From assembly GCA_026392115.1 (NCBI GenBank), contig JAPLCQ010000121.1:1-39624 (forward strand): a DNA stretch of 39,624 nucleotides, read 5' to 3'. Of the stretch, positions 1 to 39,624 are shown piece after piece. The translations under genes were made by a program, and so were the position numbers. This stretch comes from Armatimonadota bacterium (GTDB taxonomy: Bacteria > Armatimonadota > Chthonomonadetes > Chthonomonadales > CAJBBX01). Position 1 is the stretch's first letter. Every line of letters begins with the position of its first letter. The notes under the pieces were generated by a model that saw only the letters and a list, made by a program, of their open reading frames with translations, had not been told where the DNA came from and did not search any database.

Positions 1-2
1 CC

Positions 3-344
3 CTGCTGGCCGCGCTGGAGCAGGTGGGCGACACCTCGGCCCTGCCGCTGGTGCAGGCTCTGGCCGAGATGGAGGCCCGCTCGGCCCGGGAGCGCCACGT
101 GGTGGAGGCGGCCGGCCGCTGCCTGCCCTACCTGCGCCTCTGCGCCGACGCCAACCAGCAGAGCCAGACCCTCCTCCGGGCCGCCCACGCGCCCGGCCCC
201 GACGCCGACATCCTGGTCCGCCCGGCCCCGCCCGGCCCAGCCGGCGACACCGCGCTCCTGGTGCGGCCCGCCGAGGGCGCCGCCTCCGCCAGCGAGGCCA
301 ACGAGGTCAGCGAGGCCAGTGAGGTCAACACCGTCAGCGGTTGA
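3..344 (+). CDS. HEAT-repeat protein with LLRPA-type tail (C-terminal part)
   Basis: The frame is open from the left edge, so this is the C-terminal part of a longer gene. The first residues ([17 protein letters not shown]) look like a HEAT/armadillo helix pair. The tail then repeats a short motif: TLLRAA, ILVRPA and LLVRPA, spaced roughly 13-17 residues apart. The last stretch is a low-complexity S/E/A/V run made by a degenerate DNA repeat around 289-330. The same layout (HEAT helices, then LLRPA repeats) occurs in the gene ending at 3800, and the two align well enough to be called paralogues. HEAT proteins usually act as scaffolds; no enzymatic role is visible. The function of the LLRPA tail is unknown to me. 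Confidence 0.7.
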
Positions 345-492
345 CGTTGACGCTGTTGACCGTGCTGACCGGACTGACCCTAACGGCGCGCCTTCTTCAC
401 AAGGAGTCGGGCGCATTGGCGGCGAATCTGGCCGCAGTGGCTGCAGCGCCGCCCGCGGGCCTGGCGCGAGACCGCAGCGCAGGGAGCGACCG

Positions 493-1482
493 ATGCCGAC
501 AGAGAACAAGACCGTAATGGGCGATCCGCTGCCCAATATCCCGTGGGAAGAGAAGCCGGCCGGCAGCAACGCCGTCGTCTGGCGCTACTCCGGGAACCCG
601 GTGATCCCCCGGGATCTCATCCCCACTTCCAATTCCATCTTCAACAGCGCCGTGGTGCCCTTTGGCGGCGAGTTCGCGGGCGTCTTCCGCTGCGACGACA
701 ACCAGCGGAACATGCAGCTCCACGCCGGGCGCAGCAAGGACGGCATCAGCTGGGAGCTGGAACCCGAGCGCATCCACTGGCAGTGCGACGACCCGGAGAT
801 CGGCCACTGGGAGTACGGCTACGATCCGCGCGTCTGCTGGATCGACGACCGATACTACATCACCTGGTGCAACGGCTATCACGGCCCCACCATCGGCGTG
901 GGCTACACCTTCGACTTCAAGACCTTCCACCAGCTCGAGAACGCCTACCTGCCCTTCAACCGCAACGGGGTCCTCTTCCCGCGGAAGATCAACGGCAAGT
1001 ACGCCATGCTCTCCCGGCCCAGCGACAACGGCCACACGCCCTTCGGCGACATCTACTACAGCGTCAGCCCGGACATGGCCCACTGGGGATACCACCGCCA
1101 CGTCATGAGCCCCTGCGGCGGCTGGCAGTCGACTAAGATCGGCGCCGGTCCCATCCCCATCGAGACCAACGAGGGTTGGCTGCTGGTCTACCACGGCGTG
1201 CTCACGAGCTGCAACGGGTTCGTCTACAGCACCGGCGTGGCGCTGCTCGATATCGACCGGCCCTGGAAGGTCATCTACCGCTCGGCGCCCTACATCATGT
1301 CGCCGCAGACGCTCTACGAGTGCGTGGGCGACGTGCCGAACGTGGCCTTCCCCTGCGCCGCCCTCTGCGACGCGCCCACGGGCCGCATCGCCATGTACTA
1401 CGGCTGCGCCGACACGGTCACCGGCCTCTGCTTCGCCCAGGCCGATGAGCTGATCGACTGGCTGAAGCGCAACCACACGTAG
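493..1482 (+). CDS. GH130-family beta-mannoside phosphorylase/hydrolase-like protein
   Basis: A 329-residue protein resembling glycoside hydrolase family 130, five-bladed beta-propeller enzymes that phosphorolyse or hydrolyse beta-mannosides. Family-like stretches are [20 protein letters not shown], the GAGP segment followed by GWLLVYHG, and the C-terminal YYGCADT. There is no signal peptide, so it should be cytoplasmic. I chose the ATG at 493 because AGGGAG lies just upstream; the open frame extends back to 319, but that part is low-complexity R/G/S sequence. It is followed after 12 bases by cinA, so the two probably share a transcript. Phosphorylase versus hydrolase cannot be decided from motifs alone. 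Confidence 0.8.
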
Positions 1483-1494
1483 GAGCAGCCAACC

Positions 1495-2745
1495 ATGGAC
1501 CTCAGGGCCGAGATCGTCTCCGTAGGCACCGAACTGCTGCTCGGGCAGATCGTGGACACCGACGCCGCGTATCTGGCGCGGGCGCTCTCGCAATACGGCG
1601 TCTCCGTCTACCGCCGCGTCACCATCGGCGACAACCACGACCGCCTGCTGGCCGTCCTCCGCGAGGCCGTCGAGCAGAACGACGTGGTCTTCACCATCGG
1701 CGGCCTCGGCCCCACCATGGACGACATCTCCCGCGAGACCCTGGCCGAGGCCATGGGCGACACCCTGCACATGGACGAGGGGATCGCCGACGGCTTGCGG
1801 CAGTTCTTCGCCAAGCGCGGCATGAGCGTGCTGGAGAGCAACCTGCGGCAGGCCTACGTGCCCGATCACGGCCGCGCCATCCCAAACCCCAACGGCACGG
1901 CTCCGGGCATCCTCATCGAGATGGGCGGCAAGACCGGCATCGCGCTCCCCGGCCCGCCCAACGAGTTCGTGCCCATGGTGGACAGCCAGATCATCCCCTG
2001 GCTTGAGCAGATGACCGGCGGCCGGACCATCCGGTCGCGGGTGCTGCGCGTCTGCGGCATGGGCGAGTCGGTGGCCGAGGACCGGCTGAAGGACCTTATG
2101 GCCTCCGAGGCGCCCACGGTGGCCCCCTACGCCAAGACCGGCGAGGTCCACCTCCGTGTGACGGCCCGGGAGTCCTCGGCCGAGGCGGCGGACGCGCTGA
2201 TCGAGCCCATGGTGGCCCGCATCATCGAGCGGCTGGGCGACCACGTCTACGCCTTCGACGACGAGACGCTGGAGGCCGCCGTGGTAAGGCTGCTCACCGC
2301 CCACGGCCTGACGGTCGCGGTGTGCGAGAGCTGCACGGGCGGCCTGCTCGGCTCGCGCATCACCGACGTGCCGGGCAGCTCGGCCGCGTTCCTCGGCGGC
2401 GCCATCACCTACACCAATGCGGCCAAGACCGACCTTGCCGCCGTACCGGCCGATCTCATCGCGGCCCACGGCGCCGTCAGCCCGGAGGTGGCCTGCGCCA
2501 TGGCCGACGGCATCCGCCGGCGCTTCGGCGCGGACTACGGCATCGGCATCACCGGCGTGGCCGGCCCCGACGGCGGCACCCCCGAGAAGCCCGTGGGGCT
2601 GGTCTACGTTGCGGTAGCCGATGCAGACGGCGCCGAAGCCGAGCGCTGCCTCTTCTTCGGCCGGCGCAGGGACGTAAGGTGGCGTTCCACACAAACGGCG
2701 CTGGTGCAGTTGCGGACGAGGGTGCTGGCGAGGGCGCGGGGCTGA
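1495..2745 (+). CDS. cinA: CinA-like nicotinamide-nucleotide amidohydrolase
   Basis: A full-length (416 aa) CinA. The N-terminal part is a molybdopterin-binding-like (MoCF) domain with IVSVGTELLLGQIVDTDA and the GGLGPTMDD loop. The C-terminal part is the amidohydrolase domain, with VAVCESCTGGLLGSRITDVP and GITGVAGPDGGTPEKPVG. In this family the C-terminal domain deamidates NMN in pyridine-nucleotide salvage, and the N-terminal domain of some members has ADP-ribose pyrophosphatase activity. The ATG at 1495 follows AGGAGC with good spacing. The last codons lie inside a 51-bp sequence that is repeated at 3772-3822, which makes this 3' end a recombination or insertion boundary. Confidence 0.93.
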   Translation: MDLRAEIVSVGTELLLGQIVDTDAAYLARALSQYGVSVYRRVTIGDNHDRLLAVLREAVEQNDVVFTIGGLGPTMDDISRETLAEAMGDTLHMDEGIADGLRQFFAKRGMSVLESNLRQAYVPDHGRAIPNPNGTAPGILIEMGGKTGIALPGPPNEFVPMVDSQIIPWLEQMTGGRTIRSRVLRVCGMGESVAEDRLKDLMASEAPTVAPYAKTGEVHLRVTARESSAEAADALIEPMVARIIERLGDHVYAFDDETLEAAVVRLLTAHGLTVAVCESCTGGLLGSRITDVPGSSAAFLGGAITYTNAAKTDLAAVPADLIAAHGAVSPEVACAMADGIRRRFGADYGIGITGVAGPDGGTPEKPVGLVYVAVADADGAEAERCLFFGRRRDVRWRSTQTALVQLRTRVLARARG

Positions 2746-2781
2746 GGCCGGGGCCGTAGGGGCGAAGCATCGGCCGCGCCC
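2731..2781. repeat. 51-bp direct repeat, copy 1 (cinA 3' end)
   Basis: Matches 3772-3822 at 49 of 51 positions (differences at 2740 and 2747). It covers the last cinA codons and the bases after the stop. It contains a hairpin, GGGCG (2760-2764) pairing with CGCCC (2777-2781), which could act as a terminator or REP-like palindrome. The DNA between the two copies carries the second HEAT gene. Confidence 0.85.
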
Positions 2782-2845
2782 ATGGGTGGCGCAACGTGGC
2801 ACGCAAGCGAGGGCGCCCGTTCGGCGTTGTTCGGAGGCAGACGGG

Positions 2846-3397
2846 TTGAAGCAGGTTATTGACGTCGAGAGGACCGTCCGGCAGTTGGATGGTATGTACC
2901 TGCTGCCGCAACCCGACCGCGACCGGCGCATCGCGGCTGCAGCAGCCCTCGGCGTGCCGGCAGTCGCGGCGCTTGAGCGGTTGTGCAGATCGAGGACCGA
3001 GAGGACCCGGAATGCGGCCTTCAAAGCCCTTGAGCTGATCGGCGATCCTGCCACGTCGGCCCTGGTGCGGCTGCTTCGCTCACGCCGGAGCGATGTCCGG
3101 TCAGGAGCACTCCATGCCATCCTCCAGATCCGCACGCCAACGTCACTGGATGCCCTACGTGATGTCGTGATGGGTTGGCTGCGAGCGAGCCGCACCATGC
3201 GCAGGGCTCGCGCTGCCGTCTTTCTCTTCGCCTTGGCTGTGGTCGGGCTGTTGCTTGCTCTCGACGGGCTCGGGTGGCTGGGTTTTCCCAAGGTCCTTGA
3301 AGGCCGGCTCTCCTACCTGAACCCTGTGATCCAAATGGTGAGCCTCGTGCTCACGGACCGGGAACTGTTAGGGCCTGCGGCGTGTGCGAGCGCATGA
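2846..3397 (+). CDS. HEAT-repeat membrane protein, N-terminal portion (frameshifted)
   Basis: I place the start at TTG 2846 because GGAGG at 2833-2837 sits 8 bases upstream; an upstream GTG at 2786 has no such site. The protein (183 aa) has HEAT-like helices (ALGVPAVAALERLCRS, NAAFKALELIGDPATSALVR, RSGALHAILQI). A hydrophobic segment follows at about residues 122-142 (AAVFLFALAVVGLLLALDGL). It stops at 3397, while the adjoining frame carries on with the rest of the HEAT helices and the LLRPA tail up to 3800. The simplest reading is one gene of about 955 bp with a single-base indel between 3371 and 3397. A genuine two-gene arrangement is less likely. Confidence 0.6.
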   Translation: MKQVIDVERTVRQLDGMYLLPQPDRDRRIAAAAALGVPAVAALERLCRSRTERTRNAAFKALELIGDPATSALVRLLRSRRSDVRSGALHAILQIRTPTSLDALRDVVMGWLRASRTMRRARAAVFLFALAVVGLLLALDGLGWLGFPKVLEGRLSYLNPVIQMVSLVLTDRELLGPAACASA

Positions 3398-3800
3398 CGC
3401 GCCGCACTTCGGCCCTGAGGCGCAGCGAGGCCTCCATGCCGGCCTGAAGCAGAGGTACCCGAAGCTCGTACTCGCCATACTGGCCGCCCTTACGCAGATT
3501 GCCGACGAGAGAAGCGCCGCCGCCGTCCGACGACTGGTCGCTTCGACGAAAGACACGCAGGTGAGGGCGGCGGCTCTCGAGGCCTTGCCCGCCATCGAGG
3601 CCAGCGCCCTCCGGACTGCGCTGGCCGGCGTCCTCTTGCGCCCGGCGTCGGCGCCGGACGCCGATCTCCTGCTCCGTCCCGCAGGCATGGGCGCTGCTCA
3701 GACCCAGACCCTGGTTCGGCCCTCGGATGCGCCGGGTCAGGACGGAGATCACGAAGGGATGCCCGCCGGCCAGGGCGCGGCGCTGAGACCGGGGCCGTAG
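3384..3800 (+). CDS. HEAT-repeat protein with LLRPA tail, C-terminal portion (frameshifted)
   Basis: 138 residues in the frame next to the preceding entry; the first codon (GTG 3384) has no convincing ribosome binding site, which supports a broken single gene. HEAT helices (LVLAILAALTQIADERSAAA, VRRLVASTKDTQVRAAALEA) are followed by VLLRPA, LLLRPA and TLVRPS, the same kind of tail as in the gene at the left edge. The final residues (GAALRPGP, stop) are encoded inside the 51-bp repeat shared with the cinA 3' end, so the native C-terminus may have been replaced at the recombination joint. Confidence 0.55.
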   Translation: MRAHDAPHFGPEAQRGLHAGLKQRYPKLVLAILAALTQIADERSAAAVRRLVASTKDTQVRAAALEALPAIEASALRTALAGVLLRPASAPDADLLLRPAGMGAAQTQTLVRPSDAPGQDGDHEGMPAGQGAALRPGP

Positions 3801-3822
3801 GGGCGAAGCATCGGCCGCGCCC
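3772..3822. repeat. 51-bp direct repeat, copy 2
   Basis: 49/51 match to 2731-2781. It includes the stop codon of the HEAT/LLRPA reading frame and the hairpin GGGGCG...CGCCCC. Its right end (3815-3822) overlaps the left end of the 196-bp repeat described next, so the two repeat systems join here. Confidence 0.85.
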
Positions 3823-4010
3823 CCGCGTCGGCGGTCCGCGGCCGTCAGGGCTTCATGCCCTCCTTCATCAGCTTCCCTCCGAGCATGAGCTGCACGGTGG
3901 ACTTGGTCTGGACGCGGGGCAGCGGTTGACCCTCGGGGAGCGCCGCGCCGGGGCCGAAGCCCACCATCGTGCCGAAGACCATGTCGCAGTCGGCGAAGAT
4001 GTCGGCTGGC
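3815..4010 (-). pseudogene. 196-bp duplicate of the 3' end of the 390-residue secreted-protein gene
   Basis: Matches 10460-10655 at 194 of 196 positions (differences at 3926 and 4007). Read on the minus strand it encodes only the last ~55 residues of the gene at 10490-11662, including DIFADCDMVFGTMVGFGPG and the C-terminus KLMKEGMKP with its stop at 3845-3847. Beyond 4010 the similarity ends. It is a gene fragment, not a gene, and serves as the left direct repeat bracketing the 4.0-10.5 kb island. Confidence 0.9.
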
Positions 4011-4463
4011 GGCACGCCTTTAGGCCGCCTCCCTTTCCCTCCACGCGGCATTCGGTGCCATCGACTGCGACCGCTACTTGCCAGGCTTGGAAATCCCCAT
4101 GGTCGGGTGCTTGCCTGTTACCATTCGCGCGGGCTCGAATGGCACTAAGACTCGGCCACAAGCACGGTACTCTAGAAGACGCCCATCCACGCTTATCTAC
4201 AATGGATCAATGATCTTCTGGGTGAGGCGGAGGATGACGCAACCGCGGACGACACAGGTCGCATGTGCATTGCGCGACGGGCCGGCTTCTCACGGCCATC
4301 TATGTGGCCTCCGGGCCTGGTGTGCCCGGCGGTTCCCCCGCTCGGGGAGACACTTCGGTAACGTCAGCGGCGAGGTGGCGCCGCACTGATATGCCTGTGG
4401 CGTGGCGGCCGATCATGTCATCGACGATGGTTTAAATGCCGAGTTGATAATCTGGAGAACGCT
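4011..4463. other. Intergenic stretch at the left end of the island, no gene recognised
   Basis: Several short open frames cross it but none has a credible start, composition or recognisable domain. Base composition shifts here towards less GC than the flanking chromosome. No integrase or transposase remnant is visible. A TA-rich patch just before the next gene (around 4434-4450) could be promoter DNA, but no clear -35/-10 pair can be assigned. Confidence 0.5.
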
Positions 4464-4676
4464 ATGGATAACGCGTTGCCGAGCGACCGGGAGTTGGAGG
4501 TTCTGTCCGCCTATATGCGGTTCGGAAGTGTCAGCGCGACGGCCGCGTTCCTCTGCGTCTCGGTTGGCACCGTTAACTGCCATCTCGAACACCTGCGCGA
4601 AAAGGCCGGATTGGAGCACCGTGTGCAACTGGTCGTCCATGCCCTTCGGGTCGGCTGGGTGAACGGCACGCCTTGA
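4464..4676 (+). CDS. Small LuxR/GerE-type helix-turn-helix protein
   Basis: A 70-residue protein that is essentially one GerE HTH domain. It starts with LPSDRELEVLSAYMRFGSVS, followed by the recognition region SVGTVNCHLEHLREKAGLEH and a closing helix. There is no receiver or ligand-binding domain, so it is a stand-alone DNA-binding protein or the remnant of a larger regulator. ATG 4464 follows GGAG at 4454-4457. It is the first gene of the island and may control the genes that follow, though no operator is evident. Confidence 0.75.
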   Translation: MDNALPSDRELEVLSAYMRFGSVSATAAFLCVSVGTVNCHLEHLREKAGLEHRVQLVVHALRVGWVNGTP

Positions 4677-4826
4677 GCTCGGCCACTGGGTGCCGGAAAT
4701 AGGTCATTCGCCTATGGACTGCCCAATGGGCCGACCGTTATTCTTGGTGCGGCGCCACGTAACGCGGCGCGGCTGGATCGGCGCCGCACCGGATGCCGGT
4801 AAGTATGTCGAGTTGGAGAGCAGAGC

Positions 4827-5531
4827 ATGCAGGACTCCGAGACGGCCCGGCTTGGCAGAGGGGACTGTGCCATCGTTGTCCTATTCGTGATGCTCACGGG
4901 CGTGTTTGCGGGAATGGCGGTAAGGCAGTACGGCTGGGCGCGGGAAACAAGGCGGCTTGCCGCCGTAGGTCGGTACAATGCCTGTCCGGCTGAGGTGATG
5001 GGCAACGAACCCCACATTCGTGGGTGGGCGGGGGCGCAGTTCACCCTGGTCGAGTTTGGCGACTACCAATGCGGGCCTTGCAGGGCGGCCGCGCCAAAGG
5101 TCAGAGCCCTCCTCCGACGACACGAGAGGGACCTGAGCTTCGTCTTCCGGGATCTACCGCTTACGAGTATTCACCCGCTCGCAATGAACGCGGCGGTGCT
5201 GGCAAACCGCGCCGGGAATGCGGTTGACTACTGGGCAACCCACGATCTCCTGTACTCGGACGGAATCGACGGAGCGCTGTTACGGAGGGCAGAGGCCAAC
5301 TTGGAGAAGACAGGCCGTCCCGCACTACCGGAGAGCGGTGCCACCGACCGGGTCAGCCAGTCGATCCGTGCCGCAAGATCGCTCGGGATCGGCGGGACGC
5401 CAGCATATGTGTTGCTCTGCCCCGGCAGCATCGTGCGCAGAGTGGGTGCGCTTGAGGATGTCGAGAATCTGCTTGCCGCGAGACCCGCGCCTCGGCTCGG
5501 CGTAGGACAGGACGAAGAGAACGCGCACTAG
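4827..5531 (+). CDS. Membrane-anchored DsbA-family thiol:disulfide oxidoreductase
   Basis: 234 residues. A hydrophobic N-terminal segment (about 14-32, CAIVVLFVMLTGVFAGMAV) should anchor or export it. The catalytic CGPC motif is at residues 82-85, after LVEFGDYQ, as in DsbA/thioredoxin-4 proteins. FVFRDLPL and the cis-proline loop GGTPAYV (Pro192) complete the fold. The likely role is forming or isomerising disulfides outside the cytoplasm. GGAGAG precedes the ATG. The next gene, 36 bases downstream, encodes a secreted protein with twelve cysteines, an obvious candidate substrate. No DsbB or VKOR partner is seen in the window. Confidence 0.82.
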   Translation: MQDSETARLGRGDCAIVVLFVMLTGVFAGMAVRQYGWARETRRLAAVGRYNACPAEVMGNEPHIRGWAGAQFTLVEFGDYQCGPCRAAAPKVRALLRRHERDLSFVFRDLPLTSIHPLAMNAAVLANRAGNAVDYWATHDLLYSDGIDGALLRRAEANLEKTGRPALPESGATDRVSQSIRAARSLGIGGTPAYVLLCPGSIVRRVGALEDVENLLAARPAPRLGVGQDEENAH

Positions 5532-5567
5532 AGCAGCGAGACCATCGGCAATAGGAGGGATACACAT

Positions 5568-6032
5568 TTGAAATATACAACAGCTACATCGCTATACGTA
5601 TCCGTCATGCTGGCGATATCGGTTGCTGCCTGGGCGGACGGATGCCTTACGGCCTATCCATCCCAAAGGGTCCCTGGCGGTCCAGGTGGCGCAATCCTGA
5701 CCGCGGCGCCTAATTGCTTCAGCGACACCTACTGCTCTCAACAGTTCTATGTACACTCGGCCATTGAATGCAGCAACGATTTATGTGTTCCGGGGCGATG
5801 CGCAGAGCCGGGGACGGGCCTCTGGTGTACCGGCAGCCAGTCGCCCTGGACTCAGAACCGATGGCAGACCCAGTCGTGGACTTTCAACTGCTACTACGTC
5901 GGCATTGGGGGGGAGTGCTGGAATGTGCCTTGGCACCCAGTGACCGACTGGGCGTGCATGCCGAACGGCTCGCAGACTGCCTACTGCTACACAGCTTGGT
6001 ACAACGACCCCGCCGGTCGCTGCTCGGAGTGA
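5568..6032 (+). CDS. Secreted cysteine-rich protein, unknown function
   Basis: 154 residues from TTG 5568, preceded by AGGAGGG at good spacing. The N-terminus is a classic signal peptide ending near AWADG. The mature part contains twelve cysteines, an even number compatible with six disulfides, and many Trp, Tyr, Pro and Gly residues. I recognise no domain. Its position directly after a DsbA-like gene suggests a disulfide-stabilised extracellular protein matured by that enzyme. Codon use is less GC-biased than in the surrounding chromosome, like the rest of the island. Confidence 0.7.
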   Translation: MKYTTATSLYVSVMLAISVAAWADGCLTAYPSQRVPGGPGGAILTAAPNCFSDTYCSQQFYVHSAIECSNDLCVPGRCAEPGTGLWCTGSQSPWTQNRWQTQSWTFNCYYVGIGGECWNVPWHPVTDWACMPNGSQTAYCYTAWYNDPAGRCSE

Positions 6033-6071
6033 CTGCCCTGATGGCTGTGGTACCGCCCCAGAAGGGCAGTC
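6031..6071. terminator. Hairpin directly after the cysteine-rich gene
   Basis: GACTGCCCT (6031-6039) pairs perfectly with AGGGCAGTC (6063-6071), with a 23-base loop. The left arm overlaps the stop codon. No T-run follows, so it would be a weak intrinsic terminator, an attenuator or an mRNA 3'-end stabiliser. The next gene starts 175 bases later. Confidence 0.45.
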
Positions 6072-6245
6072 ATGCGGTTTCCGCGCGGGACGTGTCGGTA
6101 CGCCGGCCCCGCAGCCCACGTCAGGACGCTTGCCCGAGACGTTGCCATCAACCGCTCGACGGCACGGCAGTGACAGCCTGCATCCTGAGTGGGCGACGGT
6201 TGGCCGTGAACCGTTCCTCGGGCAGGTGAGGGAGGTGTCGATCAC

Positions 6246-7325
6246 ATGAGAGGGTCCGCAGTAGCCGTTGTGTGCGCGATCGGTGCGTTGCTGCCGGCCC
6301 CGGGGTTCGGTCAGCACCGGAGCATGGCCGTACCTCCAGCCCCCAGAATGCGCCGCCTTCAGCTCAGGCAGCCCTTCACGCTGGCTTACGGCGTGCGTGC
6401 CAGGGCTTTCCATGACGGCTCGTTCCATGCGTACCGTCTGCGCCTGACGCTTTCCTTTGATGGCAAGAGCCTGCTGTACCGGCGCGAGGACCTATCCACC
6501 GGGCGCACGGTCACGGAGTTGTTCGACGGAAGGGAGACCTACGAAGCCGAGACCGGTTCCCGGATCGCCATGATCCAACCCGGCTTCGATGTCCATCGCC
6601 TGTGGCTCTGTCCGCTCCCGGGTGTCGGCATCCCGTTTGCGCCCATGCTCACCCATGGCATCCCTTCGAAGCACCTGGCGGGCGTCGCGAAGGCGCTCGC
6701 CCCGCAACTGGCGACGGAAAGCAGGTATGTCTCGCCGTCCCTGTTCAACGCGCCAGGGCTGGAGCGCGAGTACGGCATGTGGGCCGACGACGGCATGGCG
6801 GCGCGCACCAGGGCCTGGAATCACGCCGCGTCTGTAGCCCTTGTCCCCACGCACGGCGCCCCGAAGGTGCTGTGGTACACGACCTTCGAGATACCTTCAC
6901 CGCATATTGGGTCCCTTTGGGAGTTCTTCAGTCACAAGCGGTTCTCCGGTGTCTGGCTGGCCACGAGTGCCAGGCTCCGTGGATACGGAGTCCGGACGGC
7001 CGCTGGTCCAACCGACCTCGTCCGAGAGGTGACATACGAGCTGGAGCATGCCGTCGAACGGCCACTCCAACCGAACGCCTACGACCCGGCCACGTACCTG
7101 TCAAGGCACGCGAACGTGACCGACGCGGCCGGAAGCGCCGTCCGGACCTTCCTGTACGAGCCTGGCCAGGGGCCGCTGCAAGAGCAGCGGAGCAGGGGAG
7201 TCGATGTCGCGAGCGAAGCCGCCAGGCGCGTCCGCCCCCCCATCAACACCGGTGTCGTCGGCCTCTGTGTCCTCGCGGTTCTCGCGGTAGTTTGGGGTGT
7301 CTGGCGGAAGAGGCAGACGCCTTGA
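6246..7325 (+). CDS. Exported protein with C-terminal membrane anchor, unknown function
   Basis: 359 residues. An N-terminal signal peptide (MRGSAVAVVCAIGALLPAPG) is followed by a large soluble region. A single hydrophobic segment near the C-terminus (VVGLCVLAVLAVVWGVW) ends in a basic tail (RKRQTP), the layout of a type I membrane protein facing out of the cytoplasm. The mid-region (LRLTLSFDGKSLLYRREDLSTGR) is beta-rich and reminiscent of outer-membrane lipoprotein carrier folds, but I cannot assign a family. GGAGG precedes ATG 6246. Its stop overlaps the start of the next gene (TTGA), so the pair is probably translationally coupled. Confidence 0.65.
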   Translation: MRGSAVAVVCAIGALLPAPGFGQHRSMAVPPAPRMRRLQLRQPFTLAYGVRARAFHDGSFHAYRLRLTLSFDGKSLLYRREDLSTGRTVTELFDGRETYEAETGSRIAMIQPGFDVHRLWLCPLPGVGIPFAPMLTHGIPSKHLAGVAKALAPQLATESRYVSPSLFNAPGLEREYGMWADDGMAARTRAWNHAASVALVPTHGAPKVLWYTTFEIPSPHIGSLWEFFSHKRFSGVWLATSARLRGYGVRTAAGPTDLVREVTYELEHAVERPLQPNAYDPATYLSRHANVTDAAGSAVRTFLYEPGQGPLQEQRSRGVDVASEAARRVRPPINTGVVGLCVLAVLAVVWGVWRKRQTP

Positions 7326-8659
7326 GCGGCGTTCTGTCCACCGATCTGAGACAGACCGGCGCCGCGTTCGCATCGGGTACGGGTGAAGCGCATCATGGCC
7401 CTGGTCGTCACCTCGCCCCAAAGCTTGTTCGGTTCGGTCGAACGGCGGTCAGCGCGGTCGTTGTGCTACTGATCTTTCGAGCTTACCTGGCGCCGAACAC
7501 GGTCCCGCGGTGGCTCGACCAGTGGCGCGACGTTCATCTTCACTACTTCGGCCTCGGGGGCGCCCGCGGCGCTGGCGCAGCCGCGCTCGCCCTGGCCACG
7601 CTGGCCTTTGGGTCCTACTACCCGATCTCGTCCAGACGACAGGGCCCGTTCGGCCTCTGGCTGGCAACCGGCGCGTGGCTGAGCCTGACCGCGGCGGTCA
7701 TCCTGGCGCCGTCTTCACCCGATTCGGTGGTGCTTCGGGAGGGCTGCCTTCTTCTGGGCTATGCGTGCGGTCTCGCCGCCGCCCGTCTCTTGCCCCGCAT
7801 CGAGGGCTACCTCCTAGCGTTGGTCGCGTGCGGGCTGCTCCAAAGCGTCATCGCGATCACCTATCGGATTATGGGGTTGGACCGGTTCGTGTCCGGCGAC
7901 GTGATCCGTGCCGGCGGGTCGTTCGGAACACCCGCTATGCTCTTCCTGGTGCCCGTGTTCGTCCTGCCGCTCGCGGTTCAGGGCGTCTTGGCGGCGCCCA
8001 CGACGGGTGCAAGGACGTTCACGATGGTCGCCACTGCGGCCCTGCTGGCGGCGTTGATGCTCACGTGGGAGCGCTCCGGCGTGGCCGCCGGCCTGGCGGC
8101 CATGCTGTGGCTCGTGAGCAGGCGTGTGCCGGCCCGTCGCCGTTGGGTGGGTTGGATCATGGCCCTCGGTGTGCTACTCGTCGTGTTCCTCGTGCGAGGT
8201 ACCGGCCCGGTCAATGCCGCCTCCTCGGCTCGATCAGTTAAGGGCCGCGCCGAGCTCATGAAGGCCGGCGCCCTGGCGTTTGGTCACCACTGGTTTGAAG
8301 GCGTCGGCGTGGGCCGACTGTCCCTTCCAGTACAGATCGAGATAGCCGGAAGGCCAACCAACGTCTCGCTGATTGACCCACACAACCAAGCCCTGTTCTG
8401 GCTTGCCGAAATGGGCATCGTAGGCGCGTTGCTGATCGCGGGTTTGGCCTGGTTCGTGTGCCGGACGTTGCGAGACTCGCAGTCGCCATGGGCTGACGGC
8501 GTCGCCGCCGTCTGGGTCTCTGTTGCCTGCGCCGGCATGTTCAACACCCTCTTCGGCCTCAGCGACTTCAGTTGCGGCAATATGCTCATCGGGTCTCTGC
8601 TTGGTCTCACTATGAGGGTGGGCGCCGCCTGTGATGAGCCGAGACAGACCACAACCTGA
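7322..8659 (+). CDS. O-antigen ligase/polymerase (Wzy/WaaL-like) membrane protein
   Basis: 445 residues from TTG 7322, which overlaps the preceding TGA and has GGAAGAGG upstream. The protein has about ten hydrophobic segments. A periplasmic loop carries the signature DPHNQALFWLAEMGIVGALL (His354), matching the HN...L...E.G..G motif of the Wzy_C/O-antigen ligase superfamily. Such proteins polymerise or ligate undecaprenyl-linked glycans on the outer face of the inner membrane, and some members transfer glycan to pilin. The neighbouring pseudopilin makes pilin glycosylation a possible role, but that is inference. An earlier start in the same frame would overlap the whole upstream gene and is rejected. 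Confidence 0.78.
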   Translation: MSGVLSTDLRQTGAAFASGTGEAHHGPGRHLAPKLVRFGRTAVSAVVVLLIFRAYLAPNTVPRWLDQWRDVHLHYFGLGGARGAGAAALALATLAFGSYYPISSRRQGPFGLWLATGAWLSLTAAVILAPSSPDSVVLREGCLLLGYACGLAAARLLPRIEGYLLALVACGLLQSVIAITYRIMGLDRFVSGDVIRAGGSFGTPAMLFLVPVFVLPLAVQGVLAAPTTGARTFTMVATAALLAALMLTWERSGVAAGLAAMLWLVSRRVPARRRWVGWIMALGVLLVVFLVRGTGPVNAASSARSVKGRAELMKAGALAFGHHWFEGVGVGRLSLPVQIEIAGRPTNVSLIDPHNQALFWLAEMGIVGALLIAGLAWFVCRTLRDSQSPWADGVAAVWVSVACAGMFNTLFGLSDFSCGNMLIGSLLGLTMRVGAACDEPRQTTT

Positions 8660-9629
8660 CCCGCCTCGGGCGGACGCAGGAACGGCGACGCGACACGGCC
8701 CGTCACGTCAGCGCCACATTGGCCGCACCGTCGGCGTTGGCGCGACCGCGGCGGGCGTCATATGGCAGGCAGGGGCGTGGGCTCTGTGGCCGATCGATGC
8801 GCCATTCCCCTACACGGCTCTGGTCCCGTTGCTCGGTGTCACCATCACGACCGGCTGTGTCCTCCGCCTGGTTCGTCCACAGCGGCAGTCAGGTCGCGCC
8901 TGCCGGTCCCGGCGGGCGAGGCGCCCGCTTACGCTGATCGTCTTGGCGGTTGTTGCCGCGGCTGGATGCGGTGGAGCGTACGCGGTTGTCCGACGGCGTG
9001 TCCTGGCATGCCGAGACGCGGTCGCAGGACCGGGGTGGGTTCAGTTGTCGGAGGTGTCGGCGCCCATGCTCGACAGCATTGTCGCGAGCGAGGACCGCCA
9101 CTACTACCGGCATTCCGGCGTCGACTGGGTGGCCCTCCATCGCGCCATCCGGTTTAATATCCAGGCGGGCTCCTTCCGTCGCGGCGGCTCGACGATCACC
9201 ATGCAGGCGACGCGCTGCGAGTTCCTGACCAGGGACCGGACCGTCTGGCGCAAGCTGTGTGAGGTACCGCTCGCGCTCTGTGTGGATCATCTACTGACCA
9301 AGGAGGAGGTACTCGTGCTCTACCTGGGTCATACCGACTTCGGCCTGGGCGCGATGGGTGTCCGCGATGCGGCGCGCACCTACTTCGGCAAGAAGGCGAT
9401 CAACCTCACTCTGTCGGAGGCGGCATTTCTCGCATCTCTGCCGCCCCGTCCGCCCAGGGCCGTGCCGGAGGTGACGCACAGGCTCGTCGATGCCTGTCGC
9501 TCTCGGGCGCTCGCCCGCTTGCGGCGCTACCGTCCGTCTCGGTACTCCGAAGCCGAGCTTGAACGGGCTCGCCTCGCGGAACTCACATTCGCTTGGGAGC
9601 GGAACGATGCCCGCCCTGCCAACGACTAG
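8634..9629 (+). CDS. Monofunctional GT51 peptidoglycan transglycosylase-like protein
   Basis: About 331 residues. Two hydrophobic N-terminal segments precede a GT51 domain with all the usual motifs: SEDRHYYRHSGVD (catalytic Glu at about 153), GGSTITMQ (about 184-191), RKLCEVPLAL and LLTKEEVLVLYLGHTDFG. No transpeptidase domain follows, so it resembles MtgA-type enzymes that polymerise lipid II into glycan strands. The loop carries Cys and Gly-His where YLN is usual, a divergence that may alter activity. It overlaps the upstream gene by 26 bases and the next by 23, consistent with one operon. A GTG one codon upstream (8631) is an alternative start. Confidence 0.82.
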   Translation: MSRDRPQPDPPRADAGTATRHGPSRQRHIGRTVGVGATAAGVIWQAGAWALWPIDAPFPYTALVPLLGVTITTGCVLRLVRPQRQSGRACRSRRARRPLTLIVLAVVAAAGCGGAYAVVRRRVLACRDAVAGPGWVQLSEVSAPMLDSIVASEDRHYYRHSGVDWVALHRAIRFNIQAGSFRRGGSTITMQATRCEFLTRDRTVWRKLCEVPLALCVDHLLTKEEVLVLYLGHTDFGLGAMGVRDAARTYFGKKAINLTLSEAAFLASLPPRPPRAVPEVTHRLVDACRSRALARLRRYRPSRYSEAELERARLAELTFAWERNDARPAND

Positions 9630-10356
9630 ACGCATCGCCTCGTCGGGGCTCACCCTCGTCGAGCTGCTGACCGTGGTCGCGGTGATCGCCGTGCTGGCTG
9701 CTCTGCTGTTCCCGGCCTTCGCGGCGGCGCGGGAGACGGCACGCCGGGCCGCGTGCGTCTCGAACCTCCGGCAAATGGCGCAGGCCTGGCTTATGTACGT
9801 TCAGGATTACGACGACCGGACGCCCGGTGGGGCATACACAGCCTTCGCCGGGTCGTCCGGCGCCGGTCCCGACGGCAAACGGTACACGACGCTCTGGGCC
9901 CTTGTTCCATACCTGAGAACCGAGGCGCTGTTCGGTTGCCCCTCGCGGCTCGGATGGGACCTCAGCACCACCAACCCGGCGCTCGATACACATCGGCCCC
10001 GGCGAGGGAGCTACTCGTGCAACTACGACCTCGCCGACATACCCGCGGCGCGCATCGATCAGCCGGCGCGGTTGGTGTTGTTCTGTGACGGCTACAATCC
10101 GTGGATCGACTGCCACACCGGTTGCTCCAGCTGTACTGGCGGTTGTTCCAGCCTGATCTGGGACCGCATCGGTCGCGGCTGCTACGAGGGGGATTGCACC
10201 AAACCAACCGCCTGGCATCTCGGCGGCATCGATCTTGTCTTCGCGGACGGACACGCGACACACCGGACCCTCGGCGCCATCGAGTATGGCAACTGGGTCC
10301 TCGACCTCCCGGCCTCGGATGCCCACTACCACCAGTCCATCACAGGCGATTGGTAG
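9607..10356 (+). CDS. Type IV pilin-like/pseudopilin protein with H-X9-DG motif
   Basis: 249 residues. A short basic leader precedes the prepilin cleavage and methylation site (SSGLTLVELLTVVAVIAVL), where a PilD-type peptidase would cut after Gly. The C-terminal HLGGIDLVFADGH is the H-X9-DG motif typical of the abundant DUF1559-type pseudopilins of Planctomycetes, Armatimonadota and related phyla. The globular part also has a Cys-rich segment (CHTGCSSCTGGC), fitting an island that encodes its own DsbA-like protein. ATG 9607 follows GGGAGCGG and overlaps the upstream stop. No pilus assembly ATPase or prepilin peptidase is present nearby. Confidence 0.85.
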   Translation: MPALPTTRRIASSGLTLVELLTVVAVIAVLAALLFPAFAAARETARRAACVSNLRQMAQAWLMYVQDYDDRTPGGAYTAFAGSSGAGPDGKRYTTLWALVPYLRTEALFGCPSRLGWDLSTTNPALDTHRPRRGSYSCNYDLADIPAARIDQPARLVLFCDGYNPWIDCHTGCSSCTGGCSSLIWDRIGRGCYEGDCTKPTAWHLGGIDLVFADGHATHRTLGAIEYGNWVLDLPASDAHYHQSITGDW

Positions 10357-10387
10357 CCGGGCAGTGCGCTGCACGCCCCTGCCCGGC
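10356..10387. terminator. Strong hairpin after the pseudopilin gene
   Basis: GCCGGGCAG (10356-10364) pairs perfectly with CTGCCCGGC (10379-10387), loop 14 bases, starting at the last base of the stop codon. A plausible end of the island operon, although there is no T-tract. Confidence 0.55.
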
Positions 10388-10459
10388 GTCCGGTGAGTAC
10401 GGCCCGGGCGACGCGCCCGAAGGTGGATCAGCCCGGCGCGGCACGTCACCGGGCGGGCT

Positions 10460-10655
10460 CCGCGCCCCCGCGTCGGCGGTCCGCGGCCGTCAGGGCTTCA
10501 TGCCCTCCTTCATCAGCTTCCCTCCGAGCATGAGCTGCACGGTGGACTTGGTCTGGACGCGGGGCAGCGGCTGACCCTCGGGGAGCGCCGCGCCGGGGCC
10601 GAAGCCCACCATCGTGCCGAAGACCATGTCGCAGTCGGCGAAGATGTCGGCCGGC
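10460..10655. repeat. 196-bp direct repeat, right copy
   Basis: The intact-gene copy of the sequence at 3815-4010 (194/196 identical). It spans the last 55-56 codons and the first 30 bases after the stop of the minus-strand gene at 10490-11662. The island lies between the two copies; the distance between equivalent positions is 6645 bases. Confidence 0.9.
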
Positions 10656-11662
10656 ACGGTGACGTCCACGCGGTCCGGCGCCATCATGGAGGTCTCCTTC
10701 ACGCCCTTGATGACATCGGCCATCTGCATGTAGTCCACCATGTTGCCGGGCGCGGTCTTGATCTCCGAAGAGCTCCAGATGATGAGGATGTTCTTGCCCT
10801 GGATACCCATGACCTGCATGTGGTAGCCGAGGACGTTGGGCACGGCCTTCCAGCGGAACCCCAGCGCGGCCGTCAGGTCGGGCAGTTCGGCGAGGTCCGG
10901 TGCGCTGAACTCGATGGGGTCCAGGAAGTTCACCTTGGCCGGCACATCGATCTCGACGTTGCCGGTGTAGGTGCTTGCCAGGGCGTAGCGGCCCTCCAGC
11001 TCGGCGCCCTTGGCGATCCCCGCCGGCGCCTTGCCCGCGGGCCAGTAGCCGGTGGTCCAGTCGGGCTTGTAGAAGTAGGAGCGGGCCGCGTTGGGCTGCC
11101 GGGCCTGCTCTCGGAAGGCGGCCTTTTGCTCGGCGGTGAGACCGTCGAACGTGATGACCTCGGGCTGGCCGGGCTTCACGGTGGGCGACGAGCCCCAGTA
11201 GCGCTTGATGGTGAAGCTCGCCGCCATGCCGCCCGGCGTTTCGCCTCCGCCGCCGGCCGACTCCTCGGGCTTCGGGCGGTAGAGCGCCAGGTCGAGCTTC
11301 TTGCCCAGCTTCAGGCCCGCCGGCACCGCGAGAGCCGCCGTCGCTTCGGCTGGCGCCAGGCCCGGCGACCAGAGGCGGACCTCCAGCTTGCGCTGCGGCT
11401 TGCCGGGGATCATCATGCCCGCGGGCGCCCCGCCGCCGGGCAGCTTGAGCCCTCCCGGCAGCTTCACGCCATCCGGCAGCTTAAGGTCGGAGAGGTCAGG
11501 CAACTCCGGCATGTCGGGGATTTCGGGCATGGCCGGCATGCCCGCCATCTTCATCACGGAGGTCTCCGCGAAGATGCCCAGAAACGACTGGTCGGCGCCT
11601 CGGGACGGCTGGTTGGCGGGCGAGATCAGCGCGAGGGCGAGGATCGGTGCGAGAGGGTTCAT
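10490..11662 (-). CDS. Secreted protein with Met/Pro/Leu-rich low-complexity N-terminus, unknown function
   Basis: 390 residues from the ATG at 11662, chosen because AAGGATCAAAGG lies immediately upstream and a signal peptide begins there (MNPLAPILALALISPANQPS). Residues about 38-80 are a low-complexity run of repeated short units (PEIPDMPELPDL, then KLPDGVKLPGGLKLPGGG). The remainder is beta-rich with motifs such as GFRWKAVPNVLGYHMQVMG, resembling secreted carbohydrate- or protein-interaction domains, but I recognise no family. Its last ~55 codons are duplicated at 3815-4010, so this gene's 3' end marks the right border of the island. Confidence 0.72.
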   Translation of the reverse strand: MNPLAPILALALISPANQPSRGADQSFLGIFAETSVMKMAGMPAMPEIPDMPELPDLSDLKLPDGVKLPGGLKLPGGGAPAGMMIPGKPQRKLEVRLWSPGLAPAEATAALAVPAGLKLGKKLDLALYRPKPEESAGGGGETPGGMAASFTIKRYWGSSPTVKPGQPEVITFDGLTAEQKAAFREQARQPNAARSYFYKPDWTTGYWPAGKAPAGIAKGAELEGRYALASTYTGNVEIDVPAKVNFLDPIEFSAPDLAELPDLTAALGFRWKAVPNVLGYHMQVMGIQGKNILIIWSSSEIKTAPGNMVDYMQMADVIKGVKETSMMAPDRVDVTVPADIFADCDMVFGTMVGFGPGAALPEGQPLPRVQTKSTVQLMLGGKLMKEGMKP

Positions 11663-11770
11663 CCTTTGATCCTTTCGTGGGGCCGCACACGTTCGAGCAA
11701 GGGCCACAAGGGTCCCATACGCGGCGCGCGCAAGCGTCGTTCGGCGCCTTGGTGCGGCGCGGCGATCCTG

Positions 11771-11878
11771 GGGCGGTCCGTGGACCTGGTCAGCCGGGCA
11801 GGGCTGGAGCAGAGCTGCAACGCCATCGTCCGCGGCGAGGTTCTCGGCACGTCCAGGGTGGTCTATGCGCAGCAGTGA
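11771..11878 (+). pseudogene. C-terminal remnant of an MntA-type nucleotidyltransferase (antitoxin)
   Basis: The frame reads GRSVDLVSRAGLEQS, then EVLGTSRVVYAQQ and a stop, which looks like the end of minimal nucleotidyltransferases (MNT) normally paired with HepT. No GSxARG or DxD catalytic region is found upstream: the frame there turns into unrelated sequence and then meets the divergent gene starting at 11662. It overlaps the hepT-like start by 14 bases, as intact mntA-hepT pairs often do. Confidence 0.6.
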
Positions 11879-12224
11879 CGCGTTCCTGCTGGACATCGTC
11901 GAGGCGTCGGCGCGCATGGCCGACTACACCGCCGGTATGTCCCGCGCCGAATTCATGGCCGACAGGAAGACGCAGGCCGCGGTTGTCCGGGTGATTGAGA
12001 TCATCGGCGAGGCATCGCGCCAGTTGCCTGAACCCTCCAAGCTGGCCAACCCCGACATTCCCTGGCGAGACCTGGCGCGGTTGCGCAACATGTACATCCA
12101 CGCCTACCACGGCATCGACTACGGCCTCGTGTGGCAGACGGCCGTCCGGACCGTGCCCCCGATCGCGGCAGCCGTGCGCGCCCTGCTCCCTGCCGTTGCC
12201 GATGCTGCCGGGGACGAGGCGTAA
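11865..12224 (+). CDS. HepT-like (DUF86) toxin-family protein
   Basis: 119 residues, the normal length of a HepT/DUF86 protein. The N-terminal helices (DAFLLDIVEASARM, QAAVVRVIEIIGEASRQLP) and the RX4HXY motif (Arg74, His79, Tyr81 in RNMYIHAY) are intact. HepT proteins are HEPN-fold RNases or AMPylation targets, silenced by an adjacent MNT nucleotidyltransferase that modifies the motif tyrosine. Here the partner survives only as a 36-residue tail, so the toxin would be orphaned, inactive, or controlled from elsewhere. Confidence 0.82.
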   Translation: MRSSDAFLLDIVEASARMADYTAGMSRAEFMADRKTQAAVVRVIEIIGEASRQLPEPSKLANPDIPWRDLARLRNMYIHAYHGIDYGLVWQTAVRTVPPIAAAVRALLPAVADAAGDEA

Positions 12225-12227
12225 CCA

Positions 12228-12636
12228 CCCGGGCAAGCCACCGCTGCGACTGAGCCGGGGTCCTTCACTGCGTTCAGGACGACCATCAAGGGCAACCGCC
12301 GACCCAAACCGTCGGTCGCCGTCCAGTCGCCGCAGGGCGACTTCCCGCCGTTCGTTGCGGCGGTTTCAACCGCCCGGGCAAGCCACCGCTGCGACTGAGC
12401 CGGGGTCCTTCACTGCGTTCAGGACGACCATCAAGGGCAACCGCCGACCCCAACCGTAGGTCGCCGTCCAGTCGCCGAAGGGCGACTTCCCGCCGTTCGT
12501 TGCAGCGGTTTCAACCGCCCGGGCAAGCCACGTTCAGGACGACCATCAAGGGCAACCGCCGACCCAAACCGTCGGTCGCCGTCCAGTCGCCGCAGGGCGA
12601 CTTCCCGCCGTTCGTTGCGGCGGTTTCAACCGCCCG
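12228..12636. repeat. Three tandem copies of a 145-bp structured repeat
   Basis: Units begin with CCCGGGCAAGCC at 12228, 12373 and 12518, a period of 145 bases. The third unit lacks about 30 bases after its start. Each contains a 62-bp core (12315-12376, 12460-12521, 12575-12636) with two perfect hairpins: GTCGCC, a GCAG or GAAG loop, GGCGAC; and GCGGTT, TC, AACCGC. The core recurs at 36265-36326 and, truncated, at 36578-36617. There is no spacer diversity, so it is not a CRISPR. The 477 bases from 12225 to 12701 hold this array and no credible gene. Confidence 0.9.
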
Positions 12637-12701
12637 CACCCCGGTCGTCCCATCCGCCGGCGTTCGCAGGATATCGGGGCCATGGGGGCGAACGTTGAGT
12701 T

Positions 12702-15700
12702 ATGCGAGAGGCGCTTTGGGGTAAACCGAAGATCAGGCGCGTTGTGGGAGGTTTGGCGGCCCTGATGGGGTTGTCGGCGGGCCTTGCGCCGCTGGGGATG
12801 CCCGCGCTGGACCCCGCCCGGCCCGGATGGGTCGCCACGCCTCCCTCCTATGTGCGCGGGGCGACCTTCCAGGCGACCCTGACCGCCACCCGCGCCCGCC
12901 TGCTGGCGAGCCGTTACCCGGCGCCCGGCGACGATGCCGGTGCGCTCTGGGCCAAGCTGGATCGCGACTTCCCCACGCCGTCCGACTGGATGCTGCAGGA
13001 CGCGGGCGTGGGGCGCGACGCCTGGTTCGGGGCCGCTCCGCCCGTGGGCCTGCTGCGCGACGCCACGCGGCGGGCCTGCGCCGAGCTGGGCCCCGCCGGT
13101 GCGCCGTTCCGGTCGCGGCTGGATGCGCTGGAGGCCGGCAGCGCCGCCGCCGACGACGCGCGGAGGCTGGACCTCTACGTCGCGGCCTGCCGGGCCAGGC
13201 GCGCCCGGCGGCTGGGGCTGCTCCTCCGCAAGGCGCCGCGCATCGTCTTCGCGAAGCACTTCAACATGGGCGGCTCCCACTACGCCTACACCGAAGGCCA
13301 GAGCGACGCCCAGAACGAGCGCCACTTCTACCCCGGCGCCGCCCTCTGTCGGCTCGATATGCAGGGCGCCGAGGGGCGTGTCACCACGCTCGTCGACGAC
13401 CCGAACGGCGTCATCCGCGACCCCAACGTCCACTGGGACGGCCGCAAGGTGGCCTTCGCCTGGAAGAGGTCCGACCTGCGGGACGACTACCACCTCTACG
13501 AGATCGACGCGCTGGGCGGCAAGCCGCGGCAGCTCACGCGGGGCCTCGGCTTCGCAGACTACGAGCCCGCCTACCTGCCCAACGGCGACCTGGTCTTCAG
13601 CTCCACCCGCTGCGTGCAGACGGTGGACTGCTGGTGGACCGAGGTGGCCAACCTCTACAGCTGCGCTCCGGACGGGAGCCGGATTCGGCGGCTGGGGTTC
13701 GACCAGGTCCATACCAACTACCCGCAGGTGCTGGACGACGGCACGGTCACCTATACGCGCTGGGAGTACAACGACCGGGGGCAGCTCTTCGTGCAGAGCC
13801 TCTTCCAGATGCGCCCGGACGGCTCCGGCCAGACCGAACGCTACGGCAACAACTCCTGGTTCCCCACCAGCCTGCTCCACGCGCGGGGCGTGCCGGGGAC
13901 GGGCAAGGTGATGGCCGTGGCGTCGGGGCACCACTCCTCGCAGGCGGGCAAGCTCTGCGTGGTGGATGCGCGGCTGGGCAGCCAGGAGAACCAGGGCGTG
14001 CGGCTGGTGGCCCCGCGCCGCGCCACGCCCGCCGAGCGCATCGACTCCTACGGCCAGACGGGCGACCAGTGGATGTATCCCTACCCGCTCAGCGACCGCG
14101 AGCTGATCGTCTCCTTCTGGCCCGATGACGGCCACCGGACGGGGCGCGGCACCTTCGACGGCCACTACTCCATCTTCTGGATGGACGTGGACGGCCGGCG
14201 CGAGCTGCTCGCCTCGGACCCGGAGCGCTCCTGCCACAACCCCTCGCCGCTGATGCCGGTCAAGGCGCCGCCCTCGACCCCGCGCCCGGCCGTCGAGCCG
14301 CCGGAGACGGGCAGCTACTACGTGCAGGATGTCTACGCGGGTCCGGCCATGGCCGGGGTAGCCCGCGGCTCTGCGGCGGCGCTGCGGGTCGTGGCGCTGG
14401 ACTTTCGTGCGGCCGGAGTGCGCGCCAACGGCAACGCGGGTCCGGCGGGCGGCGCGCTGGTGAGCACGCCCATCGCCATCGGCAACGGCGCCTGGGACCC
14501 GAAGATCGTGCTGGGCGAGGCGGCCATCCAGCCCGACGGCTCGGCCTACTTCACCGCCCCCGCCCGCACGCCGCTCTACTTCCAGGTCGTCGACCGCCAC
14601 GGCAAGGTGATCCAGACCATGCGCTCCTGGTCGGCCCTGCAGGGCGGCGAGCGCGCCTCCTGCACCGGTTGCCACGAGCCGAAGAGCGCCGCACCGCCCG
14701 CCACGCGGTCCACCCTGGCCCTCCGCGCCGGCCCGCAGCCGCTGGTTCTGCCCGGCGGCGGGGCGGGCGGCTACAGCTTCCGCAGGCGCGTGCAGCCGAT
14801 CCTGGACAAACACTGCATCGGCTGCCACCGCGACCCGGCCCTCCTCCCGCCGGGCGTGCAGTCGGCCCCGCACGCGGACCTGAGCCGCGCGGCGGTCCTC
14901 TCGCCCGAGGGCGCCGTCTGGCGATGGACCACGGAGCGTCCCGCCGACGGCTGGGAGCGGCCGGGGTTCGACGACGCGCGCTGGGCCGAGGCGCGCGCCG
15001 CCTTCGGCAACACGGGCTTCGGCGTCCGCACGCCGTGGGAGACCGAGCAGATCTGGCTCCGCCGCACCTTTACGCTGGACGCTCCGCCCACCGGCAAGGA
15101 GTTGGTCCTCAACGTCTTCCACGACGAGGACGTGGAGATCACCCTGAACGGCGTGCCTGCGGCCGAGGCGCAGGGATTCGTGGTCGCCATGAAGCAGGTA
15201 CCGGTGAGCGCCGCCGCCTCGCGGGCGCTGCACGCGGGCGTCAACACGCTGGCGGTCCACTGCCGCCAGACCGCCGGAGGCCAGGGCGTCGAGATGGGGC
15301 TCTACGCCCTCGATCTCCCCGCCGGCGCCGCGCCGGGGCCGCACCGCGCCTTCAGCCTGCGGGGAACGCCGCGGCGGGATGTCACGGCCGGCCGCATCTG
15401 GAGCGAGGCCTACCTGGCCCTGACGGCATCGGCGCCGGACCAGAGGAACGGCGAGTTCGGGGGCGCCATGCTGGGGCGCTCCGGCGGGCCGGTGAACTGG
15501 GTGAGCCCGCAGTCGACGCCGCCCATCCAGCCCGCCTACGCCGCCGGGTCGGCCCGCAGCGGCCTCATGCGCCTGCTGGAGCAGGGCCACGGCGGAACGC
15601 GCCTCAGCGCCGCCGAGCTACGCGAGATCGCCTGCTGGATCGACCTGGCCGTGCCCTTCTGCGGCGACTACATCGAGGCCAACTGCTGGACGCCCGAGGA

Positions 15701-16067
15701 GACCGACAAGTACCTGCGCTTCCTGGCCAAGCGGCTGGCCATGGAGGAGGTCGAGCGGCGCGGACGAACGAATCCGGCCGCCGGCGCGCGCCGGGTGCGG
15801 ATCGAGTTCATCGGCGCGGACGACGCGGGCCTCGTGCGCACGAGCGGCGTCGGGTCGCTGACGCTGCCGCGCGAACTGCGCACCGGCGACCGGGCGCTCT
15901 TCTACGGCCCCTCGGCCATGCGCATCCGGCTGGGCGACGGATCGCCCGAGGCCGAAGTGCGCACGGCTGACGGCATCCACATCGTGGAGCTATGCCCGCC
16001 CGGCTCAGGGGACCCGCTACCGGCCGGCCGCCTCCGGATTACGGCGCGGCCGGCCGACGTGCGGTGA
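12702..16067 (+). CDS. HzsA-related secreted protein with two CxxCH haem motifs and a galactose-binding-like domain
   Basis: 1121 residues. A signal-like N-terminus is followed by a beta-propeller region of TolB/HzsA type (RDPNVHWDGRKVAFAW, HLYEIDALGGKPRQLT, PNGDLVFSSTRC). CTGCH at Cys654 and CIGCH at Cys705 are covalent haem-attachment motifs. Residues about 735-870 look like a galactose-binding-like jelly roll. The C-terminal part includes LSAAELREIACWIDLAVPFCGDY, characteristic of large Planctomycete/Lentisphaera cytochrome-type proteins. It resembles the alpha subunit of hydrazine synthase only at family level; no beta/gamma subunits are present, so anammox chemistry is not implied. The start (ATG 12702) has no strong ribosome binding site. 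Role inferred: extracytoplasmic electron transfer or substrate binding. Confidence 0.78.
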   Translation: MREALWGKPKIRRVVGGLAALMGLSAGLAPLGMPALDPARPGWVATPPSYVRGATFQATLTATRARLLASRYPAPGDDAGALWAKLDRDFPTPSDWMLQDAGVGRDAWFGAAPPVGLLRDATRRACAELGPAGAPFRSRLDALEAGSAAADDARRLDLYVAACRARRARRLGLLLRKAPRIVFAKHFNMGGSHYAYTEGQSDAQNERHFYPGAALCRLDMQGAEGRVTTLVDDPNGVIRDPNVHWDGRKVAFAWKRSDLRDDYHLYEIDALGGKPRQLTRGLGFADYEPAYLPNGDLVFSSTRCVQTVDCWWTEVANLYSCAPDGSRIRRLGFDQVHTNYPQVLDDGTVTYTRWEYNDRGQLFVQSLFQMRPDGSGQTERYGNNSWFPTSLLHARGVPGTGKVMAVASGHHSSQAGKLCVVDARLGSQENQGVRLVAPRRATPAERIDSYGQTGDQWMYPYPLSDRELIVSFWPDDGHRTGRGTFDGHYSIFWMDVDGRRELLASDPERSCHNPSPLMPVKAPPSTPRPAVEPPETGSYYVQDVYAGPAMAGVARGSAAALRVVALDFRAAGVRANGNAGPAGGALVSTPIAIGNGAWDPKIVLGEAAIQPDGSAYFTAPARTPLYFQVVDRHGKVIQTMRSWSALQGGERASCTGCHEPKSAAPPATRSTLALRAGPQPLVLPGGGAGGYSFRRRVQPILDKHCIGCHRDPALLPPGVQSAPHADLSRAAVLSPEGAVWRWTTERPADGWERPGFDDARWAEARAAFGNTGFGVRTPWETEQIWLRRTFTLDAPPTGKELVLNVFHDEDVEITLNGVPAAEAQGFVVAMKQVPVSAAASRALHAGVNTLAVHCRQTAGGQGVEMGLYALDLPAGAAPGPHRAFSLRGTPRRDVTAGRIWSEAYLALTASAPDQRNGEFGGAMLGRSGGPVNWVSPQSTPPIQPAYAAGSARSGLMRLLEQGHGGTRLSAAELREIACWIDLAVPFCGDYIEANCWTPEETDKYLRFLAKRLAMEEVERRGRTNPAAGARRVRIEFIGADDAGLVRTSGVGSLTLPRELRTGDRALFYGPSAMRIRLGDGSPEAEVRTADGIHIVELCPPGSGDPLPAGRLRITARPADVR

Positions 16068-16104
16068 CCGGGAGCCGCGGCACTGGCTCCTCGGACATCG
16101 GTCG

Positions 16105-17031
16105 CTACTTGCAGCACTCCCCGGCCGTCCCGCCCGGCGCGATGATCACCTCGCCCTGCTTGTGGCAGTTGACGCCGCAGGTGATCGACTTGTTGGTGGC
16201 GTTGTCCAGGCAGACCTCCATGTCGTCCCAGACATCCTTGATCTGTGCGATCATGTCCAGAGTGAGGCCGCCCGCGACGAGGAGCGCCAGCAACTCGGGC
16301 CATGTGGCCGGCAACGAGCTGATCGTCAGCCCGACGCCGATGGCCAGCGCCGCGATCTTCAGCAGTCCCGTCGCCGTGCACTTGGCCACGTCCCACCCGT
16401 ACTTGACGAAGCACCACTTGAGGCACGTCGCGTAGGAATCGCGCGATTCGGCGCGGGTCGGCGCCGAGAACTGGCGCACGAGCCAGGCCGCGCAGAGGAT
16501 CGCCTGGAGCGGGTTGAGGCGCGTGTCGGCGGTGATGACGGGCGCCGCGGCGCGCAACGGCGGACCCGACAACATGGCCACGAGAAGCGCGCTGTCCGGC
16601 TCCTCCGGCGTAATGGCGAACGCGCCGCGGGCCTGCCTGTTCATCTCCACGAGGATCACGTCGAACCCGCTGATGAAGGGGTCCTTCAGTCTCGGCTCGA
16701 TGCTGTCGTGGAGGCCGCGGACAGTGGGCCACGCGGCCGGGTTGGTCATGCTCAGCTGCAGCCGCGCCCATGTGGCGATCTCCGCGTCGGTCACGGAGAG
16801 GCGGGTGTAGCTGCTGCCGCCTGTATCGACGCCCAGGCCGGTCTTGCGGAGCAACTGCCGGATGGCGTCCTCCATGGAGGCCTGGTCGGCGGCGGCGCCG
16901 AGCCGGTTCAGTACCTCCTCAGTGCTCGGCATCCGGCCGCCTCCTCCTCCGCATCCGGCCTGGGGGATCATGAAGGCGATGAGGGCGAGCGCCATCAGTT
17001 TGGCGACCCACCTGTTGCGGTAACGCTTCAT
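16105..17031 (-). CDS. Putative lipoprotein, unknown function
   Basis: 308 residues with a lipoprotein signal (basic start, hydrophobic core, IPQAGC lipobox) followed by a glycine linker. The remainder is mostly helical. A hydrophobic stretch lies near the C-terminus (AALAIGVGLTISSLP), followed by a cysteine-rich end (CGVNCHKQ... CCK). CGVNCH is not CxxCH and is not a haem site. The ATG has a near-perfect AGGAGGTGA and overlaps the stop of the upstream gene (ATGA), so the two are translationally coupled and probably act together at the envelope. Confidence 0.7.
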   Translation of the reverse strand: MKRYRNRWVAKLMALALIAFMIPQAGCGGGGGRMPSTEEVLNRLGAAADQASMEDAIRQLLRKTGLGVDTGGSSYTRLSVTDAEIATWARLQLSMTNPAAWPTVRGLHDSIEPRLKDPFISGFDVILVEMNRQARGAFAITPEEPDSALLVAMLSGPPLRAAAPVITADTRLNPLQAILCAAWLVRQFSAPTRAESRDSYATCLKWCFVKYGWDVAKCTATGLLKIAALAIGVGLTISSLPATWPELLALLVAGGLTLDMIAQIKDVWDDMEVCLDNATNKSITCGVNCHKQGEVIIAPGGTAGECCK

Positions 17032-18890
17032 CGTGTCACCTCCTGGGACATGCGGGCCGCAAGGGCCTGCGACAGGGCGCCCGGAAGGAGGCGCCCACGG
17101 GCAAACAGCTCATCGAACAGGCCGGGCATGGCGCTCACCGGCCGTAGAAACCCGTCGATGGGTTGGGCGGCCGTGCGGGCGCGGTATTCCATGTCGAAGC
17201 GGTCGCGAACCCGGATGCGCAGGGCCGCCGGCGCCGCGGAGCGCACCGGCCCCAGCGGGACAGTGATCTTCGCGCCGACGATCCAGGCGGCCTCTGATGC
17301 GCGCACCGTCCGCGTGCAGGAGAGGGCAAGCTCGGTCTCGCCCATGCGCCGGAGGAGCGATGCCGCCGCGCCGGCGTCTCCGCCCGCCCAGCGCCCGGCG
17401 GTCAGGCTCGCCACCGCGCCGAGACGCGGCAGCGGGAGGTGGGCCGCCAACGTGGAGGACCAGACGGTGGCCGGATCGTCGGAAGCCGCGAAGCCGCACT
17501 GGAGCTCCAGCGCGTACCGGCCGTCGCGCGGCGTCCAGAGGCACGCGCCCGACGCGGCGCCCTTGCCGTCTGCGAGCCGCTCGGCGCCGAGCCGTCCCCA
17601 GCATCGGGACGCAAGGCCGCGCAGGGCGCTGAGCGAGGCGCCGGCCAGGCGCGCGCCCGTGCGGCGCTCCAACGTATCGGCGACAATGGCCTCGCCCAGG
17701 GCGCGCGCCTCCAGGCCCCACGGCCCTCGCAGGCGTAGCTCGGCGCCGGCGCCGGCGCGGTACGGGATGTCGGCGCTGCCCAGCGACGCGGCGGCTCGGG
17801 GGGCGAGGAGCAGGTCGGCGTGGGCCTGCGGAGGCGATGCGGCGGGGGGCCTCGGCGCCTCGAAGGGCTCGGGCAGGCGGACCGTCAGCAGGCGCGGTCC
17901 TGCCTCGCCGCCGGACCAGCGCGTGATCACCACGGGAGCGCCTCGACTCGTCAGCGTGATCGCCAGTTCCGGCACGGCGGGCCAAGCGGCGGCTCGTGCG
18001 ATCTGGGCTGCGGCTACCAGGCCCATCTCAGGGTTGCGGTAGAGGCGGTCCTCCATCCGCACGTCGATGCCGCCGCCGCGCCGCGAGACGCGAACGTCCT
18101 CGAACCCATGCCCCGCCAGCGCGCGCCGCACGGCCTCCTCCGGCGGCAGACGGGGGGGCGGCAACTGCCCGGCCGCCGCCTCGGGCGCGCGACGCGGCGG
18201 GCCGGTTGCCGCCGAAGCCGTGTAGGCGATGGCGCCCTCCAGCCGCCGCCCGCCCACGAGCGCCGCCGTGGCCGAGAGCCCTCCCGGTCCGCGAGCCCGC
18301 AGCCCCAGGCTTACGTCGCGGGAATCGTGCTCGACCAGCGCCGTGATGCGGGAGGTCAGCCAGGCGTCGGCGCCGCCGAAGAGGCCCCGCAGATCGCCCC
18401 GCCCGATGCCGCCGTGGAGCGTTAGGCGGCCCATGCGCCAGGAGGCGACGGCGTAATCCGACGCGGCCACCCGGGTCCCGGTGATGTCGGTGGTTCCGAT
18501 GGCCACGGCGGGCCTGCGCGGCGTCGGGCTCAGAACCTGCCACTTGGCGGCGAGGAGGCGGTCGTCGATGCTCCCCTCAAGCCACTCCTTCGTGTCGCAG
18601 GCGCCTGCCATCACCTCCACGCCGGGAAGCAGGCCCAGCCCCACGGTGGCGGCCTGCCGTCGGCGCCGGATCCAGGGGGCGGAGACCTTGCGGAACGAAT
18701 CGGAGAAGAGCCCCGCCGAGGCCCAGCCGTTAGGTAGCACGAACGCGGAGGGCGCATGGGCCAGCCCCGTGAACGGCCCGAGCCCCTGACCCGGCCACGC
18801 CTCGGTCTGGGCGCGCGCGGACGGGCCAACCAAGAGGAGAAGCGCCGCCGCCGCAACGGCGCGATGGCCCGGCCTGAGCAGGAACCGCAT
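17028..18890 (-). CDS. YjbH-like outer-membrane protein (exopolysaccharide-associated, tentative)
   Basis: 620 residues from the ATG at 18890, where a signal peptide starts (MRFLLRPGHRAVAAAALLLL, cleaved near ARAQ). Early motifs such as GLAHAPSAFVLPNGWASAGL and repeated amphipathic strands fit the YjbH/DUF940 group of outer-membrane proteins linked to exopolysaccharide production. A periplasmic-looking insert lies at about residues 245-360, with long strands ending in the FDMEYR region. The longer frame back to 18965 lacks a ribosome binding site. Coupled downstream to a lipoprotein, as YjbH proteins often are to envelope partners. The family call rests on general layout more than on a diagnostic motif. 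Confidence 0.5.
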   Translation of the reverse strand: MRFLLRPGHRAVAAAALLLLVGPSARAQTEAWPGQGLGPFTGLAHAPSAFVLPNGWASAGLFSDSFRKVSAPWIRRRRQAATVGLGLLPGVEVMAGACDTKEWLEGSIDDRLLAAKWQVLSPTPRRPAVAIGTTDITGTRVAASDYAVASWRMGRLTLHGGIGRGDLRGLFGGADAWLTSRITALVEHDSRDVSLGLRARGPGGLSATAALVGGRRLEGAIAYTASAATGPPRRAPEAAAGQLPPPRLPPEEAVRRALAGHGFEDVRVSRRGGGIDVRMEDRLYRNPEMGLVAAAQIARAAAWPAVPELAITLTSRGAPVVITRWSGGEAGPRLLTVRLPEPFEAPRPPAASPPQAHADLLLAPRAAASLGSADIPYRAGAGAELRLRGPWGLEARALGEAIVADTLERRTGARLAGASLSALRGLASRCWGRLGAERLADGKGAASGACLWTPRDGRYALELQCGFAASDDPATVWSSTLAAHLPLPRLGAVASLTAGRWAGGDAGAAASLLRRMGETELALSCTRTVRASEAAWIVGAKITVPLGPVRSAAPAALRIRVRDRFDMEYRARTAAQPIDGFLRPVSAMPGLFDELFARGRLLPGALSQALAARMSQEVTR

Positions 18891-19218
18891 AGATCGCCCC
18901 CGATGCCGCGAGCCAGAGGGGACCCACGGCACCGGCATTGTACGACCGACCCGCGGGAGGGTCAAGCGGGGGCAAGGGGATGGCCAGGACGGCGGCTTGC
19001 TTGGAGGATCGCATTCGTGGCCTGCCTGGCTGCTTGCCCGGCTGCTTGCCTTGGTGGCTCGGGCCTCCGTGCCCGAGTCCGCGGGCGCGGAGGCTCACGC
19101 CGGGGGGTCCTTCCGCTTCGCGTCAGGATGACGGCGGGGCTGGGCCACGTTGGCCGGACTGACGGCCCCTGTCGTCGCCCCGGAGGAAGCGAAGGGCCCC
19201 GACTCCGGCGCCGCGCCG
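18891..19218. other. Intergenic stretch with a short tandem repeat and a dispersed palindrome
   Basis: No credible gene. It contains imprecise tandem copies of a GCCTGGCTGCTTGCC-like unit at about 19020-19052, then the palindromic element at 19053-19080. It lies downstream of the minus-strand HzsA-related gene and upstream of the YjbH-like gene, so it may hold a terminator for one and a promoter for the other. Confidence 0.5.
19053..19080. repeat. Dispersed 28-bp palindromic element, copy 1
   Basis: CTCGGGC, a CTCCGT loop and GCCCGAG form a perfect 7-bp stem. The same 28 bases occur at 36356-36383 with one difference in the loop (C/T). A REP-like dispersed hairpin. Confidence 0.75.
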
Positions 19219-21552
19219 CTACCTTCCCGGCTTGCCCTGCGGCGGTTTGTAGTCGAACTGGCGCCAGTAGGCCTCGTCTGCCTGGTAGGGGTCTACCCGC
19301 TCGCCGGGGGGCGGGGTGGCCGGCAGGGCTCCGAAGCGGCGCATCTCGCGCAGGTAGTGGACGTTGGGCTGGAAGCCGGGCATGTCGAACCGCTTGTCCT
19401 GGTCGAGCGTCCGGGCGGCCTGGGTGATGGCGGCCAGCATCAGGCGGTACAGCGGGTCGTCTTTGCTGGCGAAGACGGGCTTGCCGCAGGCTCCGGAACC
19501 TCCGGCATCGGGGCTGAGGGGCGCGAGGAGCATGGCCGAGCGGTCCGGGCGGCTCAGGTTGCACTGGAAGGTGGGCACCGTGGCCTGCACGCCTCGGAAG
19601 AAGAGCGACTGGCCCGGCGCCTTGCGGTCCGGAGCGGGCCTGTCGTGGCATGGGCCACACCGCTGCTGCATCTCGACGAACGGGAGCGGCGGCCAGACCA
19701 TGCCGCATCCCAGGGCCGCGTAGGTGCCGGGGTAGGTGGCGCCGGCCTCGATCCATGCGCGAACGACGGCCAGCTCTACGGGAGTGGCCGCGGCGCCGTG
19801 GTGCGTGCCGTCCATGAGGGTAAGGAGGCGGCTGGCCGAAGTGCCGATGCTGCGCGGCGGGCGGTTGCCGCGGGCCTGGTTGCGGCCGTCGGCCACGAGC
19901 CCGCGATAGGTGATCAGCTCGTAGGCGATGCTGTACGAGGGCGTGTGGTCGCCGCTGAGGTTGAGGCCCGCGGCGGCGTGGTCGGTGGAGTGGCACTGGA
20001 CGCAGCGCCGGTCCAGGATGGGCTGGATGTCGCGCGGGAAGTCCAGAATGGCCGGTACGCCCCGGAGCGGCTCGATGACGCTGGGCGCGCGGCGCAGGGC
20101 CAGCGGCTCGGGAGCCGAAGCCGACGTCCGGGTGCGCTGCTCGTGGCAGCCGAGGCAACTGAGCCGTTCGCCGGGCTGCACCGCGAGGAAGCTCTGCATT
20201 CGTTTCACGGAGAGGCCCGCCGCATCCAGCGCCACCAGGAAGATGGGCGCCATGGCCGGGACCTCGAAGTGCGCCGAGCCGTCGGGCTCCACGGGCACCG
20301 TGCCGAGGATGCGCGCCAGGGAGAAGGAGCCTCCCAGGGTCAGCGGCTCCATGCCTCCGGAGAAGTTGACCGGCTTGGGCAGCTGCTCCAGCACCATGAG
20401 GCGCTTGATCTCGCCGGGCTGAACGCCCGCCATGCCGCGGCCCAGGTGGACGGCGCTGACGGCCAGCGTGCCCGTGGCCCGTGCCGGGTTCATGCGGGTG
20501 GTGATGCGTTGCTCCCTTGGGCGGGGCGCCAGCAGGCGGGGCTCGTGCACCTCCAGGGCGCCGTTGGGGTCCCGCAGGTCGTAGAGCGTGCGCGTGGCGC
20601 CGTCCGGCTCCATTAGGACCACGCTCTTGCCGATGGCCGCCAGGATGCGCCCGTCGGCCAGCGGGAAGGGGTCGCGGTACCACTCGCTCTTGCTGACCCG
20701 GCGCGCGGCGGCCGGATCGTCGGGGCCCATGGACGGGTCCACCAGGGTGACCCAGCCCATGTGCTCCGGGAGGCCGTGGTAGGGCGAGAAGGAGGCGACC
20801 ACCTGCCGGGTCCCGGGCACGGGCTTCGCGTCGAGCATGACGGTGCTGGGCCTGAGGTTGCCGTAGTAGACGGTCTGGTTCGTACCGTCGGGGTTCATGG
20901 TCCAGAGGTGGTGGAAGTCGACCTGGCTCCGGTCCACGTACTCCCAGCGCATATAGAGGATACGGCCGTCGGGCAGCACCGAGGGCGTGTTGTCGTGCTC
21001 GATGCTGGCGGAGAGCTGCCGGATGCCGCTCCCGTCGCCGTTGCAGCGGTATAACACGCCCACGCGGGTGAACCAGCAGTTGACGAACCTGTGGCACCGC
21101 GACGAGACGAAGACGATGCCGCCGTCGGGCAGGTAGCAGGGCTCCATGTCGTCGTCCGGGCCGTCCGTGAGCCGGCGCAGGTTGCGGCCGTCGGCGTCGA
21201 TCTCGTAGAGATGGTAGGTATCCGTGCCGCCCTTGCGGTAGGAGAAGAGGATGCGACGGCCGTCGTAGTGGACCTGCGGGTCGCGAACGCCGCCCTGCGG
21301 GTCGTCCAGCAGCGTCCGCACGGCGCCGGTGGCGGTGTTCAGGACGCAGAGGCGGCCGCCCGTGGTGAAGGCGGGTCGCGCGGGCTCGTTGCTGTAGAAT
21401 CCGAAGTTTTCGTACCAGTGGCCCTGGGCGACGGGGCGCACGGCGAAGACGATCTCGGGCGCGGGCAGGTCGGGCGCGTTGGGACGCGCGGCGCCGACGA
21501 GCAGTGCGGCGAACGGACCGACGAAGAGGACCAGCCACTTGGCGAGTGTCAT
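19219..21552 (-). CDS. HzsA-related multihaem c-type cytochrome-like protein
   Basis: 777 residues, close to the length of hydrazine synthase alpha subunits. The N-terminal hydrophobic segment (MTLAKWLVLFVGPFAALLVG) exports it. A TolB-like propeller follows (RDPQVHYDGRRILFSY, HLYEIDADGRNLRRLT, LPDGGIVFVSSRCH). Three CxxCH haem sites are visible at Cys466 (CLGCH), Cys517 (CVQCH) and Cys632 (CGPCH). Homologues of this type are widespread in Planctomycetes and Lentisphaerae without anammox metabolism, so I call it HzsA-related only. It diverges from the GH51 gene across 125 bases (21553-21677) that hold a TATTAT at 21588-21593 but no clear -35. Confidence 0.82.
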   Translation of the reverse strand: MTLAKWLVLFVGPFAALLVGAARPNAPDLPAPEIVFAVRPVAQGHWYENFGFYSNEPARPAFTTGGRLCVLNTATGAVRTLLDDPQGGVRDPQVHYDGRRILFSYRKGGTDTYHLYEIDADGRNLRRLTDGPDDDMEPCYLPDGGIVFVSSRCHRFVNCWFTRVGVLYRCNGDGSGIRQLSASIEHDNTPSVLPDGRILYMRWEYVDRSQVDFHHLWTMNPDGTNQTVYYGNLRPSTVMLDAKPVPGTRQVVASFSPYHGLPEHMGWVTLVDPSMGPDDPAAARRVSKSEWYRDPFPLADGRILAAIGKSVVLMEPDGATRTLYDLRDPNGALEVHEPRLLAPRPREQRITTRMNPARATGTLAVSAVHLGRGMAGVQPGEIKRLMVLEQLPKPVNFSGGMEPLTLGGSFSLARILGTVPVEPDGSAHFEVPAMAPIFLVALDAAGLSVKRMQSFLAVQPGERLSCLGCHEQRTRTSASAPEPLALRRAPSVIEPLRGVPAILDFPRDIQPILDRRCVQCHSTDHAAAGLNLSGDHTPSYSIAYELITYRGLVADGRNQARGNRPPRSIGTSASRLLTLMDGTHHGAAATPVELAVVRAWIEAGATYPGTYAALGCGMVWPPLPFVEMQQRCGPCHDRPAPDRKAPGQSLFFRGVQATVPTFQCNLSRPDRSAMLLAPLSPDAGGSGACGKPVFASKDDPLYRLMLAAITQAARTLDQDKRFDMPGFQPNVHYLREMRRFGALPATPPPGERVDPYQADEAYWRQFDYKPPQGKPGR

Positions 21553-21677
21553 AGCATTGGTTTCGCCGTCGGAGCGCCAACGTCCTCTATTATGCGGGCA
21601 GGAACCGCCGGCCGGGCCGCCGAACCGGGTAGCAGGGCAGGCTGGTGCGGCCGCCCCGACGGACAGGAGAGTGCAAG

Positions 21678-23799
21678 ATGGTCGGAGCCCGAGCCCTTGT
21701 GGGCCTGGCGGCGTCGCTGGCGGCCTGTGCGGCGTCTGCGTCGCCGGACGGCAACCTGATCAAGAACCCCGGCTTCGAGGAGGGCGGCAGCCCGCCCACG
21801 GCTTGGTTCGCCGACCCCGGCCTGGCGCCGAAGGGGTCCGTCACGCTACAGGCCTCTCCCTTCCGGCTGGGCAGGCTGGCCCTTCGCCTGGCGCCCACGG
21901 CCGCCAACAGCGACACCAACAAGCCGCTGGCCATCGGGCAGGCGATCCCGGCGGCACCCTTCCGCGGCAAGCAGCTCTACCTGGCTGGCTCCCTGCAGTC
22001 CACCGGCGGGGCCACGGCCGTGGTGGCCGTCTTCGCCATCTCGGGCTCCGGAGCCATGGCCGCAAGCGCCTCCATCATGCGCGGCGCGGGTACGCAGGGG
22101 CCGGCGCGGCTGGCGGATGTGTTCCAGGTGCCCGACGCGGCGGGTGCGGAGCAGCTCATCTTCCTTTGCGCCGTAAACGGGACCACCGGGACGGCGCTGT
22201 TCGACGACGTCGTCCTGTCGACCCAGGTGCCCAAACGTTTCGCGGCGGCGCAGGCCGACCCCGGCCCGCCCCTGCCCGTGAGGGTGGAGGTCGACGCAGG
22301 CAAGGCGCTACGGACCATCCCGCGCACGCTCTACGGCATCAACACCGAGTGGACCTGGAACGGCAACGGGATATGGGATGAGGCGGCAGGTCGCTTGGAC
22401 CCCTCGCTGGTCGGCCTGACGCGCGACCTGGGCGCCGGCCACATCCGCTTCCCCGGAGGGACCTTCTCCGACTACTACCATTGGCGCGACGGGCTGGGCC
22501 CGCAGTCGGCGCGGCCGTGGCAGCCCGGCTTGCCCGGAGAGAGCAAGTCACGCCACGTGCTGGGCGCCGACGAGATCTTGGACTTTGCGGGCCGTGTCGG
22601 TAGCCGGATGCTCTTCACCGCCAACGTGGGCACGGGCACCGCCGAGGAGGCGGCCGACTGGGTCCGCTACGTGCGGGCCAGACGCGAACGGCCGGCGGGC
22701 GTCGACTGGTGGGAGATCGGCAACGAGGTCTACGTCAACGACGGCTCGCCCGCCTCGAACCCCATCACCATGAACCCGGCGAAGTACGCCCGCAAGTGCG
22801 CCGAGTTCGCGGTGGCCATGCGGCGCGCGAACCCGGCCATCCGGATCGGCGCCATCAGCGACCAGAACTACTGGTTTCAGTCCTACAAGGAGTGGGACAA
22901 GGCCGTCCTCACCGCCGCCGGGCCGCACATCGACTTCGTGGCCGTACACAACGCCTACGCGCCCATGGTGATCAGCGACGGCGGCCGCAGCGTGCGGGAT
23001 GTCTACCGCTCCCTGCTCGCCGCGCCGGAGCTGGTGCGGCGCAACCTGGCGAAGCTCGCCGCAGAGATCGGAGCGCTCAAGCCCGCGGACGCCAAACGCA
23101 TCAAGATCGCGGTGACGGAGTGGGGCACGCTCTACCATGTGCAGCCCTCCAGCCGGTTCGTGGACCACTGCAAGACGCTGGGCTCGGCGATCTACACGGC
23201 CAGCGTCATGAAGGCGTTCATCGACAACCCGTCGGTGGAAGCCGCGCACTACTTCAAGCTCGTAGACCAGCTCTTCATCGGCGCCGTCGGCAAGCGCGGT
23301 GACGCGTTCGCGCCCACGGCGTCGTACTACGCGCTGCAGCTCTACACGCGCCACTTCGGCGCCAGGCAGGTGGCATGCCGCACCACGTCGCCGACCTACG
23401 ACAGCAGGCCCAACGGCTGGGTGCCCGCCGTGAACGGCGTTCCCCTCTTCGCTCTGCAGCCTCAGCGCGGACGGCAAAACGCTGTATCTGATGGCCATCA
23501 ACAAGCACTTCGACCGGGGTATGAAGGCATCCATCGCGCTTCGTGGCTTCCGGGCGGGCGGCTCCGCAACGGCCTGGACGCTGAACGGCACGGGGATCGA
23601 CGCCAACACGGGCACCGCGCCGAAGCAGATCCCGGGCATCGCCTGGGCCAAGCAGGCGGAGGACGAGGTGAACCCGCGTTTCGCGCGCGGCGGTCCCGGC
23701 GAGGTGACGCTGACGAGCAAGAGGGTCCGCCTGGCCGGGAGCGCGCTGCGGTACACCTTCCCGGCGCACTCGGTCACAGTCCTGGAGGTGCAACGATGA
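21678..23799 (+). pseudogene. GH51-type alpha-L-arabinofuranosidase, frameshifted
   Basis: ATG 21678 follows AGGAGA. A signal peptide and a CBM4/9-like module (NLIKNPGFEEGG) precede a GH51-like catalytic domain (LYGINTEWTWNGNGIWDE, IRFPGGTFSDYYHWRDGLGP). The acid/base Glu350 lies in WEIGNE and the nucleophile Glu481 in VTEWG. At about 23454 the frame is lost: the original frame turns into Arg/Gly-rich nonsense, while the +1 frame continues the C-terminal domain (LSADGKTLYLMAINKHFDRG ... HSVTVLEVQR) to a stop at 23799. One extra base near 23451-23460 explains it. It could be a natural mutation or an assembly error; if the latter, the intact enzyme has about 706 residues and probably releases arabinose from exported polysaccharide substrates. 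Confidence 0.75.
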
Positions 23800-24362
23800 C
23801 CCATCGACAGACTGCCTGCGTCGCGGCGCTTGCGCTGCTCGCCATGGCGGCCGGATGCCGGCGTGGCGCCGACACCACGCCGACGCCCGAACGAGGAGGA
23901 GCGACCATGAAGCTGACCAGTCCGTTCTTCGCCACCGGCGAGCCCATTCCGCAGCAGTTCACGGCGGACGGCGCCGACGTGTCGCCGGTGCTGAACTGGC
24001 AGGGCGCGCCGACCGGCGCAAAGAGCTTCGCGCTGATCTGCGACGATCCCGACGCACCGGCGGGCACGTGGGTACACTGGCTGATCTACCGCATCCCGCC
24101 GGAGGCCACGGGCCTGCAGGCCGAGGCCCCGAGATCCGGCACGCTGGCCAACGGCGCTCGGCAGGGCGTGAACGGCTCCGGCGAGATCGGCTACGAAGGC
24201 CCGGCGCCGCCCGCTGGCCCGGTCCACCACTACAGCTTCCGCGTCTACGCCCTGGACACCATGCCGGACCTGAAGCCCGGAGCGACCAAGGAGCAGCTGC
24301 TGGCGGCGATGGAGGGGCACATCCTCGGGCAGGGCGAGCTGACCGGGCTGTACAAGCGCTGA
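23796..24362 (+). CDS. PEBP-family (YbhB/YbcL-like) lipoprotein
   Basis: 188 residues. The ATG at 23796 overlaps the arabinofuranosidase stop (ATGA). A lipobox (LLAMAAGC) is followed by a phosphatidylethanolamine-binding-protein fold: GADVSPVLNWQGAP, LICDDPDAPAGTWVHWLIY and the GYEGPAPPAGPVHHYSFRVY loop, all hallmark YbhB/YbcL motifs. These proteins bind anionic ligands and their bacterial role is unclear. Because of the upstream frameshift, a naive reading fuses this protein to the arabinofuranosidase as one 895-residue product; the lipobox and start codon argue against that. Confidence 0.88.
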   Translation: MTHRQTACVAALALLAMAAGCRRGADTTPTPERGGATMKLTSPFFATGEPIPQQFTADGADVSPVLNWQGAPTGAKSFALICDDPDAPAGTWVHWLIYRIPPEATGLQAEAPRSGTLANGARQGVNGSGEIGYEGPAPPAGPVHHYSFRVYALDTMPDLKPGATKEQLLAAMEGHILGQGELTGLYKR

Positions 24363-24383
24363 ACGAAGGCGACCCGCCAAACA

Positions 24384-24420
24384 CCTTGAAATCTCGGCGG
24401 CAGGCGCTGAGATTTCAAGG
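24384..24420. repeat. Perfect 12-bp inverted repeat upstream of the AAA ATPase gene
   Basis: CCTTGAAATCTC (24384-24395) and GAGATTTCAAGG (24409-24420), loop 13 bases. It lies between the PEBP gene stop and the ATPase start at 24433 and is far more AT-rich than its surroundings. It could be a terminator, an operator, or the end of a mobile cassette. The following TAATCTGACCCC recalls short motifs flanking some REP-associated elements, but I cannot confirm that. Confidence 0.75.
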
Positions 24421-24432
24421 TAATCTGACCCC

Positions 24433-25593
24433 ATGGTACCGAGAGGGCGCGAGACGGAGGCGATTGGCGGCCTGCTCCAGCGGCATCCGGTCGTTGGCGT
24501 CATCGGCGCGCGCCAGGTCGGGAAGACGACGCTGGCACGCCAGGTGTCGTCCCGGTGGCCGGGCCCGGTCCTCTTCCTCGACCTCGAGGACCCATCGCAC
24601 CTCGCCCAGCTGACCGACCCGTTGCTCGCGCTGCGCGATCGGACCGGGCTGATCGTGATCGACGAGGTGCAGCGCCGCCCCGACCTGTTCCCGGTCTTGC
24701 GGGTCTTAGCCGACCGTCCGGACCGGCCAGCGACCTTCCTGATCCTGGGCAGCGCATCGCCGCACCTGCTGCGCCAGTCATCGGAGAGCCTTGCCGGACG
24801 GATCGTCTACCACGAGGTATCCGGCTTCGGCATGGACGAGGTCGGCGCGTCGAACCTGCAGCGGCTGTGGGCGCGCGGCGGCTTCCTACGGTCCTACCTT
24901 GCAGACCGGGAACCCGAGAGCATCGAATGGCGGCGCGCGTTCATCCAGACCTTCCTGGAGCGGGACATGCCGGGTCTCGGCTACCGAATGCCGAGCGCCG
25001 CGCTGCATCGCTTCTGGTCCATGCTGGCGCACTACCATGGGCAGGTGTGGGCGACGTCGGAGTTCGCCCGCGCGTTCGGCGTGGCCGACACGACGGTACG
25101 GCGATACCTGGATGCCCTCTCCTCAGCCATGGTCGTGCATGTCCTGCAGCCCTGGCACGAGAACCTGGGCAAGCGCCAGGTCAAGGCGCCCAAGGTCTAC
25201 ATTGCGGACAGCGGCCTGCTCCACATCCTCCTCGGCATCACGTCGCACGACGACCTGGAACGCCACCCCAAGGTGGGCGCCTCATGGGAAGGCTTCGTCA
25301 TCGCCCAGTTGGCGCGCAGGCTGGGGGGCCATCGAAAGGAGTGCTGGTTCTGGGCCACGCACGGAGGCGCTGAACTGGACCTGCTCGTCGTGCGGGGCCT
25401 GAGGCGGCGCGGCTACGAGGTCAAGCGGACGACCTCGCCGCGTGTGACGCCCTCCATCCGCTCCGCGGTCGCCGACCTGCAACTCGACTCGGTGGACCTC
25501 ATCCATGCAGGCGACCAGACCTACCCATTGGCGCCGAACGTGCGCGCCGTGGCGGCGGCCCGGTTGCTAGAGGACGTTGAGCCGCTCGGCTGA
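24433..25593 (+). CDS. AAA ATPase with DUF4143 domain
   Basis: 386 residues. Walker A (GARQVGKTTL, about residues 24-33) and Walker B (LIVIDEVQ) identify the AAA_14 ATPase domain. The C-terminal half, with YIADSGLLHILLGI and a PD-(D/E)XK-like end (GGAELDLLV, YEVKRT), is DUF4143. Such single-gene ATPases are common in accessory regions and are often mobile or plasmid-associated; their function is not established. It lies directly after an AT-rich inverted repeat and is not tightly packed with its neighbours, suggesting independent acquisition. Confidence 0.9.
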   Translation: MVPRGRETEAIGGLLQRHPVVGVIGARQVGKTTLARQVSSRWPGPVLFLDLEDPSHLAQLTDPLLALRDRTGLIVIDEVQRRPDLFPVLRVLADRPDRPATFLILGSASPHLLRQSSESLAGRIVYHEVSGFGMDEVGASNLQRLWARGGFLRSYLADREPESIEWRRAFIQTFLERDMPGLGYRMPSAALHRFWSMLAHYHGQVWATSEFARAFGVADTTVRRYLDALSSAMVVHVLQPWHENLGKRQVKAPKVYIADSGLLHILLGITSHDDLERHPKVGASWEGFVIAQLARRLGGHRKECWFWATHGGAELDLLVVRGLRRRGYEVKRTTSPRVTPSIRSAVADLQLDSVDLIHAGDQTYPLAPNVRAVAAARLLEDVEPLG

Positions 25594-25698
25594 GGCAGAA
25601 GAGCCCGCGCACAACGAGGAGGTAGAGCCCGATGACACAGCCGGCTGAGACTGTTGAGTACCTGCTCACCAAGGCACGCCTGGAGATGCGCCGCGTCC

Positions 25699-26052
25699 AT
25701 GCTGGCCGCGCTGCAGCCCGCCGGGCCGGCCGTCATGCCTGCTCCGGTGACCGACGCACCGACCAACGCCACCGTGATTGAGCGGCTCGGGAGCAACTGG
25801 CCGATCATCGGGTGGGCGCTCTTCGCCGTCTGGTTCCTGGGGCCCTACGTCGCCGGCCAGGCGGCGCCCCTGGTGTTCCTCGGGGGCCTCGCGCTCTGGC
25901 TGCTCTGGTGGATCATCGACGTCGTTGATCAGCGGCCCGCATGGTGGCACGCGGCCATCGGCGTCGTGATGCTGGCGATCGGCATCCTGCCGCGCGGAGG
26001 CCTCCTCATGATCGCGGCGTGGGTGATCTACTGGACCCGCGTGCGGGAGTAG
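25699..26052 (+). CDS. Small membrane protein, unknown function
   Basis: 117 residues with three or four hydrophobic segments (WALFAVWFLGPYVAGQAAP, LVFLGGLALWLLWWIID, WHAAIGVVMLAIGILP, LLMIAAWVIYWT). An upstream ATG at 25632 has a better ribosome binding site (GAGGAGGT) but lies in another frame that stops after about 40 residues. Its first residues (MTQPAETVEYLLTKARLEMR) look gene-like, so the true gene may start there with a one-base frameshift near 25690-25700. No family recognised. Confidence 0.55.
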   Translation: MLAALQPAGPAVMPAPVTDAPTNATVIERLGSNWPIIGWALFAVWFLGPYVAGQAAPLVFLGGLALWLLWWIIDVVDQRPAWWHAAIGVVMLAIGILPRGGLLMIAAWVIYWTRVRE

Positions 26053-26134
26053 GCCAGCGGCGGCGTGATGGGACGGGCGGCAACCGTCGGACCTGTCGGA
26101 CGGGTCAGCCAGGTCCGACGTGTCGGCCGTCGTC

Positions 26135-26602
26135 TCACGCCCAGGGCGTCTCCGCGGCGCCCTGGGCCCGCATGGCCGCGCTCATCTCACCCATGTGGTA
26201 GAGCATGTGGCGCAGGTTGTAGACCAGGCGGCTGAGGAGGGCGCCCCCTGTCCAGTGGAAGGGGTTCGGGCCCAGCAGGTCGGCGTCGGAGAGGCCGGCC
26301 AGCCAGGCGTCGGTGCGCTGGGCGACCGCCTCGATGACGGCCATGGCGGCTGCCCTGTCCGGCAACCCCTCCAGCGGGCCCTCCCAGTCGGCGCCGAACA
26401 GCACGGCCCACCGGTAGCCCTCCAGTTCGGAGCGCAGGTAGAAGTCCGTGGACTCCACGGCGTGTACGGCGTAGCGAACGGGCGCCGGGGCGGTGGGCGT
26501 CTCGGCGGTCCAGGCGGTGTCGCCCAGGCCATCCACCAGGCCGCGCAGCATCTCCCACGCCCGCGCATACTGCTCCCTCATCGACGCGGCCATTGCCGAC
26601 AT
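26135..26602 (-). CDS. DinB-like four-helix protein
   Basis: 155 residues. The ATG at 26602 follows GGAGG 8 bases upstream; the longer frame back to 26959 lacks one. The helical layout and the His-containing segments (YAVHAVESTDFYL and LRHMLYHMGEMSA) fit the DinB/YfiT superfamily, whose members bind a metal through three histidines and often act as thiol-dependent transferases. It is divergent from the amidohydrolase gene across a 136-base gap that must carry both promoters. Confidence 0.8.
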   Translation of the reverse strand: MSAMAASMREQYARAWEMLRGLVDGLGDTAWTAETPTAPAPVRYAVHAVESTDFYLRSELEGYRWAVLFGADWEGPLEGLPDRAAAMAVIEAVAQRTDAWLAGLSDADLLGPNPFHWTGGALLSRLVYNLRHMLYHMGEMSAAMRAQGAAETPWA

Positions 26603-26738
26603 GGCGGTATCCTCCAGAGTGGGCCGCATGACCATGCGGCGTTGCCGGTAGGTACGTGGCCGGTTGCCCGACTTCCTGCGCTTCGGGCACGTCCGACGGC
26701 CCGCCGCTTCACAGTCATCACGCCTCAGGGAGTGTTCC

Positions 26739-27527
26739 ATGCCTGCAAGCCCACCAGCCTGCACCGTCCTCCGCATAGCCGGAGCGCAGATGCCTGTCAC
26801 AGACGATATCGAGGCGAACGTGGCGGCGCTCCTCCGGGCCGTCGGCATCGCGGCCGCCCAGGGGGCCGACCTGCTCCTGACGCCCGAGGGCTCGCTCAGC
26901 GGGTACCGGCCGCGCTTCTGCCGCCAGGCCGTGGAGGAGGCCCTGCGCGTCGTCACCACGGCGGCCGCGGTCGCCGGCCTGGGGCTGGCCCTGGGGACCT
27001 GCTTCGTGGAGGAGGACGGGCGCTGCTACAACCAGGTCCGCCTCTACACGGCGTCGGGCGAGTGCCTCGGCTTCCACAGCAAGACGCTCACCTGCGGCAC
27101 GCTGGATGAGGAGCCCCGGGGCGAGATCCGCGACTACGCCGTGGCGCCCCTCCGCACGTTCCAGGTGAAGGGTGTTACCGTGGGCGCGCTCATCTGCAAC
27201 GACCTCTGGGCCAACCCCGGCTGCACCCCGCAACCGGACCCGCACCTGACGCAGCAACTGGCCCGCATGGGCGCGCGCGTCATCCTGCACGCGGTGAACG
27301 GCGGCCGCGACGGGAGCGCCCTGTCGGAACTGGCGTGGCAGTACCACGAGGCCAACCTGCGGATGCGGGCCATCGCCGGCGGCCTGCACATCGTCACGGT
27401 GGACAACTCCGACCCGGACCGCTGGCCCTGCTCGGCGCCCTGCGGCGTGGTCGGCCCGGACGGCGGGTGGATCGTCAAGACCGAACCGACGGGCGAGCAG
27501 CACTTCTGCGCCACACTGGAGCTGTAG
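26739..27527 (+). CDS. Nitrilase-superfamily carbon-nitrogen hydrolase
   Basis: 262 residues, cytoplasmic. The Glu-Lys-Cys triad is complete: Glu50 in LLLTPEGSLSGY, Lys115 in HSKTL and Cys153 in LICNDLW. The ATG at 26739 has AGGGAG upstream, and the frame before it is low-complexity. These enzymes hydrolyse nitriles, amides or carbamoyl groups; the substrate cannot be deduced. It leads a plus-strand run of genes for glycan and small-molecule turnover, 36 bases ahead of the next start. Confidence 0.9.
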   Translation: MPASPPACTVLRIAGAQMPVTDDIEANVAALLRAVGIAAAQGADLLLTPEGSLSGYRPRFCRQAVEEALRVVTTAAAVAGLGLALGTCFVEEDGRCYNQVRLYTASGECLGFHSKTLTCGTLDEEPRGEIRDYAVAPLRTFQVKGVTVGALICNDLWANPGCTPQPDPHLTQQLARMGARVILHAVNGGRDGSALSELAWQYHEANLRMRAIAGGLHIVTVDNSDPDRWPCSAPCGVVGPDGGWIVKTEPTGEQHFCATLEL

Positions 27528-27563
27528 CCGCGAAGCCCGTCGACCCATGATCGGAGAGAGGCA

Positions 27564-28697
27564 TTGAGATACCGTCCCTATGGCCGCACCGGCCGGTCCG
27601 TGTCCGAAGTCGGCCTCGGCGGCCACCGCGAGGGCGTGGAGACGCGCGGAGGCGTCGAGCGCAACGCCCGGTTCTTCTGGACCGCGCAAGAGCGGGCGGC
27701 CATCGTCGGCCGCGCCATCGACCGGGGCGTAACCTACTTCGACACCACGTTCGGGTGCGAGATCGCGTCGCTGGGCGAGTCGCTGCGGCTCCTGGGCAAG
27801 CGCGACGGCCTCTTCGTCTCCGGTATGCGCGTCGACTTCTTCGCGTTGCTGCTGCAGGACGGCGCCTCGCCTCGGGAGTTCACCCGCCGCGAGGTGGAGC
27901 ATCGGCTGCGCGAGTTCGGGTTCGGCCACATCGAGCAGTTCATCCTCGGCGCCATGGAGCAGGGCGACCCGCTGGCCCGCGCCTCGATCATGGAGGAGGT
28001 ATTCGACGAGCTCGCCGTGCTGCGCTCCGAGGGCAAGATCAACCATGTCGGCTTCTCCTGCCACGACCCGGACTACGCGGCCAGGCTTCTCACGGCCTTC
28101 CCGCAGTTCGCCGCGGTGATGGTCCCGTACAACTTCGCCAACCGGGTGGCGGAAGGGGCCCTGGAGGAGGCGGTGCGGCATACCGGCGCGGCGTGGATCG
28201 CCATGAAGTCGCTGGTCTGGCGCTTCTACGGGATCGGCGTACCCGTCATCCGCAACCTCCGGCCCGTCCCCGGCCGCCTGGAGCACGACCCCGGGGCGCC
28301 CATCGCCGCGCTGGCCATCAAGTGGATGTTGCGCAACGAGCGGCTCACGACCTGCGTCCCGGCCGCCAACTCCTGCGAGGCCGTCGATGAGAACACGTCG
28401 GCCTGCGACGGAGGGCCGATGACCGACGAGGAGCGCGCCACCGTCGAGGCCTACCGCGCCGCGGGCGAGGCCGAAGAGGGGGCCTTCCTGGCGCTGGGAG
28501 GTCTCCACGCCGACAACGGCCGCACGCTCGAGATGTCGATCGGCCTGGCGAAGAAGGTCTTCGGCCTTCAGGCGGACCCCATCGATTGGGACCAGCCCGA
28601 TGCGGAGGAGAGGGCGAAGGCCACGGCGAGAGGGTTCCTCGACAAGCTGAGGACGGACCCGAAGTGGGCCGCGTGCCTGCTCGCCAAGACCGGGTAA
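27564..28697 (+). CDS. Aldo/keto reductase-like protein lacking the catalytic tetrad
   Basis: 377 residues from TTG 27564 with GGAGAG upstream. The TIM-barrel sequence follows the AKR pattern: YRPYGRTGRSVSEVGLGG, then GVTYFDTTFG, GKINHVGFSCHD and VMVPYNFANR. The usual active-site Tyr, Lys and His seem to be replaced: CEIAS follows DTTFG where Tyr is expected, VSGMRV stands in place of the Lys segment, and FILGAMEQ in place of the His segment. It may be a degenerate or differently acting family member. It ends 3 bases before the next start, so the two are co-translated. Confidence 0.75.
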   Translation: MRYRPYGRTGRSVSEVGLGGHREGVETRGGVERNARFFWTAQERAAIVGRAIDRGVTYFDTTFGCEIASLGESLRLLGKRDGLFVSGMRVDFFALLLQDGASPREFTRREVEHRLREFGFGHIEQFILGAMEQGDPLARASIMEEVFDELAVLRSEGKINHVGFSCHDPDYAARLLTAFPQFAAVMVPYNFANRVAEGALEEAVRHTGAAWIAMKSLVWRFYGIGVPVIRNLRPVPGRLEHDPGAPIAALAIKWMLRNERLTTCVPAANSCEAVDENTSACDGGPMTDEERATVEAYRAAGEAEEGAFLALGGLHADNGRTLEMSIGLAKKVFGLQADPIDWDQPDAEERAKATARGFLDKLRTDPKWAACLLAKTG

Positions 28698-28700
28698 CCC

Positions 28701-31550
28701 ATGAGCCGCCCAGGCATACACCGGCTCTCCGTGGTGCTCACCGCACTGCTCGCCCTCGCCCCGAGCGTCGCCTTCGCCGCACAGCCTCAGCCCCTCCACA
28801 CCGCCTACCGCTACAAGGGGCCGGGCTGGGACTGGGGCGCGAAGCCGGTTGCGGCAGAGCCGGTGGCGTCCCTCTCAGCCGCATCGAACGGCGCGTTTCG
28901 CCTGCGGTTCACGCTCGCGCCTGACGTGGTCGGCTCCGTTGCGCCGGGGTGGCGCGTCGGGCTGGTCAGCGGGCAGCCGGGGTCGGCGCCGAGCGTCTGG
29001 CTGACGGCGGGGCGAGGCTACGGACGGAAGGGCGGAGCGTCGCCCCTGGACGGCGCGACCTTCGGCGGCTCACTGCTGCTTCGGGGCGACGCCACGTTCG
29101 GCGCGAGCGGTCTGTCGGTGGACCTGACGCTCGACGGCCGGCCCGAGTTCCGCTCGGCGTGGGACCTCTACGCGCTGATCGATACGGACGGCAATCCCGC
29201 TACTGGGTTCTTGGGTGGCGATATGCTGCTTCAGGATGTCTCGCTCGGCGCGGGCGGTCCGGTTGGGCTGGACGTGCCCTGGTTCGAGCTAAGCCCGGGC
29301 GTGGCTAAGCCGGGGAGCGCCGTCACGGTCACGGCGTGGGTGCTGAACGGCACGGACAAGCCAATGCCCCGCGTGGAGCTGCGGCTGGCGCTGCCGGCCG
29401 GCGTTACGTCCGAGGAGGCGGCGGGCCCGGTGGTCACGCGGCTGCAGCCCGGCGAGCCCCGGCGTTTCCAGTGGCGAGTGACCGCCCGGGCAGCGGGCAC
29501 GCACCCAGTTCGGCTGAGCGGGGATGCCGGCGACCGGAGCGCGCGGCGCATGCAGTGGCTCACCGTCTCGCCGTCCACCGATCCGCTCCGGCACTACCGC
29601 ACCAAGGAGGGCGCCTGGCTGCCCTTCCCCGAGCGACCTACGCTGCAGGCCGGCAATCGGGCGCCGGTGGCGCGGCTCCTGACCCGGACGTCGGCGCAGA
29701 ACCGGCGCAACCTCTTCGGCATCACGGCTCACCTGCCGCGGAGCGCCGACGACGAAGACCCCTTCGCCGTGCGGAACGCGATCGACGGCGATTCGGCGAC
29801 CTGCTGGGCGTCGCGCTGGTGGCGGACCTCGGCGCCCTTCGAGCCCGAGCAGATCACGCTGGACCTGGGGGCGCCACGCATGATCGGGGCGATCCAGTGG
29901 CTGCCGGCTTGGCGCGGCGGAGGGGCGCCCGCGGCGTTCGCTCTGGCCACCAGCGCGGACGGACGGGCATGGACGGTGATGGACCGGCAGACCGACGCGC
30001 AGGCGGCCACCGATCAGACGTGGCGCTCGTTGCGCTTCGATGGGCGGGTGGCGAGATATGTGCGACTGTCGGCCGACCGGCTCCGCCAGGGTGCCACGGG
30101 CTTCTTCTGCGCGCCGTTCGAGCCGTTCCAGCTCCGGGTCGCCGAGCTCCAGGCGCTGGACGGCGATGACAAGCCGATCCGGCCGGCGGCCGTGACCTGC
30201 TCCAGCACCTTCCACGCCTGGTACAACGACCCCGCGAGCATCCGGCGTACCTGGCCGCTCCTCTTCCAGTCGGGCGTGAAGCTCAACCGGATCGGCCAAT
30301 GGGGCGACAAGATCGACTGGGCCACCGTGGAGAAGCGCAAGGGCGTCTACCGCGTGGACCCGGAGGTCGACCGCGCGATCACGCAGTCCGTGAAGTCCGG
30401 CGTCGACATACTGATGACGCTGGACTACGGGAACAACCTCTACCAGAAGGTCAAGGGCGCGCCGGACTTCGGCCCCACCTGGATGCGCGGGCACCCGTTC
30501 CTGCAGTGCGGCCCCACGACGCCCGAGGCCGTGCGGGGCTTCGCCGCCTACTGCGCCACCATGGCCCGCCACTTCCGGGGTCGCGTAAAGGCCTTCGAGA
30601 TCTGGAACGAGGAGAACGGCTGGTTCTTCGACGATTGGGCGGAGAACGGCAAGGTGAGCCAGTGCCGCGCCTACGGACGGGCGCTGCTGGCCGCCGCGAA
30701 GGCGGTGAAGCAGGCCAATCCCGAGGCGGTGGTGGTCTTCGGCGGGACGGCGGGCATGGCGCCCGACTTCGTGCGGACCGCCCTGGACGAGGGCGCGGGC
30801 CCGTACGTCGACGTCGTCGCGTTCCACCCCTACGGCCACCCGACACCCGAGGCGGCCGCCGATAACTTCCTGACGCGCGTGGGCGACACGTTCGAGTGGA
30901 AGCCCCGGCCGCCCGACCAGCGCACCTACGAGGACGAGGTCCGCGCCCTGCGGCGTATGGTGCGCCGGTACAACCCGAAGATGCAGGTCTGGGCCGACGA
31001 GATGAACTGGATGGCGCCGGGACAGCCGGCCTCGACCGCCAACGGCGACGACAGCGAGCTATCCCAGGCGAAGTACCTGGCCCGGTTCTTCACCATGAAC
31101 GCATGGCTGGAGTGCGGCGCCGTCTGGTGGTCGCTCTACAACGCCAACGGCATCCAGGAGTGGGCCGTGGTCCGCAGCTCCGACATGAGCCTGCGGCCCG
31201 CGCTCACCGCCTCGGCGGTCGTCAGCACCGTGCTGGACGACGTGCGGCCCGCTCCGGCGGCCGCGGCGCAGGCGGTCGGCCCCGTGCCGAATGGGCTGAT
31301 GGTGAAGGCGTTCCGCGACGCGGCCGGGCGCCCCATCGTGGCCCTCTGGCGCAGCACGCCGGCCTCCGACGCCTGCGTCCCCGCGCCGGTATCGCTCCGG
31401 GTTCGATCCACCTCCAGGTCGGAGTGGGAGATCGTGGACGCCCTCACCGGCACGCGGCAACGGGCCACAACAATGCGTGCGCCAGGCCGCGTCGCTTTCG
31501 AGGGCCTGCTCGTGGGCGACTGGCCGGTGTTCGTCCGGCAGGCCAGATGA
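28701..31550 (+). CDS. Secreted multidomain glycosidase (GH39-like) with discoidin domain
   Basis: 949 residues. A signal peptide ends near AFAAQ. Residues about 40-190 form a beta domain and 200-295 an Ig-like/CARDB region. Residues about 335-495 are an F5/8 type C (discoidin) domain (AIDGDSATCWASRWW, then LDLGAPRMIGAIQWLP). The catalytic TIM barrel follows, with the acid/base Glu637 in EIWNEENGWFF and the likely nucleophile Glu767 in VWADEMNW, a clan GH-A layout closest to GH39-type beta-xylosidases. The start lies 3 bases after the AKR-like stop. Likely acts outside the cell on plant-type or mixed polysaccharides. Confidence 0.78.
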   Translation: MSRPGIHRLSVVLTALLALAPSVAFAAQPQPLHTAYRYKGPGWDWGAKPVAAEPVASLSAASNGAFRLRFTLAPDVVGSVAPGWRVGLVSGQPGSAPSVWLTAGRGYGRKGGASPLDGATFGGSLLLRGDATFGASGLSVDLTLDGRPEFRSAWDLYALIDTDGNPATGFLGGDMLLQDVSLGAGGPVGLDVPWFELSPGVAKPGSAVTVTAWVLNGTDKPMPRVELRLALPAGVTSEEAAGPVVTRLQPGEPRRFQWRVTARAAGTHPVRLSGDAGDRSARRMQWLTVSPSTDPLRHYRTKEGAWLPFPERPTLQAGNRAPVARLLTRTSAQNRRNLFGITAHLPRSADDEDPFAVRNAIDGDSATCWASRWWRTSAPFEPEQITLDLGAPRMIGAIQWLPAWRGGGAPAAFALATSADGRAWTVMDRQTDAQAATDQTWRSLRFDGRVARYVRLSADRLRQGATGFFCAPFEPFQLRVAELQALDGDDKPIRPAAVTCSSTFHAWYNDPASIRRTWPLLFQSGVKLNRIGQWGDKIDWATVEKRKGVYRVDPEVDRAITQSVKSGVDILMTLDYGNNLYQKVKGAPDFGPTWMRGHPFLQCGPTTPEAVRGFAAYCATMARHFRGRVKAFEIWNEENGWFFDDWAENGKVSQCRAYGRALLAAAKAVKQANPEAVVVFGGTAGMAPDFVRTALDEGAGPYVDVVAFHPYGHPTPEAAADNFLTRVGDTFEWKPRPPDQRTYEDEVRALRRMVRRYNPKMQVWADEMNWMAPGQPASTANGDDSELSQAKYLARFFTMNAWLECGAVWWSLYNANGIQEWAVVRSSDMSLRPALTASAVVSTVLDDVRPAPAAAAQAVGPVPNGLMVKAFRDAAGRPIVALWRSTPASDACVPAPVSLRVRSTSRSEWEIVDALTGTRQRATTMRAPGRVAFEGLLVGDWPVFVRQAR

Positions 31551-31679
31551 CGCCGGACGGGGATCGCGGCCACGGAGGCGTCAACTCTGACCGCTTCTGC
31601 ACGCGGGTCTGTTCCGGCAGGCAGGAGCCGCGGCCCTGCGCGCCGAATGTGATGCCATGACGGGAAGGAGAACACCGCC

Positions 31680-33410
31680 GTGTTGACCGCCCTCTGCATT
31701 GCGGCAGGCCTGGCCTGCTCAGGAGCCCCCACCATGGAAGCGCCCGCACCACTCATGACCTACACCCTGGCCCACGACGGCACGCCGGCCTCCTACGACG
31801 AGGCGGTGGCCGCGGCCTGCATCCAGGGCATCGTGAACCGCAAGGCGCCCGCGCTGGCGCTCCTCTCGCCGCAGGACAAGAAGTCCCGCTTCTGGATCGA
31901 TACCATGAAGCAGCCCGGACGCTGGCTTGCGGGCCGCGAGGAGCAGCCCATCGTGGGGCTCGACGCCCTGCGCAGTTGGGCCGGCAGCCGCCTGAAGGGC
32001 GCCGTCATCTGGGACCCCGCCGTGCCCGCCACGCTGAACTTGGCCACCACCCTTGCCGGCGTCCGCGACGGCGTTGCGCTGAGCCCCGAACTGGCCGAGA
32101 AGGCGCTGCCCGGCTGGGGACTCCCCGTGCTGCAGGACTTCCGGGGCCGCTTCACCGGAGCCGAGACCGGCAGCGCCAAGAACGACGCCTACCGGTGGGC
32201 CATCCGCGAGTTCCTCGCCAAGGGCCTCTGCTCGGGCCACTGGCTCTGCCTCTATGAGGACGCCTACAGCACGCGGGCGCGCGGCGACATCGGCTACGTG
32301 AACACCCGCGACTGGGCCGTGCGGAACCGCTCGTTCGTCTACGACCTCTCGCCCTGGGGCGACGAAGTCCCGCAGGATGACCCCGGGCAGAAGCCGGGGA
32401 CCGACCTGGAGACCTACCACCTGCTCCTGGCCGAGCTGATGAAGCAGACGGCGGGCAAGCAGATGACCGAGGTGGCGGGCTTCTTCGCCTTCTCGAAATA
32501 CAGCAACATGCCGGACCACGCCAGCCGCCACGATCCCGTGCCCACCGAGTGGGAGACCGTCTACCTCATCTCGCCCTACAACTGCTACCAGAACACCGTG
32601 GCCTCCGACTGCTACAACCAGTCGCTCCATGTCCAGGCGCCGCGCAAGCCGCTGAAGCAGAAGGCCAGGCCCGCAGGCGTGAAGCTGGCCGACAAGACCT
32701 ACGTCTGCGTGCTCATGGCCGACTACGACAGCATGACGCCTCTCTACCAGTTCCTGCCCGACAACTGGCTCGACCCAAAGCGCGGTTCGCTGCCGCTGGC
32801 CTGGGGCCTAAACCCGAACCTGGTGGAGACCTACCCGGATATCTTCCAGTACCTCTACGAGACCGCGTCGCCCAATGACCACTTCGGCGCCGACGCCAGC
32901 GCCGCGGGGTATATGAACCCCAACCGGATCGCGCCTGAGCACATGCCGCTCTTCATCCGCCACAACCAGCGGTTCTTCAAAGAGTGCGACATGACCATGG
33001 CGCCCATGGTGCTGGACTGGGACGAGCCGACGCCTGCCGTGAAGGACGCCTTCACGAAGTTCGCGCCGGACGGCTTCGCCACCATCGTCATGGACCTGCA
33101 CGGGAAGGGCGGCAAGCTGCCGGAACCGCAGGTCTGGAAGGGCATGCCGGTCCTGGAGCTGATCAACGACGGGTGCAACTTCACGGACGTGGAGACGCAT
33201 GCCGGCATCCTCTCCAGCGCCATTTCGGCCCGGCCGCAAGGCAAACCGGCCTTCCACTTCTTCCGCATCGTCTGGACCGGCCCCGGAAACGTGGCGGCTA
33301 CACTGGAGCGGCTGCAGGCCAAGAGGCCGGAGCTGGACATTGAGGTCGTGGGCCCCGCCGACTTCTTCCGGCTCTTCAAGGAGTCGAAGGCCAGGACGCC
33401 GGGGGACTGA
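31680..33410 (+). CDS. GxGYxYP-family putative glycoside hydrolase
   Basis: 576 residues from GTG 31680, with AAGGAG nine bases upstream and a short signal-like N-terminus (LTALCIAAGLACSG). The barrel-like C-terminal half contains AAGYMNPNRI, a variant of the GxGYxYP signature, along with VCVLMADYDSM and GSLPLAWGLNPNL, as in this family of uncharacterised putative hydrolases. The last Tyr/Pro of the signature is changed (MNP for YxYP), so the active site may differ. The 129 bases upstream hold no gene. Confidence 0.8.
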   Translation: MLTALCIAAGLACSGAPTMEAPAPLMTYTLAHDGTPASYDEAVAAACIQGIVNRKAPALALLSPQDKKSRFWIDTMKQPGRWLAGREEQPIVGLDALRSWAGSRLKGAVIWDPAVPATLNLATTLAGVRDGVALSPELAEKALPGWGLPVLQDFRGRFTGAETGSAKNDAYRWAIREFLAKGLCSGHWLCLYEDAYSTRARGDIGYVNTRDWAVRNRSFVYDLSPWGDEVPQDDPGQKPGTDLETYHLLLAELMKQTAGKQMTEVAGFFAFSKYSNMPDHASRHDPVPTEWETVYLISPYNCYQNTVASDCYNQSLHVQAPRKPLKQKARPAGVKLADKTYVCVLMADYDSMTPLYQFLPDNWLDPKRGSLPLAWGLNPNLVETYPDIFQYLYETASPNDHFGADASAAGYMNPNRIAPEHMPLFIRHNQRFFKECDMTMAPMVLDWDEPTPAVKDAFTKFAPDGFATIVMDLHGKGGKLPEPQVWKGMPVLELINDGCNFTDVETHAGILSSAISARPQGKPAFHFFRIVWTGPGNVAATLERLQAKRPELDIEVVGPADFFRLFKESKARTPGD

Positions 33411-33440
33411 CGCCCGCATCACACACGGAGGACCGCAGCC

Positions 33441-34736
33441 ATGCAACCGTCGCACCGCCACTTCCGCGTACGCCCGATCATCGTTCCGGCCAACGCCGAG
33501 GCGGAGATCGTCATCGAGCCGCTCCACGGCCACGTGCGTCTGGACCCGGCCGTTTCCTACGAGGTGCGGGGCTACCCCTGCGAGGAGTTCGCCCAGCGGA
33601 CCGGATGGCCGGAGAGGCCCCTGGCCTCCGCGACGGTGGTCGATGGCTCCATGCGGGTCCGCTGCTGGTTCGAGGGCGAGCAGGAGCACGTGCTGCTGGT
33701 GGAGCGGCTTGAGGGCGAGCGCCGCGTGACGGTGGCCGACATCCGGGTCTACTCGCTGGAGCCGGACCTGCTGGCGCGGAGGCCCTACAAGGGCGACCTG
33801 CATATCCACACCAACCGCTCCGACGGCCGCGAGTCGCCGGCCTACGTGGCGGGCCGGGCGCGGGAGATCGGGCTCGACTTCCAGGCCATCACCGACCACC
33901 GCCGCTACGAGCCCTCGCTGGAGGCCATCGCCGCCTACGAGGGCGTCGAGATCGACCTGCGCCTCTTCCCCGGCGAGGAGGTCCACCCGCCGCGGAACCC
34001 GATCCACATCATCAACTTCGGCGGCTCGTTCAGCGTCAACGCCCTCTTCCAGGATGCCGACGCCTATGCCGCCGCCGTGCGGCAGGTGGCCGACGAGCTG
34101 CCCGAGCCGCCCGCCGGAGTGGACCCCTACCAGTACGCCTCGTCCACCTGGTGCTTCCGCAAGATCCGCGAGGCGGGCGGGCTGGGCATCTTCTGCCACC
34201 CATACTGGTTCACCGACCACCGCTACACCCCTTCCGGCGCCCTGACGAGCCACCTCTTCCGCGAGCGGCCCTTCGACGCCTACGAGGTCATCGGCGGCTA
34301 CCACCTGCACGAGGCCGACAGCAACACGCTGCAGGTGGCCCGCTACCACGACGAGCGGGCCGAGGGGCGCACGCACCCCATCGTCGGCGTTTCCGACGCC
34401 CACGGGTGCGATCGCAACGAGCTATTCGGCTGGTACTACACCATCGTCTTCGCTGCGGACGGCGGCTTGCCGGGGCTGATCGATGCCGTCAAGGGTCTCT
34501 ACTCCACCGCCGTCGAGGCTCTGCCGGGGCAGGTGGCGCGGGCATTCGGGCCGTTCCGGCTGGTGAAGTACTCGCTCTTTCTCATGCGCGAGTACTTCCC
34601 GCGGCTCGACGAGCTCTGCGCCGAGGAGGGGCGGCTCATGCTGGCCCATGCCGCCGGTGACGCGTCCGCGGCCCAGGCGCTGGCCCGCCTGAGCGGCCGC
34701 ACATCGCGGCTCTCCGCCGAACTCATTCGTCGCTAG
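33441..34736 (+). CDS. PHP-domain metal-dependent phosphoesterase-like protein
   Basis: 431 residues. An N-terminal beta domain of about 115 residues precedes a PHP domain with all its metal-binding motifs: GDLHIHTNRSDG, ITDHR, GEEVH, FCHPYW and GVSDAHG. There is no export signal. PHP proteins hydrolyse phosphoester or related bonds using two or three metals; the specific substrate is unknown. It sits 30 bases after the GxGYxYP gene and 21 bases before the metallopeptidase gene, so co-transcription is likely. Confidence 0.85.
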   Translation: MQPSHRHFRVRPIIVPANAEAEIVIEPLHGHVRLDPAVSYEVRGYPCEEFAQRTGWPERPLASATVVDGSMRVRCWFEGEQEHVLLVERLEGERRVTVADIRVYSLEPDLLARRPYKGDLHIHTNRSDGRESPAYVAGRAREIGLDFQAITDHRRYEPSLEAIAAYEGVEIDLRLFPGEEVHPPRNPIHIINFGGSFSVNALFQDADAYAAAVRQVADELPEPPAGVDPYQYASSTWCFRKIREAGGLGIFCHPYWFTDHRYTPSGALTSHLFRERPFDAYEVIGGYHLHEADSNTLQVARYHDERAEGRTHPIVGVSDAHGCDRNELFGWYYTIVFAADGGLPGLIDAVKGLYSTAVEALPGQVARAFGPFRLVKYSLFLMREYFPRLDELCAEEGRLMLAHAAGDASAAQALARLSGRTSRLSAELIRR

Positions 34737-34757
34737 CGCCGTCCTGAGGAGGCTTCC

Positions 34758-36137
34758 ATGCACGCCACGCTACTCGCCGCCGTCGTCCTTGCCGCCGCGC
34801 CGCGCATCCACTGCGTCAGCGACATCTCGCACGAGTTCACCTTCTACATGGACGGCCGCTTCTTCAACCAGTACGTGGGCGAGGCAGGCGGCACCGACGT
34901 GCGGAACTGGGGCACGCTCTGGAAGCTGGACCTGGCCAACGCCAACCTGCTGGCCCTGAGCAGCGGCTCCGGCCCGGTCGCCTACGACCCGCGCACGGTG
35001 GCGCACGTCCGCAAGTTCGTCGAGGGCGGCGGCGCGGCGCTGATCATGGCCGACCGATCCGGCCTGCCGGCGGCGACGAAGCTGCCCATCGCCGACGTGG
35101 CGGCGGCCTTCGGCGCGGGCTTCCTGGCAGAGAAGGCCGAACTGCCCCTGCGGGCCGAGGCGAAGCTGGGCGCCCAGAAGGTGGAGTTCTACGGCGGCGG
35201 CACGCTGGAGCTCAAGCCCGGCTGGGAGCCGCTGGTGACCGACGCCCGCGGCAAGCCCCTCCTGGCTCGGCGCGGCGTGGGCAAGGGATGCGTACTGGTG
35301 GGCATTCGCGGCCTCTTCGGCAACCGGCCGGATGCGTCGGACCCGATCAACGCCCAGTGGGTGCGGCCCCTGCTGCAGGAGGCGGTCAAGGGCAAGGCCG
35401 TCGACGCCGGCAAGCCCTTCCAGGGCCAGTCGGCCGAGCTGACCAAGAAGCTGGGCGCGCTCACCGTGGAGTACCACGAGGGCACCAAGCAGTTCGCCGA
35501 CGCCATCGCGAAGGAGTACTTCATCGTTCGCGAGCATCTGGTGAAGATCACCGGCGTTCCGCCCTCGGCGGGGACCCTCACCAACCTCCTCATGCTCCCC
35601 ACCGGCGGCGGTGGCTTCTCCAGCGGCGACCGCATCGGCATCGGGGCCTGGTGGGGCGACTTCCCCAAGAACCGCTACCCCATGATCGAGCTGATCGGCC
35701 ACGAGGCGGCCCATTCGTGGGTGCTGCCCTATGCCGAGCCGGTCTGGAACGAGCCCATCGCCACCTACCTGGGCATTCAGGTGGGGAAGGCCATGGGCAT
35801 GCCCGAGGCCCAGAAGACGCTGGAAGGCGCCATCGAGCGGGCGCGGCGCGACGACCCGGAGATGCGCAGAATCGACATCGGCGCACCGGGCGCGCCCAAC
35901 GCCGTGGTCTGGGGCAAGACCTTCTGGATTTTCGAGCAACTACGCGCCAAGTACGGCGACGACGCCATGGCGAAGTATTTCCAGGCCAAGCGCCGCCTCC
36001 TGAAGCCCGGCCGCAAGGGCTACAGCCTGGACGACTGCGTGGCAGTATGGAGCGCCGCGGTAGGCGAGGACCTCTTCCCCTGGTTCCGCTCCATCGGCGT
36101 ATCGGTGGAGCGCGCCAAGGCCGACGTGGGCGCGTAG
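34758..36137 (+). CDS. Secreted HEXXH metallopeptidase-like protein
   Basis: 459 residues with a short signal peptide (MHATLLAAVVLAAAPRIHC). Residues about 15-215 look like a GATase/ThuA-type domain (VRKFVEGGGAALIMADR, GKGCVLVGIRGLFGNRP). The C-terminal half has HEAAH (His315, Glu316, His319) followed by Glu332 in WNEPIA, a gluzincin-type zinc site. The short HEXXH-to-Glu distance recalls M60-like peptidases more than M1. Mucin- or glycoprotein-directed activity would fit the glycosidase neighbours but is inference. Confidence 0.7.
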   Translation: MHATLLAAVVLAAAPRIHCVSDISHEFTFYMDGRFFNQYVGEAGGTDVRNWGTLWKLDLANANLLALSSGSGPVAYDPRTVAHVRKFVEGGGAALIMADRSGLPAATKLPIADVAAAFGAGFLAEKAELPLRAEAKLGAQKVEFYGGGTLELKPGWEPLVTDARGKPLLARRGVGKGCVLVGIRGLFGNRPDASDPINAQWVRPLLQEAVKGKAVDAGKPFQGQSAELTKKLGALTVEYHEGTKQFADAIAKEYFIVREHLVKITGVPPSAGTLTNLLMLPTGGGGFSSGDRIGIGAWWGDFPKNRYPMIELIGHEAAHSWVLPYAEPVWNEPIATYLGIQVGKAMGMPEAQKTLEGAIERARRDDPEMRRIDIGAPGAPNAVVWGKTFWIFEQLRAKYGDDAMAKYFQAKRRLLKPGRKGYSLDDCVAVWSAAVGEDLFPWFRSIGVSVERAKADVGA

Positions 36138-36177
36138 GGACGGAGGTCGGCAGAGAATGGGCGCAAAGCCAAGGCTG

Positions 36178-36304
36178 ACGCGCCACCGGCTGTGTGGCCG
36201 TAAGCCCCAGGCCGTCGGTCGAGCGCCTGTTCTCCGCGAGGCGGACAGGCGTATCGAGACCCCGGTCGCCGTCCAGTCGCCGAAGGGCGACTTCCCGCCG
36301 TTCG
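36178..36304. repeat. 127-bp direct repeat, copy 1, continuing into a 62-bp core copy
   Basis: Identical, as far as I can align by eye, to 36491-36617. It contains a long stem (CGCCTG...CAGGCG, with TCCGC/GCGGA inside) and, from 36265, the 62-bp core with the GTCGCC-GAAG-GGCGAC hairpin. The core continues to 36326. Confidence 0.9.
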
Positions 36305-36355
36305 TTGCAGCGGTTTCAACCGCCCGCACCCCGCGCGCCCCACCGCGCCGCCGCT

Positions 36356-36383
36356 GGTGGCTCGGGCCTCTGTGCCCGAGTCC
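36356..36383. repeat. Dispersed 28-bp palindromic element, copy 2
   Basis: CTCGGGC, a CTCTGT loop and GCCCGAG. Second copy of the element at 19053-19080, one loop base different. Confidence 0.75.
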
Positions 36384-36490
36384 GGCAGACGGGGCGCGCC
36401 GTGGCTCCGATACGGCCCGCGCGAACGGCTGCGCGGGCCTACTCAACCGACGACCGGGCGGGCTGCGCACTCGGTGCAACGGCACCGGCG

Positions 36491-36617
36491 ACGCGCCACC
36501 GGCTGTGTGGCCGTAAGCCCCAGGCCGTCGGTCGAGCGCCTGTTCTCCGCGAGGCGGACAGGCGTATCGAGACCCCGGTCGCCGTCCAGTCGCCGAAGGG
36601 CGACTTCCCGCCGTTCG
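36491..36617. repeat. 127-bp direct repeat, copy 2
   Basis: 313 bases downstream of copy 1 and the same sequence. Here the 62-bp core is cut after 40 bases (36578-36617) and joins unique DNA leading into the next gene. Confidence 0.9.
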
Positions 36618-36649
36618 GGGCCGTTAGCCCCGTATCCGGGAGGCCTGCC

Positions 36650-37618
36650 ATGGATTCGCTCAACAACCTCACTCGCCGCCAGTTCATCGGAGCGGCGGCC
36701 GCCGTGCCCGCCGCCTCGGCCGCTCTGGCGTCGGATGCCGAGCTCGTGCAGCAGGAGCCTGCGCCGGAGCCGATCCCGCTCGGCGCCATCGGCAAGGTGA
36801 AGATCAGCCGCATGCTCCTGGGTGGCAACCTCATCGGCGGATGGATGCACTCCCGCGACCTGCAGTACGTGGGCCGCCTCTTCCGGGCCTACGTCACCGA
36901 GCAGAAGATCATGGAGACCATCGCGCTGGCCGAGAAGCACGGCATCAACACAGTCTTCGAGACCGGCGGCGACTTCGTGCTGCGCCACAACAAAGAGAAC
37001 CGCGGCCACATGCAGTTCATCCCGCACATCGAGGTGAACGCGGGCCAGTCGGAGCAGGCCCTGAAGGACCACATCAAGGCCCAGGCCGAAAGCGGAGCGT
37101 GCGCGCTCTACGTCTGGGGAGTCTCGTCGGACACGCTGATGATGAACGGACAGGCGGGCAAGCTGGCCCGCGCCGTGGAGTTGGCCAAGGCGCATGGCAT
37201 GCCCATCGGCGTCGGCTCGCACTCGCTGCTGGTGCCGAAGGAGATGGAGAAGCTGGGCGCGCCGGTGGACTTCTACGTGAAGACGCTCCACAAGGACGAC
37301 TACCCCAGCGCCACTCCCAAGGAGAAGCGCAAGGAGTTCATGTGGGTCACGGGGGAGAACGGCTATTACGACAATATTTGGTGCATTAATCCTGAAGAAA
37401 CTATTCAGTTTATGAAGTCCGTGGCCAAGCCCTGGATCGCTTTCAAGATCCTGGCCGCCGGCGCCTACCACCCCCGCGACGCCTTCAAGTACGCCTTCAG
37501 CAGCGGCGCCGACTTCGTGGCCGTGGGCATGTTCGACTTCCAGATCCGCGAGAACTGCGAGATCCTCAGCCGCACCGTGCGCGACACCAAGGTGCGCGAC
37601 AGGGAGTGGCGGGGCTAG
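36650..37618 (+). CDS. Tat-exported TIM-barrel-like protein (possibly aldo/keto reductase-related)
   Basis: 322 residues. A twin-arginine signal (TRRQFIGAAAAVPAASAALA) indicates folded export. The body suggests a barrel (ISRMLLGGNLIGGW, IALAEKHGINTVFETGGDFV, WIAFKILAAGAYHPRDAFKY) resembling AKR-type or related oxidoreductase families, but I see no intact catalytic set. ATG 36650 follows GGGAGG. Codons from about 37363 to 37419 are strikingly AT-rich (19 of 57 bases G or C) although the reading frame is intact; see findings. Confidence 0.65.
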   Translation: MDSLNNLTRRQFIGAAAAVPAASAALASDAELVQQEPAPEPIPLGAIGKVKISRMLLGGNLIGGWMHSRDLQYVGRLFRAYVTEQKIMETIALAEKHGINTVFETGGDFVLRHNKENRGHMQFIPHIEVNAGQSEQALKDHIKAQAESGACALYVWGVSSDTLMMNGQAGKLARAVELAKAHGMPIGVGSHSLLVPKEMEKLGAPVDFYVKTLHKDDYPSATPKEKRKEFMWVTGENGYYDNIWCINPEETIQFMKSVAKPWIAFKILAAGAYHPRDAFKYAFSSGADFVAVGMFDFQIRENCEILSRTVRDTKVRDREWRG

Positions 37619-37671
37619 CCGCCCCGGCGTCTGCGGTATCCTCTCGGCACCCTACGCACACGGAGTGGCGC

Positions 37672-38580
37672 ATGCCCGAAGCCGGTTGGGTCTTCAATAT
37701 CCAGAGGTTCTCCCTGCACGACGGGCCGGGCATCCGCACCACCGTCTTCATGAAGGGCTGCCCGCTCCGCTGCCTCTGGTGCCACAACCCCGAGGGGCTG
37801 GAGAGCCGGCCCCAGGTGCGGCTCACCTCCAGCCTCTGCACCCACTGCGGCCGTTGCGCCGAAGCCTGTGAGCATGGCGGCCACACGGTAACGCCTGAGA
37901 GCCACGACCTCCACCTCGAGGGATGCGTGCGTTGCGGCCAGTGCGTGGAGGCCTGCTACGCCGGCGCCGTGGAGATGGTCGGCTCGCGCATGACCACCGA
38001 GGAGGCCATGGCCGTGGTGCGCCGCGACGTGCCATTCTACGATCAGTCGAAGGGCGGCATGACCCTCTCCGGCGGCGAGCCCATGGCCCAGTTCGCGTTC
38101 ACCCGCGAGATGCTGCAGATCGCCCGCGACGAGGCCATCGGCGCCGCCATGGAGACCTCGGCCTTCTGCCCCTGGGAGCGGCTGGAGGAGCTGCTGCCCC
38201 TCTGCGACCTGCTGATGGTGGACCTGAAGCACACCGACGACGCCCGCCATCGTGAGCTCACCGGCGTCTCGAACGTGCCGATCCTGGCGAACCTGACCCG
38301 CCTCTCGGAGGCCGGCATCCCCCTGATCCTACGGACGCCATGGATCCCCGGCCGCAACGCGGAGGAGCCCTTCCTGCAGGGGCTCATCGACTTCGTCGGC
38401 GGGCTGCCGAAGAAGCCGCCCATAGAGTTCATGCCCTACCACCGCCTGGGTCTGAGCAAGTGGGAGTCGCTGGGTTCCGACGCCACTATGGACCACGAAA
38501 CGCCCGCCGCCACCAAGGCCGACGTGCAGCCCTGGATCGACCGCTGCGCCCAGGCCGGACTGGAAGCCACCATCCGCTGA
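37672..38580 (+). CDS. Glycyl-radical enzyme activating enzyme (radical SAM, two extra 4Fe-4S clusters)
   Basis: 302 residues. The radical SAM motif CX3CX2C is at Cys30, Cys34 and Cys37 (GCPLRCLWCHNP). It is followed by a ferredoxin-like insert with CTHCGRCAEAC and CVRCGQCVEAC, typical of PflA-type activases outside the PFL/NrdG core. SGGEPMAQ is the SAM-binding GGE motif and VDLKHTD follows the family pattern. Such enzymes install the glycyl radical on a partner enzyme by reductive SAM cleavage. No glycyl-radical enzyme lies in the window; the partner may be elsewhere. ATG 37672 has GGAG upstream. Confidence 0.9.
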   Translation: MPEAGWVFNIQRFSLHDGPGIRTTVFMKGCPLRCLWCHNPEGLESRPQVRLTSSLCTHCGRCAEACEHGGHTVTPESHDLHLEGCVRCGQCVEACYAGAVEMVGSRMTTEEAMAVVRRDVPFYDQSKGGMTLSGGEPMAQFAFTREMLQIARDEAIGAAMETSAFCPWERLEELLPLCDLLMVDLKHTDDARHRELTGVSNVPILANLTRLSEAGIPLILRTPWIPGRNAEEPFLQGLIDFVGGLPKKPPIEFMPYHRLGLSKWESLGSDATMDHETPAATKADVQPWIDRCAQAGLEATIR

Positions 38581-38591
38581 GGAGGCCGCCC

Positions 38592-39624
38592 GTGAACTCC
38601 ATCCGCTTGACCGACGCCGTCGGCCCCCTCTTCGCCGGCGCCCAGGCCGGCATGGACCGCCAGATCGACGACACGGGTTCGCCGGACCACGGCGGCCCGG
38701 TGAACGCCGCGTGGGGCATCCCGGACCCGAGTTCCGCCATCGGCCTCACGGCCACGCTGGCCCTGGCGCTGGTGGTCCGCCGCCTGCGCCCCGACCTGGC
38801 GCCCGCCCGGCCCGATGACGGCCTTCTCCTGCGCCGGGGCGCGGAGGCGGCCGACTTCCTGCTCCGCTGCCAGCGCCCCTCGGGCCTGACCGACCTCCTG
38901 GACTGCAACTACGACTCGTCGCCCGATGCCGGCTTCGCCGTGCAGGCCATGTGCCCCGTCATCGAGCTCGGCCGACGGGCCCTGCCCGGCCAACCCGATC
39001 TGGCGCCGGTACTGGAGCGCGTCGAGCGCTTCACCCGAGCCGCCACCGTGGGCATGCTCACGGGCGGCTTCCACACTCCGAACCACCGCTGGGTCATCGC
39101 CGGGGCCCTGGCGCGGGCGGGCGGGCTCTACCCGGACATCGACGTCCAGCCCGTCATCGACGCCTACCTCGCCGAGGGGATCGACGCCGACGAAGAGGGC
39201 TTCTTCATCGAGCGGAGCGCGGGCGTCTATGATCCGATCTGCGACCGGTCGCTCCTGCTGCTCTGGCGCGCGCTGGGCGACGAGCCTTCGCGGGATGCGG
39301 CCCTGCGCAATCTGGACCTGAACCTCCTCATGCTCAACGCCGACGGCACGGCCGAGACAGGCCTCTCGCGGCGGCAGGACTACGGCGTGCGAAGCGTGCC
39401 CGGCTCCATGGCGTTGGCCTACCTGCTCGGCTACGAGGCGCGGCCCGACCCCCGCTACCTCGCCGCCGCCCAGTTGCTCTGGGATCGCGGCAGGGGCGAT
39501 GCCTCGGGCGTGGCCTCCTACCTGATCGCCGCCGGGGTCGACGAGCTGGTGACGCCCGACGGCGCGTTCCCCTTCGACTTCCAGCGTATATTGCCCGCCA
39601 ACGGCATCTGGCGCATGCGGCGGG
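38592..39624 (+). CDS. Alpha/alpha-toroid (heparinase/GH-like) protein, N-terminal part
   Basis: GTG 38592 follows GGAGG by six bases, 11 bases after the activase stop. The frame stays open to the window end (344 residues shown). Helical pairs such as GLTATLALALVVRRLRP, GAEAADFLLRCQRPSGL and AALRNLDLNLLML, and the motif FIERSAGVYDPICDRS, suggest an alpha/alpha barrel like those of heparinase-type lyases and GH88/105 hydrolases. No signal peptide is visible. Truncated by the window edge, so the catalytic part may be missing. Confidence 0.65.
   Translation, partial: MNSIRLTDAVGPLFAGAQAGMDRQIDDTGSPDHGGPVNAAWGIPDPSSAIGLTATLALALVVRRLRPDLAPARPDDGLLLRRGAEAADFLLRCQRPSGLTDLLDCNYDSSPDAGFAVQAMCPVIELGRRALPGQPDLAPVLERVERFTRAATVGMLTGGFHTPNHRWVIAGALARAGGLYPDIDVQPVIDAYLAEGIDADEEGFFIERSAGVYDPICDRSLLLLWRALGDEPSRDAALRNLDLNLLMLNADGTAETGLSRRQDYGVRSVPGSMALAYLLGYEARPDPRYLAAAQLLWDRGRGDASGVASYLIAAGVDELVTPDGAFPFDFQRILPANGIWRMRR

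Follow-up and report, generated by a model that had tools for sequence, protein, structure and literature searches.

A DsbA-like oxidoreductase and a twelve-cysteine exported protein as a probable oxidative-folding pair in a repeat-bounded, envelope-type operon of Armatimonadota

When a gene for a DsbA-like oxidoreductase is closely followed by a gene for a small exported protein with an even number of cysteines, the question arises of whether the two products are an enzyme and its client. Such a pair occurs in a stretch of 39,624 nucleotides from an Armatimonadota bacterium (hereafter the window), which forms contig C87 in a draft genome of 5.72 Mb and 98.6% completeness. A sequence-only reading of the window had proposed the enzyme–client relation and had left the small protein as possibly structural, toxin-like or bacteriocin-like.

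The first gene is what that reading had taken it to be, a DsbA-like enzyme with a CGPC motif and a cis-proline, and its coordinates were right. Its product of 234 residues passes the cut-offs of two Pfam models, scoring 34 bits both with PF01323 (25.6 required) and with PF13462 (23.2 required), with CGPC at residues 82–85 and the cis-proline in the context GIGGTP. The hydrophobic anchor at the N-terminus gives the protein a membrane-tethered appearance, while CGPC alone does not decide whether it would act as an oxidase or otherwise. Among solved structures, the nearest matches to the DsbA profile included 3gyk and 3eu3 (the latter at E 3.5e-8); the closest structures are taken here to be Com1-like (3gyk), ScsC-like and BdbD (3eu3). 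The genome also has a generic VKOR-DsbA pair elsewhere, at C104, and the window gene is therefore an extra copy.

The spacing of 36 bases reported for the pair was confirmed (5532–5567), and the second gene opens with a TTG codon behind an AGGAGG sequence. It encodes 154 residues, beginning with a hydrophobic signal sequence and continuing in a mature part of 131 residues; all twelve cysteines (residues 26, 50, 56, 68, 73, 78, 87, 108, 117, 130, 140 and 152) follow the signal, and the protein has eight tryptophans. The absence of a recognisable domain also held up: no Pfam model matched any of the four members of the family at E ≤ 10, no NCBIfam model matched the window protein at E ≤ 1, and a search of the PDB returned no relative (best E 0.69, chance-like). 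The AlphaFold model has a mean pLDDT of 30.3, too low for a pairing of the cysteines to be read from it. No relative of the locus was found in the viral contigs searched or in 72,556 plasmid records, and a phage or plasmid origin was accordingly dropped.

Homologues of the cysteine protein are few. In a sample of 61 genomes, convincing ones occurred only in the genome of the window itself (G000), in G001, a second species, and in G009 and G011, and a profile search of 291 Armatimonadota genomes found the protein in the same four. Weaker matches in the 61-genome sample (18 of 22 genomes, E 0.003–0.1) were set aside as chance-like, the profile search having retained only four genomes. The sequence-only reading had named homologues that always lack a DsbA-like neighbour as evidence against the pairing; in all four genomes dsbA lies directly upstream. 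All twelve cysteines are invariant, and the gap is 35 bp in both G009 and G011, where the protein is only 50–61% identical to that of the window. Clearly, the conservation of the cysteines and of the gap at this level of identity argues that the reading frame is not a chance one. A frameshift lies in the signal region of the G011 gene and an internal TAG in the P3 gene of G009 (P3 being the gene that follows the cysteine gene), and in both cases error and decay are indistinguishable. Both cysteine-rich genes of G011 (L022, about 13500–13900, and L003, 1440–1520) look frame-broken at the signal region; the G011 breaks may be assembly error or on/off variation. The sister genome G002 gave no match to the cysteine protein and none to full-length P3.

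The pair merely opens a longer operon of envelope type, which goes beyond the two genes of the sequence-only reading (Table 1). The order is dsbA, the cysteine gene, P3, an O-antigen-ligase-like gene, a peptidoglycan transglycosylase and a DUF1559 prepilin, and G009 and G011 share it; in the first cluster of each, an ECF-sigma-like gene replaces the HTH regulator (by eye), and the ECF gene of a third G009 cluster matches Sigma70_r4_2 at 3.5e-9. P3 has no Pfam match, and its AlphaFold model has a pLDDT of 35.8. Its C-terminus (7226–7322) consists of a P-[IV]-N-T-G motif, a hydrophobic helix and a basic tail, an arrangement that presumably resembles a sortase-type sorting signal. The N-terminal methylation motif of the prepilin scores 18.9 bits with TIGR02532 (cut-off 16.3), and PF07963 stays below its cut-off in the window (18.0 against 21.2) and exceeds it in G141 and G154.

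Table 1. Features of the operon and its surroundings in the window
Feature	Position	Strand	Basis
Left copy of 196-bp direct repeat	3815..4010	.	194/196 identical to 10460-10655, sharp ends
Short LuxR-type HTH regulator	4464..4676	+	PF00196 E 3.9e-7
dsbA: membrane-anchored DsbA/Thioredoxin_4 oxidoreductase, CGPC, cis-Pro	4827..5531	+	PF01323, PF13462 over cut-off; tree
Ribosome-binding site AGGAGG of cysteine gene	5553..5558	+	Read from sequence
cys12: exported protein, 12 Cys in mature part, TTG start	5568..6032	+	ORF reading; Cys invariant in homologues
P3: exported, C-terminal membrane helix, basic tail	6246..7325	+	No Pfam; homologue comparison
Wzy_C membrane protein resembling O-antigen ligases; start tentative	7391..8659	+	PF04932 5.6e-15
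Monofunctional peptidoglycan transglycosylase	8631..9629	+	PF00912 7.6e-45
DUF1559/type IV prepilin-like protein, Cys-rich loop	9607..10356	+	PF07596 2.7e-10; TIGR02532 over cut-off
Right copy of 196-bp direct repeat	10460..10655	.	Repeat comparison
Block near-identical to G001:C17	3503..10676	.	7174 bp with 2 substitutions and a single gap of 18 bp

The operon occupies a 6.6-kb unit between two direct repeats of 196 bp. The repeat corresponds to the 3′-terminal part of the gene at 10490–11917, duplicated in the left copy, and homologous recombination between the copies would excise exactly this operon. No integrase was recognised between them, either in the list of reading frames or among the seven genes scanned with Pfam. 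The flanks of the block shared with G001 are 86–98% identical in 250-bp steps, and the near-identity of the operon beside flanks that differ by 2–14% points to a recently transferred cassette. Because the flanks agree in both genomes, the exchange may have run through them; an assembly chimera is also possible, both genomes being drafts and at least G001 a MAG. In G002, matches to the window end near 2718 and resume near 12646 on another contig, with only two 53-bp pieces between (12232–12429). Tandem repeats of 145 nt (12223–12627) and a dispersed 58-nt repeat (2724–2781 and 3765–3822) lie next to the island.

Related clusters occur in other Armatimonadota, with the same kinds of partner genes around other cysteine-rich proteins, which are referred to here as cargos and have 8–12 cysteines. 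In G025, from another family of the order, the genes run dsbA, cysteine gene, P3, Wzy_C, a DUF1573-like gene (just below cut-off), transglycosylase and prepilin. Identity to the window is 35% for DsbA, 33% for Wzy_C, 59% for the start of the prepilin and 24% over 103 residues for P3, whereas the G025 cargo, with ten cysteines after the signal, gave no tblastn match to that of the window. G007 combines a MauE-like gene (26.9 bits, against a cut-off of 27) with a CSPC DsbA, a 12-cysteine protein related to the G025 cargo (blastp 5.6e-14) and a P3 that appears truncated by eye. A second cluster of G009 consists of MauE (PF07291, 2e-15), a reading frame with nine cysteines (eight after the signal) and a P3-like gene, and the third (L078) of ECF, an 8-cysteine gene, P3-like and Wzy_C genes and no DsbA. 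G112 has one cluster of cysteine gene, P3-like gene and DsbA and, close by, another in which a MauE-DsbA fusion lies 14 bp before a cysteine gene, followed by P3-like and Wzy_C genes.

By blastp, the P3 of the window is linked to that of the third G009 cluster (5.6e-9), and the P3 of G006 to those of G025 (3.3e-9) and the second G112 cluster (G112b, 1.4e-5). P3-like domains also occur in one chain with a domain of thioredoxin or TlpA/AhpC-like type (L140, 979–2586; L144, 565–2337), and these fusions tie P3 to thiol chemistry. In a second cluster type, read in L114, L118, L119, L123 and L128, a cysteine gene of 80–100 codons is followed by a HEAT-like or similar small protein, a prepilin and DsbA; Pfam or NCBIfam checks covered proteins of L118, L114 and L128, and the cysteine gene of L114 (G015) contains X at two places. 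L023 has a small 13-cysteine protein with a twin-arginine-like start (5060–5521), whose gene neighbours are an ECF and a DUF1559 gene. A shared cargo superfamily is not claimed: hhalign compared the window type with the G007/G025 type at E 0.0012 and a probability of 20% and found nothing between the window type and the 8-cysteine type, and a profile of the latter retrieved just its own four seeds from the 291 genomes. The cluster seems to be accessory, recurring and movable, with a cargo whose sequence varies while the partner genes persist.

How regularly the two kinds of gene occur together was approached from both sides. Starting from DsbA, 11 of 20 loci have a small, exported, cysteine-rich reading frame in the same orientation no more than 2.5 kb away, whereas the opposite strand gives 0 of 20 and a set of control stretches 3 of 28; the 11/20 is biased upward, since the loci were hand-picked, for the most part among the higher-ranking DsbA matches, after such reading frames had already been flagged. 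The nine without one comprise three generic DsbAs (L121, L122, L129), three loci truncated at contig ends (L113, L117, L125) and three whose neighbours are HEAT-like and prepilin genes (L115, L120, L126). A search with a P3 profile, independent of DsbA, yielded 17 loci in 15 of the 291 genomes, and in 11 of them a cysteine-rich exported gene lies directly upstream of P3 by eye (G000 and G001, which are the same cluster, G009 twice, G011, G025, G112 twice, G141, G113 and G154; the six without are G006, G002, G075, G127, G055 and G073). Seven of these 11 clusters have an adjacent DsbA with an intact CXXC, which in one G112 cluster follows P3; three have a DsbA-like neighbour without it (G141, CPYS, profile E 0.0016; G154, CPYT, 6.9e-15; G113, none, 7.1e-7), and one, the third G009 cluster, has no DsbA. 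The neighbours without CXXC suggest that the DsbA-like protein is possibly also a binding chaperone. DsbA-like genes that adjoin cysteine genes and no longer encode the full pair of active-site cysteines, with one or both missing, lie at L137 (39–782), L138 (15–716) and L141 (47–631).

The phylogeny of the enzyme points the same way. In a tree of 43 DsbA rows, three of them long-branched, the 20 generic DsbAs are gathered in a single clade (97/94; 98% of bootstrap trees) and all 23 cluster-linked rows fall outside it, a result that supports the generic grouping and not a single clade of cluster-linked DsbAs. The cargos themselves tend to have even cysteine numbers, as would be expected if every cysteine were paired. 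By a mechanical rule, 17 of 21 cargos have an even number beyond the signal core (p 0.0036 if independent, related cargos being treated as such), among them all 11 from P3-type clusters; a stricter cleavage rule, with two proteins left unscored and placed among the non-even ones, gives 15 of 21 (p 0.039).

On balance, dsbA and the cysteine gene probably encode a dedicated periplasmic oxidative-folding pair within an operon for surface biogenesis. The relation of enzyme and client put forward by the sequence-only reading is well supported genetically, by the linkage in all four genomes, the tree, the joint absence of both genes from G006 and the cysteine-rich neighbours of other DsbAs; the disulfides and the activity are predictions.

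One alternative is that DsbA serves the prepilin of the operon and that the cysteine protein is a mere neighbour, by analogy with Bacillus, where BdbD and BdbC introduce disulfides into the pseudopilin ComGC (PMC8262900). The operon resembles the Bacillus subtilis system in its extracytoplasmic DsbA-type oxidase, its prepilin and the profile match to 3eu3. Moreover, the window prepilin has ten cysteines, counted from residue 5 on, and an unusual cysteine-rich loop, and DsbA and prepilin adjoin in the second cluster type, including the three loci with HEAT-like and prepilin neighbours and no cysteine gene. Against this stands G006, where P3, wzy, the transglycosylase gene and the prepilin persist although dsbA and the cysteine gene are both gone; furthermore, in the window and in G009, G011, G007 and G025 the neighbour of dsbA is the cysteine gene and not the prepilin, and the MauE-DsbA fusion of G112 abuts a cysteine gene. 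Unlike in the Bacillus system, the proposed client is a separate 12-cysteine protein, with Wzy_C, a transglycosylase and P3 added, and unlike in a competence pilus, no pilus assembly ATPase, platform protein or prepilin peptidase was recognised among the seven operon genes scanned with Pfam. The prepilin as sole client would therefore seem unlikely; as a second client of DsbA beside the cysteine protein, it is possible.

It is also conceivable that the cysteine protein is a secreted antimicrobial, bacteriocin-like or RiPP-like precursor matured by DsbA or MauE, being small, exported, cysteine-rich and variable and lying on a mobile unit. Candidate RiPP clusters with mauE/mauD, detected in Streptomyces with decRiPPter, offer a parallel, in that a MauE homologue adjoins a small protein with at least eight cysteines (PMC7794033). 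They belong to another phylum, however, and their small proteins were interpreted as RiPP precursors, whereas the present cargos are exported, with Sec-type signals, and lie in an envelope operon. Among the seven operon genes scanned, none matched an ABC exporter, an immunity gene or a RiPP or other peptide-modifying enzyme; a transglycosylase, a ligase and a prepilin are present instead, and for a RiPP, a mature product of 131 residues behind a Sec-type signal is large. Such a precursor is thus rather improbable, the toxin- or bacteriocin-like option of the sequence-only reading found no backing in the operon, and a structural or surface role is the likelier fit.

The β-subunit of methylamine dehydrogenase (MADH) is about 131 residues long, and a third alternative is that the cysteine protein is an enzyme subunit of this kind, bearing a protein-derived quinone. 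With its twelve cysteines, mature part of 131 residues, eight tryptophans and a MauE beside sister clusters (just below cut-off in G007), the exported protein and its redox helper do resemble MauD/MauE and the MADH small subunit. The β-subunit carries six disulfides (PMC7876137), and maturation of such a six-disulfide subunit with MauE is already known (PMC7794033, PMC7876137). Unlike MADH, however, the window cargo is unrelated in sequence and is not PF02975, since no Pfam model matched it at E ≤ 10; no MADH chain was among the PDB matches, the operon proteins scanned include no heavy-chain (mauB), MauG-like or other mau product, and the cysteine number differs between 8 and 12 among cargos. 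This identity was rejected as very improbable. Mere coincidence, although L078 retains a cysteine gene without DsbA and DsbA-like genes without CXXC exist, is scarcely credible given adjacency in 4/4 homologues with a conserved gap and 11/20 DsbA loci against 0/20 on the opposite strand.

For the preferred reading of a dedicated folding pair, the protein families and the gene order suggest the following course. The cysteine protein would leave the cytoplasm by Sec and be oxidised by the membrane-anchored DsbA, with six disulfides if all cysteines pair; the enzyme would in turn be reoxidised by the VKOR of the genome, or by MauE in other clusters. The disulfide-stapled protein might then be passed to membrane-anchored P3 and end at the cell surface, alongside the prepilin-like protein, the sugar-ligase-like protein and a transglycosylase that would build wall locally, and the whole cluster would move between species as one unit. 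The ligase-like gene close to the prepilin recalls the pilin O-glycan ligases (TfpM/PEP_O_lig_1). Unlike these, the G025 protein matched TIGR03097 and NF058641 only weakly (34.2 against 188.1 and 20.8 against 600 bits), and the window protein gave no NCBIfam match at E ≤ 0.01, including to the models of TfpM and PEP_O_lig_1. More tentatively, and with considerable doubt, the clusters could represent an undescribed surface-display system of Armatimonadota, in which a fast-changing, disulfide-stapled cargo would be oxidised by a DsbA or MauE-DsbA fusion of its own, accepted by the P3 anchor, given a glycan tag by the Wzy_C ligase and shown with a prepilin fibre through a locally remodelled wall, with lineages exchanging the cargo and keeping the machinery. 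Literature searches on cysteine-rich proteins and DsbA in Armatimonadota, DUF1559 and dedicated DsbA-like enzymes did not find the cluster, although a description under another name or in a subscription journal could have escaped them.

Pairs of a thiol oxidase and its client have so far been known singly. Here, a cluster recurs across a little-studied phylum, bringing along a particular kind of DsbA and a changing cysteine-rich cargo, and the set of clusters offers natural material on the question of how oxidases that are related to one another serve disulfide folds that are not. In addition, orphan exported proteins of Armatimonadota gain a testable context, that of a probable surface structure encoded on a cassette that passes between species.
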